A stretch of 64,000 nt of DNA, taken from assembly GCF_033126985.1 (NCBI RefSeq), contig NZ_AP024714.1, positions 1,814,990 to 1,878,989 of the forward strand. The letters run 5' to 3'. The notes beneath the pieces are model-generated. The model was not told the DNA's origin. It did not search any database and was given only the letters and a program-made list of their open reading frames with translations. Shown here piece after piece: positions 1 through 64,000 of the stretch; positions within the stretch are counted from its first letter, which is position 1; every line of letters starts with the position of its first letter. A program made the translations under genes and the position numbers. Source of the stretch: Methylomarinovum caldicuralii. Its GTDB lineage: Bacteria; Pseudomonadota; Gammaproteobacteria; Methylococcales; Methylothermaceae.

Positions 1-1110
1 CCGGAAATGGAGGGCTGGCGCGAGGACCTGGGCCCCTGGAAACCGGTGCTCGAGGACGGCAGACTCTACGGCCGCGGCGGGGCCGACGACGGCTACGCGC
101 TGTTCGCCGCCGTCGCCGCCCTCAAGGCCCTGCGCCGCCAGGGCCGTCCCCACCCCCGTTGCCTGATCCTGATCGAGTTCTCCGAGGAAAGCGGCTCGCC
201 CCACCTACCCCCGTATCTAGAAAAGTACGGCCATCTCGTCGGCACCCCGGATCTGGTGATCGCTCTGGACTCGGGCACCGGCGACTACGAACGGCTGTGG
301 TCCACCACCTCCCTGCGGGGCATGCAGGGCTGCACCGTCACCGTCCGCACCCTCAAGGAGGCGGCCCACTCCGGCATCGCCTCCGGCATCGTGCCCGAAT
401 CCTTCGCCATCATGCGCCGGATTCTCGATCGTCTGGAGGATCCGGCCACCGGGCGGGTACGGCTGGAGGCGCTGCACGTGGAGATTCCGGAAATCCGCCG
501 CCGACAGGCCAAAGACGCGGCGGAAATCCTCGGGCTGGCGCCGCTGGCGGGGCTGCACCCCCTTCCCGACCTCAAGCCCCTGAGCGACGATCCTTACGAG
601 CTGATCCTCAACAACACCTGGCGACCGAGCCTGTGCGTGACGGGCCAGGACGGCCTGCCGCCCGCCGACCGTGCCGGCAACGTTATGCGCGCCTACACTG
701 CCCTGAAGCTGTCCTTCCGCCTGCCGCCGCCGCTGCGCTGCGAGGAGGCCAAAAAGGCCATCGAGGCGGCGGTGCTGCGCGACCCGCCGTTCAACGCCCA
801 GGTGGAAATCCGCTTCGATCAGGGCGGCGACGGCTGGGAGGCACCGCCGCCGGCGAAGTGGCTGCTGGAGGCCTGCGACCGCGCCTCCCTGAAGCACTAC
901 GGCCACAGGGCCGCCTATCTGGGGCTGGGGGCCTCGATCCCCTTCATGAAGATGCTGGGCGATGCCTATCCCCAGGCCCAGTTCCTCATCACCGGGGTGC
1001 TGGGACCGGGCAGCAACGCCCACGGCCCCAACGAGTTCCTCCATATCCCCTACGCCAAGAAGCTGACCGCCTGCGTCGCCGACATCCTCGCCGCCCATGA
1101 AGCTGGCTGA
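1..1110 (+). CDS. M20 family metallopeptidase, C-terminal part (5' end outside window)
   Basis: The reading frame is open from the first base, so the N-terminus, including the first metal-binding His, lies outside the window. What remains has the M20/M28-type signature: 'YGRGGADDG' with a bridging Asp, 'EESGS' with the catalytic-base and ligand Glu pair, 'ALDSG', the dimerisation-domain 'AHSG', and a C-terminal 'SIPF' followed by a His in 'HGPNEF'. The family hydrolyses peptides or N-acyl amino acids with a two-metal centre, probably in the cytoplasm. It ends 14 nt inside the rep gene, so the two are probably co-transcribed. The exact substrate cannot be read from the sequence. Confidence 0.88.
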   Translation, partial: PEMEGWREDLGPWKPVLEDGRLYGRGGADDGYALFAAVAALKALRRQGRPHPRCLILIEFSEESGSPHLPPYLEKYGHLVGTPDLVIALDSGTGDYERLWSTTSLRGMQGCTVTVRTLKEAAHSGIASGIVPESFAIMRRILDRLEDPATGRVRLEALHVEIPEIRRRQAKDAAEILGLAPLAGLHPLPDLKPLSDDPYELILNNTWRPSLCVTGQDGLPPADRAGNVMRAYTALKLSFRLPPPLRCEEAKKAIEAAVLRDPPFNAQVEIRFDQGGDGWEAPPPAKWLLEACDRASLKHYGHRAAYLGLGASIPFMKMLGDAYPQAQFLITGVLGPGSNAHGPNEFLHIPYAKKLTACVADILAAHEAG

Positions 1111-3097
1111 GCTCAACCCCCAGCAGCGCGCCGCGGTCAAGGCCGTCGACACCCCGGTGCTGGTGATCGCCGGCGCCGGCAGCGGCAAGACCCGGGTCAT
1201 CACTCACAAGATTGCCTATCTGATCGACCAGGGACTGGCGGCGCGCCACATCGCTGCCCTCACCTTTACCAACAAGGCCGCCCGGGAGATGAAGCAGCGC
1301 GTCGGCCAGCTCATCGACGGCAACCGTGCCAAGGGGCTGACCGTCTCCACCTTCCATTCCCTGGGGCTGGACATCCTGCGCCGCGAGCACAAGGCGTTGG
1401 GGTTCAAGCCGGGGCTGTCGATCCTCGACGGCCACGACCGCCTCAATCTCCTCAAGGAGATCGCCGCCCACCACGAGCAGCACTTCCACCCCGACGACCT
1501 GCCCGGTCACGCCCAAAAGATCAGCGGCTGGAAGAACGATCTGATCCTCCCGGAGCAGGCCGGCGACGACCCGGCCGCCCTGCTCTACCGCGACTACCAG
1601 CGCTGCCTCAAGGCCTACAACGCGGTGGATTTCGACGACCTGATCCTGCTGCCGGTGCTGCTGTTCCAGAACCGGCCGGAAGTCCTGGAAAAGTGGCAGG
1701 CCCGGCTGCGCTATCTTCTGGTGGACGAGTACCAGGACACCAACCGCACCCAGTACCGCCTGCTGTGCCTGTTGACCGGCAAGCTGGGACGCTTCACCGT
1801 GGTCGGCGACGACGACCAGTCCATCTACGCCTGGCGCGGGGCCCAGCCGGAGAACCTGGTGCAGCTGCACCGGGACTTTCCGCGCCTCAAGATCATCAAG
1901 CTGGAACAGAACTACCGCTCCACCGGCCGCATCCTCAAGGCCGCCAACCGACTGATCGCCAACAACCCCCACGTGTTCGAAAAGAAGCTGTGGAGCCAGT
2001 ACGGCTTCGGCGATCCGATCCGGGTGCTGGCCCACGAGGACGAATTCGCCGAGGCGCGCCAGACCGCCGCCGACCTGCTGCATCACAAGTTCCGCAACGG
2101 AGGGCGCTTTTCCGACTACGCCATCCTCTACCGCAGCAATCACCAGGCCCGTCTGTTCGAGCGGGCCCTCCGGGAACAGCGGATTCCCTACTTCCTCAGC
2201 GGCGGCCAGTCGTTCTTCAACCACGCCGAGGTCAAGGACGTGGTGGCCTACCTGCGCCTGCTGGTCAATCCCGACGACGACATCGCCTTCCTGCGGGTGG
2301 CCAACACCCCCAAGCGCGAGATCGGCCCGGCCACCCTGGAAAAACTCGGCAGCTATGCCCAGAAGCGCCACGTCTCCCTGTTCGCCGCCTGCTACGAAAT
2401 GGGCCTGACCCAGATTCTCGGTGACAAGACCATCGACCGCCTGCAGCACTTCTGCGATTTCCTGGGCGATGTGGCCGACCGCGCCAAACGCGGCGACACC
2501 TTGGCGGTGATCGAGGAAATGCTGGAAACCATCGGCTATCGCGACCACCTGCGCGACGCCGCCGCCAATCCCAAACAGTTCGAGCGCCGCTGGGAGAACG
2601 TGCGCGATCTGCTCGACTGGCTCGCCCGCCTGCTGGAGGAGGCCGAGGACGGTGACGATCCATTGAATGCGGCGATCACCAAGCTGATGCTGCTGGACAT
2701 CCTCGACCGCACCCGCGACGAGGAGGCCGGCGACCGGGTCGCCCTCATGACCCTGCACGCCGCCAAGGGGCTGGAATTCCCCCACGTCTATCTGGTGGGG
2801 ATGGAGGAAGGATTGCTGCCGCACCAGACTAGCATCGACCTGGACGACATCGAGGAGGAGCGGCGCCTGTGTTACGTGGGCATCACCCGGGCGCAGAAGA
2901 CCCTGACCCTGAGCTACTGCCGGAAGCGCCGCCGCTACGGCGAGATGGTGGACTGCAATCCCAGCCGTTTCCTGGAGGAGCTGCCCCAGGAGGACCTGGA
3001 ATGGGTGGGCAAAAGCGCGCTGCCGGAAGCGGAAAAGAAGGCCCGCGGCCAGGCCGCCCTGCAGCAATTGAAGACGATTCTGCAGGAAGCCGGGTGA
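1097..3097 (+). CDS. rep: ATP-dependent DNA helicase Rep (UvrD/Rep superfamily 1)
   Basis: This 666-residue protein is close to the length of E. coli Rep. All SF1A motifs are present: Walker A 'GAGSGKT' near residues 26-32, 'VDEYQDTN' (motif II) near 209, 'GDDDQSIYAWRGA' (III), 'NYRST' (IV), 'MTLHAAKGLEF' (V) and 'CYVGITRAQ' (VI). Rep is a 3'-5' DNA translocase that clears proteins ahead of replication forks and restarts stalled forks. The protein lacks the long C-terminal Tudor-like tail of PcrA/UvrD, favouring Rep over UvrD. It overlaps the peptidase upstream by 14 nt and the hydrolase downstream by 4 nt. Confidence 0.93.
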   Translation: MKLAELNPQQRAAVKAVDTPVLVIAGAGSGKTRVITHKIAYLIDQGLAARHIAALTFTNKAAREMKQRVGQLIDGNRAKGLTVSTFHSLGLDILRREHKALGFKPGLSILDGHDRLNLLKEIAAHHEQHFHPDDLPGHAQKISGWKNDLILPEQAGDDPAALLYRDYQRCLKAYNAVDFDDLILLPVLLFQNRPEVLEKWQARLRYLLVDEYQDTNRTQYRLLCLLTGKLGRFTVVGDDDQSIYAWRGAQPENLVQLHRDFPRLKIIKLEQNYRSTGRILKAANRLIANNPHVFEKKLWSQYGFGDPIRVLAHEDEFAEARQTAADLLHHKFRNGGRFSDYAILYRSNHQARLFERALREQRIPYFLSGGQSFFNHAEVKDVVAYLRLLVNPDDDIAFLRVANTPKREIGPATLEKLGSYAQKRHVSLFAACYEMGLTQILGDKTIDRLQHFCDFLGDVADRAKRGDTLAVIEEMLETIGYRDHLRDAAANPKQFERRWENVRDLLDWLARLLEEAEDGDDPLNAAITKLMLLDILDRTRDEEAGDRVALMTLHAAKGLEFPHVYLVGMEEGLLPHQTSIDLDDIEEERRLCYVGITRAQKTLTLSYCRKRRRYGEMVDCNPSRFLEELPQEDLEWVGKSALPEAEKKARGQAALQQLKTILQEAG

Positions 3098-3963
3098 AGC
3101 CGCAGATTTGCACCACCGCAGGCGGCCGCCGCATCGCCTTTGCCCGCTACGGCGATCCCGACGGCCTTCCGGTGGCCTACTGCCACGGCACCCCCTCCTC
3201 GCGCCTCGAAGCCGCGGTCGCCGAGGCGGCGGCAAAGAAGCTCGGCCTTTGCCTGTTCGCCCCCGACCGCCCCGGCTACGGCCGTTCCGACCCCCTGCCG
3301 CCCGCGAACGTCGCCGCCTGGAGCGGCGATCTGGCCGCGGTGGCCGATCATCTGGGAATCCCCCGCTTCCATATCGTCGGCGTCTCCGGCGGCGGCCCCT
3401 ACGCCCTGGCCTGCGCCGCCCGCCTGGGGGAACGGGTGCGGGGCGTGGCCCTGGTCTGCCCCCTGGGACCGATCCAGGACCCGGCGCTGCGCCGCACCAT
3501 GAGCCCGGCGGCGCGGCTGGCTTTCTTCCTGGCCGAGAAGGCACCCTGGGCGCTGCCGCTCTTCTTCGGCCCGGCCACCGCCGCCCTGCTGCGGCGCTTC
3601 CCGCGCCTGACCTTCGCCCTGCTGGAGAGCCAGCTGCCGGAGAGCGACCGCCGCACCCTCGCCGACCGCCGCATCCGCAATCTGTTCGAGGCCGGTATCC
3701 GCGAAGGGCTGCGCCAGGGCGGCCGCGGCGCCCGGCGGGACTTCGTCCACTACGTGCGCCGCTGGGGATTCGAGCCGGCGGCTGTGGGACAGAAGGTCAC
3801 CCTGTGGCACGGCGAGGCCGACCGGGTCGTCCCCGTCACCCAGAGCCGGATTCTGGCCGGCCGGTTGCCCCGCTGCGAGACCCGCTTTCTGGCGGGCGAG
3901 GGCCATTATTCCCTGCCCTGCCGCCACGCGGAGAGCATTCTGTACCATCTGGTGCTGGGCTGA
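3094..3963 (+). CDS. alpha/beta hydrolase
   Basis: A 289-residue alpha/beta-hydrolase-fold protein. The start chosen is the GTG whose last two bases overlap the rep stop codon (GTGA); longer versions of this frame would run into rep. The oxyanion region 'HGTPSSR', nucleophile elbow 'GVSGGG', acid-containing 'HGEADRVVP' and final 'GEGHYS' His give the complete Ser-Asp-His triad in order. The family covers esterases, lipases and haloalkane-type hydrolases, so no substrate is assigned. Translational coupling to rep suggests co-expression rather than functional linkage. Confidence 0.85.
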   Translation: MKPQICTTAGGRRIAFARYGDPDGLPVAYCHGTPSSRLEAAVAEAAAKKLGLCLFAPDRPGYGRSDPLPPANVAAWSGDLAAVADHLGIPRFHIVGVSGGGPYALACAARLGERVRGVALVCPLGPIQDPALRRTMSPAARLAFFLAEKAPWALPLFFGPATAALLRRFPRLTFALLESQLPESDRRTLADRRIRNLFEAGIREGLRQGGRGARRDFVHYVRRWGFEPAAVGQKVTLWHGEADRVVPVTQSRILAGRLPRCETRFLAGEGHYSLPCRHAESILYHLVLG

Positions 3964-4307
3964 CCGCCACGGTGTCGCGTCCCCAGGCGTCGAGCAGCCG
4001 CCCCAGCGCCTGCATCCCCTGGTTGTTGGCGGCGATCCGGGGCTGCAGATCGGCCAGATTCTGCGCCGGATTGCGGGCCGGGAACGGGGCGTCTCGGAGC
4101 CAGCGGCGGATCACCGCTTCCTGCAGGTGACCGGCGGCTACGATCCGCAATCCCGGCGTCCACACCCCTTCTTCGTCGATGGTGCGGCTGTCGGTGGGCA
4201 TGGACCCCGGCGTCGTCCCGCCCACATCGGCGACGGCAGGCGACGATGTCGGGAAAGGTGCCGCCGCGGTCGATCCAGAATTGCCAGCGCTGCGTCACCG
4301 TGTTCAT
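3961..4307 (-). pseudogene. relic of 5-oxoprolinase / hydantoinase A/B with large internal deletion
   Basis: On the minus strand an ATG at 4307 overlaps the stop of the metallo-beta-lactamase gene (ATGA). It begins a sequence typical of the 5-oxoprolinase N-terminus ('QFWIDRGGTF' then 'DIVA'). After about 30 residues the similarity moves to another frame. It resumes with motifs from the start of the hydantoinase B half ('TIDEEGVW', 'FPARNPAQNLADLQ', 'IAANNQGMQALGRLLDAWG') and then decays near 3961. Normally several hundred residues separate these parts, so most of the gene has been lost. Family assignment rests on remembered motifs, not a search. Confidence 0.65.
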
Positions 4308-5704
4308 CGATAGTGGGTCAGATCGTAGCGCTGGTGCAGCTCGGGAATCTCCACCCGCGCCGGCTGCAGCCGTTGGTACATGGCGCTCAGGGCTTCGGTT
4401 TCCCCGTGGACCAGAAAGGTGCAGGCGGGGTTGCCGGTCCGGCGGTGCCATGCGAGCAGTTCGTCGCGGTCGGCGTGGGCGGAAAAGCCGCCGATGGTGT
4501 AGATGCGGGCCCGCACCGGAATTTCCTTGCCCAGCAGATGCACGGTCTCGGCCCCGTCGATGATAGCCCGGGCCGGGGTACCGCGGGCGGCGTAGCCGAC
4601 GAAGACGACGCTGCACTCGGGACGCCACAGGTTGTGGCGCAGGTGGTGGCGCACCCGGCCGCCGGTGCACATGCCGGAACCGGCCATGATGACCGCCCCG
4701 CTCTGGATCTGGTTGAGGCGCATCGATTCGGCGGTTTCGCGGACGAAATGCAGGTTGGGCAGGGCAAAGGGATCGCGGCCCTCCTGAAAGATGGCGCAGG
4801 TTTCCGGATCGAAGCATTCCGGATGACGGCGGAAAACCCCGGTCGCCGAGATCGCCATGGGGGAATCGAGGAACACCGGCAGGTAACGGGGCAGGATTTT
4901 CCGCTCCACGCCCTCGCGCAGGAAGTAGAGAATCTCCTGGGCCCGCTCCAGGGCGAAGGTGGGGATGATGACGTTGCCGCCGCGGTCGAGGGTATCGAGG
5001 ATCGCCTGGTACAGCTCTTCCACCGACGGCGGCAGCGGCTTGTGGCAGCGGTTGCCGTAGGTGGTTTCCATCACCACCACGTCCGCTTTCGGCGGTCTGG
5101 CAGGATCGCGCAGGATGGGCCGCCCCTTGTTGCCCAGGTCGCCGGAGAACAAAACCCTCAGCCGCCTGTCGCCCTCGCGCAGCTGCAGCAGGATGAAGGC
5201 GGAACCGAGGATGTGGCCGGCATCGACGAAGGTGGCGCGGATTCCGGGGGCGATACGGGTCGGTTTGTTGTAGTCGATGCGCCGGCCGAACAGATCCAGG
5301 GTGTCGAACACGTCGAGGACGTCATAGACCGGCTCGATCCGTTCCTTCTCCCCCCGCAGCCGCGCCTTGTGGGTCAGACGCCGGGCCTCCTCCTCGGCCA
5401 GATGGGCGGCGTCCATCATCACGATCTTGGCCAGATCGCGGCTGGCGCCGGTGGTGATGATCTCACCCTGGAAGCCCCGCTTGGTCAGCAGCGGCAGGCG
5501 GCCGCAGTGGTCCAGATGGGCGTGGGTCAGGAGGACGTAATCGATTCCGGCCGGATCGAAGCCGAAAGGCTCGGCGTTCTGGGCCTCCAGTTCGCGCCCG
5601 CCCTGGTACATGCCGCAGTCGATCAAAAGCCGCTTGCCGGCCGCCTCGATGAGGTGGCAGGAACCGGTGACGCCGCCGGCGGCGCCGTGGAATTCGATGT
5701 GCAC
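4304..5704 (-). CDS. MBL-fold, beta-CASP-type RNA-processing hydrolase
   Basis: A 466-residue metallo-beta-lactamase-fold protein with the dinuclear-zinc motif 'THAHLDHCG' near residue 60. Further ligands and the beta-CASP region follow ('SGDLG', 'METTYGNR', 'GSGMCTGGR', 'GGFSAHAD', 'VHGE'). This architecture matches the Ysh1/CPSF73-like bacterial RNases that cleave RNA endonucleolytically or from the 5' end in the cytoplasm. The start is a GTG directly after the stop of the upstream LOG gene, with GGAGG about 6 nt before it. The stop overlaps the oxoprolinase relic, implying a former three-gene operon. Confidence 0.88.
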   Translation of the reverse strand: MHIEFHGAAGGVTGSCHLIEAAGKRLLIDCGMYQGGRELEAQNAEPFGFDPAGIDYVLLTHAHLDHCGRLPLLTKRGFQGEIITTGASRDLAKIVMMDAAHLAEEEARRLTHKARLRGEKERIEPVYDVLDVFDTLDLFGRRIDYNKPTRIAPGIRATFVDAGHILGSAFILLQLREGDRRLRVLFSGDLGNKGRPILRDPARPPKADVVVMETTYGNRCHKPLPPSVEELYQAILDTLDRGGNVIIPTFALERAQEILYFLREGVERKILPRYLPVFLDSPMAISATGVFRRHPECFDPETCAIFQEGRDPFALPNLHFVRETAESMRLNQIQSGAVIMAGSGMCTGGRVRHHLRHNLWRPECSVVFVGYAARGTPARAIIDGAETVHLLGKEIPVRARIYTIGGFSAHADRDELLAWHRRTGNPACTFLVHGETEALSAMYQRLQPARVEIPELHQRYDLTHYR

Positions 5705-6682
5705 TCAATCCTCCGGTTTGAGCGGATAGATTTCCCCGTTGATCAAAGGCTCGCCGCTGCTCTCGTACCACCAGGTGATGCCGTCCCAGATTTCCTGAGC
5801 GGTTTCGGCATACCAGAACAGCTCCCGGTCCTCGGGATCGATGGTCCCCTCTTCCACCAGAAAGTCGAAATCGATCACCCGCTGCCAGTACTCGCGCCCC
5901 ACCAGCACCACCGGAACCGGCTTGATCTTGCGGGTCTGGATCAGGGTCAGGGTCTCGAACAGCTCGTCCAGGGTGCCGAAACCGCCGGGAAACACCACCA
6001 GCGCCTTGGCCCGCAGCAGAAAGTGCATTTTGCGCAGGGCGAAGTAGTGGAACTGGAAGCACAATTCCGGGGTGATGTAAGGATTGGGGAACTGCTCGTG
6101 GGGCAGGGTGATGTTGAGGCCGACGCTTTTGGCTCCCACGTCGAAGGCGCCGCGGTTGGCCGCCTCCATGATCCCGGGACCTCCGCCGGTCATCACCACC
6201 AGGCGGCAGTCCATCGGGCCGTGACCGGATTTTCCCACCAGGCGGCCGAATTCCCGCGCCACCTCGTAATACTTGGATTTGGCCTCGATGCGCTCGGCCA
6301 CTCTGACCCGCCGCTTGAGTTCGGCGTTGTCCGGGCGCCGCGCCAGCGCCTCCCTGAGCACCGCCAGCTTGCGCCGGGCCGCCAGCGGTTCGGGGATGCG
6401 GGTGCTGCCGAAGACCACGATGGTATTGCGCACCCCGGCCTGCTGCAGCCCCAGTTCCGGCTTGAGATAGTCGAGCTGGAGGCGGACCGGGCGGGTTTCG
6501 TAACTGTTGAGGAACGTCAGGTCGGCGATCGCCGGCCGGTAGCTGGGGCTGGCGAGGATCTGCTGCACCCGCGCCGGGGCGTCCGGGTCCTCTTCCGGAG
6601 GCTTGGGGACCTGCCAGGGAAGCGGCTCGCGGTGGCGCGGCCCCGGCGGGGAGGGAATCGCTTTGTCGTCGCTATCGCTCAT
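5705..6682 (-). CDS. LOG family protein (TIGR00730 Rossmann fold, lysine-decarboxylase-like)
   Basis: The protein carries the two LOG-family hallmarks: 'GGGPGIMEAANRGA' and 'PGGFGTLDELFE' (the PGGxGTxxE nucleotide-binding and catalytic motif). Members cleave nucleoside 5'-monophosphates, including cytokinin ribotides, to base and ribose phosphate. Many bacterial members were mis-annotated as lysine decarboxylases. The ATG at 6682 gives 325 residues; an in-frame start 45 nt upstream is possible. The N-terminal 100 residues are charged and longer than in minimal LOG proteins. The stop directly abuts the GTG of the MBL gene. Confidence 0.85.
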   Translation of the reverse strand: MSDSDDKAIPSPPGPRHREPLPWQVPKPPEEDPDAPARVQQILASPSYRPAIADLTFLNSYETRPVRLQLDYLKPELGLQQAGVRNTIVVFGSTRIPEPLAARRKLAVLREALARRPDNAELKRRVRVAERIEAKSKYYEVAREFGRLVGKSGHGPMDCRLVVMTGGGPGIMEAANRGAFDVGAKSVGLNITLPHEQFPNPYITPELCFQFHYFALRKMHFLLRAKALVVFPGGFGTLDELFETLTLIQTRKIKPVPVVLVGREYWQRVIDFDFLVEEGTIDPEDRELFWYAETAQEIWDGITWWYESSGEPLINGEIYPLKPED

Positions 6683-6785
6683 GGCGCTCGTTCGGTTTCT
6701 GGCAAAGACTCGTGCCAGTATAACCAAGCGGGTGCGATAGAATAAGCCGGTTTAATTCCCCTTAAAACGACAACGGAGTCACTCA

Positions 6786-7475
6786 ATGCGTCAATCGACC
6801 CTCACCCTGATCCGTCACGGTCAGTCGATCTGGAATCTGCAAAACCGCTTCACCGGCTGGATCGACGTCAGCCTCAGCCCCCAGGGACTGCAGGAAGCCC
6901 GCCAGGCCGGCGAACGCCTCGCCGACCAGCGCTTCGACGTCGCCTACGCCTCCACCCTGATCCGCTCCCAGGAGACCCTGTACGAAATCCTGCGGCTCAA
7001 CCGGCGCTGCAGCGGCTACCGCCGGATCCACGAGGGAGACAGCGCCTGGTACGAGCACTTCAAACCCGGCCCCGAGGACCAGGATACCCTTTTGATCCAC
7101 TTCGCCGAGGAGCTCAACGAGCGCTTCTACGGCGACCTCCAGGGGCTCAACAAGGACCAGGCGCGCCAGGAGTTCGGCGCCGAGCAGGTGCACATCTGGC
7201 GGCGCAGCTACGATACCCCGCCGCCCAACGGCGAAAGCCTGGCGGCGACCGCCGCCCGGGTGATCCCCTTCTTCAAGGACCGCCTGGTGCCGATCCTGCA
7301 GGAAGGGCGGAATCTGCTCATCGCCGCCCACGGCAATTCCCTGCGGGCGCTGATCATGCATCTGGAGAACATGACCCCGGAGCAGATCCTCGCCTACGAG
7401 CTGGCCACCGGCGTTCCGATTCAGTACCGCCTCGACGGTGCGCTGAACATCCTGGAAAAGAAGGTTCTCGACTGA
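6786..7475 (+). CDS. gpmA: 2,3-bisphosphoglycerate-dependent phosphoglycerate mutase
   Basis: A 229-residue histidine phosphatase superfamily enzyme interconverting 3- and 2-phosphoglycerate in glycolysis and gluconeogenesis. The phospho-acceptor motif 'LIRHGQSIWN' is near residue 10, followed by 'RFTGWIDVSLSPQG' characteristic of dPGM. The second catalytic His is in 'IAAHGNSLRAL' and substrate Arg/Glu residues lie between. The length is slightly short for GpmA (about 230-250). A GGAG sits about 9 nt before the ATG. The gene is single and ends at a strong hairpin terminator. Confidence 0.93.
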   Translation: MRQSTLTLIRHGQSIWNLQNRFTGWIDVSLSPQGLQEARQAGERLADQRFDVAYASTLIRSQETLYEILRLNRRCSGYRRIHEGDSAWYEHFKPGPEDQDTLLIHFAEELNERFYGDLQGLNKDQARQEFGAEQVHIWRRSYDTPPPNGESLAATAARVIPFFKDRLVPILQEGRNLLIAAHGNSLRALIMHLENMTPEQILAYELATGVPIQYRLDGALNILEKKVLD

Positions 7476-7490
7476 GGCAAACCGCTACGA

Positions 7491-7518
7491 AAAAGCCCCT
7501 CGAACCGAGGGGCCTTTT
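7491..7518. terminator. intrinsic terminator after gpmA, possibly bidirectional
   Basis: A perfect 8-bp stem (GCCCCTCG / CGAGGGGC) with an AAC loop is flanked by A5 on the left and TTTT on the right. It can therefore terminate gpmA and the convergent R3H ATPase gene, which ends only 3 nt beyond. Confidence 0.9.
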
Positions 7519-7520
7519 CA

Positions 7521-9032
7521 TCACGACCGGGCCTCGGTCCAGTCGGGATAGATCACCAGATGCCGCAGCGGGTCGGAGCCGACGCTTTCGGCCACCAGGT
7601 GGTAGCGGTTGACGATATGGTGCTGGATCTTGCGCACTTCCTTGGGCTGTGGCGCCAGGGCCACTTCCACCGCTTCCTCCAGAACCTTCTGCACCGCCGC
7701 CTCCGTCTCCTTCACCGCCGCGTCGATGTCGGCCTCGGCCACCTCCTCGGCCTGGCTGAAGACATGGTTGAGCAGGCGGCGGATCTGGGCGGTGCTGCTT
7801 TTCTTCACCGTGTGCAGCGGCAGGCCGGTGGCGCCCAGGATACGGCGCAGGCGGCCGTCATCGGCGCGGGAACGCAGTGCCAAAATCATGTCGGCCCGTT
7901 CCGGGCTGGAGACGGTGCGGGCGTCGAAGCGGAAGCTGCGGATGACCCGCTCCACCAGGTCGCGGCTGACCGCATAGGGGTAGATGCGAACCTCCCCTTT
8001 GAGCGCCTCGGACGACCGCGGTTTGCCGCTGGTTTCCGGCGCCGGCACTTTCACCCGGCTTTCGCCGTCGGGGGTACGGCGGATGCCGCCGGCATCCTCG
8101 CCGCGGAGGATGCTGTCCACCGCCGCCGCGGTGTCGGTGTGGACGATCAGCTCCTCCCGGTCCACCAGCTCCACCACCTGTTCGAAGGTGGGCGGGGCCT
8201 TGCGTTCGGCGACGGTCTTCTGGGTGCCGCGGAAGCGGGCCTCCTCGTCCCCCAGGGTCACGGTCTGCACCCCGCCCACCAGGTCCGACAGGGTCGGGTT
8301 CTGGACCAAGTTCTCCAGGGTGTTGCCGTGGGCGGTGCCGATGAGCTGGACGCCGCGCTCGGCGATGGTGCGGGCGGCCAGCGCCTCGGCCTCGGTGCCG
8401 ATCTCGTCGATGACGATCACCTCCGGCATGTGGTTCTCCACCGCCTCGATCATCACCGCGTGCTGCTTCTCCGGCCGCGGCACCTGCATGCGCCGGGCGC
8501 CGCCGATGGCCGGATGGGGAATGTCGCCGTCGCCGCCGATCTCGTTGGAAGTGTCGATCACCACCACCCGCTTGCCGTAATCGTCGGCCAGCACCCGCGC
8601 CACTTCGCGCAGCTTGGTGGTCTTGCCGATTCCGGGACGGCCCAACAGCAGCAGGCTGCGGCCGGAGGCGACCAGGTCGCGGATCAGCTCGATGGTGCCG
8701 CTGACGGCGCGGCCGACGCGCAGGGTCAGGCCGATAACGTCCCCCTTGCGGTTGCGGATCGCCGAGATGCGGTGCAGGGTGCCCTCGATGCCGGCGCGGT
8801 TGTCGGCCCCGAATTCCCCCACCTGGGTGACCACGTGGGCAATGTCGTCGCGGCTCACCGGCCGGTCGTCCAGAGCCTCCACACGATCGGCATAACGGGC
8901 CTGGGGCGGGCGCCCCAGATCCATGACGATCTCCAGCAGGCCGTCTTCCGGCAGGGTCGTCAGCCTCTCGCGCAGCGCCAGAGGCAGAACGTCGACGAGC
9001 AGCGCCAATTCTTCGCTGAAGGGCGTGGTCAT
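7521..9032 (-). CDS. R3H-domain AAA ATPase (Ycf45/SpoIIIAA-like)
   Basis: The central ATPase domain has Walker A 'GRPGIGKTT', Walker B 'VIVIDEIG' and the SpoIIIAA/Ycf45-type 'DTSNEIGGDGD'. The C-terminal part contains a region resembling R3H single-stranded nucleic-acid-binding proteins ('VKKSSTAQIRRLLNHVF'). Such proteins occur in cyanobacteria, plastids and some proteobacteria; their function is poorly defined. I chose the ATG at 9032 (503 residues); an extended version would reach 9119 over the opposite hppA leader. The gene is divergent from hppA and converges on the gpmA terminator. Confidence 0.8.
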   Translation of the reverse strand: MTTPFSEELALLVDVLPLALRERLTTLPEDGLLEIVMDLGRPPQARYADRVEALDDRPVSRDDIAHVVTQVGEFGADNRAGIEGTLHRISAIRNRKGDVIGLTLRVGRAVSGTIELIRDLVASGRSLLLLGRPGIGKTTKLREVARVLADDYGKRVVVIDTSNEIGGDGDIPHPAIGGARRMQVPRPEKQHAVMIEAVENHMPEVIVIDEIGTEAEALAARTIAERGVQLIGTAHGNTLENLVQNPTLSDLVGGVQTVTLGDEEARFRGTQKTVAERKAPPTFEQVVELVDREELIVHTDTAAAVDSILRGEDAGGIRRTPDGESRVKVPAPETSGKPRSSEALKGEVRIYPYAVSRDLVERVIRSFRFDARTVSSPERADMILALRSRADDGRLRRILGATGLPLHTVKKSSTAQIRRLLNHVFSQAEEVAEADIDAAVKETEAAVQKVLEEAVEVALAPQPKEVRKIQHHIVNRYHLVAESVGSDPLRHLVIYPDWTEARS

Positions 9033-9166
9033 GGAAGTCTCGCGTGCGTGGGTTGGCAGGATCGAAGTTGCGTGTTGCATTATTTCAGGGGCCAAAGGCC
9101 GTGTAAACTGTGGTCGCACATAAGACGATGGACTTGGCGCCGGGTTCCTGGCAAGGGGGTAAAGAA

Positions 9167-11176
<2,010 letters not shown>

Positions 11177-11182
<6 letters not shown>

Positions 11183-13483
11183 CGCGAGCGAAGCCTGGGA
11201 AGCGGGGGGCTCGTCCCCGCCCTCCTGCTTGGCCGGGTGCTGTTGGAGGGTCGCCATCATCGCCGCCAGCGCCCGGTCCATGAGCGGCACCTTGCCGTCG
11301 ATGCGCTTGGCCTCGCCGCGGCGGAACACCGCCGCCAGCCCCGGCAGGGTGTATTCGGCCACCTTGACGCCGCGGCGGTTGACGAAGATCCTGACGCCGG
11401 TCACCTTGCTGACCCAGGACAGTTTGGCCCGGACGGTCCTGCCGCGCGGGTCTTTGAGTTCGATCCAGTCCCCCACTTCCAGGCCGCGGGCCTGGGCGAG
11501 GAACTCGTCACCTTCCTCTTCTTCAACCCCCTCCTCCAGCATGACGATCTCTTCCTCGATGTCAGACTCGTCGAAATCAGTCAATTCGCTGACCTCGATG
11601 TCGTCCACTTCCGGCAGATTGGTGGCAATGGCGTCCAGTTCCTTCGCCAGCCGGGGATCGACGGCCGCATCCCCGGCGGGATCGAGAAGGGGACGATGGG
11701 CCTGCTCCAGTTCCCGGAAGAACAGGGCGATCTGTTTTGGATCCAGGGAAACCGCCTCCAGCTCCTGGCGCAGGGCCCGCAGCAGACCTGGCAGGCGTTT
11801 CAGCATTCGCTTGCGCTTGCCGTCATCCGCAGGCGGCTGCAGACTCGCCAGCAAAGTGTCGGTCAGGGCCAGCTTGGCCTCCCACAGTTCCGGTTCCTTG
11901 TCGCGCCGCAGGCAGGCCACCAGGAGGATGTCCTTCCAGGTGTGGGTGAGGAAGTGGCGCAGGTACGCAGGCAATTCCCGCCCCTGGAGACGGCGGCGGA
12001 TTTCCTCGGCCACCTCCTTCTTGGCCAGGGTCAGATGCTCCTTGCTCTGGGTCGCCTGGCGGGTGCGCTCCTCCAGCAACTGGCTGCGCCGGCCTTCCTC
12101 CTCCATGAAGCGCTCGAAGTCCGTCAGAATCTCCTGGAACAGATCGACGTTCTGGGTGAATTCCTCCAGAATCCGGTTGACCGAGGCGGAAATCTGCCGG
12201 AACACCGGATTGGCCTCCAGATTCTCGTCCCCCGACAGGCCGATACCGGCATGGGCGAGGCGGTTCAGCAGCACCCGCGCCGGATGGTTCTTCTTGGAGA
12301 AGAAGGACTTGTCCAGGATCGCCACCTTGACAATGGGGATCTGCAGGCGGCCGATCAGTGCCTTGACCGTATCCGGCAGGTTGCGGTCTTCGAGGATGAA
12401 GTCGAAGATCATCCCGATCATGTCGATGATGTCCTCGTCCACCTGGGCCAGGGCCCGTTTGTCGCCGTGGAGCTCACTCAGCCGCTCTGCCAGCACCAGC
12501 TTGAGGTTGACATCCCCGCCGCTGGCCAGCGCCTCGGTGAGCTTGGCCACCTGTTCCGGGTCCTGGAGCGCCGACAGCGCGCCGACCACCTCGCCGCTGT
12601 CGCTGACGGTGGCGTCCGGATGGACGCTGGCCGACAGGGACGGCAGGCCCACCTGGGAACGCCAGGCCGCCAGCAGCGAGTGCATCGCCTGCACCGCCTG
12701 GACATAGACGGCCTGATCCTCGGCGGGCACGCCGCCGGCAGCCGGCTCCCCGGCCTTGGCGGCAGCCGGGGCGGCCGCCTTCTTTTTCTTCACCTTCCTG
12801 GAGATCTCCGGCAGCACCCCCTTGGCGGCGAGAAGCTCGTTCAGGCCGTCGTAGATGTCCTCCAGTTCGGGAAGGACCGTCTGTTCGTAGAACTTGAAAA
12901 TGACAAGACGGACCTTGAGTTCCAGGGTCAGGGGTCTTAGCACCTCGGCGAAACGCTGTCCCAGCTGCTGGGGGCCTAGGGGACTGTCCTCGTTGCCGAT
13001 CTCGGCGCGGCCGGCCAGTTTGGCGAAACGCTGGTTGAGGGCGAACAGTTCCCGGTGGTAGAGGGTGTTGCCTTTGTTCGCCAGGGTGGAGACCGCCAGT
13101 TCCTCCTCCAGGTTCTCCTCCTCCACCAGCGAGAAATCGTCCTCGTCCAGTTCCAGCGAGGCGGCCGGTCTGGCCTGCGCCGGCTGCGGTGCATTCCAGA
13201 ATTCGTCGTAACCGCGCAGCAGGGCGTTCAGATAGCTTTTCTGGATGTTTTCCCGATTCCGGCGCAGATAGCGCATCGCTTCGAAGTATAATTCCTGCAG
13301 GGTGCTGCTGACCGCCTTGTCGGACAGGGCGAACAGCTCATCGTCCAGCCTGGCGAAGAAGCGCTCCAGAAGCGGTTGGTATTCCTTGTGGAAATACGAC
13401 CGGCATTCGGCGATTATCGGCCCGGCCTGGGCTTTGGACATCCGGCCGGCGGAATGGATTTCGACGACTTTTTTGGCATTCAT
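11177..13483 (-). CDS. DUF1631 family protein with C-terminal PilZ-like segment
   Basis: A 768-residue acidic, helix-rich cytoplasmic protein matching the gammaproteobacterial DUF1631 family. The N-terminal part is 'SYFHKEYQPLLERFFARLDD'-like, and a Lys/Ala-rich linker lies near residue 235. A conserved helical core contains 'AILDKSFFSKKNHPAR'. A strongly acidic stretch ('EEEIVMLEEGVEEEE') precedes a C-terminal PilZ-like beta module ('GDWIELKDPRGRTVRAKLSW'). In other bacteria the family is sometimes linked to cyclic-di-GMP or stress, but the function is not settled. The ATG at 13483 is preceded by GGAG; a longer in-frame start at 13549 lacks a site. Confidence 0.82.
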
Positions 13484-13626
13484 GGGCTGCACTCCGGGAA
13501 TCGAACGGGCGACGACCACTGACACGGGTGATCTCAGGCTTTGTACCAAGCATAATCAGGGGTGCGTAAAAATGCCGTGACCGGCTTCCCAAAACGACAA
13601 TTCCGGCGTACAAGATCGTTACATCC

Positions 13627-14193
13627 ATGACAAAACTGTCCATCGAAGACGGCTGGCTGACTCCGGTCCGGCGCTGTCCCAGTCCCAACCAGGACGCCCG
13701 CCCCGCCGGGGAGATCTCCCTGGTGGTGGTTCACAACATCAGCCTGCCGCCCGGGCGGTTCGGCGGCGGCCACATCGACGCCCTGTTCACCAACCGCCTC
13801 GACCCGGCCGCCGACCCCTACTTCGCCGCCATCGCCGATTTAAAGGTTTCCGCCCACGTGCTCATCGACCGCGCGGGAAAAACGACCCAGTACGTCCCCT
13901 TCCACCGCCGCGCCTGGCACGCCGGCCGCTCCTGCTTCCAGGGACGGGAACGCTGCAACGACTTTTCCATCGGCATCGAACTGGAGGGGTGCGACGACAT
14001 TCCCTACGAGGAAGCGCAATACCGGCGCCTGGCCGAAATCGTGCGCCTGCTCCTGGAACGCTATCCCGGCCTGACCCCGGAGCGGATCACCGGCCACAGT
14101 GACATCGCCCCGGGACGCAAGACCGATCCCGGCCCCGCCTTCGACTGGGCCCGTTTCCGCCGCTGTCTGGAACCGTGCCGAAAGCCGTCCTGA
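13627..14193 (+). CDS. ampD: 1,6-anhydro-N-acetylmuramyl-L-alanine amidase AmpD
   Basis: A 188-residue N-acetylmuramoyl-L-alanine amidase of the zinc-dependent amidase_2 fold. It cleaves the stem peptide from anhydro-muropeptides during peptidoglycan recycling. Zn ligands appear as the His in 'VVVHNISLP' and the His and Asp in 'GHSDIAPGRKTDPG'; 'HAGRSCFQGRERCNDFSIG' is the AmpD-specific segment. There is no signal peptide, so it is cytoplasmic as expected. Its 3' end overlaps the YdcF-like gene by 19 nt. Confidence 0.93.
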   Translation: MTKLSIEDGWLTPVRRCPSPNQDARPAGEISLVVVHNISLPPGRFGGGHIDALFTNRLDPAADPYFAAIADLKVSAHVLIDRAGKTTQYVPFHRRAWHAGRSCFQGRERCNDFSIGIELEGCDDIPYEEAQYRRLAEIVRLLLERYPGLTPERITGHSDIAPGRKTDPGPAFDWARFRRCLEPCRKPS

Positions 14194-14936
14194 GCCATCT
14201 GCTGGAACGCCTGCTGCTGTTGCCGGGCGGGCCGATCCTGCTGATCGCCGCCGGTCTGATCCTGTGGCGCAGCCGCGGAGTCGCCTGGGTGGCGCTGCTG
14301 GGACTGGGGCTGCTCTATCTGGCTTCGCTGCCGGCGACGACCCGGTTGCTGTGGGCCTGGATGGCCGTTCCCCCGCCGGCAGACCCAAAGAGCGCCCGGA
14401 ACCGGGCCGAGGCCATCGTCATCCTCGGGGCGACCCGTTACTCGCGCGCCCCGGAATACGGCGGCCGCGACAACTTGGCGGGGCTGGGTCTGGAACGGGT
14501 GCGTTACGGCGCCTGGCTGCAGCGCCGCACCGGCCTGCCGATTCTGGTGAGCGGACGGGGCTGGCGCGCCCCCGGCGAACGCTCGGAAGCGGCCATCATG
14601 GCCGATATCCTGGAGCACGAATTCCACGTCCCGGTGGCCTGGGAGGAGGAACAGAGCCGCTCCACTTACGAAAACGCCCGCTACAGCAGCCGGCTGTTGC
14701 GGCAATTGGGAATCGGCCGCATTCTCCTGGTCACCCACGCCTACCACATGCCCCGCGCCCGCGAGGCCTTCGAGGCCATGGGACTGACGGTGGTTCCGGC
14801 GCCGACGGTCTATTTCCAGACCTTCAGCGAATACGCCGTTTTCGACTGGCTGCCGGAAATGCGGGCCCTGCGCCGCAACCGCCTGCTGGTGCACGAGATC
14901 GTTGGGCGCTGGTGGTACCGGTGGCGGTATTTTTGA
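14175..14936 (+). CDS. YdcF/ElyC family (DUF218) inner-membrane protein
   Basis: A 253-residue protein with two N-terminal membrane segments (about residues 18-55) and a periplasmic DUF218 domain. The domain shows 'AIVILGATRYSRAPEYGG', 'ILVSGRGWRAPGERSEA', 'SRSTYENARYSS' and 'ILLVTHAYHMPRA'. ElyC-type members act in envelope biogenesis and lipid-carrier homeostasis. The overlap with ampD suggests a shared peptidoglycan theme, but the substrate is unknown. It ends immediately next to the convergent Lys-rich protein gene. Confidence 0.85.
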   Translation: MPKAVLSHLLERLLLLPGGPILLIAAGLILWRSRGVAWVALLGLGLLYLASLPATTRLLWAWMAVPPPADPKSARNRAEAIVILGATRYSRAPEYGGRDNLAGLGLERVRYGAWLQRRTGLPILVSGRGWRAPGERSEAAIMADILEHEFHVPVAWEEEQSRSTYENARYSSRLLRQLGIGRILLVTHAYHMPRAREAFEAMGLTVVPAPTVYFQTFSEYAVFDWLPEMRALRRNRLLVHEIVGRWWYRWRYF

Positions 14937-15602
14937 TTATTCCAGCATCTCCAGCAATTCCGGCCGGCTGGCTTGCTGCTCGCCGTCGATTTCGACCACG
15001 TAGTCGAAGTTGCCCTCCCCCACACGCTCGGTCAGACGTTCGAGCACGTAGCGGACGGTCTTCATGTCGTCGTTGGGGCCCTGGACGTAACAGGGCTTGC
15101 CTTCATGGCCGTAGGTGTATTCCGTCTCGCACCGGGCCGGGTCGGCGTCGCCGAAGAGCTTCTCCACCCGCCAGTATTCCTCCGCCGGGTCGAAACCCAG
15201 TTCCTTGGCGTAGGCGGCCGCCCCCTGCAGCAGCTTGCGGGCGCAGCACGGTTCCACCGGATTGACGCCCTCGGCGTGGGTCTTGGTGAGCATGGGCTTG
15301 AGCTTGCTCAGATAATCGGCCTTGCGCATCACGGTGAAGAAAGCCTCGCGCACCCCCAGGCAGTAGGTGTCCACCACGAAGGCACTGACGGCGACTTCGG
15401 CATACGGGGTTTCCCGCGCCAGCAGCACGCTGCCCATGCCGACCTTGTCAACGCTTGCGCCCACCAGACAGTCGATGATGGGATGTTCCAGGTACTTCTC
15501 CGGCCGCAGGCCCTTGGCCTGCTTCTTGACGACCGTCTTCTGCTTGCGCTTCTGCGCCTTTTTCTGCAGCTTCTTCTGCCGCTTTTTGGGGTCAACCGCC
15601 AT
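14937..15602 (-). CDS. conserved hypothetical protein with Lys-rich N-terminus
   Basis: A 221-residue soluble protein I do not recognise by name. The first 30 residues are extremely basic ('KKRQKKLQKKAQKRKQK'), suggesting nucleic acid or ribosome contact. The rest is mixed alpha/beta with several Cys residues ('DTYCLG', 'EPCCARKLL', 'KPCYVQG') and an acidic tail. It overlaps the 3' end of lspA by 11 nt and so is probably the last gene of the ribF-ileS-lspA operon. No catalytic motif is evident. Confidence 0.75.
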   Translation of the reverse strand: MAVDPKKRQKKLQKKAQKRKQKTVVKKQAKGLRPEKYLEHPIIDCLVGASVDKVGMGSVLLARETPYAEVAVSAFVVDTYCLGVREAFFTVMRKADYLSKLKPMLTKTHAEGVNPVEPCCARKLLQGAAAYAKELGFDPAEEYWRVEKLFGDADPARCETEYTYGHEGKPCYVQGPNDDMKTVRYVLERLTERVGEGNFDYVVEIDGEQQASRPELLEMLE

Positions 15603-16092
15603 GTCGCTCCTCAGGTTCTCGGGTTGATTCGGAGGAAAAGAAACTCTGCCATAACAACAGCCCCACCCCTACGGTGATCGCCGTGTCGGCAAGATTGAAG
15701 GCCGGCCAGTGCCAGCCGCCCAGGTGGAAATCGAGAAAATCGACCACGAAACCGTAGCGGATGCGGTCGATGAAGTTGCCCAAGGCCCCGCCGAGGATCA
15801 GGCTGATGCCGGCGGCCTCCAGCCACCGCCCCCTGGGCAGGCGCCAGAGCCACACCGTCAGGATCACGCTGGCTCCCAGGGCCAGGGCGACAAAGAACCA
15901 GCGCTGCCAGCCGCCGGCGCCGGCGAGAAAGCTGAACGCCGCCCCGGCGTTGTGGACGTGGACCAGGCGGAAGAACGGCAGCAGTTCGACGGCGTGGCGG
16001 TACGGCAATCCTGCTACCACCCACGCCTTGGTGAGTTGATCGAGGATCATCACAGCCGCCGCCAGCGCCAGCCAGCCGAGGCGGTCACGCAT
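15592..16092 (-). CDS. lspA: lipoprotein signal peptidase (signal peptidase II)
   Basis: A 166-residue inner-membrane aspartyl protease with four membrane segments that removes signal peptides from prolipoproteins. Family boxes are clear: 'DQLTKAW', '[12 protein letters not shown]', and the catalytic Asp residues in '[10 protein letters not shown]' and 'FNLADTAI'. The start codon overlaps the end of ileS by 8 nt, the classical ileS-lspA arrangement. Confidence 0.96.
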
Positions 16093-18913
16093 ACCGGCGC
16101 ACTTCGCCAGAACCGGCCACGTTTTCCACGCAACGACCGCACAACTGCGGATGCTCCGGGTGGCTGCCCACGTCCTCGCGCCGGTGCCAGCAGCGCACGC
16201 ACTTGGGATGGAGCGAAGGCTCGACCAGGATCTTCAGCCCTGCCAACTCCTCGGCCGGTTCGGCAGCCGCAGGCGCCTCCGCCAGGGTCCTGACCTCGGC
16301 GCTGGAGGTGATGAGGACGAAGCGCAGCTCGTCGGCCAGCCGCCCGAGGATCTCCTGCAACGCCTCATCGGCATAGAGGGTGACCTCCGCTTCCAGCGAG
16401 GAACCGATGCCGCCGCGCTCGCGCAGCTTCTCCAACTCCTTGGACACCGCCTCGCGCACCGCCAGCACCCGCTCCCAGAAGGCGCGGTTCATGGGCTGGT
16501 CCTCCGGCAGCGCCTGCAGCCCCTCGTACCAGGTGGTGAGGAACACCGATTCCTCCCGCTCGCCGGGCATGAACTCCCAGATCTCGTCGGCGGTGAAGCT
16601 CAGGATCGGCGCCAGCCAGCGCACCAGCGCCTCGGCGATATGGTACATGGCGGTCTGGGCCGAACGCCGCGCCAGGCTGTCGGCCTGGCAGGTGTACTGG
16701 CGGTCCTTGATGACGTCGAGATAGAAACCGCCCATGTCCACGGCGCAGAAATTGTGGACCTTTTGATAGACGCGGTGGAACTGGTAGTCCTCGTAGGCGG
16801 CGATCACCTCCCGCTGCAACTGCAGGGCCCGGTCCACCGCCCAGTGGTCCAAGGGCAGCATGTCCTCATAGGGCACTTTGTGCGCGGCCGGGTCGAAACC
16901 GACCATGTTGGCCAGCAGATAACGGGCAGTGTTGCGCAGGCGGCGGTAAACGTCGGCGGTGCGGCCAAGGATCTCGTCGGAAACCGCCATCTCGCCGCGG
17001 TAGTCGGTGGCCGACACCCACAGGCGCAGCACGTCGGCGCCGAGCCTGTCCATCACCTGCTGGGGGGCCACCACGTTGCCGCGGGACTTGGACATCTTGT
17101 AGCCCTTCTCGTCCACGGTAAAACCGTGGGTCAGCACCTGGCGGTAGGGAGCGGCGTCGTTGATGGCCACCGAGGTCAGCAGCGAGGACTGGAACCAGCC
17201 CCGGTGCTGGTCGGAGCCCTCCAGGTACATGTCGGCGGGAAAGCCCAGTTCCTGGCGGCGGCGCAATACGCATTCGTGGGTGACGCCGGAGTCGAACCAG
17301 ACATCGAGGATGTCGGTCACCTTGTCGTACTGCCCGGCTTCCTCGCCCAGCAGCGCCTCGGGGTCGAGCTCGAACCAGGCGTCGATCCCCTTTTCCTCCA
17401 TGCGCCGGGCGACTTCCTCGATGAATTCCTGGGTGCGCGGATGCAGCTCGCCGGTTTCCTTGTGGAGGAACACCGCGATCGGCACTCCCCAGTTGCGCTG
17501 GCGCGAGATGCACCAGTCGGGGCGGTTTTCCACCATCGCCTCGATGCGGGCCTGGCCCCAGTCGGGGATCCAGCGCACCTTTTTGATTTCCTCCAGCGCC
17601 TTTTGCCTCAGCCCCTGTTTGTCCATGGCGATGAACCACTGCGGCGTGGCGCGGAAGATGATCGGAGTCTTGTGGCGCCAGCAGTGGGGATAGCTGTGCT
17701 CGATCACCTCGGCGTGCAGCAGGGCGCCGCGCTCGCGCAGCACCTCGATGACCTTGTCGTTGGCGGTGAACACGTGCTCGCCCGCAAACAGCGGGGTGTT
17801 GGGCAGGAAACGGCCGTCGCCGCCGACAGGATTGTCCACCGGCAGGTCGTATTTGCGCCCCACCAGATAATCGTCCTCACCGTGGCCGGGGGCGGTGTGG
17901 ACCGCGCCGGTGCCGGCCTCCAGGGTGACGTGCTCGCCCAGGATGACCGGCACCTGGCGGTCGTAGAAGGGATGCCGGAGCTTGACGCCCTCCAGATCCC
18001 GGCCGCGGCAGTAAGCCACGACGCGGTAGTCGTCGATGCCGTAACGGGCCATGACGTCCTTGAGCAGCCCTTCGGCCACCACCAGACGTTCCGGCCCCTT
18101 ATCGGTGCGGCACTGGACCACGGCGTATTCCAGCTCCGGATGGACGGCGACCGCCTGGTTGGCGGGCAGGGTCCAGGGCGTGGTGGTCCAGATCACCACC
18201 GAGATCGGGCCTTCCCCTTCGTGGTCGGGCACCCGGTGGCAGCGGGCCAGAAAATCGGCCTCGTCCACCACCCGGAAACGCACGTCGATGGCCGGCGAGC
18301 GCTTGTTCTCGTATTCCACCTCGGCTTCCGCCAGCGCCGAGCCACAGTCGGTGCACCAGTACACCGGCTTGGCGCCGCGGGTGACATGGCCGTGGGCGAG
18401 GATCTTGCCGAAGGCGCGCAGAATGTTGGCCTCGAACTCCGGCGCCATGGTGAGATAAGGATGCTCCCAGTCCGCCAGCCCGCCGAGGCGGACAAAATCC
18501 TTGCGCTGCAGCTCCACCTGGGAACGGGCGTAGTCGCGGCAGGCGGCGCGGAACTGGGCGGGGCTGACCTTGACCCCGGCCTTGCCCACCTTTTTCTCCA
18601 CCTGCTGCTCGATGGGCAGGCCGTGGCAGTCCCAGCCGGGCACGTAGGGGGCGTCGAAGCCGCTCAGGGCCTTTGACTTGACGATGAAATCCTTGAGGAT
18701 CTTGTTGACCGCGTGGCCGATGTGGATGGGACCGTTGGCGTAGGGAGGGCCGTCGTGGAGCACGAACTTGGGGCTGCCGGCGAAACGCTCGCGCACCTTT
18801 TGGTACAGGTTCATTTTCTGCCAGCGGGCCAGGCGCTCGGGTTCGCGCTTGGCCAGGTTGGCGCGCATGGGGAAATCGGTCTTGGGCAGGTTCAGCGTGT
18901 GTTTGTAGTCCAT
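16085..18913 (-). CDS. ileS: isoleucyl-tRNA synthetase
   Basis: A 942-residue class I aminoacyl-tRNA synthetase, close in length to E. coli IleRS. It has the HIGH motif in '[17 protein letters not shown]', the CP1 editing domain, the KMSKS loop '[10 protein letters not shown]', and a C-terminal zinc finger ('CVRCWHRR', then 'CGRCVENV'). The ATG at 18913 begins '[17 protein letters not shown]', the usual IleRS N-terminus; the frame is open upstream but that part overlaps ribF. AAGGAA precedes the start. It overlaps ribF by 22 nt and lspA by 8 nt. Confidence 0.97.
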
Positions 18914-19842
18914 GTGGGTTCCTTGTCTTCGAGCCACTGGCGGGCTTGGGCCGCGTCCTGTTGAATCTGGGCGCGCAACGCCTCCAACGAGGGAAAGCGG
19001 CGCTCCTCGCGCAATTTGTGCCGGAAGAACACTTCCAGCTGGCGACCGTACAGATCGCCGTGAAAATCGAACAGATGCACCTCGAGCCACACCCGGGTGC
19101 CGGCGACCGTGGGACGGATGCCGACGTTGGCCATCCCCGGCCAAGGGCGTTCGGCCACCCCGGCGACGGTAACGGCGAACACCCCGCTGACCGGGCTCTT
19201 GCGGCGGAACGGGTCGATGTTGGCGGTGGGAAACCCCAGGTCCCGGCCCCGCTGACGCCCGGCGGCCACCCGGCCGCACATGGAATAGGGCCGGCCGAGG
19301 AATTCCGCCGCGGTCTCCATGTCTCCCCGCTCCAGCGCCTCGCGCACCCGGGTGCTGCTCACGCGCACGCCTTCCAGGGTGAACGAGGGAGCCTGAACCA
19401 CCTCGAAACCTCGGATCCTGCCGGCCCGGCGCAGCAGGGTGAAATCCCCCTCCCGCCCCCGGCCGAAACGGAAATCATCCCCCACCACCAGATACTTCAC
19501 CCCCAGCCCCTGAACCAGCACCCGCTCGATGAACGCCGCGGCCGGCATCTGCGCCAGATGCCGGTCGAAGCGCAGCACCAGGACCCGGTCCACCGGCAGC
19601 TCGGCCAGCCGGGCGATCTTCTCCCGCAGACGGGTCAACCGCGCCGGCGCCGCGGCACCTCGGAAATACTCCTGCGGCTGGGGTTCGAACAGCACCACCG
19701 TCACCGGCAGCCCCATCCGCGCCCCCACCTCCGCCAGGCGGTGGATGACGTAGCGGTGCCCCAGGTGGACGCCGTCGAAATTGCCGATGGTCGCCACCGT
19801 CCCGGGCGCCGGCAGGTTGTGGAGGCCGCGGATCAGGCGCAT
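18892..19842 (-). CDS. ribF: bifunctional riboflavin kinase / FAD synthetase
   Basis: A 316-residue enzyme converting riboflavin to FMN and then FAD. The N-terminal adenylyltransferase half has '[10 protein letters not shown]' near residue 20 and 'SSTRVREAL'. The C-terminal flavokinase half has '[13 protein letters not shown]' and '[10 protein letters not shown]'. It is the first gene of the ribF-ileS-lspA block and overlaps ileS by 22 nt. Confidence 0.95.
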
Positions 19843-19890
19843 CGCATCAATGATCGAACAAAGCAGGGCATTTTAGCAAATTCGCCGCCG

Positions 19891-21966
19891 TCAACGGGCC
19901 CTGAGGGTCAGATCGAGAGATTCGCCCGGCAGATCGACGAGGACGCCGGGACGGTCGGCCGGGAACCGCAACCGGAGCGGGCGTTTTCCCTGCAGGCGGA
20001 AACCGATGGCTTCGCCTTCCTGCCACGGGATCACTGTGGCCGGATTGACCTCCCCCCGCAACGCGGGCTTCAGCACCAGCAGGAAACGGTCGCGCTTGCG
20101 GGCCGCCGGCGGCACCACCTCCACCCGCCAGCGCCCCGGCTCCGGTCTGGGCTCCCGGTGGGCCGCCACCTTGCGCCAGACCTCACCGCCTTCATCATAA
20201 TTTCTGCCATCCACCCAGAATTCGAAGCCGGACCCGCCAATGGGATTCAGATAGGCCTGCTTGGGAAACAACACCTTCGCCTCCAGGTGCCCGCCGCGGC
20301 GATGCAGTTGCGGCTTCGGCGGCACCTTGACCTGAAAACCGCCCTCACCGAGACTCGGTCGTTCGAGGGTGTGAATCAGAAGGCGCTTGATGAAAGCGGG
20401 GTTGGTGGCGGTCACGTCGTCGTGGATCACCACCACGTCGTTGCGGCGGTCGTAGAGGAAAGTGCGCCAGTAGCGTTCGACCCGGCAGGTGCGATCGAAG
20501 AAATTGCCTTCCCGACAACGGCTGTTGGTATAGGCGGGGGTCAGTTCCGCCACCGCCACTACCAGATCGTCGCCAGCGTGATAACGGGCGATGCGGCCGG
20601 TGTGGTAAGTGTCGTAGTTCTCCAGCCATTCGTCCAAATCGATAGGCGCCCGCTTCCCCCACCCGGAGCCGACCCGGCGCTGGCCGCCGTCGTTGGCGAT
20701 GGGACGCGGCGGTTTCTTGTCCTTGCCCGGCATCGGTGCGGTGTCGTCCGGATCGGTCACGGTGACGACGTTGTGGGCGATGGTCTGGTAGCTGTAGTTC
20801 ATGTGGTGGTCGGAACCGTATCTCGGTCCGTAGAGGCCGCTGTCGATGACCAGCGGCCCGCCCTTGTAGAGGGTGAAGCTGCCCTGGTCCAGGTGAGTGT
20901 GGGACCAGTAGTTGTCGCCGGCCTTGAAGGTGACGTAGGTGGCATCCTTGCGCCAGTCGCTGCGGGCGATGACCATACCGATACCGTCGAAGTGTTTCTG
21001 CAGCGGCAGGGTTTCGACCACCTCCGGGCGGCACAGGGAATCGTCCGGCAGCGGCCCCCAGGGCCAGGCGGTCGGGCGGAGCCGGCGGGGACACCCGAAG
21101 AAGGTGTAGGCAGCGGCGTTGCGGTACTCCAGCGCCAGGGCATAGCGCTCCGGCACCCGGCGGTCGAAGTAGCCGGCATCGCCCCAGCGCATGTGGGTCC
21201 GGTCGGGACGGTGGCGATAAACGAGAAAATCCAGAAATCCCCGGATCCCAGGCTCCCGGAACAGGTCCTCCCCCGTGGCCCGGCGCCACATCGCCGGCAC
21301 GCTGTACACCGCCCGGCCGATGCCGATTCCCACGTATTCCCCGCCTTCGTGCCAGCCGCCGGTTTGGCCCATCACCTGACGCCAGACCGGCAGGACCCGG
21401 TGCTTCCACAGATCGCGGGCATAGGCCATGCAGCCGGCGCCCCGGGGATGATCGCCGTAGAGGGCGATGGCCACCGCCATCAGCGCCTGGAACGGGGCGT
21501 TGTAGAGATAGACGTTGTAAGGCGACAGGGCAGCACTTTCGATGTAGTCCCTCAGATAGCGGCAACCTTCGGCGAGTTTCCCCTGCAGGGCGGCGCGTTG
21601 AGTTGGGGAAAGTTGCGGGTAGAGCCAATCGTAGGCCAGAGCAAGCCGCATCGCCTGGCGGTGGCCGCGCCCCTGGTAGGCCAGGCCGGACAACCGGCCG
21701 ACGAGGGTATCGATCTTCTCCGCATCGGGATGCAGATAGACTTTCAGAATGGCAGGATAGAAATCCACCACCCCTACCAGTGCGTGCTGATCGATGGGCG
21801 GCAGCGCTTCCTTTAGGCGCCGCCTCTCCCCTGCCGTCGGCACCGGCAGGCGCGGATGGGAGAAACGGAATCCCGCCAGATCGCCTTCGGCGGCCGGCAA
21901 CACCGCCAGCAGGGAGAAAACGGCGGGGAGGAAAAGGTATCGTGCCCTGAGAGCCGCTATAATCAT
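19891..21966 (-). CDS. secreted heparinase II/III-like polysaccharide lyase family protein
   Basis: A 691-residue protein with a hydrophobic signal sequence ('FLPAVFSLLAVLPAAEG'). It has an N-terminal alpha/alpha-toroid-like region ('LALAYDWLYPQLSPTQRA') and the heparinase II/III beta domain ('SHTHLDQGSFTLYKGGPL', 'DSGLYG', 'IAHNVVTV'). His and Tyr residues suited to beta-elimination are present ('NYWSHTHLDQG', 'YNVYLYNAP'). It probably degrades or trims an acidic polysaccharide in the periplasm or outside. It is divergent, with only 23 bp between starts, from the VanZ-Wzy fusion gene, suggesting both act on the same polymer. Confidence 0.8.
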   Translation of the reverse strand: MIIAALRARYLFLPAVFSLLAVLPAAEGDLAGFRFSHPRLPVPTAGERRRLKEALPPIDQHALVGVVDFYPAILKVYLHPDAEKIDTLVGRLSGLAYQGRGHRQAMRLALAYDWLYPQLSPTQRAALQGKLAEGCRYLRDYIESAALSPYNVYLYNAPFQALMAVAIALYGDHPRGAGCMAYARDLWKHRVLPVWRQVMGQTGGWHEGGEYVGIGIGRAVYSVPAMWRRATGEDLFREPGIRGFLDFLVYRHRPDRTHMRWGDAGYFDRRVPERYALALEYRNAAAYTFFGCPRRLRPTAWPWGPLPDDSLCRPEVVETLPLQKHFDGIGMVIARSDWRKDATYVTFKAGDNYWSHTHLDQGSFTLYKGGPLVIDSGLYGPRYGSDHHMNYSYQTIAHNVVTVTDPDDTAPMPGKDKKPPRPIANDGGQRRVGSGWGKRAPIDLDEWLENYDTYHTGRIARYHAGDDLVVAVAELTPAYTNSRCREGNFFDRTCRVERYWRTFLYDRRNDVVVIHDDVTATNPAFIKRLLIHTLERPSLGEGGFQVKVPPKPQLHRRGGHLEAKVLFPKQAYLNPIGGSGFEFWVDGRNYDEGGEVWRKVAAHREPRPEPGRWRVEVVPPAARKRDRFLLVLKPALRGEVNPATVIPWQEGEAIGFRLQGKRPLRLRFPADRPGVLVDLPGESLDLTLRAR

Positions 21967-21989
21967 CCCATCGATCTCCGGAAGCCGTC

Positions 21990-24900
21990 ATGCGTCCCAG
22001 TACCGAACGCCGCCGCCTGCTGCGCTATCTCTGCCTCTACCTTGGCTTTGTCGTTTACGGCAGCCTGATTCCCTTCCGGCTCCGCCCCCTGAGTCTGGCC
22101 CAGGCACTGGAAAATTTCCAGCACATCGCCTATCTGCAACTGGGGCCGGGTTCGCGCGCGGACTGGATCGCCAACATCGTACTCTACCTTCCGCTCGCCT
22201 TCCTCGCCTGTGGTGCCTTCCTGGGGCTTCGGCAGGTACGCCCCCGTCCATTGCCGGCTTTGGTCCTGATCTTCGGCGGCTGTCTCGCGGTGGCGGTTGC
22301 GGTGGAATTTGTCCAGCAGTTCTTCGCCCCGCGCACGGTGTCCCTCAACGATCTGATCGCCGAGGGCCTCGGCAGCCTCGGTGGCATCCTGCTGTGGTGG
22401 CGGGGACGGTCCTTCCTTGTCCGCCTCGGTGACGCATTCACCCGCGGCGGCCGGGAATCGCTGCAGGCCGCCGCCATTGCCTACCTGCTGGCCTATGTCG
22501 CCCTGGCCCTGTTCCCCTACGACATCGCCCTTTCCCCGGCCGAGCTGGGGGCCCACCTTACCTCCGCCAACGTAGGCTGGCTGGTGGCGCCGGGCTGCGG
22601 CGGCCCGATCCGCTGCGGCGCCCGCCTGGGGGTGGAGATAGTGGCGGTCGTACCCTTGGGCCTGCTGCTGGGACTGCTGTGGCCTGCCTTCGGCCTGCGC
22701 CGCCTGGCCGTAGCGGGTCTGCTGCTGGGAGCCGGCCTGGAGCTGCTGCAGCTGTTCATCCTTTCCGCCAGCGCCCAGGGCATTTCCCTGGTGACCCGCG
22801 TTCTCGGAGTGGCGACCGGCGGAATGCTGGCCAGCTGGCTGCGCCGCCAGAGCGTGGATGTCCTCGCCCACATGCTGAACCGCGCGCTGCCGTTCCTGGC
22901 GTTCCCCTACCTGTTCACCCTGTTGCTGGTCAACGCCTGGTTCACCGCCGGCCGGATCCCTTTCCGCGCCGGTCTGGCACGCCTCACCGACCTGCACTTC
23001 ACGCCGTTTTATTATCACTATTACAGCTCCGAGCCGGTGGCCATGGCCAGCCTGCTGGCCAATCTGGCCCTGTACGTCCCGATCGGCATCGCCGTCTGGT
23101 GCCGGCGGCGGGCGCGCCGGTTTCCCGAGGCCGGTGGTGCCGGGACCGCCGCCTGGCTCGCCGCGCTGCTGGCCCTGCCGGTGGAAACGGGCAAGCTCTG
23201 GCTTGCCGGCCATCACCCCGATCCGACCAACCTGCTGATCGCCGCCGCAGCCGCCGCCCTGGCCTATGGCGCGACCGCCTGGCTCGCCCGCACCGTCGAC
23301 GGCAGCTCTCAGAGTATTCCATCACCTCCCCCGTCCGTAGCCACCCCGGCCCCGACGATGTCGCTCCCGGGCAAGAGCCTGGCGGCCACGGCCGTCACCA
23401 CCGCGATACTGCTGACAGGACTGGCCGGGATTCCCCATGCCGGCATCTGGCCGGGAATCGTGGCGGGTTACGCCCTGCTCCTGTGGTTCCAGCCCCTTGC
23501 CTGGCTGTTCGTGCTGCCCTTCTGCCTGCCGCTGCTGGATCTGGCTCCTTTAGAGGGCCGGCTGCCGCTGGACGAATTCGACCTTCTGGTGCTCGCCACC
23601 CTGGCGGTGGTCCCCCTGCGTCTCAGGCAGCCACCACGCCCCTGGCCCGGCGCCGCCGCAAAGTGGGCCGTGACGTTGCTGTGGCTGAGCTGGCTGGTCG
23701 CCACCGCCCGGGGACTGCGGGGGCTGGATTTTCATGAACCGCTCGGCTCCCATTCGCCCCTGAATGCCTGGCTGGTGGGCAAGGGGCTGCTGTGGTCGCT
23801 GCTGCTGCTCCCGTTGTTGCGGCGCGTTCCCGAATCCCGGAGCGGATCGGCCCGCCGCCTCGTCTTTCGGGCGGTCGTCGCCGCCCTGGCGGTCGAAGTA
23901 CTGGTGGTGATCCGGGAACGCGTCCTTTTCGTCGGTCTGACAGACTTCGACCACGTCTTCCGCGTCACCGGCACCTTCGCCAGCATGCAGACCGGAGGCG
24001 CCTATCTCGAGGCGTTTTTGGCGTTCGCCTTTCCGTTTCTGCTGGTGGGGATCCTGCGCCATCCTTCCCCTTGGATCCGTCTGGCGGGCGCGGGACTGGC
24101 AGGGCTGAGTGCCTATGCCATGCTGGTCACCTTCTCCCGCGGCGGCTATGCCGGCATGGCCGCAGGCTTCTTGACGGTGGCGCTCGGCGCACGGCGGCGC
24201 TGGCCAGTGGCGATCGCTCTGGCGGCGCTGCTCGTTCTGATCGCCGCCCCGATTCTGAGCGACGGCTTCGCCCGCTATCGCCTGCAACGTTCCGGCCAGG
24301 ACCTGACGATCCGCTGGCAGCACTGGCAGCGGGCGCTGGCCCTGATGGACGCAGGCTGGCCTGCCCGCCTCGCCGGCAACGGCTTCGGCCGCTATCCGCT
24401 CAACTATCTGCTCTACAATGATTACGACCGCCCGCCGGGCGGTTATCTCGTCCGCCGTGAAGGACGGCAGCATTTTCTCCGGCTGCTGCCGGGCGAGTCG
24501 GTCTATCTGGACCAACGGGTCGCACTCGCCCCCCACACTCCTTACCGCCTGCAGGCCCGTCTGCGCGTCTCCGCCGCCGGGGATGCCCTGACCGTGCCTC
24601 TGTGCGAGAAGGCATTGCTGTATTCCTTCCGCTGCCACTGGCAGCGGCTGCAGCCAGAGCGGTCATCCCGCTGGGAACCGGTAAGCCGCGTCCTCCACAG
24701 CGGCGAACTGGGGGACAGCCGGCGACCGGTCAAGCTTTCCCTGTACAACGCCGGCGACCGCCCCCTCGACGTGGACGACCTCCATCTTCTGGCCCCCGAC
24801 GGCACCGATCTGCTCCGCAACGGCGGCTTCGAACACGGCGACGCCTTCTGGCTGCTCGTCACCGACCGCAACCTGGCCTGGCACATCGACCAGGCCGGCA

Positions 24901-25154
24901 TCGAGGTATACTTCGCCCAGGGCTGGCTGGGACTGCTGGGGGTCGGACTGCTGCTGTATGCGGCCACCCGGCGGCTGTGGCCCGGCTGGCGCGAGGGTCG
25001 GTCCTGGGAACTGGCGTGTCTGGGAGGACTGGCGGGCTTCGTGACGGTCAGCCTGACGGGCAGTACGATGGATGTGGCGCGGGGGATGATGTTGTTTTAC
25101 TTCACGGCACTTTGTGCCATGGTTTTCAGGACTAGTCCATCAAATCTCGAGTAA
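21990..25154 (+). CDS. fusion of VanZ-like domains with O-antigen ligase/polymerase (Wzy-like), plus inserted beta-rich domain
   Basis: A 1054-residue membrane protein. Residues about 1-430 look like repeated VanZ-type modules: 'YGSLIPFRLRP' then 'VEFVQQFF..R..S.NDLIAEGLG', a second copy with 'LELLQLFILSASAQG', and a third with 'ANLALYVPIGIAVW' and 'HHPDPTNLLIAA'. A Pro/Ser linker follows (about 438-462), then a Wzy/WaaL-like multi-span region containing 'VTFSRGGYAGMAAG' and 'GNGFGRYPLNYLLYND'. About residues 837-965 form a soluble segment resembling a carbohydrate-binding jelly roll ('NGGFEHGDAFW'), before the last membrane spans. Polymerisation or ligation of a surface glycan is inferred. 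Confidence 0.75.
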   Translation: MRPSTERRRLLRYLCLYLGFVVYGSLIPFRLRPLSLAQALENFQHIAYLQLGPGSRADWIANIVLYLPLAFLACGAFLGLRQVRPRPLPALVLIFGGCLAVAVAVEFVQQFFAPRTVSLNDLIAEGLGSLGGILLWWRGRSFLVRLGDAFTRGGRESLQAAAIAYLLAYVALALFPYDIALSPAELGAHLTSANVGWLVAPGCGGPIRCGARLGVEIVAVVPLGLLLGLLWPAFGLRRLAVAGLLLGAGLELLQLFILSASAQGISLVTRVLGVATGGMLASWLRRQSVDVLAHMLNRALPFLAFPYLFTLLLVNAWFTAGRIPFRAGLARLTDLHFTPFYYHYYSSEPVAMASLLANLALYVPIGIAVWCRRRARRFPEAGGAGTAAWLAALLALPVETGKLWLAGHHPDPTNLLIAAAAAALAYGATAWLARTVDGSSQSIPSPPPSVATPAPTMSLPGKSLAATAVTTAILLTGLAGIPHAGIWPGIVAGYALLLWFQPLAWLFVLPFCLPLLDLAPLEGRLPLDEFDLLVLATLAVVPLRLRQPPRPWPGAAAKWAVTLLWLSWLVATARGLRGLDFHEPLGSHSPLNAWLVGKGLLWSLLLLPLLRRVPESRSGSARRLVFRAVVAALAVEVLVVIRERVLFVGLTDFDHVFRVTGTFASMQTGGAYLEAFLAFAFPFLLVGILRHPSPWIRLAGAGLAGLSAYAMLVTFSRGGYAGMAAGFLTVALGARRRWPVAIALAALLVLIAAPILSDGFARYRLQRSGQDLTIRWQHWQRALALMDAGWPARLAGNGFGRYPLNYLLYNDYDRPPGGYLVRREGRQHFLRLLPGESVYLDQRVALAPHTPYRLQARLRVSAAGDALTVPLCEKALLYSFRCHWQRLQPERSSRWEPVSRVLHSGELGDSRRPVKLSLYNAGDRPLDVDDLHLLAPDGTDLLRNGGFEHGDAFWLLVTDRNLAWHIDQAGIEVYFAQGWLGLLGVGLLLYAATRRLWPGWREGRSWELACLGGLAGFVTVSLTGSTMDVARGMMLFYFTALCAMVFRTSPSNLE

Positions 25155-25166
25155 GAAGGAGGTCCA

Positions 25167-25583
25167 ATGAAATTTTCCACGCGCATAGCTCCTCTGTTCA
25201 CCGCTTTGGCTCTGGTCGGGCTGTCCTTTACTGCATCCGCCGATTGCTCCTCTCCGCCAGTAAGCGATGCTGCCGCCGTGCTTAGCGGCAAAACGATCTG
25301 TGTGACGGATAGCAGCACCGGGGAAAAATGGCAGGAATATCATGATCCCAGCGGTGCTTTGATCGATTATAAAAAAGGGCCTTCCGATCCTGTGGATCCT
25401 TCCAAACGGGTAGGAAGCTGGAGCACATCCGGTGGAAACGTAACATACACATACGATGCCTTTGGCCCGGCTGTTTCTTACACCTATACCGTCAAAGGCG
25501 ATGCAACGACCGGCTATAGCCTCTGCGGGACAAAAAATTTCATCAATGTTACCCTCCTATCAGGCCAAGTTCCCTGTCCATAA
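25167..25583 (+). CDS. small secreted protein of unknown function
   Basis: A 138-residue protein with a clear Sec signal peptide cleaved after 'TASA' (about residue 25) and a strong AAGGAGG site 6-8 nt before the ATG. It starts 12 nt after the VanZ-Wzy gene, so it is probably in the same transcript. The mature part is Ser/Thr/Gly/Tyr-rich with four Cys ('DCSS', 'TICVTD', 'SLCGTK', 'VPCP') that could form two disulfides, and probable beta-strands ('NVTYTYDAFGPAVSYTYTV'). I do not recognise the family. It has visibly lower GC than its neighbours. Confidence 0.75.
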   Translation: MKFSTRIAPLFTALALVGLSFTASADCSSPPVSDAAAVLSGKTICVTDSSTGEKWQEYHDPSGALIDYKKGPSDPVDPSKRVGSWSTSGGNVTYTYDAFGPAVSYTYTVKGDATTGYSLCGTKNFINVTLLSGQVPCP

Positions 25584-25606
25584 TGGTCCACCATGAGGGT
25601 TTCCGC

Positions 25607-25650
25607 CGCTCGGCCTTCACCTTTTTATCTGGAGGCCGAGCGCTTTCCCC
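25607..25650 (+). terminator. hairpin after the small secreted protein gene
   Basis: A perfect 10-bp stem (CGCTCGGCCT / AGGCCGAGCG) with a 16-nt loop begins 24 nt after the stop codon and is followed by CTTTCCCC. The U-tract is poor, so termination is plausible rather than certain. Confidence 0.5.
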
Positions 25651-25838
25651 ATACGCGCCAACTTAAGCGCATATTGATTGAATGCAGCTCACCTGCGTTT
25701 TTTTGTTGTAGATGGCTGAGCGAACGCTATGAACCATGCCGGCTGGTGCCAGTGATCGATTTGGTGGCGCGTTGTAGAACATCGGGATTGAGTAATGCGT
25801 GAGAAATCAATCTATTATGGCTTAAGTTGGCGCGTATG
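25650..25838. repeat. 189-bp element bounded by 18-bp perfect inverted repeats
   Basis: The left end CATACGCGCCAACTTAAG (25650-25667) is the exact reverse complement of 25821-25838. The interior is AT-richer and has no credible gene. The structure resembles a MITE or an internally deleted insertion sequence; no convincing target duplication is visible beyond a few C residues. The whole interval 25584-25969 has no supported gene: it holds the hairpin, this element, and about 130 bp of unassigned sequence. Confidence 0.7.
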
Positions 25839-25979
25839 CCCCGGCCCCAACCGATAAACGCCGGCCGCTTCAGCCGCATCGACAACAACCCTCGTTGACA
25901 TAAGCCGCCAGCGATAACCAGCCGATCAGACTCAAGTTCAATACGATCTCCCTGACTTGTGCAACAACGCCTCTGTGGG

Positions 25980-27254
25980 CAGGGCAATCGCATGAACGCT
26001 ACGTCCATCCAAGCACCTGAGCCCGATAGTGGTCACTGGAGGCGGCCAGGAGCCGTCTTGCCTTGATACCCCCGCGGCGTTTGGTGGAGTCGAGGCGAAA
26101 GAGATTGAGCACCATCTGTTTGAGCAGCGCCAGGTTATGAGCCGCATGTCGGGTTCGAAGGCGCACCTGATCATCGTTGAATACGACATCCATACACCAG
26201 TGAAGCGGGTTCTCCACCGCCCAATGCTGGCGCACCACCGAGGCCAGCCGTTCGGCATCGGCCGGCAGGCTGCTGATGTAGAAACGCCGTTCCCGGGTGG
26301 TTTTGCCGGCGACGGTGCGTTCGGACTCGACCACGGCAAAGCAGGCCAGATCCGGCCAGCGCTGGGGCCGGTCCAGGCCGTCGAGCTGGTCGAACACATA
26401 GCAGCGGCGCACTTCCAGGCGACCATGCGCCTTGTCGACCGTCTCGCATTGCTGATGCGGGGTTTTGTCCGGCGCGTCCTGGAAGGCCTGGAAGAAATCC
26501 CGGATCGATTCGGCCAGACCTTGCTGGTTGTCCTTGACCGCCAGTACATAGTCGGCCCCCCGGTCACGGATGGCCTTGGCAATCTTGGGATCGGTCCCCA
26601 TGGCATCGAGGGTCACCACGCATCCTTTCAAGGCCAGGGTTTCCAGCAGGGCGGGAATGGCCGTCTTCTCGTTGGATTTGTCGGCCACCGCCTCTTGACC
26701 GACCACCAACCGGTACTGAGCCGCAAAGGCACTGACCAGATGCAGGGGATCCTGCCCCTTGGACCGGCTACGCCGACTGGTCTTGCCGTCGATGGCGATC
26801 ACCTGACCTTCCAATGCCGGAACCACGCTCACCGCCCAGCGCTGAAAGGCCGATCCGAACGCTTCCGGATCGATCATCGCCAAAATCCGCCCCAGGGTGT
26901 CGTGGGACGGAATCCCATGCGGCAAGGGCATGTATCGACGCAGCCAATCCAGCTTCTCCCTGGCCCAAAGTTCAACCTCCACCAACGTATCGGCACCGCA
27001 GATCACCGCGCACACCACAACCACCAGCACTTCCACCAGATCGTAAGTTACCTTCGATGATTGTCGCGGGTCCGGAATCGATACGAACACCTCGCTCAGC
27101 GCCAGGGGCTTTTCCAGCATCTGTGCCTCCCACAAAAAGCATGCTCCTCAGAGAAGAAGTCTCTAATCTGCAAGTAATCTGCTGCAAGTCATCGAATCTT
27201 AAACCATCATCTTCGTGGGGTATATTCATGCGATTGCCCTGTGCGATTGCCCTG
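25980..27254 (-). mobile_element. ISAs1-family insertion sequence, intact, with 10-bp target duplication
   Basis: The element is 1275 bp. Its left end begins CAGGGCAATCGCA (25980-25992), and the right end is the inverted copy TGCGATTGCCCTG (27242-27254). A second tandem copy of that 13-mer lies just inside at 27229-27241. The flanks are identical 10-mers CCTCTGTGGG (25970-25979 and 27255-27264), which prove the outer end is the true one. It carries a single full-length transposase gene and sits about 60 bp upstream of ccmC. Confidence 0.93.
25999..27135 (-). CDS. ISAs1 family transposase
   Basis: A 378-residue DDE transposase. N-terminal 'SIPDPRQSSKVTYDLVEVLV' and 'ALEGQVIAIDGKTSRRSRS' (first Asp), 'VVTLDAMGT' (second Asp) and the C-terminal 'HWAVENPLHWCMDVVFNDD' (Glu) are characteristic of the ISAs1/H-repeat family. 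The frame is uninterrupted and lies within matching inverted ends, so the enzyme is probably functional. Confidence 0.95.
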   Translation of the reverse strand: MWEAQMLEKPLALSEVFVSIPDPRQSSKVTYDLVEVLVVVVCAVICGADTLVEVELWAREKLDWLRRYMPLPHGIPSHDTLGRILAMIDPEAFGSAFQRWAVSVVPALEGQVIAIDGKTSRRSRSKGQDPLHLVSAFAAQYRLVVGQEAVADKSNEKTAIPALLETLALKGCVVTLDAMGTDPKIAKAIRDRGADYVLAVKDNQQGLAESIRDFFQAFQDAPDKTPHQQCETVDKAHGRLEVRRCYVFDQLDGLDRPQRWPDLACFAVVESERTVAGKTTRERRFYISSLPADAERLASVVRQHWAVENPLHWCMDVVFNDDQVRLRTRHAAHNLALLKQMVLNLFRLDSTKRRGGIKARRLLAASSDHYRAQVLGWT

Positions 27255-27315
27255 CCTCTGTGGGCGGATTAGCAGAATCTGGTATCATTCATATTTATTT
27301 GCGGACACGAATCTC

Positions 27316-28092
27316 ATGTGGGCCTTTCTGCACCGACTCGCCTCACCCCGGCACTTCTATCATCTGACCGGCCGCTGGATTCCCTGGCTCGGCGGGGCCA
27401 CGCTCCTTTGCATGGCGGCCGGCCTGTACCTGGGCCTGTGGGTCGCCCCGCCCGACTACCAGCAGGGGGACAGCTTCCGCATCATGTACGTGCACGTGCC
27501 GGCGGCCTGGCTGTCGCTGTTCGTCTACGTCTTCATGGCGGTGGCCGGCGGCATCGGCTTGATCTGGAACATGAAGATGGCTGACGTGATGGCGGCGTGC
27601 TCGGCCCCCGTCGGCGCTTCCTTCACCTTTCTGGCGCTGGCCACCGGCTCCATCTGGGGCAAGCCCATGTGGGGCACCTGGTGGGTGTGGGACGCGCGCC
27701 TGACCTCCGAGCTGATCCTGCTGTTCCTGTATCTGGGCTACATCGCCCTCCAGAACGCCATCGAGGATCCGCGCACCGCCGCCCGCGCCGGAGCGATCCT
27801 GGCCATCGTCGGCAGCGTCAACATCCCGATCATCCATTACTCGGTGGAATGGTGGAACACCCTGCACCAGGGGCCGACGGTGACCCGCTTCGACAAGCCG
27901 GCGATCCACCCCAGCATGCTGTGGCCACTGTTGCTGATGGCCGTCGCCTTCCAGCTGTATTTCTTCACCGTACTGCTGCTGCGGGCCCGCAGCGAAATCC
28001 TCTGGCGCGAGCGCCGCAGCCGCTGGGTGCGGGAACTGTTGACAGACGAACGCATCGAACCGGCATCCGACTCCGAGGAGATCGCCTCATGA
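27316..28092 (+). CDS. ccmC: heme exporter subunit CcmC
   Basis: A 258-residue, six-span inner-membrane protein that presents heme to CcmE on the periplasmic side in System I cytochrome c maturation. It contains the tryptophan-rich WWD motif 'GTWWVWDARLT' and conserved periplasmic His residues ('MYVHVPAAW', 'IIHYSVEWW'). The start is the ATG at 27316, aligned with the usual N-terminus; the frame runs upstream into the IS end. No strong Shine-Dalgarno is seen. ccmA and ccmB, which usually precede it, are absent. Confidence 0.95.
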   Translation: MWAFLHRLASPRHFYHLTGRWIPWLGGATLLCMAAGLYLGLWVAPPDYQQGDSFRIMYVHVPAAWLSLFVYVFMAVAGGIGLIWNMKMADVMAACSAPVGASFTFLALATGSIWGKPMWGTWWVWDARLTSELILLFLYLGYIALQNAIEDPRTAARAGAILAIVGSVNIPIIHYSVEWWNTLHQGPTVTRFDKPAIHPSMLWPLLLMAVAFQLYFFTVLLLRARSEILWRERRSRWVRELLTDERIEPASDSEEIAS

Positions 28093-28256
28093 CCTGGCAG
28101 GAATTCATCCACATGGGCGGTTACGGCGCCTACGTCTGGAGCGCCTATGGCCTGACCGCCGTGGTGCTGATCTGGAACCTCGTCGCACCTTTGCGCCGCC
28201 GCCGGGAAGTGCTGGCGCGGCTTCGGCGCTGGTACGACCAGGAGGCCGGCCGATGA
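28089..28256 (+). CDS. ccmD: heme exporter subunit CcmD
   Basis: A 55-residue single-span protein ('MTWQEFIHMGGYGAYVWSAY', then a hydrophobic helix and a basic tail). CcmD is needed to release holo-CcmE from CcmABC. Its size and position between ccmC and ccmE are diagnostic. It overlaps both neighbours by ATGA. Confidence 0.92.
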   Translation: MTWQEFIHMGGYGAYVWSAYGLTAVVLIWNLVAPLRRRREVLARLRRWYDQEAGR

Positions 28257-28714
28257 CTCCGCGCCAGCGCCGCATGCTCTGGGTCACGGTCATCGTGATC
28301 GGCGTCAGCATCGCCACCTTTCTGACCCTGGCGGCATTTCAGAAGAACCTGCTTTACTTCTACACCCCTTCGCAGATCGCCGCCGGCGAGGCGCCGACGA
28401 ACTACGCCTTCCGGGTCGGCGGCCTGGTGAAGGAAGGCAGCGTGAAACGGGAACCGGACAGCCTGGCGGTGCGCTTCACCCTCACCGACGGCGCCAACGA
28501 GGTGACGGTGTTCTACGAGGGCATCCTGCCGGACCTGTTCCGCGAGGGCCAGGGTATCATCGCCATCGGCCAGCTGCAGCCGGACGGCCTGTTCAAGGCC
28601 ACCCAGGTGCTGGCCAAGCATGACGAGAACTACATGCCCCCGGAGGTGGCCGATGCCCTGAAGAAATCCGGCAAACTGCCGCCGGTGGACGATTTCAAGG
28701 GAGCGAGCCGATGA
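28253..28714 (+). CDS. ccmE: periplasmic heme chaperone CcmE
   Basis: A 153-residue membrane-anchored OB-fold protein that binds heme covalently through the His in 'LAKHDENYMP' near residue 123. One N-terminal membrane anchor (about residues 8-28) precedes the 'FRVGGLVKEGSV' and 'DLFREGQGIIAIG' strands typical of CcmE. Translation is coupled to ccmD and ccmF by 4-nt overlaps. Confidence 0.95.
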   Translation: MTPRQRRMLWVTVIVIGVSIATFLTLAAFQKNLLYFYTPSQIAAGEAPTNYAFRVGGLVKEGSVKREPDSLAVRFTLTDGANEVTVFYEGILPDLFREGQGIIAIGQLQPDGLFKATQVLAKHDENYMPPEVADALKKSGKLPPVDDFKGASR

Positions 28715-30675
28715 CTGCAGAATTGGGTCAACTGGCCCTGATCTTCGCCCTGCTGATGGCCGCCGTGCAGGCGGCCTTCCCCCTCGCTGGAACCGCTCTG
28801 CGGCTGCCGGCCTGGGTGGCGGTGGCCAAACCGGCTGCCCGCGCCCAGGCGCTGTTTCTGGCGGTGTCGTTCTATTGTCTGGAGCAGAGCTTCGTGGTCA
28901 ATGACTTCTCGGTCCGCTACGTGGCCGAGCATTCCAACTCCGCCCTGCCGCTGTTCTACCGCATCGCCGCCGCCTGGGGCGCCCACGAAGGCTCGGTGCT
29001 GCTGTTGGCCCTGATTCTGGGGCTGTGGACTTTCGCGGTCAGCATTTTCAACCGCGGCCTGTCGGATCTGTTCGTGGCCCGGGTCCTCGGCGTCCTGGGG
29101 CTGATCAGCGTCGGCATCCTGGCCTTCATCCTGTTCACCTCCAATCCCTTCGAACGGCTGACCCCGGCACCCCTGGACGGCAACGACCTCAACCCGCTGC
29201 TGCAGGACTTCGGCCTCGCGGTCCATCCGCCGATGCTGTACATGGGCTACGTCGGCCTGGCGGTGCCGTTCGCCTTCGCCATCGCCGCCCTGCTGTCCGG
29301 CTCCCTGGACATTGCCTGGGCCCGCTGGTCCCGTCCCTGGACCCTGGTGGCCTGGGCCTTCCTGACCCTGGGCATCACCCTGGGCTCGTGGTGGGCCTAC
29401 TACGAGCTGGGCTGGGGCGGCTGGTGGTTCTGGGATCCGGTGGAAAACGCCTCCTTCATGCCCTGGCTCATGGCCACCGCCCTGATCCATTCCCTGGCGG
29501 TGACGGAAAAACGCGGGGCCTTCAAGGCCTGGACCGTGCTGCTGGCGATCTTCGCCTTTTCCCTGAGCCTCCTGGGGATGTTCCTGGTGCGCTCCGGGGT
29601 GCTGGTGTCGGTGCACGCCTTCGCCAACGATCCCGAGCGCGGCCTGTTTATCCTGGTGTTCCTTGGGCTGGTGATCGGCAGCTCCCTGCTGCTTTACGCC
29701 CTCAGGGCCCCGGCGGTGAAGGACCACGCCCGCTTCCACTGGTTCTCACGCGAGGCCCTGCTGCTGGTCAACAACGTGCTACTGGTGGTGGCCGCCGCCA
29801 GCGTGCTGCTGGGCACGCTCTATCCCCTGGTGCTCGACGCCCTGGGGCTGGGCAAGATTTCCGTCGGCCCCCCTTATTTCAGCAGCGTGTTCACGCCGGT
29901 GACCGCGCCGCTGTTCCTGCTCGCCGGCATCGGTCCCCTGGTGGCCTGGCGCCGGGGCGATCCCGGCAAGCTGTGGCGGCAGGTGCGCTGGCTGATCCCG
30001 GTCAGCCTGATCGCAGCCGTCGTCATCAGCGCCCTGTGGTTCAACCCCAAGGACATCGTCACGCTCGCCTTCCTCGCCACCGCCTTCTGGCTCGGCGCCA
30101 CCTCGCTGCTGCCTCTGTGGCAGCGGCTGCGTCGCCGTGAGGGGCTGCGGGGGCTGCGCCAGCCTGCCGGGTTCTACGGCATGACCCTGGCCCACTTCGG
30201 CCTGGCGGTGTTTCTGATCGGCGTCGGCATCTCCAACCACTACAGCATCGAGCGCACCGTGCGCCTGGCGCCGGGGGAAACCGCCGAGCTGGGCGGTTAC
30301 CGCTTCACTTTCAAGGGGGTGCGGGAGTTCGACGGCCCCAACTACGGCGCCGACGAAGGCCTCTTCGAGGTTTCCCGGAACGGGGAACCGGTCGCCCGCC
30401 TCACCCCCCAGAAACGCTTCTACCGGGTGCAGCGCAACGTCATGACCGAAGCCGCCATCGACCCGGGGCTGCGCCGTGATCTCTACGTCGCCCTGGGCGA
30501 ACGACTGGAAGGCGACGCCTGGAGCGTGCGCCTGTATGTGAAGCCGGCGGTGCGCTGGATCTGGCTCGGCGGTCTGCTGATGATGGCCGGCGGCCTGGTG
30601 GCGGCGGCCGACCGCCGTTACCGCAGCGTCAAGGTGACCGCCCAGGCCACCGCCACCGTCAACGCCACGGTTTAG
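28711..30675 (+). CDS. ccmF: cytochrome c heme lyase subunit CcmF
   Basis: A 654-residue polytopic membrane protein that transfers heme from CcmE to apocytochrome c with CcmH. It has the WWD motif 'WGGWWFWDPVENASFMPW', conserved His-containing loops ('AWGAHEGSVLL', 'LAVHPPMLYMGYVG') and a large periplasmic domain near the C-terminus. Length and motif order match CcmF rather than the related NrfE. It starts within the ccmE stop (ATGA). Confidence 0.95.
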   Translation: MTAELGQLALIFALLMAAVQAAFPLAGTALRLPAWVAVAKPAARAQALFLAVSFYCLEQSFVVNDFSVRYVAEHSNSALPLFYRIAAAWGAHEGSVLLLALILGLWTFAVSIFNRGLSDLFVARVLGVLGLISVGILAFILFTSNPFERLTPAPLDGNDLNPLLQDFGLAVHPPMLYMGYVGLAVPFAFAIAALLSGSLDIAWARWSRPWTLVAWAFLTLGITLGSWWAYYELGWGGWWFWDPVENASFMPWLMATALIHSLAVTEKRGAFKAWTVLLAIFAFSLSLLGMFLVRSGVLVSVHAFANDPERGLFILVFLGLVIGSSLLLYALRAPAVKDHARFHWFSREALLLVNNVLLVVAAASVLLGTLYPLVLDALGLGKISVGPPYFSSVFTPVTAPLFLLAGIGPLVAWRRGDPGKLWRQVRWLIPVSLIAAVVISALWFNPKDIVTLAFLATAFWLGATSLLPLWQRLRRREGLRGLRQPAGFYGMTLAHFGLAVFLIGVGISNHYSIERTVRLAPGETAELGGYRFTFKGVREFDGPNYGADEGLFEVSRNGEPVARLTPQKRFYRVQRNVMTEAAIDPGLRRDLYVALGERLEGDAWSVRLYVKPAVRWIWLGGLLMMAGGLVAAADRRYRSVKVTAQATATVNATV

Positions 30676-30677
30676 CC

Positions 30678-31205
30678 ATGCTCAAGTATCTGCTGCCACT
30701 GGGACTGTTCGTCGGCCTGCTGATCCTGCTGGGGGTCGGTCTCACCCTCAATCCCCGCGAAGTCCCCTCCCCTCTGATCGGCAAACCAGCGCCGCAGTTC
30801 ACCCTGCCCCGTCTCGACGATCCCCAGGCGCGCTTCGACAGCGCCCAGTTCCAGGGCAAGGTCAGTCTGTTCAACGTCTGGGCCTCGTGGTGCGTGGCCT
30901 GCCGCCAGGAGCACGCCTTCCTGATGCAGCTGGCCGATCAGGGCGTGACGATCTACGGCCTCGACTACAAGGACACCCGCGAGGCGGGCCTGCAGTGGAT
31001 CGAACGCCTGGGCAATCCGTACCAGGCCGTCGCCTTCGACGCCGCCGGCAAGGTGGCTATCGACTGGGGCGTCTACGGCGTACCGGAAACCTTCGTCATC
31101 GACAAGCAGGGCGTCATCCGCTACAAGCACATCGGTCCCATCACCCCCAGGGACTGGGAGGAAAAACTGGGACCGCTGGTGGCTTATCTGGAGAAGCAAT
31201 CATGA
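30678..31205 (+). CDS. ccmG: thiol:disulfide interchange protein CcmG/DsbE
   Basis: A 175-residue membrane-anchored thioredoxin-like protein with the active site 'WASWCVACRQEH' (CxxC near residues 73-76) and the cis-Pro region 'YGVPETFVID'. It keeps the CXXCH cysteines of apocytochrome c or the CcmH cysteines reduced in the periplasm. One N-terminal membrane helix is visible. It starts 2 nt after ccmF and overlaps ccmH by ATGA. Confidence 0.94.
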   Translation: MLKYLLPLGLFVGLLILLGVGLTLNPREVPSPLIGKPAPQFTLPRLDDPQARFDSAQFQGKVSLFNVWASWCVACRQEHAFLMQLADQGVTIYGLDYKDTREAGLQWIERLGNPYQAVAFDAAGKVAIDWGVYGVPETFVIDKQGVIRYKHIGPITPRDWEEKLGPLVAYLEKQS

Positions 31206-31663
31206 AAACCCTGATCGCCGCCCTGTGGCTGACGCTGGCCCTGCCGGCACTGGCCGGCATCGAAGTGCGCCAGTTTACCAACCCGGAGCTGGAAAGCCGC
31301 TACCAGAATCTGATCGAACAACTGCGCTGTCTGGTGTGCCAGAACCAGTCTCTGGCCGACTCCAACGCCGATCTGGCCGAAGACCTGCGCTCCGAGGTCT
31401 ATACCATGCTACTGGCGGGCAAGAGTGATGCCGAAATCGTCGATTTCCTGGTGCAGCGCTACGGCGATTTCGTGCTCTACAAACCGCCGGTGAAAAAGAC
31501 CACCGCCCTGCTCTGGTTCGGTCCCTTTGCCGCCCTGGCCGTAGGCGGCCTGCTGCTGTGGCGCATCGGCAGAACCCGCCGGCCTGAAGCGCCGACATCC
31601 CTGACCCCCGCCGAGCGGGAACGCCTGCAACAATTGCTCAAGGACGAGGAAAAATCCTCATGA
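31202..31663 (+). CDS. ccmH: cytochrome c-type biogenesis protein CcmH (CcmL-like)
   Basis: A 153-residue protein with a signal peptide ('LIAALWLTLALPALAG'), the redox motif 'LRCLVCQNQSLADSNA', and a C-terminal membrane anchor ('ALLWFGPFAALAVGGLLLW'). It reduces apocytochrome c and forms the heme lyase with CcmF. The domain fused in E. coli CcmH is here a separate gene, ccmI. Confidence 0.94.
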   Translation: MKTLIAALWLTLALPALAGIEVRQFTNPELESRYQNLIEQLRCLVCQNQSLADSNADLAEDLRSEVYTMLLAGKSDAEIVDFLVQRYGDFVLYKPPVKKTTALLWFGPFAALAVGGLLLWRIGRTRRPEAPTSLTPAERERLQQLLKDEEKSS

Positions 31664-32868
31664 TTGTCTTCTGGCTCATCGCCGCCGGCCTGATTCTGGC
31701 AGCCTACCTGCTGTTCTGGTGGACCCTGCGCCGCCCGCCGCGCCTGGACACGCAGATCGACCTTCAGGCCAACCTGACTGCCCACCGCCAGCGACGGCGG
31801 GAACTGGAACAGGAACGGGCCGAAGGCAAGATCGACCAGGCCCAGTACGAACAGCTGCTGGCGGAACTGGACCGTGATCTTCTCGACCTGAGCGAGAAGC
31901 ACAACCGCGGGAAAAGCCGCCCCCCCTACCACGGTATCGTGCCGGTATTCCTGGCCCTGGGACTGATTCCCCTGGCGGCGATGATGCTGTATTTCAGCCT
32001 CGGCCGCCCGGATCTGCTCAATCCCCGCGCCATACCCCAGGCACAAAAGAACGCCCCCCCTTCGCTGGAAGAGGCGATCGCCAAGATCGAACGCCGCCTC
32101 CAGGACAATCCGAACGATTTGGAAGGCTGGGTGCTGCTGGCCCGCTCCTACCAGGCCACCGGCCGGATCGACAAGGCTCTGGCTGCCTACCGCAAGGCGC
32201 TGGCACTGGCGCCGGACAATCCCGATCTGGAGGTCCGCTACGCCGAAGCCCTGGCCCAGTCCAAGGGGGGAGACCTGAGCGGCGAGCCGCTGACCATCAT
32301 CCGCAAGGTGCTTGAAACCCACCCCGATCACCCCTACGCCCTGTGGCTGGCCGGCATGGCCGCCCTCCACGCCGGTGACCGCGACAGCGCCCAGCGCTAT
32401 TGGAACAAACTGCTGGCGCAAATGCCCCCCGGCAGCCAGCCGTACCGGCAATTGACGGCGATGATGCAAAAGGCCGGGCTGCAGGTGCCGCAGTCCAGCG
32501 CGCCGCAACCGGCGGCCGGCGGCGCCTCGGTCCAGGTGACGGTGCGCCTCTCCCCGGAGCTGGCCGCCCGCGCCAAACCCGACGATCCGGTCTACGTCTT
32601 CGCCAAGGCCGCCTCCGGGCCACCCATGCCCCTGGCCATCGTCCGCAAGCAGGTCAGGGACCTGCCGCTCACCGTCACCCTGGACGACTCGATGGCGATG
32701 ATGCCGCAACTGAAACTGTCGCGCTTCCCGAAGGTGATCATCGGCGCCCGGGTGGCCAAGTCCGGCAATGCCCAGGGGGCTCCGGGCGATCTGGAGGGAC
32801 AGAGCACTCCCGCGGCGGTTTCCGGCCACCCCCGCGTTGAACTGGTAATCGACCAGGTCCGCAGCTGA
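31660..32868 (+). CDS. ccmI: cytochrome c biogenesis protein CcmI, TPR apocytochrome chaperone
   Basis: A 402-residue protein with two N-terminal membrane spans flanking a leucine-zipper-like cytoplasmic segment ('ELEQERAEGKIDQAQYEQLL'). A periplasmic TPR region follows ('DLEGWVLLARSYQATGRIDK'), and the C-terminal CcmI domain has 'PVYVFAKAASGPPMPLAI'. It captures the C-terminus of apocytochrome c for CcmFH. It is the last gene of the operon and is coupled to ccmH by ATGA. Confidence 0.92.
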   Translation: MIVFWLIAAGLILAAYLLFWWTLRRPPRLDTQIDLQANLTAHRQRRRELEQERAEGKIDQAQYEQLLAELDRDLLDLSEKHNRGKSRPPYHGIVPVFLALGLIPLAAMMLYFSLGRPDLLNPRAIPQAQKNAPPSLEEAIAKIERRLQDNPNDLEGWVLLARSYQATGRIDKALAAYRKALALAPDNPDLEVRYAEALAQSKGGDLSGEPLTIIRKVLETHPDHPYALWLAGMAALHAGDRDSAQRYWNKLLAQMPPGSQPYRQLTAMMQKAGLQVPQSSAPQPAAGGASVQVTVRLSPELAARAKPDDPVYVFAKAASGPPMPLAIVRKQVRDLPLTVTLDDSMAMMPQLKLSRFPKVIIGARVAKSGNAQGAPGDLEGQSTPAAVSGHPRVELVIDQVRS

Positions 32869-32927
32869 CCGAAGGCCGCGTTTGCGGCATACTAGAAACC
32901 GGCATCCCCACGTTGGAGGACGATCCC

Positions 32928-33497
32928 ATGGTCGCCAATCTCCATGACACCCCGATCCGTCACTGGACCTACCGCGATTATCTGGCCCTGGACGACGGCA
33001 GGCGTTACGAGATCCTCGAGGGAGAACTGCGTGACATGACACCAGCCCCATCCGTGCCCCATCAGAGTTGCTCGCGCAATTTGGAATTCCTGTTTCTGGA
33101 ATACGTGCACCGGCGGCAATGGGGGTTCGTCTATGACGCTCCCATCGATGTCATCCTCAGCGAGGACAACGTGGTGCAACCGGATATCGTCCTGGTGGGC
33201 AAGGAACACGAGGACCGGATCCGGGAGCGGGGCATCTTCGGCGCCCCCGACCTGGTGGTGGAAATCGTCTCCCCCACCTCGGTTCGCTACGACTATGTGA
33301 CCAAACAGGCGCTGTACCGGCGCTTTGCGATTCCCGAATTCTGGCTTGCCGATCCTGCCAACCGCAGTCTGACCGTGCTGGGGCTGAAGGACGGCCAATA
33401 CGAACCTATCAGCTTCGCCAGCGGGACGGGCGCCGTCCAGTCCCGTCTGCTGGAAGGTTTCCAGGTCGAACTGGCCACCGTGTTCACCGAGCGCTGA
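32928..33497 (+). CDS. Uma2 family (DUF820) putative endonuclease-fold protein
   Basis: A 189-residue protein of the PD-(D/E)XK-like Uma2 family, common in cyanobacteria and scattered in proteobacteria. Visible motifs are 'RYEILEGELRDM', 'VVQPDIVLVG' and 'APDLVVEIVSPTS' (Asp and Glu-x-Val catalytic core), then 'RRFAIPEFWLADP'. GGAGG stands 8 nt before the ATG at 32928, favouring this over an in-frame start 15 nt upstream. Its biological role is unknown. It begins 60 nt after ccmI and may be expressed with pncA, 3 nt downstream. Confidence 0.85.
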   Translation: MVANLHDTPIRHWTYRDYLALDDGRRYEILEGELRDMTPAPSVPHQSCSRNLEFLFLEYVHRRQWGFVYDAPIDVILSEDNVVQPDIVLVGKEHEDRIRERGIFGAPDLVVEIVSPTSVRYDYVTKQALYRRFAIPEFWLADPANRSLTVLGLKDGQYEPISFASGTGAVQSRLLEGFQVELATVFTER

Positions 33498-33500
33498 ACC

Positions 33501-34079
33501 ATGATCGAACTTCAGGATCACGACGCCCTGCTGATCGTTGATGTGCAAAAGGATTTTCTCCCCGGCGGCGCCCTGCCGGTGCCTGAGGGGGACGAAGTGG
33601 TGCCGGTGCTCAACCGCTACATCGAGCGGTTCACCCGTCGGGGACTTCCCGTCTTCGCCACCCGCGACTGGCATCCGCCGAACCACTGTTCCTTCCGCGA
33701 CCAGGGCGGTCCCTGGCCGCCCCATTGCGTCGCCGGCACGAAAGGGGCGGAATTTGCCGACGGTCTCCGGCTGCCGGAAGACACGGTCATCGTTTCCAAG
33801 GCCACCGGGCCGGAGCGGGAAGCCTATTCCGGTTTCGAAGGTACCGATCTGGCCGCGAGGCTGAAAGACCTCGGCATCCGCCGCCTGTTCGTCGGCGGCC
33901 TGGCCACCGACTACTGCGTCCTCAACACCGTGCGCGACGCCATCCGTCACGGCTTCGAGGTCTTCCTGCTCACCGACGCCGTCCGCGCCGTCAACGTCCA
34001 CCCAGAGGACGAACGCAAGGCCCTGGAAGAAATGCGCCGTCTCGGCGCCCGCTTCATCACCCTTGAGGCTCTGTCGTGA
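33501..34079 (+). CDS. pncA: nicotinamidase
   Basis: A 192-residue cysteine hydrolase deamidating nicotinamide to nicotinate in NAD salvage. The catalytic triad is visible: Asp14 in 'LLIVDVQKDF', Lys near 100 in 'VSKAT', and Cys near 139 in 'ATDYCVLNT'. The metal site is in 'RDWHPPNHCSF'. The stop overlaps the GTG of pncB (GTGA), coupling the two successive enzymes of the pathway. Confidence 0.94.
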   Translation: MIELQDHDALLIVDVQKDFLPGGALPVPEGDEVVPVLNRYIERFTRRGLPVFATRDWHPPNHCSFRDQGGPWPPHCVAGTKGAEFADGLRLPEDTVIVSKATGPEREAYSGFEGTDLAARLKDLGIRRLFVGGLATDYCVLNTVRDAIRHGFEVFLLTDAVRAVNVHPEDERKALEEMRRLGARFITLEALS

Positions 34080-35407
34080 ACGCATCGGTCCTGCTCACCG
34101 ATCTCTACCAGCTCACCATGCTCCAGGGGTACTGGCACGAGGGCATGGCCGAAACCGCGGTGTTCGAACTGTTCGTGCGCAAACTGCCGCCCGGGCGGAA
34201 TTTTCTCGTCGCCGCTGGTCTGGAACAGGCCCTCGACTACCTGGAGAACCTGCGTTTCACCGCCGCCGAACTCGACTACCTGCAGCGGACCGGCTTCTTC
34301 GACGACGGCTTCCTCGCCACCCTGGAAAACTTCCGCTTCGAAGGCGACGTGGATGCGATGCCGGAAGGCACGGTCTTCTTCCCCGACGAGCCAATCCTGC
34401 GGGTCACCGCCCCCCTCCCCCAGGCCCAGCTGGTGGAAACCCGCCTCATCAACCTGCTCCAGTTCCAGACCCTGATCGCCTCCAAGGCCGTCCGTTGTGT
34501 CCTCGCCGCCCCCGGAAAGCGCCTGGTGGACTTCGGCCTGCGCCGGGCCCACGGCAGCGAGGCAGGCCTGCTGGCGGCCCGGGCTGCCTATCTGGCCGGT
34601 TTCATCGGCACTTCCAACGTCCTCGCCGGCCGGCGCTTCGACATCCCCGTCTTCGGCACCATGGCCCATTCCTATATCATGGCCCACGACGACGAGCTTG
34701 CCGCCTTTCGCGGCTTCGCCCGCTCGCAGCCCCACAACGTCGTCCTCCTCATCGACACCTACGACACCCTCAAGGCCGTGGACAAGGTCGTCGCCCTGGC
34801 CCGGGAGCTGGCTGAAGACGGCATCCGGATCAAGGCGGTGCGGATCGACAGCGGCGATCTGGGCGGGCTGGCCCGCCAGGTGCGCGCCAGGCTGGACGCC
34901 GCCGGCTGGTCCGAGATCGGTATCTTCGCCAGCGGCGATCTGGACGAGTACCGTCTCGCCGAACTGCGCGACGCCCCCATTGACGGCTTCGGCGTCGGCA
35001 CCAGGCTGACCACTGCCAGCGACGCGCCTTACCTCAACTGCGCCTACAAGCTGCAGGAATACGCCGGCATCCCGCGGCGCAAGGTTTCGAAGGGCAAGCA
35101 GACCTGGCCCGGCGCCAAGCAGGTCTTCCGCCACTACGATCCCGCCGGCCGCTTCGATCACGACGTCCTCACCACCGCCGACGACCACCTCGAAGGGCAG
35201 GCGCTGCTGCAACCGGTGATGCGGCAGGGAAAACGCCTGCAGCCGCAGGAATCGCTGACCGGCATCCGCGACCGGATCGCCGCCCAGCTGCAACGCCTGC
35301 CGGAAGCGCTCAAGAACCTCGACGGCGCCGCCGAATACCCGGTGGAAATCGCTCCGGCCCTGTGGCGGCTCACCGAGGAAACCGACCGCCGTCTGGGGCT
35401 GGCATGA
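34076..35407 (+). CDS. pncB: nicotinate phosphoribosyltransferase
   Basis: A 443-residue enzyme making nicotinate mononucleotide from nicotinate and PRPP. N-terminal 'LLTDLYQLTMLQGYW', 'FELFVRKLPPGRNF', the central 'DFGLRRAHG', 'IRIDSGDLGGLA'-type and 'GFGVGTRL' motifs are those of the NAPRTase family. The GTG start overlaps the pncA stop; the stop overlaps the ATG of yigZ. Confidence 0.95.
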   Translation: MNASVLLTDLYQLTMLQGYWHEGMAETAVFELFVRKLPPGRNFLVAAGLEQALDYLENLRFTAAELDYLQRTGFFDDGFLATLENFRFEGDVDAMPEGTVFFPDEPILRVTAPLPQAQLVETRLINLLQFQTLIASKAVRCVLAAPGKRLVDFGLRRAHGSEAGLLAARAAYLAGFIGTSNVLAGRRFDIPVFGTMAHSYIMAHDDELAAFRGFARSQPHNVVLLIDTYDTLKAVDKVVALARELAEDGIRIKAVRIDSGDLGGLARQVRARLDAAGWSEIGIFASGDLDEYRLAELRDAPIDGFGVGTRLTTASDAPYLNCAYKLQEYAGIPRRKVSKGKQTWPGAKQVFRHYDPAGRFDHDVLTTADDHLEGQALLQPVMRQGKRLQPQESLTGIRDRIAAQLQRLPEALKNLDGAAEYPVEIAPALWRLTEETDRRLGLA

Positions 35408-35979
35408 GCCGGGTCTTCACTGTCCGCGAACCGGCTGAGGCGGAATACGAGATCAAACGCTCGCGCTTCATCGCCGTCATCGGCCCCACGGCCGACAGCA
35501 CCGAACTGGAAGCTTTCCTGACCGGGCTGGCCCGGCGCCATCCCCAGGCCACCCATCTGACCTACGCCTGGCGCATTGAAACCCCCCAGGGACTGCGCGA
35601 ACGCGCCTTCGACGCCGGTGAGCCCTCCGGCACCGCCGGCCGCCCCATCCTCGCCCATCTGCAGGGCAGGCATCTGGTCAACGTCTGCCTGGCGGTGATC
35701 CGTTATTTCGGCGGCATCAAGCTCGGCGCCGGGGGTCTGGCCCGGGCCTACGGCCACGCGGCCAAGCTGGTAGTGGAACAGGCCCGCATCGTCCCTCACG
35801 TCATCTACCAACCGGTGACAGCGGAAATTGACTACTCCCGGTTCCAGCATCTGGATCGTCAGCTGGCGCCGCTCGGCGCCCGCATTCTCGATGCGGACTA
35901 CGGGGCCCGGGTCAAAGTCACCCTCGAAGTGCCGGAAGACAACCTCGGGGAACTCGAGCGCCTGTTGGCGTCTCATTGA
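35404..35979 (+). CDS. yigZ: YigZ family protein (IMPACT/UPF0029)
   Basis: A 191-residue protein with the IMPACT-domain signature: 'EIKRSRFIAVIGP', 'DAGEPSGTAGRPIL', 'VIRYFGGIKLGAGGLARAYG'. The C-terminal ferredoxin-like DUF1949 segment is also present. Homologues bind nucleic acid or ribosome-associated factors; the bacterial role is unclear. The ATG overlaps the pncB stop. Confidence 0.92.
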   Translation: MSRVFTVREPAEAEYEIKRSRFIAVIGPTADSTELEAFLTGLARRHPQATHLTYAWRIETPQGLRERAFDAGEPSGTAGRPILAHLQGRHLVNVCLAVIRYFGGIKLGAGGLARAYGHAAKLVVEQARIVPHVIYQPVTAEIDYSRFQHLDRQLAPLGARILDADYGARVKVTLEVPEDNLGELERLLASH

Positions 35980-36014
35980 ACGCGACAGCGACTGTTGGTT
36001 TTTCCCTTCAAAGA

Positions 36015-36029
36015 CCCCATTTCTATAAT
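36015..36029 (+). promoter_or_regulatory. candidate heat-shock / housekeeping promoter elements before hsp20
   Basis: A perfect sigma-32-type -10 element CCCCATTT (36015-36022) overlaps the approach to a perfect TATAAT (36024-36029), about 50 nt before the hsp20 ATG. The matching -35 at 35994-36000 (GTTGGTT) is poor, so the sigma factor is uncertain. Confidence 0.45.
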
Positions 36030-36076
36030 CCGGTGCGGTTTACCGCCCACACGACGACCAACCAAGAGGGATTTCG

Positions 36077-36484
36077 ATGCAACGATCCGACCCGCTCGAA
36101 TGGATGTGGCTGCAAGCCGTCGAAATGCTGGAAAAGGCCGAGCGCTTCAACCGGCTGCTGTTTCAGATCCAGCGCTCCGGAGCCCGGTTGCCGGCCTGGG
36201 AGCCCCCGGTGGACATGGTCGAGACCTTCGACGCCCTCCACATCAACGTGGTGCTTCCCGGCGTGCCCGCCGAGGAAGTGGAAGTCATCCTGGAGGGCGG
36301 CATGGTGCGGATCAGCGGTCACCGCCCGCCGCCGGTGACCCCCGAAACCCTGCAGATCCACCGCCTGGAGATTCCCTACGGCCGCTTCGAACGCCGCATT
36401 CACCTGCCCCCCGGGCGCTATGAGCTGGCCGAGTCCAGCTTTCGCCACGGTTGCCTGCGGCTCGGATTCCGTAAACTAACGTAA
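36077..36484 (+). CDS. Hsp20/alpha-crystallin small heat shock protein
   Basis: A 135-residue protein with an alpha-crystallin domain: 'VDMVETFDALHINVVLPGVP', 'VILEGGMVRISGHR', and the closing 'RFERRIHLPPGRYE'. It lacks a long C-terminal IxI tail, being shorter than IbpA. It would act as an ATP-independent holdase in the cytoplasm. A GAGGG lies 5-9 nt before the ATG. It is followed 11 nt later by lon, forming a proteostasis operon. Confidence 0.88.
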   Translation: MQRSDPLEWMWLQAVEMLEKAERFNRLLFQIQRSGARLPAWEPPVDMVETFDALHINVVLPGVPAEEVEVILEGGMVRISGHRPPPVTPETLQIHRLEIPYGRFERRIHLPPGRYELAESSFRHGCLRLGFRKLT

Positions 36485-36495
36485 GGAACACGCTT

Positions 36496-38871
36496 ATGAG
36501 CGAAACGCAGAACCAGAACACCGAAAAGGCCCCACTCCAACTGCCCGAGGGCACCGTCCCCATCATTCCGGTACGCAACGTGGTACTGTTTCCCGGGGTC
36601 ATCATCCCCCTGAGCATTGGCCGCGACCGCTCCATCGCCGCGGCCCAACAGGCGCTCAAGGCAGAACAGCCGGTGGGGCTGTTGCTGCAGAAGGACCCCG
36701 GCATCGACAACCCGATGCCCAGCGACCTGCATCCCGTCGGCACCACCGCCACCATCCTGCGTTACGTCACCGGCCCCGACGGTACCCACCACATCGTGGT
36801 GCAGGGGGAAGAACGCTTCCGGGTCAAAGAATTCAAGGAAGGCTATCCCTTCCTGGTGGCCGAAATCGAACCGATCACGTCCACAGAGGCGGAGGAAAGC
36901 CAGCGGCCCGAGGTGGAGGCGCGCATGGTGCGTCTCAAGGAATTGATCGGCGAACTGCTGGAACTGATGCCCCAGGCGCCCTCGGAGCTGGTCAACGCGG
37001 TCCAGCAGATCACCGACCCGGCGACGCTGGCGGATATGATCGCCGCCTTCATCGACATCGAGGCCGAAGAAAAGCAGAAGCTGCTGGAGACCCTCGACGT
37101 CGCCGAGCGCCTCGACAAGCTCCTCGACCACGTCGCGCACCGTCTGGAGGTGCTGAAGCTGTCGAAAGAGCTCTCCGAGCGCACCAAGAAGACCATGGAC
37201 GAGCGCCAGCGCGAATACCTGCTGCGCGAACAGCTCAAGACCATCCAGAGGGAACTGGGCGAGGAGGAGGAAGGCGCCGATATCGAGGAATTGCGCCAGG
37301 CCATCGAAGAAGCCGGCATGCCCGAGGAGGTCAAGGAACACGCCCTCAAGGAACTCAAGCGCCTGGAACGGATGCACGAGTCCCAGGCCGAATACGGCAT
37401 GCTGCGCACCTATCTGGAGTGGCTCATCGAGCTGCCCTGGTCGAAGGAGACCGAGGAGAAGCTCGACATCAAGGCGGCCCGGCGCATCCTCGACGAAGAC
37501 CACCACGACCTGGAGAAGGTCAAACGCCGCATTCTCGAATACCTGGCGGTGCGCAAGCTCAATCCCCAGGGCAAGGGGCCGATCCTGTGCTTCGTGGGCC
37601 CCCCGGGCGTCGGCAAGACCTCCCTGGGCCAGTCCATCGCCAAGGCCACCGGGCGCAAGTTCGTGCGCGTCGCCTTAGGGGGCGTCCATGACGAGGCCGA
37701 AATCCGCGGCCACCGCCGTACTTACATCGGCGCCATGCCCGGCAAGATCATCCAGGCGATCCGCAAAGCCGGCGCCAGGAACTGCGTGATGATGCTCGAC
37801 GAGATCGACAAGCTCGGCATGGGCGCTTTCCACGGCGATCCGGCCGCCGCCCTGCTCGAGGTGCTCGACCCGGAGCAGAACGCCAGCTTCGTGGACAACT
37901 ACCTGGGCGTGCCCTTCGACCTCAGCAAGGTGATGTTCATCTGCACCGCCAACGTGCTCGATACCATCCCGCGGCCACTTCTCGACCGCATGGAGCTCAT
38001 CGAGATTCCGGGCTACACCGAAACCGACAAGCTCCACATCGCCCGCCGCTACCTTGTCAGGCGCCAGCTGGAGGCCTGCGGGCTGAAGCCGGAGCAGGTG
38101 GAAATCACCGCTGAAGCCATCCGCACCATCATCCGGCATTACACCCGCGAGGCCGGGGTGCGCAATCTGGAGCGGGAGATCGGCGCGGTGTTCCGCTGGG
38201 CCGCGGTGCAGATCGCCGAGGGCAAGGCGGACCACATCCGCATCGATGCCGACGACATCCAGAAGATCCTCGGACCGCCCCGTTACGAGAACGAGGTGGC
38301 GATGCGCACCAGCGTGCCGGGGGTGGCCACCGGCCTGGCCTGGACCCCGGTCGGCGGTGACATCCTCTTCATCGAAGCCACCAAAACCCCGGGCAACGGC
38401 AAGCTGATCCTCACCGGCCACCTGGGCGACGTGATGAAAGAGAGCGCCCAGGCCGCCCTGACCCTGGTCAAGGCCCGCAGCGACAGGATGGGGATCGACC
38501 CCAAGGTGTTCAGCGAATGCGACGTCCACGTCCACGTTCCCGCCGGCGCCACGCCCAAGGACGGCCCCAGCGCGGGGGTGGCGATCTTCGTCGCCCTGGT
38601 CTCCCTGTTCACCGACAAGCCGGTGCGTCCGGACGTGGCCATGACCGGCGAGATCAGCCTACGCGGGCTGGTGCTGCCGGTGGGCGGCATCAAGGAAAAG
38701 GTCCTGGCGGCGCTGCAGGCCGGCATCGAAACCGTGATGTTGCCGGCCCGCAACAAGAAAGAGTGGGAGGACATCCCCGAGGAAGCGCGGGAGAAACTGC
38801 GCTTCGTCTGGCTGGAGAACGTCGATCAGGCCATCGTCGAGGCCATCGGGCCCGAGGTGCTGAAGCCGTAG
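36496..38871 (+). CDS. lon: ATP-dependent protease La (Lon)
   Basis: A 791-residue LonA protease. An N-terminal substrate-binding domain ('PIIPVRNVVLFPGVIIPL') and coiled coil precede the AAA+ module with Walker A 'GPPGVGKTS' and Walker B 'MMLDEIDK'. The proteolytic domain has the Ser in 'KDGPSAGVAIF' (about residue 692) and the Lys in 'GGIKEKVLAA' (about 733). AAGGA precedes the start. It degrades misfolded and regulatory proteins in the cytoplasm and ends at a strong terminator. Confidence 0.97.
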   Translation: MSETQNQNTEKAPLQLPEGTVPIIPVRNVVLFPGVIIPLSIGRDRSIAAAQQALKAEQPVGLLLQKDPGIDNPMPSDLHPVGTTATILRYVTGPDGTHHIVVQGEERFRVKEFKEGYPFLVAEIEPITSTEAEESQRPEVEARMVRLKELIGELLELMPQAPSELVNAVQQITDPATLADMIAAFIDIEAEEKQKLLETLDVAERLDKLLDHVAHRLEVLKLSKELSERTKKTMDERQREYLLREQLKTIQRELGEEEEGADIEELRQAIEEAGMPEEVKEHALKELKRLERMHESQAEYGMLRTYLEWLIELPWSKETEEKLDIKAARRILDEDHHDLEKVKRRILEYLAVRKLNPQGKGPILCFVGPPGVGKTSLGQSIAKATGRKFVRVALGGVHDEAEIRGHRRTYIGAMPGKIIQAIRKAGARNCVMMLDEIDKLGMGAFHGDPAAALLEVLDPEQNASFVDNYLGVPFDLSKVMFICTANVLDTIPRPLLDRMELIEIPGYTETDKLHIARRYLVRRQLEACGLKPEQVEITAEAIRTIIRHYTREAGVRNLEREIGAVFRWAAVQIAEGKADHIRIDADDIQKILGPPRYENEVAMRTSVPGVATGLAWTPVGGDILFIEATKTPGNGKLILTGHLGDVMKESAQAALTLVKARSDRMGIDPKVFSECDVHVHVPAGATPKDGPSAGVAIFVALVSLFTDKPVRPDVAMTGEISLRGLVLPVGGIKEKVLAALQAGIETVMLPARNKKEWEDIPEEAREKLRFVWLENVDQAIVEAIGPEVLKP

Positions 38872-38910
38872 CGATCCGGCATCTTCCTGGCAATGTCATG
38901 TAAACTGATT

Positions 38911-38944
38911 CGGGGGTGGGCCTGGTTCACCCCCGATTTTCATT
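38911..38944 (+). terminator. intrinsic terminator downstream of lon
   Basis: An 8-bp perfect stem CGGGGGTG / CACCCCCG with a 9-nt loop is followed by ATTTTCATT, 39 nt after the lon stop. Confidence 0.85.
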
Positions 38945-38948
38945 ACCA

Positions 38949-39267
38949 CGCTACTGGGCCGGCGGCTTGTCGGACTTGCAGCCAAGCTGGGCGGCCGCTC
39001 CACCAAACCGGAAGAACCCGGCATACCGGTCGATCAACTCAGTGGCGAGGAAGCGGAGAAACGCAGCCAGGTCCTGCTCAAAGCCATGATCGCCGCCGAA
39101 GCCGATTCCAAGGAAACCACGGCGCAATCTATCTGGTTTCCCGCCTGGTCATCGACACCGCCAATGAACAGGAACGGGCGTATCTCGATACGCTTGCCGG
39201 AGCGCTCGGGCTGGAACCGGATCTCATCCGCCAGCTGGAACGCCAGGCGGCCAAGGAAGCGGGCTGA
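38949..39267 (+). pseudogene. decayed DUF533 (YebE-like) gene
   Basis: Two adjacent frames carry pieces of a DUF533-type inner-membrane-associated protein. The first piece (about 38952-39120) reads 'GLAAKLGGRSTKPEE' and 'SQVLLKAMIAAEADSKET'. The second (about 39125-39267) reads 'YLVSRLVIDTANEQERAYLD' and 'LGLEPDLIRQLERQA'. In intact homologues about 60 residues separate these motifs, so a deletion with frameshift has occurred. No start or ribosome site remains. Family assignment is from remembered motifs. Confidence 0.6.
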
Positions 39268-39297
39268 CGGCCGGTCGGGTTACGCCCTTTACGGGGC

Positions 39298-40194
39298 TTA
39301 ACCCGACCTGTTTTCCGATCCGGCCAGGAGCAGGCCCCGCAGCAGGCCCAGCTGATGCTTGACGATGGTGGCGTTCACCGGCCCCATCCGCAGCAATTGC
39401 TTCTGCGCCGGACTTAAAGCCTCCAGCTTGGGATCGGCGAACTTGTACATCACCGAAGGCTTGACCAGCCGGATCTCGCCGCGCGGCTGAGGCGTCTGCA
39501 ACAGATGCTCGGCGGCCTTCAGCAGGGTGTCTTCGAAACGGCTGCCCGGGGGGGCGAATTCGGCATAGACCTGGTCAACCAGCGGCTCGGCGAGCTGGTA
39601 CAAACGCCACAGCAGCTCCATGTCGAAGGCTTCCACAGCGGCCGCCAGCAGATCGTAACGGTGATAGCTGGCCGGATCGATCACGTATTGCCCGTCACCC
39701 GTTTCCCGGGCGCGGAAGGGGTCTTCGGGCGCCCAGAAGGCGAAGGCCTTGCGCGGCACCTTGCCCTGGGAAACCTCGCTGGCCAGAAGCACCGCCTTGC
39801 GCAGCAGATCGTTGGTTTCCGCCAACCACTGATTGAAGCGGGGATTGCGGTTGACCTTGGCAAGTTCATTACGAAGCCAGGCGTCGCTGGCTTCGATCGC
39901 CGCCGGCGGCGGGGAGAATTCCACCGAGGTGTCGGCGCGGGCGACGAACTCGTCGGCGCCCTCCTCCCCGGTGGTTTCTTCCTGCGGCGTCTGATCCGGG
40001 GATTTCGCTTCGGACGCCGGAGGATGTCGTTCGACCACCGCCACTTCTTCCTCGTCCAGAACCGCTTTCTGCTTGAGCTGATAAGCCCACCACAGCACGT
40101 AACCCGTGCCGGCGATCAGGGCGATCATGACGAGGGACCAGAGGATGCGGCGCAGGGGGGACGGTGTCAGGTCGATCTTGGATGGATCGGTCAT
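39298..40194 (-). CDS. DUF3014 domain-containing membrane-anchored protein
   Basis: A 298-residue protein with one N-terminal membrane helix (about residues 18-38), an acidic low-complexity linker (40-95) and a C-terminal DUF3014 domain. The domain shows 'EASDAWLRNELAKV', 'YHRYDLLAAAVEAFD', 'YQLAEPLVDQVYAEF', 'VMYKFADPKLEALS' and 'AQKQLLRMGPVN'. The domain is probably periplasmic. The function is unknown; the family is widespread in gammaproteobacteria. It is followed upstream (on its strand) by tRNA-Val. Confidence 0.85.
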   Translation of the reverse strand: MTDPSKIDLTPSPLRRILWSLVMIALIAGTGYVLWWAYQLKQKAVLDEEEVAVVERHPPASEAKSPDQTPQEETTGEEGADEFVARADTSVEFSPPPAAIEASDAWLRNELAKVNRNPRFNQWLAETNDLLRKAVLLASEVSQGKVPRKAFAFWAPEDPFRARETGDGQYVIDPASYHRYDLLAAAVEAFDMELLWRLYQLAEPLVDQVYAEFAPPGSRFEDTLLKAAEHLLQTPQPRGEIRLVKPSVMYKFADPKLEALSPAQKQLLRMGPVNATIVKHQLGLLRGLLLAGSENRSG

Positions 40195-40228
40195 GGCGAA
40201 TCCTGGGAGGGAAGAAGCGGGAGGGAAA

Positions 40229-40303
40229 TGGTAGGCGCGGGCAGGATTGAACTGCCGACCCCTGCCGTGTGAAGGCAGTGCTCTCCCACTGAGCTACGCG
40301 CCT
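40229..40303 (-). tRNA. tRNA-Val (anticodon CAC)
   Basis: The minus strand folds as a 75-nt cloverleaf: acceptor AGGCGCG / CGCGCCT, D stem GCTC / GAGC, anticodon stem CTGCC / GGCAG with loop TTCACAC, T arm GGCAG-TTCAATC-CTGCC, discriminator A and encoded CCA. The anticodon CAC reads GUG (Val). Confidence 0.93.
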
Positions 40304-40315
40304 GAAGTCCAGGTT

Positions 40316-40343
40316 ATTTTATGGATTTTTTCATCCTATGCAA
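40316..40343 (-). promoter_or_regulatory. sigma-70 promoter of tRNA-Val
   Basis: On the minus strand TTGCAT (40338-40343), a 16-bp spacer and TAAAAT (40316-40321) stand about 12 nt before the mature 5' end of the tRNA, as expected for a tRNA promoter. Confidence 0.6.
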
Positions 40344-40386
40344 GCGCTATTTCAAAACGGCGGCCTTCCCTGGCCACCGCCAGCCA

Positions 40387-40605
40387 TCAGCCGGCGCATT
40401 CCTCCTGCTTCTCGTCCGGTTCGCGGGTGTCCATGTTCAAGGGCACGTAGGCCGGACACCAGCGCAGCACCGCGGTGGCGATGGGAATCAGGCCGAGTAT
40501 CCCCCACCACTGCTTGAAATACAGGCCGGCGCCGGCGATGGCGACCCCGGCGATGATGCGGATCAGCCGGTCCTTGCGGCCGATATTGGGTTGCAGTTTC
40601 AACAT
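40387..40605 (-). CDS. DUF2892 (YgaP-like transmembrane) protein
   Basis: A 72-residue protein with two membrane helices and the family pattern '[19 protein letters not shown]', '[20 protein letters not shown]' and 'AYVPLNMDT'. Such modules are found alone or fused to rhodanese domains. It overlaps the end of htpG by 7 nt and is probably its operon partner. Confidence 0.85.
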
Positions 40606-42512
40606 GGTTCACCTCCTCCCGTCTCTGCTTGTTTTTGTCCCAGGGCCTCCTGCAGCAGGGCGTTGAAGCGCCGCACGAAGGCCGCGGGATCTTCGAGCTG
40701 GCCGCCTTCGGCCAGCACCGCCTGATCGTACAGCAAATGGCTCAGATCGTCGAAACGTTTTGACTCGTGCTCATCCCGCAGGCGCTCGACCAGTGGGTGT
40801 TTGGGATTGATCTCCAGCACCGGTTTGGAATTACCCGGCACCAGCTGCCCCGAAGCTTTCAGGATGCTTTCCATGCGCCGGCTGAGGCCGTAGGCGTCCA
40901 GCACCAGACAGGCGGGCGAGTCGGTCAGGCGCTGGCTGAGCTTGACGTCGGCCACCCGCCCGGCCAGAGCCTTGCGGATCCTGTCCAGGGTGTCCTGAAA
41001 CGCCTGGGCCACCACTTCCTGAGCCTTTTTCTCGTTGTCATCGGCCAGCCGGCCCAGGTCCAGTTCGCCCTTGGCCACCGACTGCAGCGGCTTGCCCTCG
41101 AACTCGGTCAGATGGGCCACCAGCCACTCGTCCACCGGCTCCCACAGCAGCAGCACCTCGATGTCCTTGTGGCGGAACACTTCCAGATGGGGGCTGTTTT
41201 TGGCCGCCTGCGCGTTCTCCGCCACCAGGTAGTGGATCTTTTCCTGGCCTTCCTTCATCCGCGCCACGTAGTCGGCCAGGGAGACTTCCCCGCTCTCGTC
41301 CCGGGTGGAGGCAAAGCGCAGCAGCCTGGCGATGCGGTCGCGGTTTTTCGGGTCCTCGATGATCCCCTCCTTGAGCACGGTGCCGAACTGCTGCCAGAAG
41401 GTACGGTACTTGTCCGGCTCGTTTTTGGCCAGATCCTCCAACAGCCCCAGGACCTTCTTCACGGCCCCGGCGCGGATCCGCTCCAGGGCCCGGTTCTCCT
41501 GCAGGATTTCGCGGGAGACGTTGAGGGGCAGGCTGTCGGAATCGATGATGCCGCGGACAAAGCGCAGATAACGCGGCATCAGCTTCGGATCCTCCATGAT
41601 GAAGACTCGGCGCACGTACAGCTTCACTCCGTGGGCGGGCTCCCGGTCCCACAGGTCGAAGGGAGCGCGCTTGGGAAGGTATAGCAGCAGGGTGTATTCG
41701 TCGCTGGTGCCCTCCACCCGGCTGTGGAGCCAAGCCAACGGCCCTTCGAAGTCGTGGGCCACGTGCTTGTAGAATTCCTCGTACTCCTCCGGGCGGACCT
41801 CGTCGCGGGGACGGGTCCACAGGGCCGAGGCTTTGTTGACCACCTCCTCGCCGGCGCCGCTTTCCTTCTTCATGACGATGGGGATGGGGATGTGGTCGGA
41901 GAACTTGCGGATCAGCTGGCGCAGGCGCACCGGATCGAGAAACTCGTCCTCGCCCTCGCGCAGATGCAGGGTCACCGCCGTCCCCCGCCGCGGCCGGGTG
42001 ACGGTGGCGATCCGGTATTCCCCCCGGCCGTCGGATTCCCAGCGCACTCCCTCCTCCGCCGGCACCCCGGCCTTGCGGGTTTCCAGGGTCACCCGGTCGG
42101 CGACGATGAAGGCGGAATAGAACCCGACCCCGAACTGGCCGATGAGCTGGCTGTCCTTGGCCTGATCGCCGGTGAGCGACTCCAGGAACTTGCGGGTGCC
42201 GGAACGGGCGATGGTGCCGATGTGGTCGACGACCTCCTGACGGGTCATGCCGATGCCGTTGTCGCGCACCGTCAGGGTGCGGGCGTTCTTGTCGACGTCG
42301 ATCCAGATCTTCAGATCGCTGTCGCCCTCGTACAGCCCTTCGTTGCCCAAAGCCAGGAAGCGCAGCTTCTCGGCCGCGTCGGCGGCGTTGGAAATCAGCT
42401 CGCGCAGAAAGACTTCCTTGTTGCTGTACAGGGAATGGATCATCAGGTCCAGGACCTGACGGGCTTCGGCCTGAAAGCCGATGGTTTCCGGATTCTGCAG
42501 GGTTTCGCTCAT
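40599..42512 (-). CDS. htpG: molecular chaperone HtpG (Hsp90)
   Basis: A 637-residue Hsp90 with the GHKL ATPase domain: '[15 protein letters not shown]', '[11 protein letters not shown]' and '[11 protein letters not shown]'. Middle-domain motifs '[11 protein letters not shown]' and '[15 protein letters not shown]' follow, with a C-terminal dimerisation domain. The ATG at 42512 ('[19 protein letters not shown]') has GAGGAA 10 nt upstream; the frame extends 9 codons further. A near-consensus sigma-32 promoter lies about 60 nt upstream. It acts in the cytoplasm on heat-stressed clients. Confidence 0.96.
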
Positions 42513-42543
42513 GATTCTGTCCGTTTCCTCCGCTGACAAACGA

Positions 42544-42567
42544 CGACGGCCCGCATGCGGGCCGTCG
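42544..42567. terminator. perfect 24-nt palindrome between htpG promoter and start
   Basis: Two 12-nt arms (CGACGGCCCGCA and its complement) meet without a loop; the RNA would form a hairpin of about 10 bp with a 4-nt loop. It can end the upstream minus-strand membrane-protein transcript. Because the sigma-32 -10 element ends at 42573, it would also form the extreme 5' end of the htpG mRNA. Which role matters is not decided by sequence. Confidence 0.6.
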
Positions 42568-42572
42568 ATTTC

Positions 42573-42601
42573 CTATGGGGACGATTTACGATGTTTTCAA
42601 G
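42573..42601 (-). promoter_or_regulatory. sigma-32 heat-shock promoter of htpG
   Basis: On the minus strand CTTGAAA (42595-42601), 14 bp, then CCCCATAG (42573-42580) matches the RpoH consensus CTTGAAA-N13-15-CCCCATNT at all but one defined base. It overlaps the stop codon of the upstream small membrane protein. Confidence 0.85.
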
Positions 42602-42824
42602 CGATGAAACGACTACGCCCGGATACCGGCTCCCGCCCGAGCAGCAGGTCCCTGCGGCGCTGCTCGGCCAGATAGCGGCGGCGGTCGGCCCACATCAGAT
42701 AGATGAAAGTGCCGATCAGGGCGACGAGCAACCACCAGCGCAACCAGAACAGCACGTGCATGACCTTGAGAACTTCCGGATGGCTGGCGGCGTAGGTGTT
42801 GAAAGCCTCGAAGAACTCGTACAT
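42597..42824 (-). CDS. small single-span membrane protein, unknown
   Basis: A 75-residue protein with one hydrophobic helix (about residues 24-46, 'VLFWLRWWLLVALIGTFIYL') and a strongly basic cytoplasmic tail ('RRRYLAEQRRRD'). AGAGGT lies a few bases before the ATG. I do not recognise a family. Its stop codon overlaps the -35 of the htpG promoter. Confidence 0.65.
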   Translation of the reverse strand: MYEFFEAFNTYAASHPEVLKVMHVLFWLRWWLLVALIGTFIYLMWADRRRYLAEQRRRDLLLGREPVSGRSRFIA

Positions 42825-42946
42825 CGGTCTTACCTCTAATAAAGGTCAACACCAGCACTGTACGCCTGCGGTTTTTCCAAGTCAACTGCTTGATCGGACA
42901 ACAGCTTTTCCCGTAAAGTTTCGGGTTTTGGACGAAAGGAAGGGTC

Positions 42947-44446
42947 ATGGCGCGGGAACAGTGGAAAAGCGAGTGGGGCTTTCTGATGGCGGCGGTGGGC
43001 TCAGCCATCGGCCTGGGCAACATCTGGCGCTTCAGCTATCTGGCCTACGAACACGGCGGCGGCGCCTTCCTGATTCCCTACCTCACCGCGCTGCTGACCG
43101 CCGGCATCCCGCTGCTGATTCTGGAATACGCCATCGGCCACGAACGCATCGGCTCGGCCCCCCTGGCCTACGCCAAGATCGGCCGGCGCTGGGAATGGCT
43201 CGGCTGGTGGGCGGTGTGCCTGACCCTGTTCGGCATTATGCTGTACTACAGCGTGGTGATCGCCTGGTGCCTGGATTATTTCTTCTACAGCTTCCGTCTC
43301 GCCTGGGGGGACGATCCCAACGCCTTCTTCTTCAAACGCTTCCTGCAGGTGTCCGACTCCCCCGCGGACCTGGGCGAGATCCGCACCCCCATCCTCTACG
43401 GCCTGATCGCCGTCTGGTTCTCAAGCTGGTGGATCGTCTATCGGGGCGTGCAACGGGGCATCGAACTGGCCAGCAAGATCCTCATGCCCACCCTGCTGGG
43501 GCTGACCGCCATCCTGGTGTTCTGGTCCCTGACCCTGGACGGGGCCCTGACCGGCCTGAAAGCCTACGTCACGCCCGACTTCTCCAAGCTCGCCAACCCC
43601 AAGGTGTGGATCGACGCCTACAGCCAGATCTTCTTCACCCTGAGCCTGGGCTTCGGCATCATGATCGCTTATGCCAGCTACCTGCCCGACAAGGCCGACA
43701 TCACCGGCAACGCCCTGCTGACCGCCTTCATCAACTGCGGCTACTCCCTGTTCGCCGGCATCGCCGTGTTCGCCGTGCTCGGCTTCATGGCCAGCGCCGA
43801 GGGCAAGCCGCTGGCCGAGGTGGTGACCAAGAGCATCGGCCTGGCCTTCGTCGCCTATCCCAAGGCGATGTCGCTGATGCCCGGCGGCAACCTGTTCGGG
43901 GCGGTGTTCTTCCTGTGCCTGGTAGTGGCGGGGCTGTCGTCGGCGGTGTCGATCATCGAGGCCTTCGTCTCGGCGGTGGTGGACAAGTTCGACGCCCCGC
44001 GGGGGCCACTGACGACCGGGGTCTGCATCCTCGGCCTTCTCGGCTCCATCGTCTTTTCCACCCGCGCCGGCCTGCTGTGGCTCGACATCGTCGATCATTT
44101 CCTCACCCACTACGGTCTGGTGCTGGTGGGGGTGCTGGAATGCCTCGTCATCGGCTGGTTCTTCCGGCTGCCGCTACTGCGCGAGCACGTCAACCGGATC
44201 TCATCGTTCCGCCTCGGGGCTTACTGGGACGGGCTGATCAAGTTCTTCGTCCCCCTGGTGCTGCTGTTGATTCTCGCCGGAGATCTGTATCAGGACGTCA
44301 CCGAACCTTACGGGGGCTATTCCTGGGTGGCGCTGATCCTCATCGGCCGCGACTGGCTGCTGGCCAACCTGGCTTTAGCATTCGTCCTCGCCAACCGACC
44401 CTGGCGCACCGAAAACCACCGCCGCCGCGGGCGGAGGCTGACATGA
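42947..44446 (+). CDS. sodium-dependent transporter, SNF (NSS) family
   Basis: A 499-residue, about 12-span LeuT-fold symporter. The first helix has the unwound Na+/substrate motif 'AAVGSAIGLGNIWRF', followed by 'HGGGAFLIPY' and 'SLGFGIMIAYASYL'. It probably imports an amino acid or related compound with sodium. GAAAGGAAGGG precedes the ATG. Its stop overlaps the start of the aminotransferase gene (ATGA), so the transported compound may be its substrate or product. Confidence 0.92.
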   Translation: MAREQWKSEWGFLMAAVGSAIGLGNIWRFSYLAYEHGGGAFLIPYLTALLTAGIPLLILEYAIGHERIGSAPLAYAKIGRRWEWLGWWAVCLTLFGIMLYYSVVIAWCLDYFFYSFRLAWGDDPNAFFFKRFLQVSDSPADLGEIRTPILYGLIAVWFSSWWIVYRGVQRGIELASKILMPTLLGLTAILVFWSLTLDGALTGLKAYVTPDFSKLANPKVWIDAYSQIFFTLSLGFGIMIAYASYLPDKADITGNALLTAFINCGYSLFAGIAVFAVLGFMASAEGKPLAEVVTKSIGLAFVAYPKAMSLMPGGNLFGAVFFLCLVVAGLSSAVSIIEAFVSAVVDKFDAPRGPLTTGVCILGLLGSIVFSTRAGLLWLDIVDHFLTHYGLVLVGVLECLVIGWFFRLPLLREHVNRISSFRLGAYWDGLIKFFVPLVLLLILAGDLYQDVTEPYGGYSWVALILIGRDWLLANLALAFVLANRPWRTENHRRRGRRLT

Positions 44447-45564
44447 GCCACCCGGCCTTCGCGCTCGACCCCGACCTGATCTACCTCAACCACGCCGGCG
44501 TGGGTCCCTGGCCCAGGCGGACCCAGGCCGCCGTCGCCGCCTTCGCGGAGGAAAACGCCCGCCAGGGGGCGGCGTGCTATCCCGCATGGCTTCAGGTGGA
44601 AGCCCGCCTGCGCCGGCGCCTCAAGGCGCTTCTCAACGCCCCCTCCAGCGACGACATCGCCCTGGTGAAAAACACCTCCGAGGCCATCTCCTTCGTCGCC
44701 ATGGGACTGGTCTGGCGCGAAGGCGACAACGTGGTCACCAGCAACGAGGAATTCCCCTCCAACCGCATTCCCTGGGAGGCGCTGCGGAGCCGGGGGGTGG
44801 AACTGCGCCAGGCCGATCTTGCCGCCGGCAAAACTGCAGAGGAGGCCCTGTTCGCGCTGGTGGACCGGCGCACCCGCCTGCTCACCGTCAGCTCGGTGCA
44901 GTACGCCACGGGACGGCGCATGGACCTGGAGCGCATCGGGGAATTCTGCCGCCGCCGCGGCCTCCTGTTCTGCGTCGATGCCATCCAGAGCCTGGGCGCC
45001 CTGCGGGCGGACGTCCAGGCCTGGCAGGCCGATTTCGTCATGGCCGACGGCCACAAATGGCTGCTGGCCCCGGAAGGGCTGGGGCTGTTCTACACCATGC
45101 CCGAAGCCCGCGACCGCCTGCAACTGCTGGAATACGGCTGGCACATGGTGGAGCACGCCGGCGACTACGACCGCCGCGACTGGCGGCCAGCCGCAAGCGC
45201 CCGCCGCTTCGAGTGCGGCAGCCCCAACATGCTCGGCATCTTCGCCCTGGAGGCCAGCCTGGCGCTGCTGCAGGAAACCGGCATGGAAACGGTGGAACGC
45301 CAGGTGCTGGCCAACGCCGCCTGGCTGATCGAACGCATCCAGGCCGACCCGGATCTGGAGCTGCTCACCCCGTCAGACCGCCACGCCGGCATCGTCACCT
45401 TCCGCCCCCGCCAGGGCGATCCGGCACGGCTTTTCGAACAGCTGCGCCGCCGGAAGGTGATCTGCGCCCTGCGGGGTGGGGGCATCCGCTTCTCGCCGCA
45501 TTTTCACAACGACACAGGCCAGTTGGACCGGGCCTTGTCGCAGACTACACTAAGTTTGCGATAA
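44443..45564 (+). CDS. class V aminotransferase (PLP-dependent, cysteine-desulfurase/epimerase-like)
   Basis: A 373-residue fold-type I PLP enzyme. 'LIYLNHAGVGPWPRRT' opens the domain, 'VKNTSEAISFVAMGL' binds phosphate, 'VDAIQSLGALRADV' carries the cofactor Asp, and 'MADGHKWLLAPEGLG' the Schiff-base Lys. There is no Cys loop typical of SufS/IscS, so isopenicillin-N-epimerase-like or aminotransferase chemistry is more likely than desulfuration. It is coupled to the sodium symporter upstream. Confidence 0.87.
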   Translation: MSHPAFALDPDLIYLNHAGVGPWPRRTQAAVAAFAEENARQGAACYPAWLQVEARLRRRLKALLNAPSSDDIALVKNTSEAISFVAMGLVWREGDNVVTSNEEFPSNRIPWEALRSRGVELRQADLAAGKTAEEALFALVDRRTRLLTVSSVQYATGRRMDLERIGEFCRRRGLLFCVDAIQSLGALRADVQAWQADFVMADGHKWLLAPEGLGLFYTMPEARDRLQLLEYGWHMVEHAGDYDRRDWRPAASARRFECGSPNMLGIFALEASLALLQETGMETVERQVLANAAWLIERIQADPDLELLTPSDRHAGIVTFRPRQGDPARLFEQLRRRKVICALRGGGIRFSPHFHNDTGQLDRALSQTTLSLR

Positions 45565-45619
45565 CGGCATTTCTTCCGCAGGATATAAAGAAGCCCCTCA
45601 ACAACCTCACAACTGCCCG

Positions 45620-46819
45620 GTGTTCATCAATTTTTATCGGCGCATCTGCCTGTTTGTTCTGCTTTGGCTGGCCTCCTTGGACGGCCTGGCGATTGAGACG
45701 CAGCAGCTGACCCCCGGATTCTATCCGGCGTTGCGGGTCGGCTATGCCTGGCTGGACAATGTCTTCCGCAGCGAGAAGCAGGAAAAAGCCGACACCGTGT
45801 TCCAGGCCCGTCCTATGCTACACTGGAAAGCAGGCACAGTCGTTTATGATCTCAATGCACGCTACCAGGGGAACTACGGGGTCTATCGCGTGCTGGACGA
45901 GCAGGATTACATGGACCACACCCTGTCCATCGGCTTCGGCCTTCATCCCACGGAAAAAATGGCCCTGGAGCTGAGCGATCGTTACAAAATCGGGCACGAT
46001 CAACCCGGTATATCGGGGACTCAGGTGTTCGCCCCACCAAAACCCAACCGCTGGCACGATAATCGCTTCCGTGCCCAATTTACCTACGGTCGCCGGATCG
46101 CCACAGCCCAGCTGCAACTGGCCTATGAGGAGGCCACCCGAAGATTCCAGAACAATCAGCGCGAATTCTCCGACAGAAACCAACACACCGGCACCGCCAC
46201 CTGGCTCTATCATGTGCTGCCAAAGACCTGGCTCGTAACCGAATTCCAGTACCAGATCAACGATTTCCAGATGAACAAAGCCTTCGACCAGGATTCCGAT
46301 CAATGGCACGTCTTCCAGGGGGCCAGCTGGGAAATCAGCGCCGTCACCCAGGGCGAGATCCTTCTGGGCTACCTCCGCAGTACCCCCAAGGACCAGCGGT
46401 TCTTCAAGCCTTTTTCTGGATTTGGCGCTCGCATTTCGATCAACTGGCAGCCCAGGACTTATTCCAGAGTCACCCTGAGGGCCGAACGTATGCCCCAATT
46501 GGGCAGCACTGCCAGCGCTTTTTTCCTCGCCAACAGGATCGGCCTGACCCTGCAACACGAACCAACCGAGCGCATCCGCATCCAAACCAGCGCGGCTTAC
46601 GAAAAGGATGACTACAGTTTCAACAGGTTCGGCCCGGAACGGCAGGATCGTTTCCTTAGATTCGGGCTTGAGATAAACTATGCAATGCTGCACTGGCTGA
46701 ATCTCGGTCTGGGATACAGCCATGACATCCGTAATTCGTCTTTGCGGCTTAGTGACTATGCCGCAAACACCATAAGCTTCCATGTTCAGATACTGCCAGA
46801 ATATGCCCGTAACCCTTAA
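45620..46819 (+). CDS. outer-membrane beta-barrel protein of the exopolysaccharide cluster
   Basis: A 399-residue protein beginning at a GTG with no obvious Shine-Dalgarno. It has a signal sequence ('ICLFVLLWLASLDGLA') and then amphipathic beta-strands with alternating aromatic residues to the C-terminus. 'ALRVGYAWLDNVFRSEK' resembles the barrel proteins that accompany exosortase-type EPS loci. It may form the outer-membrane pore or anchor for polysaccharide secretion. Its 3' end overlaps the export gene. The start codon is uncertain. Confidence 0.7.
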   Translation: MFINFYRRICLFVLLWLASLDGLAIETQQLTPGFYPALRVGYAWLDNVFRSEKQEKADTVFQARPMLHWKAGTVVYDLNARYQGNYGVYRVLDEQDYMDHTLSIGFGLHPTEKMALELSDRYKIGHDQPGISGTQVFAPPKPNRWHDNRFRAQFTYGRRIATAQLQLAYEEATRRFQNNQREFSDRNQHTGTATWLYHVLPKTWLVTEFQYQINDFQMNKAFDQDSDQWHVFQGASWEISAVTQGEILLGYLRSTPKDQRFFKPFSGFGARISINWQPRTYSRVTLRAERMPQLGSTASAFFLANRIGLTLQHEPTERIRIQTSAAYEKDDYSFNRFGPERQDRFLRFGLEINYAMLHWLNLGLGYSHDIRNSSLRLSDYAANTISFHVQILPEYARNP

Positions 46820-47339
46820 AGTCCTTGGTTTTCTTGTCGCCTTTTTTTTGCTCGACCCGATGCTGCTGGCAGAGGAAAACGACGAAAGTTATCAGGTCGC
46901 CCCCGGCGATGTACTGACCATCCGGGTATTTGGAGAACCGGATCTCAGCTTCGATGAAGTGCCGATCAATCCAAACGGCATACTCTCGTTTCCTCTGATC
47001 GGGGATGTCAAGGTTGCCGGGCTCACCACCAAAGCGATCGAGAAGGAGATCGAACGGCGCCTTGCAGACGGCTACCTGAATAAACCCATCGTCACCGTCT
47101 CCATCAGGCGCTTTCGCAACATTTATATCCGCGGCGAGGTCAGAAAACCGGGAGCCTACCCTTATGAGAAAGGCCTGACGGTGGAAAAAGCCATTGCCAT
47201 GGCCGGAGGCCTGACGCCCAGGGCCTCCAAAAGCACCATCACCCTGAAGCGGGAGAAAGGCCGAAAAGAGATCGATGCAGACATGCAAACCCCATTGCAC
47301 CCAGGTGACATCGTCACCATCGGCCAAAGTTTCTTTTGA
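46782..47339 (+). CDS. polysaccharide biosynthesis/export protein (short Wza-like)
   Basis: A protein of 178-185 residues (start 46803 or 46782) with a signal sequence lacking a lipobox Cys. It has a Poly_export domain ('YQVAPGDVLTIRVFGEPDL', 'GILSFPLIGDVKVAGLT') and one SLBB domain ('NIYIRGEVRKPGAYPYEKGL'). Wza proper is about 380 residues with two SLBB domains and a C-terminal helix, so this is the minimal form seen in XrtA-type EPS loci. It would build the periplasmic/outer-membrane export conduit with the barrel upstream and the Wzc-like kinase downstream. Confidence 0.88.
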   Translation: MFRYCQNMPVTLKVLGFLVAFFLLDPMLLAEENDESYQVAPGDVLTIRVFGEPDLSFDEVPINPNGILSFPLIGDVKVAGLTTKAIEKEIERRLADGYLNKPIVTVSIRRFRNIYIRGEVRKPGAYPYEKGLTVEKAIAMAGGLTPRASKSTITLKREKGRKEIDADMQTPLHPGDIVTIGQSFF

Positions 47340-47369
47340 TTCAACCACACTTTAAGCGCAGATTGCCCT

Positions 47370-49649
47370 ATGCAGCATCCGGTCCCGAAATTGACGCCAT
47401 TGCCCGCCGACACCCAGCCGAACACCGCCTTATTGCCCCATCCCATTCCAGACGACGAGGAAGAAATCAACCTCCTCGACTACTGGCTGATTCTCAAACG
47501 CCACAAATGGGGCATCCTTGCCTTCGTTCTGCTGGGACTCTTCATCGCTTTTCTGATTGCCTTCAACGCGCAACCCCTTTACAAGTCCCGTGTCCGGCTC
47601 ATCGCCGAACCGGTCATGCAGCGCGTTGCCGACCAGGTCGGTCCTTACCAGTCGGTCAACACGGCGTGGGTGTTTTACAAGACCCAATACGAACTGATCG
47701 CCAGCCGAGCCATCGCCGAAAAGGTCATTCGCAAGCTGGATCTGGTCCATAACCCGACCTTTACCGGTGCCGATCGCAAAAAACTGTTTGAGCTGCCCAA
47801 AATCGACTGGCGCGCCTGGATTCCCAAAGCCTGGTTGCCGGAAACACGGGGAAAAAAGGGAGCAAACATCCGGGAAATGGACCCTCTGGCGCCTTTCGTC
47901 GATCTGCTGCTTTCCAATCTCAAGGTGACCGGAGATGAGGAAAGCGCTGTCATCACCGTCGAATACACCGCCCCGGATCCGGTTTTGGCCGCCCAGATCG
48001 CCAATGCCATCGCCCAGGCCTACATCGAGTTCTCGATGGAATCCCGAATGGAGACCACCCAATCGGCAACTCAGTGGCTCAAGGATCAGCTCAAGGAGGT
48101 GCAGGACAAACTGAAAGCCTCCGAAGAAGCCTTGCAGCGTTTCCAGGCCCAGGAAAACCTTATCGATACGGAAAATTCCCAAAAAATCGCAGCAACCAAG
48201 CTGGCATCCCTGTCAGCTGAATTGGTTCGGGCCCAGGCGCAACGAAGCGAACTGGAAGTTCGCTACCGTCAGGTAAAGGCGATCCTCGACAGCGGCACCA
48301 GTCTGGAGTCCGTCAGTTCGGTACTCAACAACCGGGTGATCGAACAGCTCAAGGCCCAGTTAGTCCAGCGCCTGCAGGCGGTCCGCGAAATGTCGGAGCG
48401 CTACGGCCCCAAACACCCCAAAATGATCGCGGCCAATTCCGCCCTCGAGGAAGCCCGTAAAGCCCTGCGTCAGGAAATCGACAAGATTGCCGCCAATCTG
48501 CGCAAGGAACTGGAAGTGGCGCGGGCGCGGGAGCGGGAATTGAAACAATTGATCGCGGACCAGGAAAATACCATCATCCGCTATCAGGACAAAAGCTTCA
48601 AGCTAGCCCAACTGGAACGCGACGTTAAAACCCAACGGGAACTTTATGAAAACTTGTTGGAGAAAGCCCGCCAGCTGGAAGCCCAGCACAATTACAACCT
48701 TCCTAACATTACCGTCATAGAAAAGGCACACCCGGCCCTAAGGCCATTCAAGCCGAAGAAAGCCCAGATTCTCTTTATCGGCTCTGTACTGGGGGGATTC
48801 CTGGGGGTATTGATCGCATTCCTGAGGGAATATCTGGACAATACGGTCAAAACGGAAGAAGACGTCGAGAAAAAAATCGGGCTGCCACTGCTCGGCGTCA
48901 CCCCCCTGCTCGACAGCAAAGAATTGCATGGCTCGCCTCCAGAACATGTTTATCTGAATGGGCAGCCTCATAAGTTTGTCGAAGCTGTCAACTACATAAG
49001 AACCGGGGTATTGTTTTCCAATCTTGACCGCCCCCCACAGACCATCATGATTACTTCCTCCGTACCCAACGAAGGAAAAACCACGTTGGCATGCAATTTG
49101 GCCACGGCCTTCGCCAGGCTGGACACCACCTTGTTATTGGAAACCGATTTGCGCAAACCCAGGCTGGGGGAAATTATCACCAAATCCCCCAAAGGCCTGA
49201 CCGAGGTCCTTCTGGGGGAGGCCCGGTTGGAAGAGGTTCTGATTCAGGACAGGCAGGAAGGCAACCTTTATTATTTGGCTGCCGGCATGATCCCGCCACA
49301 CCCCCTCGAGGCGCTGTCGTCCCATGCCTTCCAGGAGCTGGTGGCAAAACTGAAACAACGTTTCACCCACATTGTCTTCGATACCCCACCCATCAACGCG
49401 GTCAGCGATCCGTTGGTCATCGCACGCATGAGCGATGCCATCGCCATGGTCGTCAAGGCCGACGATACACCGATCAACTCAGTGATGGCCGCCCTGAAAC
49501 GATTACAGACCGTGGAAAAGCGGCCGACCGGCATCGTTCTCAACCAGTTGGATCTGGAAAAAGCCGCCTATTACGGCTATCACGGCTACTACGGTGAGAC
49601 CTACGGAGATTACCAGTACGGCCAGGTTGCCCCTTCTAGCAGTGCCTGA
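47370..49649 (+). CDS. polysaccharide co-polymerase / BY-type tyrosine kinase (Wzc-like)
   Basis: A 759-residue inner-membrane protein. Two membrane helices (about 50-70 and 470-490) flank a Wzz/GNVR periplasmic coiled-coil domain. The cytoplasmic BY-kinase domain has Walker A 'SSVPNEGKTTLACNL', A' 'LLLETDLRKPRLG' and B 'HIVFDTPPINAV'. The tail ends in a tyrosine cluster 'YYGYHGYYGETYGDYQYG' for autophosphorylation. It controls chain length and export, and should be dephosphorylated by the PHP phosphatase encoded next. Confidence 0.94.
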   Translation: MQHPVPKLTPLPADTQPNTALLPHPIPDDEEEINLLDYWLILKRHKWGILAFVLLGLFIAFLIAFNAQPLYKSRVRLIAEPVMQRVADQVGPYQSVNTAWVFYKTQYELIASRAIAEKVIRKLDLVHNPTFTGADRKKLFELPKIDWRAWIPKAWLPETRGKKGANIREMDPLAPFVDLLLSNLKVTGDEESAVITVEYTAPDPVLAAQIANAIAQAYIEFSMESRMETTQSATQWLKDQLKEVQDKLKASEEALQRFQAQENLIDTENSQKIAATKLASLSAELVRAQAQRSELEVRYRQVKAILDSGTSLESVSSVLNNRVIEQLKAQLVQRLQAVREMSERYGPKHPKMIAANSALEEARKALRQEIDKIAANLRKELEVARARERELKQLIADQENTIIRYQDKSFKLAQLERDVKTQRELYENLLEKARQLEAQHNYNLPNITVIEKAHPALRPFKPKKAQILFIGSVLGGFLGVLIAFLREYLDNTVKTEEDVEKKIGLPLLGVTPLLDSKELHGSPPEHVYLNGQPHKFVEAVNYIRTGVLFSNLDRPPQTIMITSSVPNEGKTTLACNLATAFARLDTTLLLETDLRKPRLGEIITKSPKGLTEVLLGEARLEEVLIQDRQEGNLYYLAAGMIPPHPLEALSSHAFQELVAKLKQRFTHIVFDTPPINAVSDPLVIARMSDAIAMVVKADDTPINSVMAALKRLQTVEKRPTGIVLNQLDLEKAAYYGYHGYYGETYGDYQYGQVAPSSSA

Positions 49650-50380
49650 ACAACTGATTGACATTCATAGCCACATACTTCCCCGGTGTGGACGATGGAG
49701 CGTCCACAGCGGAAGATGCGCTGGCCATGCTTGAAATGAGCCAAAGGGAAGGAATCGGGATTCAATGGCTGACCCCCCACCTGGGACGCCCCCCCTTCGA
49801 TTTGCCATGGCCGGAGCTGCAACAGCGTTTTCAGGCTTTCCGGCAACAGGTCATCCAGCACGGGCTGGCCATCGAGGTCCATTTGGCCGCCGAAGTGCAT
49901 ATAGGCCCGCATATCCTGACGCTGGTCCAGCAAAACGCCCTGCCCTGTTGCGGCCAATGGGAAGGGGACCCCGCCTTTCTTCTGGAACTTCCCTTCGAGC
50001 GGATTCCCCATGGCACGATCAATCTGATTCACTGGCTGACCCGACAGGGTGTCCGCCCGATTCTGGCGCATCCGGAACGCCTGCGCCCTCTGCAAACCGA
50101 TCCGGGAAAACTCGAAGCCTTCGTCGATGCCGGCTGCCTGGTCCAGGTCACGGCGGCCAGCCTGACCGGAACCTTCGGTGCCCGGACTTATGAAGCAGCC
50201 AGGGTCTTTCTACAAGCAGGTCAGGTCCACTTTCTGGCCAGCGACTGTCACAATCTTCAACGGCGCCCTCCGGGGCTGCGCCACGGACTTGCCGTCGCCA
50301 CTGACCTGATCGGAGAAACCGCAGCCAAACGTTTGGTAAGCGACAACCCCGCCCGGTTGCTGTCTTCCGTGTGCGCGTGA
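49642..50380 (+). CDS. CpsB/YwqE-type PHP tyrosine-protein phosphatase, apparently frameshifted near its start
   Basis: The main frame (from a TTG at 49658, 240 residues) carries PHP-family motifs: 'PGVDDGASTAEDALAML', 'LTPHLG', 'LAHPERLRPL' and 'LASDCHNL'. The first metal-binding block, expected as DxHxH-x-LPGVDDG, is present as 'IDIHSHILP' only in a different frame that begins at the GTG 49642. The frames join if one C of the CCCC at 49681-49684 is skipped. The enzyme should dephosphorylate the Wzc-like kinase. The single extra C may be a mutation, a sequencing error or recoding. Without the first block the enzyme would lack metal ligands. Confidence 0.8.
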
Positions 50381-52036
50381 ATGTCCCGTTCGATAATGCG
50401 CCTTGGCCCTTTACGACACTGGATTCCCTTTCTGCGTCCGGTATGGCCGTACATCGCCCTGGGAGTCGGGCTGCAAGGCATTGCCCAGGGGGCACTCCTG
50501 GCCGCCCCCTGGATCGCCGGACGCATCACCGATGACTTACTGCAGCCTCAAACAGACAGCATACCCTGGCAAACCCTTACCCTGTTCCTATCGCTGCTCC
50601 TGATCCGAAACCTGCTGAGTTTCTTCGCCACCTGCCTCACCGGCACAGCCCACGAAAACCTTCTGGCCCGGTTGCAAGAAAAGATTCATGCCCATTTGCT
50701 GTCATTGCCCCTGGGCTTTTTCCATCAACATTCACGACGCGATCTCAGCGTGCTGCTCCACCATGAGGCTGCCCATGTCGCTGGTTTCCTGGCGCTCACG
50801 CTCCCCCCCCTGTTGCCTCATACGCTGCTTTTACTGGCGATCACCGGCATACTGACCGCTTTGGCCCCCCTCCCGGGACTGGCATTGGCCCTGTTGCTAC
50901 CAACAGGTTATGGAATCAGCCGGTGGTTCGGAGGAAAACTGCACCGGCTGGCCGATCAGATCCTTACCAGCTACGACGAGGCCCTCGCCTGCGCGCGCGA
51001 CAATCTTGCCCGCATTCAGGAAATCAAAGCCTTTCACCGGGAAGATTTCGAAAACGTTCGTTTCCGCGATTGCTTACAGCAGGTCTTTCAGCGCAGTCGC
51101 CGTTATGTCATCGGGCAGGCATTATTCACCCTGGCGATCCAGAGCGCCATCGCCGCCACCCTGGTGGCAGCCGTTTCCTGGAGCGCCCTGGAAACGGTCA
51201 ACGGACGGCTAAATACGGCTCAGCAATTCAGCTTTCTGATGTATGCCCTGCTGCTGTTCTACCCCCTCAATTCCCTAAGCGGCATCTATGGCAAATTGCA
51301 GCAGGCCAGCGCCGCCGCCCGCCGGCTGAATGCGATCCTGGAAACCCCAGCGGAGAGACACCAGGGTTACCGGCTCCGCCACCGGGACGCCGAGGGCGAT
51401 ATTCTCTTTAACCGGGTATCCTTCGCCTATCCCGGTCAGGCACCGATCCTGAATGACCTGACACTCCCTATCGAGGCGGGAACCACGGTTGCCCTCATCG
51501 GTCCCAACGGCAGCGGTAAAAGCACCCTGATGGCCCTGTTGCTGCGCTTCTACGATCCTGACAGCGGCATCATTACCATCAACGGCCGCAACCTGGCTGC
51601 GTGCAGCCCGGCAAGCGTCCGCCAACAAATCGCCTATGCCGGCCAGCACACCCGCCTGTTCCACGACACCCTGTTCGCCAACATCCTGTATGGCAATCCG
51701 GAAGCGGATCGCAGGCAACTGGAAGCCGCCTGTGAGGTCGCCCAACTGGATGCGTTGATCGCCTCGCTGCCCAAAGGGGGCGAGACGGAAATCGGTCCCG
51801 ATGGAGTACGATTGTCCGGAGGGCAGCGTCAGCGCGTCGCCCTGGCCCGGGCACTGATCAAGGATGCGCCGATTTTGATATTGGACGAGGCCACTTCCCA
51901 GTTCGACCCCAAAGGGGAACACCGTTTTCTCCAGGCGGCACGGGAGCACTTCGCCAAAAAAACCGTGATTCTCATCAGCCATCGCCCCCATAGCCTGGAA
52001 GTGGCCGATCGGGTGTTTCAAATGGGAAAACCATGA
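50381..52036 (+). CDS. ABC transporter, fused permease and ATPase (exporter)
   Basis: A 551-residue type IV half-transporter with about six membrane helices (residues 20-310). The NBD has Walker A 'GPNGSGKST', signature 'LSGGQRQRVALARAL', Walker B 'ILILDEATSQFD' and the H-loop 'ISHRPHS'. It lacks a C39 peptidase domain. The gene begins directly after the phosphatase stop and overlaps the B2-like gene by ATGA. It could therefore export either a glycan precursor or the modified peptide, as McjD-type exporters do in lasso clusters. Confidence 0.9.
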   Translation: MSRSIMRLGPLRHWIPFLRPVWPYIALGVGLQGIAQGALLAAPWIAGRITDDLLQPQTDSIPWQTLTLFLSLLLIRNLLSFFATCLTGTAHENLLARLQEKIHAHLLSLPLGFFHQHSRRDLSVLLHHEAAHVAGFLALTLPPLLPHTLLLLAITGILTALAPLPGLALALLLPTGYGISRWFGGKLHRLADQILTSYDEALACARDNLARIQEIKAFHREDFENVRFRDCLQQVFQRSRRYVIGQALFTLAIQSAIAATLVAAVSWSALETVNGRLNTAQQFSFLMYALLLFYPLNSLSGIYGKLQQASAAARRLNAILETPAERHQGYRLRHRDAEGDILFNRVSFAYPGQAPILNDLTLPIEAGTTVALIGPNGSGKSTLMALLLRFYDPDSGIITINGRNLAACSPASVRQQIAYAGQHTRLFHDTLFANILYGNPEADRRQLEAACEVAQLDALIASLPKGGETEIGPDGVRLSGGQRQRVALARALIKDAPILILDEATSQFDPKGEHRFLQAAREHFAKKTVILISHRPHSLEVADRVFQMGKP

Positions 52037-52431
52037 GGAGAGCGCAGAAACTGCGCTTTGTTTTGCGCCATGCCCCCTGGATTGCCGAGGCCTGGGGGCG
52101 GTTGCTGCTGGCCCGCTTCCGCCGGCGGCCGTTCCCCCCCCCGGCATCCCGGGGGCAGCCCCGCCCCCTGGATGTCCTGGTACGCTGCTTTCAGATCGCC
52201 GCCGCCCATCATCTTTACCGTCCCACCTGCCTCCCCAGGAGCATTGCGCTGCAACATTTTCTGAAACGCCATGGTCATCCGGCGGTATTGCGGATCGGGG
52301 TCCACAAGGAAGAAAAAGGTATCAGAGCCCATGCCTGGGTCGAGGTCGATGGGCGGATCGTGGACGACGATCCAATGAATGCCAAACGCTATCACCCTTT
52401 ACGGACCCGCCACGATGATAGGAGAAATTGA
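52033..52431 (+). CDS. lasso peptide biosynthesis B2-like protease (transglutaminase-fold)
   Basis: A 132-residue protein of the Transglut_core3 family. The catalytic Cys is in 'RPTCLPRSIALQHFLKRHG', the His in 'RAHAWVEVDG' and the Asp in the following 'IVDDDP'. In lasso clusters this protease removes the leader once a B1/PqqD-like protein delivers it. Here the PqqD partner is 5 kb downstream, beyond the split ligase gene. The ATG overlaps the ABC transporter stop. Confidence 0.85.
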   Translation: MRRAQKLRFVLRHAPWIAEAWGRLLLARFRRRPFPPPASRGQPRPLDVLVRCFQIAAAHHLYRPTCLPRSIALQHFLKRHGHPAVLRIGVHKEEKGIRAHAWVEVDGRIVDDDPMNAKRYHPLRTRHDDRRN

Positions 52432-52940
52432 GCAACTCAACTTCCAGGATCACTCCGCTACCGATGAATGCCAAAGACAAACTTCATGTTCTGGTGATCG
52501 CCTTGATCGTCGCTTTGACGCTCATTGGCATCACCATGCCAGGTCCAGTCAAAAGTCACCTGGACCAAAAAATCCAGTCCCGGATGCTTCACCTGGAACG
52601 TCATGTCAACGCCATGATCTTCGGCCCCAGGGAGACGAAATTTCATCCCCGGGATTTCTTCTTCGGCCGCTTCCCTCCCAGCAAATTGGGCCATACCTTC
52701 GTGTTTTTTATTTTGACATTGGCGGCCTTGTGGAAATTGCCCAGCCATGGACGCATGGCGATCTGTCTGCTCAGCATCACCCTGTTCGCCGCCTCGACCG
52801 AGATACTGCAGTTCTTCGCAATAGAACGCATGCCGGCATGGTCGGATTTCGAACGCGATCTGGCGGGGATCTTAGTAGCGGCAATGTTCATTGAACTCAG
52901 GCGGTTGAAAAACTCCAGCCGCCAACGACCGAATGCCTGA
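52428..52940 (+). CDS. VanZ-like membrane protein
   Basis: A 170-residue protein (TTG start with GGAG 5 nt upstream, overlapping the B2 stop; an ATG at 52464 is the alternative). It has several membrane helices and VanZ-type pattern 'SKLGHTFVFFILT', 'TEILQFFAIERMPAWSDFER' and 'DLAGILVAA'. It overlaps the O-antigen ligase gene by 8 nt, paralleling the VanZ-Wzy fusion at 21990. Confidence 0.8.
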   Translation: MSNSTSRITPLPMNAKDKLHVLVIALIVALTLIGITMPGPVKSHLDQKIQSRMLHLERHVNAMIFGPRETKFHPRDFFFGRFPPSKLGHTFVFFILTLAALWKLPSHGRMAICLLSITLFAASTEILQFFAIERMPAWSDFERDLAGILVAAMFIELRRLKNSSRQRPNA

Positions 52941-54194
52941 CAAGCCCGTCGCCATGACGGGTAGTCACCGCCACCCACCCGCCTGGTTGTTCTATTGCTT
53001 CCTCGGCCTGTTCGTGTGGGTCCCCCTCCCCCGTGCCAGCAACCGCCCCGAAGCCTGGGGCCTGCTGGAGATACTCACTTTTTTTCTGCTTCAGGTCTGG
53101 CTGTGGCAGCAGCTGCGACACCGCCACCCTCTGCCTGCCGCGATCCGGACCGCAAAACCCGCCTTGTGGCTTTGGGGAATATGGCTGGCCTGGGGATTGA
53201 CCCAGCTTCTTCCCCTGCCCCCCGAACTGCTTTTCCGACTGGCACCCAAGACCGCTGAATTGCAGCATCTTCCCCCGCTGGCAGCCGCCCGCTGGGCGCC
53301 CCTGTCCCTTTCTCCCCACGATACGCTCGTCCAATGGCTCAAAAGCCTGTGCTACGCCGCCTGGTTCTTGCTGACCCTCGTTCTGGTCAACTCCCGGCGC
53401 CGCTTACGCCTGCTGGCCGCCGTCATCACCGTCAGCGCCGCCCTACAGGCGGTGTATGGAACAGCGATGACGCTCACCGGGCTGGAACTCGGGTTTCTGA
53501 CCAAAAAGTTCGCCTATGTCGGCACCGCCACCGGCACTTTCGTCAACCGTAACCATTTTGCCAATTATCTGGCGATAGCCGACCTGGTGGCCGTGGCTGC
53601 GATTCTGGCCCAATTGGAGGACAAACAGCGGCCGGTCTCCTTGGGTTGGCGTAATCTGTTGAACTGGTTGATGAGCGGCAAGATGTGGCTGCGCATCGCC
53701 CTTTTGTGCATCGCCGTCGGTATTGTCACTTCGCGATCCCGCATGGGCAACACCGTTTTTTTTCTCGGACTGCACCTGGCAGGAGTCCTGGCCTTTATCC
53801 ACTGGCCCCGCCCGACCCGACCGGCCATCCTGATCCTGCTTGCCAGCATGATCCTCTTGGATGTTTTCATCATCGGCTCTCTGGTGGGTCTGGAACGGGT
53901 CGCCCAACGGATGGAACAGACCTCGCCAGCCACCGAAGGACGTGACGAGATCGCCCGCGACACCCTGCACTACTGGCAGGATTTCCTCTGGACCGGCTCC
54001 GGCCTCGGCACCTATGCCATCCTCCTGCCACACTACAAACAGGGGGATGTCAAAGGATTTTACGACCATGCCCACAACGACTATCTGGAACTGGCCGCCG
54101 AGGCCGGCTTGACCGGCATGGTGATTCTTGGATCACTGGTCATCCTTTCCCTGCGGCAAAGCTGGATCGCCTTCCGGCGCAGCCGCCATCCCTG
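52933..54194 (+). pseudogene. O-antigen ligase/polymerase (Wzy-like), 5' part, split by IS66-family element
   Basis: The first 420 or so residues of a polytopic O-antigen ligase family protein: multiple membrane helices, 'TATGTFVNRNHFANYLAI', 'TSRSRMGNTVFF', and the loop signature 'GSGLGTYAILLPHYKQ' with 'YDHAHNDYLELAAEAGLTG'. At 54194 an insertion sequence interrupts the frame; the residual ORF reads about 77 foreign codons into the element before stopping. Joining it to 55723 restores one frame ('RRSRHPWKRALALASLT') of about 690 residues. Unless the element excises precisely, the polymerase is inactive. Confidence 0.88.
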
Positions 54195-55714
54195 TTACCG
54201 TTCACGGGCTTGCCACTGGAAGTGGTTGAGGTTCCGGCAGGGGCAGGCGGAAGGTGACCTCGCCCTCTGCCATGCCCTGGGCGCAGATGGTCCGCAGGGT
54301 CTGATAGACGCCGATCTTGAGGCGCTTGCAGGTTTCGACCAGCGACAGGATCATGGGTCGGAAGCAGTCACCGCGATGCGACTGGCTGAAGAAACTGGTC
54401 TTGCGCCAGATGACATAGGGGCGTAGGGCACGCTCTGCCGTGTTGTTGGTCATCGGTACCCCGGGATGGTCCAGGAAGGTCCAGAACCTGGGAAAATCGT
54501 CCAACAACTTGCGGCAGCTGCGACCGGTTTTGTTGTCGCCATGTCTTTGGGCGGCCTGTTCCAGTTCGCGCCGGAAGAGGGCTTTGAGGCGTTCCAATCG
54601 CCTTCGGTAGCGGTCGGATGGGTAATGGCTCTGTTGCCAGAGCTTGCCGTAGTGAACCGTCAGGCGGGCGGCCCGGAGCAGGCGTTCGCCATCTTCGCCG
54701 GCCTGTCCCTTGCGCCCGGCGATCCGTTCCAGGTTGCGGATGAGATGCGCCCAGCAGTATTGGTGTGAGTCCTGGGGATGGTCGTTGTAGGCCCCGTGGC
54801 GGTCGGTCACCAGGATCCCCTGGAAATCCCCCAACAGCTCACCGGCCGCACCCTTGCCGCGGGAATAATGGGTCAGGAAATACGCCATCTGATCGGTCGT
54901 CAGCGCCCACAGCCAATAGATGCTGCGGCCCCGGTAGTGGCGGGTCTCGTCGGCATGGGCGATCAGCGCTTTTCTGACCGCCTCGCCAATCTGGTTGTAG
55001 ACCGGACCCAGCCACGCCTGCAGCGGGATCTGGCTCTGGCTGATCGCCCCCAGGCTGAATTTCAGACCCCATTGTTCTTCCAGCAGCGCTTCGACTTCCC
55101 GCAGCGACAGGTGATAGCGCCCCGTCATCAAGCCAATCCACGCCACCAGCCCAGGTCCCATCTGGCCGCGGGGAACCTCATCCGGTAGCCGCCCCTGGTG
55201 CTTCTCACCACAACACCCACAGCGGCCTTCATACACCCGGTGTTCGACCACCCGGTAACGAATCTCGGGCAGGTCGAACACCTGATGGGGACGGAATCCC
55301 CGCACCGCCACCGACCCACCGCACTCGCAGCGGCCATGGGGAAAGTAATGCCGGACCTCGTCCACTGCTTCTGCCGGAACCAGAGCCCGCTCGTGCCTGG
55401 GATGTCCCACCTGCGCCCCTTTCTTGCGTCCCGTCGGTCGCTTGCCCTTGCGCTCGGCGCGCTTCTTCGTGCTGTCCTGGGAAGGTGGTTGGGAGGAATT
55501 GTCGGACCCCAAGGCCAACTGTTCCTCCAGTTCTTCCACTCGCGCCTGGATCTGCTGAAATTCTCCCAGCGCCCGCCAAAGCGCTTCGATCACCCGGTGG
55601 CATTCCTCCACCGTCCCGGGCAAGGGAGGTGGGCGGCTCAGGTCCAGATCAAGTCTTTCCATGGCCCGCATTCTCCTGAATCTTCAGGCACTTGGCAAGA
55701 CCGTGAACGGGTAC
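54195..55714 (-). mobile_element. IS66-family insertion sequence (single-gene type) inside the O-antigen ligase gene
   Basis: The 1520-bp element has imperfect inverted ends (left TTACCGTTCACGGGCTTGCC, right inverse TACCCGTTCACGGTCTTGCC). It is bounded by a perfect 8-bp direct repeat CATCCCTG (54187-54194 and 55715-55722), the duplication length typical of IS66. Only the transposase gene is present, without the TnpA/TnpB accessory genes, as in the ISBst12-like subgroup. Confidence 0.93.
54202..55671 (-). CDS. IS66 family transposase (TnpC)
   Basis: A 489-residue transposase. An N-terminal coiled coil ('QARVEELEEQLALGSDNSSQ') and a Lys-rich segment precede the IS66 zinc-binding domain ('GRCECGG', 'GRCGCCGEKHQG'). 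The DDE core has 'IAHADETRHYRG', 'ILVTDRHGAYN', 'YCWAHLIRNLERIAGR' and 'MTNNTAERALRPYVI'. It is intact and probably recent, given the perfect target duplication. Confidence 0.95.
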   Translation of the reverse strand: MRAMERLDLDLSRPPPLPGTVEECHRVIEALWRALGEFQQIQARVEELEEQLALGSDNSSQPPSQDSTKKRAERKGKRPTGRKKGAQVGHPRHERALVPAEAVDEVRHYFPHGRCECGGSVAVRGFRPHQVFDLPEIRYRVVEHRVYEGRCGCCGEKHQGRLPDEVPRGQMGPGLVAWIGLMTGRYHLSLREVEALLEEQWGLKFSLGAISQSQIPLQAWLGPVYNQIGEAVRKALIAHADETRHYRGRSIYWLWALTTDQMAYFLTHYSRGKGAAGELLGDFQGILVTDRHGAYNDHPQDSHQYCWAHLIRNLERIAGRKGQAGEDGERLLRAARLTVHYGKLWQQSHYPSDRYRRRLERLKALFRRELEQAAQRHGDNKTGRSCRKLLDDFPRFWTFLDHPGVPMTNNTAERALRPYVIWRKTSFFSQSHRGDCFRPMILSLVETCKRLKIGVYQTLRTICAQGMAEGEVTFRLPLPEPQPLPVASP

Positions 55715-55722
55715 CATCCCTG

Positions 55723-56533
55723 GAAACGGGCCCTGGCGCTGGCCTCGCTTACCGCGATCCTGATGATGCTGCTGCATGCCACCGTGGATTTCAGCCTGCA
55801 GATACCCGCCAATACGGTCCTGTTCACCCTCATGCTGGCACTGGCCTGGGTCTGCGCCACCCCCGCTTCGGCCAAACCGTCAGCCGACCTGCCCCGCCTG
55901 TCATGGGCGGTCCTCCTCCCCACCCTGATCGTTCTGCAGGTGCTGGCCTTCCGCCTGTCGGCCTCCGATTACATCAGCAACGAATCCTTTGCCAAGGTAC
56001 AAAGCTGGCAGGCCACCTCCCCCCCTCCCTGGAACGAATGGCGGCAAACATACCACCTGCAACAAAAAGCCGTTTCCCTTGCCCCGGACAACGCCTGGGC
56101 ACTGGTCAACCTGGCCCGCCTCAACCATTGGCGGCACGCTTTCACCAACGGGCGGCAGCCGGAAATCGACCGCGTGTCCCTGCAGCAGCTGCTCCGTGCA
56201 GCGGCGGCACAGCCTGCCGACGCCAGGATCTGGCTGGCCATCGCCACCGCCCACCTGCACCAGGGACAGGTGGGTTCCCTGTTTCGACAAGCCGTTCACC
56301 ATGCCTTCCGGCTGGCCCCCTGGGAAACCAAGCTGCAATGGTCCCTGCTCCGCCTCCTAACCGCGGCGTATCCTTATCTGAAACCCAAGGAACGTACTTT
56401 GCTGTGCACGGTTCTGAACCACAACCTGCGCCTGCAACCGGACCGTACCCGGCGCTACCTGCTCGATAGTAAAATTCCAGCTGGACGCTGCTCAGAAACA
56501 ACTGCCGGGACTGTAGAACCCAATGCCCCTTGA
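55723..56533 (+). pseudogene. O-antigen ligase/polymerase (Wzy-like), 3' part after the IS66 insertion
   Basis: About 270 codons continuing the disrupted gene in the same frame. Two membrane helices ('TAILMMLLHATVDFSLQI', 'WAVLLPTLIVLQVLAF') are followed by a soluble TPR-like tail ('AVSLAPDNAWALVNLARLNH', 'WLAIATAHLHQGQVGSLFRQ'). A stray in-frame start inside the element at 55661 could express this piece alone, but without the ligase core. The stop codon lies in the first copy of the tandem 25-bp repeat. Confidence 0.85.
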
Positions 56534-56604
56534 ATGTCAGTTTTTTTTACACCCTTGAATGTCAGTTTTTTTTACACCCTTGAATGTCAGTTTTTTTTAC
56601 ACGC
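56530..56604. repeat. three tandem 25-bp units, each with a 17-bp regulatory-like motif
   Basis: Each unit contains TGTCAGTTTTTTTTACA (56535-56551, 56560-56576, 56585-56601), with only the last two bases of the third unit differing. A related single site (TGTCAGGATTTTTTACA) precedes the PEP-CTERM gene on the other strand. The position, 60-130 bp upstream of a -24/-12 promoter, suits an enhancer-binding protein such as the PrsR regulators of PEP-CTERM systems. Confidence 0.8.
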
Positions 56605-56663
56605 AAAAGCCCGGTACCAGACCATTCCGATATGATTTGAAAAAAATCATTGACATAGAAATC

Positions 56664-56679
56664 CGGCATTTAATTTGCT
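56664..56679 (+). promoter_or_regulatory. sigma-54 promoter of the metalloprotease-PqqD-HprK operon
   Basis: CGGCATTTAATTTGCT matches the RpoN consensus TGGCACG-N4-TTGCW with invariant GG and GC separated by exactly 10 nt. It lies about 45 nt before the start codon and 62 bp after the last tandem motif. Confidence 0.75.
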
Positions 56680-56726
56680 TGGAAGATTTATCCAACTGAT
56701 CCAATTTGTTGAGTTTGGAGGCAATG

Positions 56727-57512
56727 ATGAAATCCGTACGACAAACTATGATGTTTCTGGGCTTGACGCTGACCCAACCGGCTGTCGCCTTCGACATCGC
56801 TTTCGATTACACTTACGGTGGTTCCTTTTTCGATGCCTCCATCCAGAACATTCTCGACAGCGCCGCCGCCGTTTACGAAAGCCAAATCACCGATACCCTG
56901 GCAGATACCTCGGGTTTCAGCATCTCCATTAACAATCCTTCCGACCCAAACCAACAGGTGCAAGTCAGCGCATCACCCGGGGACACAGTCACCATCTATC
57001 TCGGCGCCCGGGACCTGGGGTCCGGCATTCTGGGCCAGGGCGGTCCCAGTTGGTTCGAAGGCAACAATCCTCCAAGAACCGCCTCCAGCAATGAATTCGA
57101 ACCCGCGCTTGGGGTCATCACCTTCAACAACGCCTTCAACAACTGGTATATCGACAACGATCCCAGTACCACTGAATCGTTCAGCGGCTACGATTTTTAC
57201 TCGGTCGCCCTGCACGAGATCGGCCACGTCATGGGCATCGGCACCGCGCCTTCCTGGAATGCCCAGATCCAGAACGGCCGGTTCACCGGAACCCAAGCCG
57301 TCAATGTCTATGGCGGCAACGTGCCCCTCACCAGCGACGGCGGCCACTGGGCCGAGGGCACCCAAAGCACGGCCAACGGCCAGACTCAGGAAGCGGCCAT
57401 GGACCCCACCATCGCCAACGGCCAGCGCAAACAGCTAACCGACCTGGACTGGGCTGCCCTGGACGATATCGGCTGGAACGTAAAAGACATTTCAGTGAGT
57501 CCGAACTCATGA
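56727..57512 (+). CDS. secreted matrixin-like zinc metalloprotease
   Basis: A 261-residue protein with a signal sequence ('TMMFLGLTLTQPAVAF'). The zinc motif 'ALHEIGHVMGIGTAPSW' (HExxHxxGxxxxx, near residue 172) and a Met-turn-like 'EAAMDPTI' are those of metzincins related to M10. There is no PEP-CTERM tail. GGAGG ends 5 nt before the second of two adjacent ATGs (56727), so that start is preferred. It overlaps the PqqD gene by ATGA and is driven by the sigma-54 promoter. It might process surface proteins or the exported peptide. Confidence 0.82.
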   Translation: MKSVRQTMMFLGLTLTQPAVAFDIAFDYTYGGSFFDASIQNILDSAAAVYESQITDTLADTSGFSISINNPSDPNQQVQVSASPGDTVTIYLGARDLGSGILGQGGPSWFEGNNPPRTASSNEFEPALGVITFNNAFNNWYIDNDPSTTESFSGYDFYSVALHEIGHVMGIGTAPSWNAQIQNGRFTGTQAVNVYGGNVPLTSDGGHWAEGTQSTANGQTQEAAMDPTIANGQRKQLTDLDWAALDDIGWNVKDISVSPNS

Positions 57513-57787
57513 ACCGGCAACAGCGTTACCATATCCCCGACTACGTGCTGTTTCAGCAGCTGGAAAACGAGACCGTCCTCCTCAACCTGGAGGACGGTTA
57601 TTATTACGGCCTCGATGATCTGGGAACCCGGATCTGGCAGATGTTGAAGCAAGGCGACAGCCTGGGCGAATGTCTGGAATGGATTCTAGAAAACTATGAG
57701 GTTTCGCCGGAACAGGCCGAAAAGGATCTTGAGGCGCTGATCCGGCACATGACTGAAAAGGGGCTGATCGAACCCGCCGGTTCATGA
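57509..57787 (+). CDS. PqqD-family peptide chaperone (RiPP recognition element)
   Basis: A 92-residue winged-helix protein: 'YHIPDYVLFQQLENETVLLN', 'LEDGYYYGLDDLGTRIWQML' and a C-terminal helix pair ending 'HMTEKGLIEP' are diagnostic of PqqD/B1-like leader-peptide binders. It is sandwiched, with 4-nt overlaps, between the metalloprotease and the HprK-like kinase. It most resembles the PqqD-like proteins paired with HprK-related kinase A (the so-called HPr-rel-A systems). Confidence 0.9.
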   Translation: MNRQQRYHIPDYVLFQQLENETVLLNLEDGYYYGLDDLGTRIWQMLKQGDSLGECLEWILENYEVSPEQAEKDLEALIRHMTEKGLIEPAGS

Positions 57788-58641
57788 CAATCCACCATCA
57801 TTCGCTTTACAGCCTGAACCTGGCCAGCGACTTCGATCTCGGACTACCCCCTGCCCGGGGAAAAACGGATCTGCGGATCTGTCGCGGCGCAGGCCATGGC
57901 GTGATCCTCCGGCTGGCGACCGGACAGGCCTGGCTTGATCCGGAGGCCGGAATGATCCATTTCCAACCCGATCCGCAACTGGATGCGGAGGACGTCCGGC
58001 AGATCATCCTCAACGTCCTGCTGCTGGAAATGCTGCCCCGGCTCGGCTACGTCTGTCTCCACGGCAGCGCCGCCACCTACGGCGGTTACACCCTCGCGGT
58101 GCTCGCCCCCCAGGGCACCGGCAAGTCCACCTACGTCGCCGCCCTGGCATCCCGGGGCTGGCAGCTGCTCAGCGACGATCTACTGATCATCAAGGCGGAA
58201 AGGCTGACCCTCCAGCCCGGCATCCCCCAAATCCGCCTGTGGCAGGACAGCATCGAAACCCTTGGCTGGCACCGCCGCCCCCGTCATCCCGACCGTTACC
58301 GGCCCGGTAAATTCGCCCTGCCGCTGCAGACCGACCCGCACCCCCGCCGTCCCGGCGCCATGATCGTGCTGGAGCGGGGAAACGGGGAAATCAGACGGCT
58401 CTCACCTGCGGAAGCCTTTTTCAGCCTGCTCAACAACAGCTTCCCCCTGCAGATTCCAAGTCGCCAGGCCGAAGCCCTGCGCTTTCAGACGCTCAGCCGC
58501 CTGAGCTGTGATCTTCCGGTTTACCGCCAGTCCCTGACACCCCGCATCCAGGAAAACATCCGCCGCGCGCTGGATGCCATCGCCCCGGCAAGCATGGCGA
58601 CAATCCAAAAAGAAATCCCGCGGCAAGCACGGGATTCCTGA
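57784..58641 (+). CDS. HprK-related kinase (HPr-rel-A type)
   Basis: A 285-residue P-loop protein resembling the C-terminal half of HPr kinase/phosphorylase: 'YVCLHGSAATYGGYTLAVLA', Walker A 'APQGTGKSTYVAAL' near residue 109, and 'WQLLSDDLLII' (acidic catalytic/Mg site). It lacks the HPr-binding DRTase-like N-terminal domain. In lasso and HPr-rel-A loci such kinases sit beside PqqD proteins, where they may phosphorylate a peptide; the true substrate is unknown. Translation is coupled to the PqqD gene. Confidence 0.85.
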   Translation: MTIHHHSLYSLNLASDFDLGLPPARGKTDLRICRGAGHGVILRLATGQAWLDPEAGMIHFQPDPQLDAEDVRQIILNVLLLEMLPRLGYVCLHGSAATYGGYTLAVLAPQGTGKSTYVAALASRGWQLLSDDLLIIKAERLTLQPGIPQIRLWQDSIETLGWHRRPRHPDRYRPGKFALPLQTDPHPRRPGAMIVLERGNGEIRRLSPAEAFFSLLNNSFPLQIPSRQAEALRFQTLSRLSCDLPVYRQSLTPRIQENIRRALDAIAPASMATIQKEIPRQARDS

Positions 58642-58657
58642 AGATTGGGGGCCCCCT

Positions 58658-58825
58658 CTAGGGGGAAGGCGGCTGGAAGCCCCCCCCCCCGCCGGGGCCG
58701 ATTCCACCCGGCCCCGGCGGGCCGCCGGCGGGAATGGAGGTGCGCCCCAGGGTCAGATGGGAGACCCCCCCATACTCGGTCAACCTGGGGGGTTGGTAGG
58801 CCTGCTTCTTTTCTTGCTGATTCAT
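58658..58825 (-). CDS. RiPP precursor with lasso-type leader and Gly/Pro-rich core
   Basis: A 55-residue peptide starting at the ATG 58825, with GAGG 10 nt upstream. Residues 10-27 ('YQPPRLTEYGGVSHLTLG') fit the lasso leader pattern Y-x-x-P-x-L-x-x-Y-G-x-x-x-x-L-T. The remainder, from Arg28, consists of Gly, Pro, Ser, Thr, Ile, Ala, Phe and Gln ('TSIPAGGPPGPGGIG', then 'PGGGGGFQPPSP') with no Asp, Glu, Cys or Lys. A lasso macrolactam is therefore impossible. An 11-base G run falls in the core coding sequence. It converges on the HprK-like gene with a 16-bp gap and lies downstream of the PEP-CTERM gene on the same strand. Confidence 0.75.
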   Translation of the reverse strand: MNQQEKKQAYQPPRLTEYGGVSHLTLGRTSIPAGGPPGPGGIGPGGGGGFQPPSP

Positions 58826-58844
58826 CGTCGATACCTCGAAAACT

Positions 58845-59540
58845 TCATCCACATTTTGAGTATGGCATATTTATCCGCTGCCGCACCATCAGGCCGAGCA
58901 ATCCGATGCCCATCAGCAAGAGACTGCCCGGCTCCGGCACGGTGAACTTCCAGCCGTGGATGAAAACGCCGTTGACGTAGGAATCCACCTGCCAGTCACC
59001 CCGCTCGTCCAGAACCAGAGGGTCGGTGAAGAACTGCCATCCGGGTCCCAAAGCACTGGAAAGGGTGCTCCACGGCACCTCGACATCGTTCCGCTGCTTG
59101 TCGGTGGCAGGATCGGCCATGGTGGAAGGGGCGTTCCACACCACGGTCCAAACCAATTTATCAACTAGAGATGATCCCCAATTGCTCAAAGCGGCATTGA
59201 GGGCAGCTTGGGACAGATGGGTGAAATCGAACAGCTCACCCGCCCGTACCGTATCACCAAAGGAAAACATATCCAAAGCCGCCGGACCACCGCTTTTCTG
59301 CGGTACCGGTGTTCCGGAACCGGTATCGAGATAGGTCACGACCCCTGCCGGAACTGCGTTTTCCGAGATGGTGATGACATCGGTCCCGTCCGGCACCCCG
59401 GCCACTCCACTGGCCCCTGTTGCCGTATCTCCATCGATGTCGCAGTAGGGATAACTCCCCGCGCAGTTCAAAGGCGTCGCCCCCGCAACGCCCCCGGCCA
59501 GCAGCAAGGCCAGCCCCAAACAAAAACGTATCAATTTCAT
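58845..59540 (-). CDS. PEP-CTERM sorting domain protein
   Basis: A 231-residue exported protein with a signal peptide ('FCLGLALLLAGGVAGA') and a C-terminal exosortase signal 'VPEPGSLLLMGIGLLGLMVR', followed by basic residues and a short extra tail ('QRINMPYSKCG'). The mature part is Asp/Gly/Thr-rich with no known enzymatic motif. The ATG 59540 has GGGAG 8-10 nt upstream. It should be cleaved by an exosortase, none of which is in the window, and displayed or released with exopolysaccharide. Expression probably depends on sigma-54. Confidence 0.9.
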   Translation of the reverse strand: MKLIRFCLGLALLLAGGVAGATPLNCAGSYPYCDIDGDTATGASGVAGVPDGTDVITISENAVPAGVVTYLDTGSGTPVPQKSGGPAALDMFSFGDTVRAGELFDFTHLSQAALNAALSNWGSSLVDKLVWTVVWNAPSTMADPATDKQRNDVEVPWSTLSSALGPGWQFFTDPLVLDERGDWQVDSYVNGVFIHGWKFTVPEPGSLLLMGIGLLGLMVRQRINMPYSKCG

Positions 59541-59577
59541 CGCTGAGTCTCCCACAGAATCGATCCGATTATAGTCA

Positions 59578-59593
59578 AGCAAAAATCATTCCT
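59578..59593 (-). promoter_or_regulatory. sigma-54 promoter of the PEP-CTERM gene
   Basis: The minus strand reads AGGAATGATTTTTGCT, with GG and GC 10 nt apart and TTGCT matching the -12 element, about 38 nt before the ATG. The -24 half is less conserved than that at 56664. Confidence 0.6.
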
Positions 59594-59668
59594 TTTTTTA
59601 TTTTCTTATTTACATCCAATATGTTACAGAACAACCGCTGACCTTGAAAAACAAGTCGGCAGGCAATT

Positions 59669-59685
59669 TGTAAAAAATCCTGACA
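59669..59685 (-). promoter_or_regulatory. putative enhancer site matching the 56535-56601 motif
   Basis: The minus strand reads TGTCAGGATTTTTTACA, identical at 15 of 17 positions to the tandem motif before the metalloprotease operon, and 75 bp upstream of the -24/-12 promoter. Confidence 0.65.
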
Positions 59686-59687
59686 AC

Positions 59688-60881
59688 CTACAACCGCTCC
59701 AGCCTGGAATCATAATCCGGGTCGCCCCAGGCCTTCAACCCCGCAGGCAACTTGCACAACAGACAACCCACCCGGGCCGGGAGGTTTTGCCAGCCCGGGG
59801 CATAACAAACGTTGCGCCAGGTCCAGGGCAGCAGGTTCAGGCGGTAGTAAACCGTCAGCGCCGTGCGCCATACCGCTTCCCGCCAACCGGGCGTTTCCGC
59901 CGGCACCGAAAACCGCAGCCCCATCAGCAGCCGCCGCGCGTTCCAGCGCGCCCACCGCCCGGCCTGATTCAGCAATGGCGTCTTCGTCCCGAACAATTCG
60001 CCGGCAAGCACCGCATACGCCAGCAGCGGCGTGCGAAAATCCTGGCGCTCGCACAAGGACAGCAGCGCCCGCCAGTCGATCCGCTCCCGGTAACGCGCCG
60101 CCAGCCAGGCAAATTCCGCCACCTGCATCAGATTGACCCGGGCGGACAGATACTCCTTTTTGAGGGCGTGGAGCACGTTGTGCAGCACCCTTTCGGCAGG
60201 GGCCGGAATGGCCGTTCGCCGCCCCTCCCAGACGACCTCCTCCCGATGCCGCCAGGCCCGCTCCGCCGGAAGAATACGATCCCCTTGGCCGTAACAAACC
60301 CGATAATGAATCTCGATCATCACCTGATGGCGGGCATCATAAAACGGCGGCAGGTGATGGTGGCGGCGGTCAAACATGTTCCCCGCTAACACCGCCTCCG
60401 GCGGGCATTCCTCGCGGAAAGCGTTCTCCAGCAACACCTTCCGGGCCCGATCCTTTTGGGACTCCGGCACCAGAATGTCGAGATCCCCCATAGGCCTGGC
60501 GCCGGGATCGCCATACAGACCGTCGCAGAAGGTCGCCGCCCCCTTGAGCAACAGGGTCTCAATGCCGGCTTGCTCGAACAAGTCCAATATTCCAAGCAGG
60601 CAGTGACGGTGGCGCAGATAGCGCACCGTGTCACGACGGTAGGCCGCCTTCAGCGCAACCACCACCCCGGCGGGCAATTGCGCCAGAAGCCCATGGCGTT
60701 TAAGATTGACATACAACAAGGAAGCACAGCCGTGGGCCTGTGCGTAGGCAAGCCTCAGGGGCAATAACTCAGCGGAATCAGGATTGACGCATCCAGACAG
60801 ATCGGGGGCCAGCAACCTGGACAACAGCCTCACCGCACCACCGCCGGCTATCTCTGGCAACAAATCAGCCACCAACGCCAA
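59688..60881 (-). CDS. nucleotidyltransferase family protein (NTP_transf_5 type)
   Basis: A protein of about 397 residues (TTG start at 60881; GTG at 60872 is equally possible) with the minimal nucleotidyltransferase core: 'IETLLLKGAATFCDGLYGD', 'ARPMGDLDILV' (DxD metal site) and 'VMIEIHYRV'. Helical C-terminal domains follow. Genes of this family recur beside lasso-B2, PqqD and HprK-like genes, but their substrate is unknown. It overlaps the end of the small membrane protein gene. Confidence 0.83.
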   Translation of the reverse strand: MALVADLLPEIAGGGAVRLLSRLLAPDLSGCVNPDSAELLPLRLAYAQAHGCASLLYVNLKRHGLLAQLPAGVVVALKAAYRRDTVRYLRHRHCLLGILDLFEQAGIETLLLKGAATFCDGLYGDPGARPMGDLDILVPESQKDRARKVLLENAFREECPPEAVLAGNMFDRRHHHLPPFYDARHQVMIEIHYRVCYGQGDRILPAERAWRHREEVVWEGRRTAIPAPAERVLHNVLHALKKEYLSARVNLMQVAEFAWLAARYRERIDWRALLSLCERQDFRTPLLAYAVLAGELFGTKTPLLNQAGRWARWNARRLLMGLRFSVPAETPGWREAVWRTALTVYYRLNLLPWTWRNVCYAPGWQNLPARVGCLLCKLPAGLKAWGDPDYDSRLERL

Positions 60882-61311
60882 ACTCCGCCTTGAACCAGCT
60901 CCAGATCCCCAGGGAATACCCCGGGATCAGGTCGATCCCCAGGGCCGACTTGACCAGATACAGCACCAACAGCCCAAACAACGTCGCCACCGTCACCAGG
61001 CTCCCCAGAAACACTGCCTCGGTCCAACGCATCATCCGCTCGATCCGGCGCGGCAGACGGCGGCGATCGCGCCCGAAGAGGATCACGTAATAAAAACGCC
61101 AGCGCCACAGGGGAATCGTGCCGCGCAGATCCACCGGATGGATCTTCCACTGCCGCGCCCCCAGCGCAATCTTGAGGCCGAGGAGTTGCTCGTCGCTGAA
61201 ACTGTCGCGCAGTTCCGCCGGCAGACGGGTCAGCAGACCGCGGACGAAGGGATCGTTGCGGATGGTGTCTTGTTTCCCGGTAGTACCCGGCGGCGGGTGA
61301 TGGCGGGTCAT
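60865..61311 (-). CDS. small membrane protein, unknown
   Basis: A 148-residue protein with a polar N-terminus, a basic central region ('VILFGRDRRRLPRRIERMMR') and one strong membrane helix ('AVFLGSLVTVATLFGLLVLY', about residues 100-120). The ATG at 61311 overlaps the region just after the WcaI stop. It is not recognised as a named family. The tight spacing to WcaI and the nucleotidyltransferase places it in the same operon. Confidence 0.7.
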   Translation of the reverse strand: MTRHHPPPGTTGKQDTIRNDPFVRGLLTRLPAELRDSFSDEQLLGLKIALGARQWKIHPVDLRGTIPLWRWRFYYVILFGRDRRRLPRRIERMMRWTEAVFLGSLVTVATLFGLLVLYLVKSALGIDLIPGYSLGIWSWFKAEFGVGG

Positions 61312-61312
61312 T

Positions 61313-62536
61313 CTAACATCCAATATGTTTCAACAGCCTGTTTTCAAACGCCGTCAGGATGGCCTCACGATCCAGATACCGGCGTGCGTAATCAATGGCC
61401 GGCTTGTTGCGTCGTCCCTCCGATCCGGCCTGGCGAAGCACCTGAGCAATGACTTCCACCAGCCTGTCCGCATCCTCAGGCGGACACAATGCTGCGATTC
61501 CGGGATTCTCCCGCACCAGTCTGCCCAACTCGGTATCCGGCTCGGCGGTGACCACCGCCCGGCCGCCGATGGCCAAGATATTGGTCAGTTTGGAAGGCAT
61601 CACCAGATCGGCCGCTCCTTTCTTCTGCAACACTAAATGCACATCCGCCGCCGACAGCATGGCAGACAACTCTTCCGCCGGTTGCAGGGGGAGAAAGCGG
61701 ATATTGCTCAAGCCGGCACAGGCGCGTTTCAAGTCCTTTTCCGCCGCGCCCTGACCGCAAACGACAAACTGCACCCGGGGCAGACGTGCCGCCACCTGGG
61801 GCAATATTTCCAGACCCTGTTTTTTCCCCAGATTTCCGGCATACAGCACCAGGGGCGTTCGATCATCCAGCCCCAGGCGCGCCCGGAAGCGTTCCCCGCC
61901 TACAGCATCCTGGGCGACCGAGGCATCGGCCCAGTTGGGCAGCAGAAAGGTTCTTTCCGGGGGCACCCCCTTGACCAGCAGGCGTTCCTGCATGCTGCGG
62001 GAAATGGTCGAGACCACCTGGCAACGGCGCAGCAGAAAACGTTCCATCCCCAGCACGGCACGCCCCAGTTTTCCTGGATTCAACATACCCAGACCCAGGG
62101 CTGCGTCGATTTCGAAATCCTGAATATGCAACCAACACCGCCCCCGCCCCAGCCGCGCGGCCAGCAAAGCCACCGGCAACGACAGAAAGGCTGGCGCTAT
62201 AGCAATCACCCAGTCCGGCCACCAGCGCGACCACCACAACGCCGGCGGCACGCTGCTGGCGGCGAAACTGGCCAGATGAACGATCCGCTTCCAGGCGGAA
62301 GGCCGCCCGGGCACCCACAGGGGGCAGCGCCAGACTTCAACCCCCTGCTGGGACTCCCGCCGATAGCGCCAGCCCGAATAGCCTTCACCCACCCGCCAGG
62401 AGGGATAATAAGGCGGTGCGGTGATAACCCGCACCTGATGGCCACGCGCCGCCAGCCAGGCAGCCATCTCACCGGAGTAGCGGCCGATGCCGGTGAGTTC
62501 AGGGGTGAAATTGAGTCCTAACAGGAGAAGTTTCAC
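61313..62536 (-). CDS. WcaI family glycosyltransferase
   Basis: A 407-residue GT4-type, GT-B-fold glycosyltransferase starting at GTG. N-terminal 'LGLNFTPELTGIGRYSGEMA' and 'VITAPPYYPSW' are hallmarks of the colanic-acid WcaI group. 'LYAGNLGKKQGLEIL' and 'VMPSKLTNILAIGG' form the nucleotide-sugar site. It adds a sugar to a lipid-linked EPS repeat unit at the inner membrane. It starts 22 bp after the WcaF-like gene. Confidence 0.88.
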   Translation of the reverse strand: MKLLLLGLNFTPELTGIGRYSGEMAAWLAARGHQVRVITAPPYYPSWRVGEGYSGWRYRRESQQGVEVWRCPLWVPGRPSAWKRIVHLASFAASSVPPALWWSRWWPDWVIAIAPAFLSLPVALLAARLGRGRCWLHIQDFEIDAALGLGMLNPGKLGRAVLGMERFLLRRCQVVSTISRSMQERLLVKGVPPERTFLLPNWADASVAQDAVGGERFRARLGLDDRTPLVLYAGNLGKKQGLEILPQVAARLPRVQFVVCGQGAAEKDLKRACAGLSNIRFLPLQPAEELSAMLSAADVHLVLQKKGAADLVMPSKLTNILAIGGRAVVTAEPDTELGRLVRENPGIAALCPPEDADRLVEVIAQVLRQAGSEGRRNKPAIDYARRYLDREAILTAFENRLLKHIGC

Positions 62537-62558
62537 TAAACTCGAACGCTGGCAAATT

Positions 62559-63125
62559 TTAGGTCTGAGATTGCCTCAAGCGCGGCTTTACAGGGCGCGC
62601 AGGGCAACCAAAACAGATCATGCCTTCCGGCATCTCTGAAAAAACACTGCTTCGGGCGCCTATCAAAGCGCCTCTGCCAATTTTCACCCCCGGAGCGATA
62701 AATACGTCCGTGGCGATCCATGCCTGATCTTCTATTTTGATCTTATTCGCAATCATATCAAATGACACTTTCTTATAATCATGGGTTGCGGAGCAAAGAT
62801 ACGAGCGTTGGCTTATAACCACATCCCGGCCGATTTCAATCTCGCCAAGGCTGTAGATTTCAACGTGATCGCCAACCCATGAGCGATCACCGATCTTAAC
62901 CTTCCAAGGATAAGTAACTCTTACAGAAGGGCGGATTAGAACCCTGTCCCCAATTTCCGCGCCAAAAAGCCTGAGCAGAAATCTGCGCCACCCGTACATG
63001 AATTGTGGCGACATTGCAAACAGCGTGGATTGCACGATCCACCAGATTTGCACATACCATCCAGGCCTGCCACGAAATCCAGAAGGCAGCCGGAACAATC
63101 CGAGATTCTGAAATTCAGGATGCAT
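62559..63125 (-). CDS. WcaF family colanic-acid-type O-acetyltransferase
   Basis: A 188-residue left-handed beta-helix acetyltransferase. Hexapeptide repeats run from about residue 55 ('AEIGDRVLIRPSVRVTYPW', 'IGDRSWVGDHVEIYS', 'IGRDVVISQRSYLCSATHDY') with the catalytic His in 'SATHDYK'. The N-terminal 'FRLPSGFRGRPGW' is typical of WcaF. It would acetylate an EPS sugar. Confidence 0.88.
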   Translation of the reverse strand: MHPEFQNLGLFRLPSGFRGRPGWYVQIWWIVQSTLFAMSPQFMYGWRRFLLRLFGAEIGDRVLIRPSVRVTYPWKVKIGDRSWVGDHVEIYSLGEIEIGRDVVISQRSYLCSATHDYKKVSFDMIANKIKIEDQAWIATDVFIAPGVKIGRGALIGARSSVFSEMPEGMICFGCPARPVKPRLRQSQT

Positions 63126-63203
63126 TACAGTTTTATTCCCACCCTATTACCCACATCTCTCGCCCCTGTAGTAAGATATTGATTTCTTTGGATAGGCGTT
63201 GAC

Positions 63204-64000
63204 ATGAGCTGGGCTGAACAAGAATTTTTTCCCTGGCGCTGGGCGATGCCCGCCTGAACCGGCGGCTGTGCCGGGTGATAGAAGCGATGGCAAGCGATCC
63301 GATGGCGAGCGTTCCCAACGTCTGCGGGGGTGGCTGGGCGGAGACCAAGGCGGCCTACCGGCTGCTGGACAATGCCAGGCTGGATTTTCGGGAGGTGTTG
63401 CGGGCCCACAGTGTGCCGACCCTGGAACGGATCCGGCAGCAGTCGCGGGTGCTGTGCCTGCAGGACACCACCGAGCTGGATTATTCCGGGCGGCCGTCGA
63501 TGGCGGGGTTGGGACGGCTGAATTACGAGCAGCGTCAGGGGTTGTACCTGCATCCGACGCTGGTGATCAGTGAGGCGGGCGTGGCCCTGGGGGTGACCGA
63601 CTGCTGGCACTGGGCGCGTTTGCCCAAGGGGGAACCGGACCTGGCCGAAAGCCTGCGTTGGGTGGAAGGTTATGAGCGGGTGGCCGAGATGGCCGCCCTG
63701 GCGCCCGAGACCCGGCTGGTGTATGTCGCCGACCGCGAAGGTGACCTTCGGGCCCTGATCGACCGGGCCGAACAGCTGGGCTTTGCCGCCGATTACCTGA
63801 TCCGGGTGCAGCACGACCGTAAGCTCAATGACCCCCTCGATGGCAAACTGCGGGCCGCGGTCGAAGCCCAGCCGGTGTTGGGGACGATCGCCTTTGACCT
63901 GCCGGCCGGCGGCAACCGCCCGGCCCGGCAGGTCACACAAACAATCCGGCTCGCCCGGGTCGAACTGAAGACCCGAAGCGGCCCGGGTCCCCAAGTCACC
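63204..64000 (+). pseudogene. IS4-family transposase, N-terminal part, with a possible frameshift; continues outside the window
   Basis: The ATG frame reads 'MSWAEQEFF' and stops at 63260. The recognisable transposase continues in the -1 frame from the T6 run at 63225-63230 ('SLALGDARLNRRL', 'GGWAETKAAYRLLDNA', 'CLQDTTELDYSGR' with the first catalytic Asp, 'YVADREGDLRAL' with the second) to the window edge. IS4 transposases normally lack frameshifts, so a one-base deletion in the T run is likely; -1 slippage is an alternative. Element ends are not visible. Confidence 0.75.

Follow-up and report, generated by a model that had tools for sequence, protein, structure and literature searches.

A co-directional run of exopolysaccharide (EPS) genes spans 45620 to 56533 of the window, by which we mean the whole 64,000-nucleotide stretch of DNA analysed here, positions 1814990-1878989 of a 2.69-Mb single-contig genome. 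The run encodes an outer-membrane barrel, Poly_export, Wzz, CpsB, an ABC transporter, B2, a VanZ-like protein and an O-antigen-ligase-like protein. Within it the ABC transporter gene (50381..52036, + strand), whose product is a possible exporter, overlaps by 4 nt the gene for a lasso-type B2 (Transglut_core3) leader protease (52033..52431, +; NF033537 76.5 bits, cut-off 33; PF13471). An IS66 transposase gene (54202-55671, −; PF03050 142 bits) splits the O-antigen-ligase-like gene into pieces at 52933-54426 and 55661-56533; in the sister genome, G005, this frame is unbroken and a different, integrase-core transposase gene lies nearby (L072:6136-7203).

One base past the final stop codon of the run begins the first of three tandem, exact copies of the 17-mer TGTCAGTTTTTTTTACA, the PEP-CTERM box (motif 1 of Haft et al.), which we will refer to simply as the box. 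The copies lie at 56535..56551, 56560..56576 and 56585..56601 (all +) with a period of 25 bp, and 61 bp separate the end of the third from a sigma-54 −24/−12 promoter, CCGGCATTTAATTTGCT (56663..56679, +), which scores 13.0 on our own simple consensus (maximum 15) and ties into the top ten among the 1393 GG-N10-GC sites of the window. Further along, on the opposite strand, the box TGTCAGGATTTTTTACA (59669..59685, −) matches the 17-mer at 15/17 positions, with two mismatches, and its end lies 74 bp from the −24/−12 promoter AAGGAATGATTTTTGCT (59578..59594, −; score 12.0) of a PEP-CTERM gene. Both placements had been described in an earlier note on this DNA and are confirmed here.

Behind the three boxes lies an operon of three genes, with ATGA overlaps at both junctions. 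The first (56706..57512, +; the true start may be ATG 56724 or 56727) encodes an exported metalloprotease-like protein with a HEIGH motif by eye, which is Matrixin-like below cut-off, scores 63.5 bits against NF038122 (below the cut-off of 80) and gave no PEP-CTERM match in a profile search. The second (57509..57787, +; PF05402 67.6 bits) encodes a PqqD-family protein, that is, a RiPP leader-binding, B1-like protein, with lasso_PqqD_Bac as its best NCBIfam match (56 bits, cut-off 80). The third (57784..58641, +) encodes an HprK-related kinase with the residues H-K-D-D of the lasso-kinase type, which were read by pattern in the window and sister kinases and by eye in that of a third genome, G030. 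The operon could also be transcribed by read-through from the upstream EPS genes.

Facing this operon on the opposite strand is a second unit, in which the gene for the PEP-CTERM protein (58845..59582, −; PF07589 32.2 bits, cut-off 20.7) is followed by that for a RiPP precursor with a lasso-type leader (58658..58825, −; NF033521 25.7 bits, cut-off 19). The precursor ORF was called from GTG 58852, but its likely start is ATG 58825, 19 nt past the PEP-CTERM gene stop. As the precursor follows the PEP-CTERM gene and its box, both halves of the RiPP system stand behind boxes. Upstream of that box, a nucleotidyltransferase-like protein of the NTP_transf_5 family (59688..60881, −; PF14907 158 bits) is likely to be a RiPP tailoring enzyme.

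The precursor and its conservation in related genomes

The precursor core, GRTSIPAGGPPGPGGIGPGGGGGFQPPSP (GRTSIPAGG...), contains neither Asp nor Glu and ends in QPPSP, with Ser penultimate; in the sister precursor the only core Asp is at about position 15. The ring acceptor of a lasso peptide is a core Asp or Glu at position 7-9. Because the window core lacks an acidic residue, we did not accept a lasso peptide as the window product, which is probably of another kind. Among the scanned genes we saw no lasso cyclase; an asparagine-synthetase homologue lying roughly 7 kb from the precursor has a score of 175, below the lasso-cyclase cut-off of 525. The earlier description of the boxed operon as a RiPP operon therefore applies only in part: the PqqD and HprK genes are there, but the precursor is elsewhere, behind the PEP-CTERM gene, its core has no ring acceptor, and the first gene of the operon encodes the exported metalloprotease-like protein.

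Both box units are present in the sister genome, where the kinase is 82-83% identical to that of the window and the precursor homologue 83.6% identical. A single box precedes the sister metalloprotease gene in place of three, with a spacing likewise of 61 bp, and in alignment the box columns agree at 17/17, the sigma-54 17-mer at 13/17 and the rest of the intergenic region at 60/99 (61%), which marks the single box as what has been conserved; either the triplication or, in the sister, its loss took place after the split. The box before the sister PEP-CTERM gene is TGTCAGAATTTTTTACA, at a spacing of 72. Between window and sister, dN/dS is 0.21 for the precursor, 0.08 for PqqD, 0.29 for the kinase, 0.28 for B2, 0.31 for the nucleotidyltransferase, 0.40 for the metalloprotease and 0.28 for the PEP-CTERM protein; the first five of these are under purifying selection.

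The third genome, G030, carries in one row a box (one mismatch to the dyad defined below, spacer 62), a sigma-54 site, the gene for a PEP-CTERM protein (PF07589 22.7 bits, cut-off 20.7), a lasso-leader precursor of 49 aa (NF033521 27 bits, cut-off 19) and an HprK gene. After its lasso-type leader this precursor (L074:1523-1672) has Gly1 and Asp/Glu at about 8-9, and the product there is possibly a real lasso peptide. PrsR was not found in this 460-contig assembly (E <= 1e-140), in which RpoN is split into two pieces.

The box and sigma-54 site across genomes

At up to three mismatches the 17-mer has four matches in the window, compared with a mean of 0.01 in window shuffles, and 12 in the whole genome (4 exact), compared with three for the reversed pattern. 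Written as the dyad TGTMAR-N5-YTKACA it has 13 exact sites genome-wide, seven of which build five units of box plus sigma-54 site (score >=11.5, spacer 51-74). These units precede the metalloprotease-PqqD-HprK operon (three sites), three genes whose products have a C-terminus of PEP type (two above the Pfam cut-off, one at 17.6 vs 20.7) and one 218-aa membrane protein. The unit of the last, at G000:C1:1432161 (L035:4162), combines a box with a very good sigma-54 site, ATGGCGTGATTTTTGCT, at a spacer of 52; the single-TM protein behind it gave no NCBIfam match, and a similar sequence in the sister (G005:C1:2010594-2010679) also matches the strict pattern used below.

Six dyads were not counted as units, two of them within coding sequence. 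The dyad at 349282 is flanked by GG-N10-GC sites, one of score 11.0 at a distance of 66 bp and, on the opposite side, one of score 12 at 31 bp. That at 1954250, at the start of the ORF of a PEP-CTERM gene, has a poor one (score 10) at 81 bp. A perfect-looking box at G000:C1:2490646-2490662 lies inside a ThiF-like coding sequence (ThiF by eye), where it encodes LSEFFT; genome G141 has a similar sequence, which probably reflects conservation of the protein and not regulation. With six of 13 dyads outside units and two in coding sequence, we rejected the 17-mer or dyad alone as a regulon marker. By itself the 17-mer is thus not specific, whereas a box combined with a correctly spaced sigma-54 site is. 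Such a unit stands before only two of the six PEP-CTERM genes that score above the Pfam cut-off here, which weighs against control by PrsR and sigma-54.

The order is most likely Methylococcales, to which the genus Methylicorpusculum belongs: in the genome of the Methylicorpusculum locus L269, PrsR has contig coordinates identical to those in G145 of the order set. For the order as a whole (311 genomes) we used a strict pattern, box-N46..76-GG-N8-TTGC, which matches 82 of the 311 genomes (138 matches), whereas the reversed control matches none. An off-by-one control, in which GG and TTGC stand one base further apart, matches 12 genomes, and in five of these the stretch is one matched by the correct pattern as well. 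The spacers of the 138 matches group at intervals of roughly one turn of the helix (resultant length R 0.76 for a 10.5-bp period; 99.9% null 0.29). Motif and promoter-like sites could in principle be chance or neutral repeats, as slippage can create 25-bp tandem units, the sister has only one copy and TGTCAGAATTTTTTACA also occurs within coding sequence; given the excess over controls, the helical phasing and the conservation in the sister, we regard this as very improbable.

The regulators expected for such an element are encoded in the window genome. PrsR scores 659.7 bits (cut-off 502.6) and is adjoined by PrsK (780), PrsT (716) and the XrtA-system glycosyltransferase (564), and RpoN scores 501.5 bits. 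Another activator of the NtrC type might nonetheless use the box in place of PrsR: about ten sigma-54 activator homologues are encoded in this genome, the dyad resembles generic TGT-ACA activator sites, and 12 strict-match genomes, including G030, have no PrsR above cut-off (E <= 1e-140), although some of these assemblies are incomplete. However, PrsR is above cut-off in 70 of the 82 strict-match genomes and in only 57 of the 229 without a match, and in the portion of Haft et al. available the phylogenetic profile of the box, from which PrsR was derived, ties PrsR, PrsK and PrsT to the element (PMC1569441). We thus consider a different activator improbable and PrsR the better candidate.

HPr-rel-A operons behind the same element

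Operons of the HPr-rel-A system (TIGR04352 kinase, TIGR04353 PqqD), for which our literature search found no paper, share the order of the window operon: an exported first gene, then PqqD, then HprK. Their first gene is mostly of Tat type, with an RR motif in 39 of 43, a loose count in which three loci had no ORF and the ORFs chosen at L238, L249, L267, L273 and L307 seem to be in the wrong frame. One first gene (L203:953-1636) gives a weak match to the GrrA/OscA1 cyclophane RiPP family (17.6 bits, cut-off 31). Behind the P-loop, 179 of 180 HPr-rel-A loci (all the readable ones) have D-E as their acidic pair, and the His pattern was matched in 166 of the 180. The window proteins score far under both cut-offs (kinase 46.8 bits, cut-off 200; PqqD 21.4, cut-off 35), and with H-K-D-D in place of H-K-D-E we rejected the window kinase as an HPr-rel-A member. 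The low score and the different acidic pair point to two different HprK/PqqD systems behind the same switch.

Among the 311 order genomes the HPr-rel-A kinase is above cut-off in 101, of which 94 have PrsR, compared with 33 of the 210 without the kinase. Box and sigma-54 site together occur at nine of 100 placed loci, with boxes that precede the kinase match by 1066-1325 bp. At the 94 loci with PrsR the reverse-strand control found 0, GG-N9-GC found 1 and GG-N11-GC found 0, and at the six PrsR-negative loci the box and every control gave 0. PrsR is present in all nine genomes with the element, and eight of the nine sites match the consensus exactly, the other (G025) having one mismatch. By genome family, tallied by hand and excluding L102 (G014, f7), whose match start could not be placed, the element occurs at 3/5 loci in f1, 3/11 in f4, 2/2 in f6 and 1/1 in f7. 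Family f8, in contrast, has the element at 0/81 loci though most of its genomes have PrsR, and a universal box rule for HPr-rel-A was rejected on this ground; a looser scan of the ten element-negative loci outside f8 found none. Less than 1 kb of upstream DNA was available at four of the 100 order loci (G038, G105, G240, G301) and at three of the 80 loci described next.

Outside this set we took the best 80 of at least 189 relatives in named genomes, whose genera include Massilia, Herbaspirillum, Accumulibacter, Sulfuricella, Nitrotoga and Malonomonas. The Methylococcales consensus finds the element at 25 of these best 80 (controls 0, 1, 4 and 5). A consensus widened to TGTCRR, picked after the 25/80 result had been seen, finds it at 28 of the best 80 exactly (controls 0-4) and at 43 with up to one mismatch (controls 1-5). 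The element thus accompanies a minority of Methylococcales HPr-rel-A operons and a third or more of the named loci (best 80 of at least 189). As related genera recur, the named loci are not independent, and seven with Methylococcales names, some of them order-set genomes again, have the element at 0/7. PrsR is above cut-off in 44 of the 50 named genomes searched (drawn from the best 80 of at least 189 loci), and the element is present at 34 of their 50 loci, with PrsR missing or cut at one of the 34 (L278). Two PrsR genes are above cut-off in the Massilia-group genomes of L238, L240, L246, L250, L262 and L267.

Ten named genomes chosen for having the element contain 63 pattern sites (control 0). 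At least 11 of 29 readable sites precede ORFs with a PEP-CTERM-like end, defined by a regular expression, with four of the 29 giving no ORF, which indicates that the HprK box there is of the same kind as the PEP-CTERM box. The spacings differ, in that 22 of 28 exact sites at HPr-rel-A promoters outside Methylococcales (best 80 of at least 189) lie 83-99 bp from the GG, whereas nine of the 11 PEP-CTERM-like sites in the ten genomes (L313-L342) have shorter spacers of 61-75.

These operons bear on the question of which gene the box serves. It might serve the metalloprotease gene alone, as a former gene for a secreted protein of PEP-CTERM type, with pqqD and hprK mere passengers by operon position. 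The relation of the exported protein to NF038122, the PEP-CTERM-like ORFs behind at least 11 of the 29 sites and the position of the precursor outside the operon all speak for this. Against it, HPr-rel-A operons place PqqD and HprK behind the same box after a quite different (Tat-type) exported protein; the window precursor sits behind the other box, box, PEP-CTERM gene, precursor and kinase stand in a row in G030, and the ATGA overlaps couple all three genes of the window operon. We therefore think it unlikely that the box is meant for the metalloprotease alone, somewhat less so than that another activator uses it, and favor control of the tailoring genes as well.

A proposed surface programme and known systems

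From these observations we propose, with a probability of roughly three in four, that the two box clusters and their sigma-54 promoters would jointly switch on the metalloprotease-PqqD-HprK and PEP-CTERM-precursor units under PrsR, and that the precursor product would be tailored and exported. Activation of both units by PrsK-PrsR through RpoN appears well supported, and the central suggestion of the earlier note, that a PqqD/HprK operon belongs to a regulon of PrsR/sigma-54 type, is upheld by the box, its spacing, its conservation in the sister, the presence of PrsR, PrsK, PrsT and RpoN, and the recurrence of the arrangement elsewhere. It is from sequence patterns of this kind that we infer PrsR binding, transcription and PrsR control of the operon, and from known relatives that we infer each enzymatic step.

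In this model the sensor kinase PrsK would phosphorylate PrsR, which would bind TGTCAG-N5-TTTACA on a helix face that allows contact with RpoN-polymerase 60-75 bp downstream, so that the two convergent units would come on together. By analogy with known systems, PqqD would then bind the lasso-type leader and present the precursor, the kinase would phosphorylate Ser/Thr in the core, the NTP_transf_5 protein may decorate the phosphate, B2 would cut off the leader, and the neighboring ABC transporter would export the product alongside exopolysaccharide and the PEP-CTERM protein.

Bacteria that form biofilms or flocs commonly have PEP-CTERM/exosortase systems, and to our knowledge little is known of other targets of the PEP-CTERM two-component system. 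The box before tailoring genes, recurring in many bacteria, suggests that the peptide and the PEP-CTERM proteins probably form part of one surface programme. A more tentative extension, which we hold to be possible but on balance doubtful, is that across Proteobacteria PrsK/PrsR would run a surface programme of exported proteins or peptides and PqqD/HprK tailoring that places phosphorylated (or phospho-glycosylated) peptides into or onto the exopolysaccharide matrix. If conserved, the regulon link would place the HPr-rel-A system in a context of regulation and physiology, and it predicts that the product is made together with exopolysaccharide and PEP-CTERM proteins.

The earlier note took sigma-54 and PrsK/PrsR control of PEP-CTERM genes as known. 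The element described by Haft et al. (2006) begins with a 17-nt motif, sometimes repeated, whose last letters are TTTACA; after 62.8 +/- 10.6 bp (range 32-92) comes a second 17-nt motif with −24(GG)/−12(GC), and the pair precedes 99 of 167 PEP-CTERM genes from proteobacteria (PMC1569441). The window agrees with the described element in that its box ends in TTTACA, is repeated, precedes a −24/−12 site and the PEP-CTERM gene at 58845-59582, and has spacers of 61 and 74, within 32-92 (a few-bp shift at the motif 2 edges is possible), with PrsR, PrsK and PrsT encoded; it differs in that, both in this genome and in many relatives, HprK/PqqD tailoring operons stand behind the box as well. In Aquincola tertiaricarbonis the PEP-CTERM gene pepA has a mapped, rpoN-dependent −24/−12 start and an upstream enhancer sequence, but this is a single PEP-CTERM gene, and in the available text PqqD is unmentioned and there are no RiPP genes (PMC9850573). 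In Desulfovibrio vulgaris five predicted PEP-CTERM targets of the response regulator DVUA0057 were DAP-chip-enriched; the binding motif was not validated there and, in the part seen, HprK/PqqD targets are unnamed (PMC3333781). In the text available of PMC3023750, PqqD appears a single time, within a table, and PEP-CTERM is confined to a reference. Our literature search, with most subscription papers outside it and some sources seen in part, found no paper linking the PEP-CTERM box to HprK/PqqD genes. The box itself is thus already known; its placement before peptide-tailoring operons did not appear in the literature searched.

The gene set of paeninodin and pseudomycoidin clusters comprises PqqD (B1), B2, a kinase, a nucleotidyltransferase and an ABC transporter. 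According to the sections available of a review, lasso-tailoring kinases of the PadeK/ThcoK type have a catalytic His-Lys-Asp-Asp, paeninodin-type substrates have a C-terminal Ser, and the clusters encode the kinase PadeK/PsmK and the nucleotidyltransferase PsmN (PMC9266682). The window resembles these clusters in its lasso-type leader, B2, H-K-D-D kinase, nucleotidyltransferase-like gene and ABC transporter, and it has a B1-like protein that is PqqD by Pfam but falls below the lasso_PqqD_Bac cut-off. It departs from them in that the genes scanned revealed no cyclase, the core is without Asp or Glu, the Ser is penultimate, and the genes are divided between two putatively box-driven units in an EPS locus.
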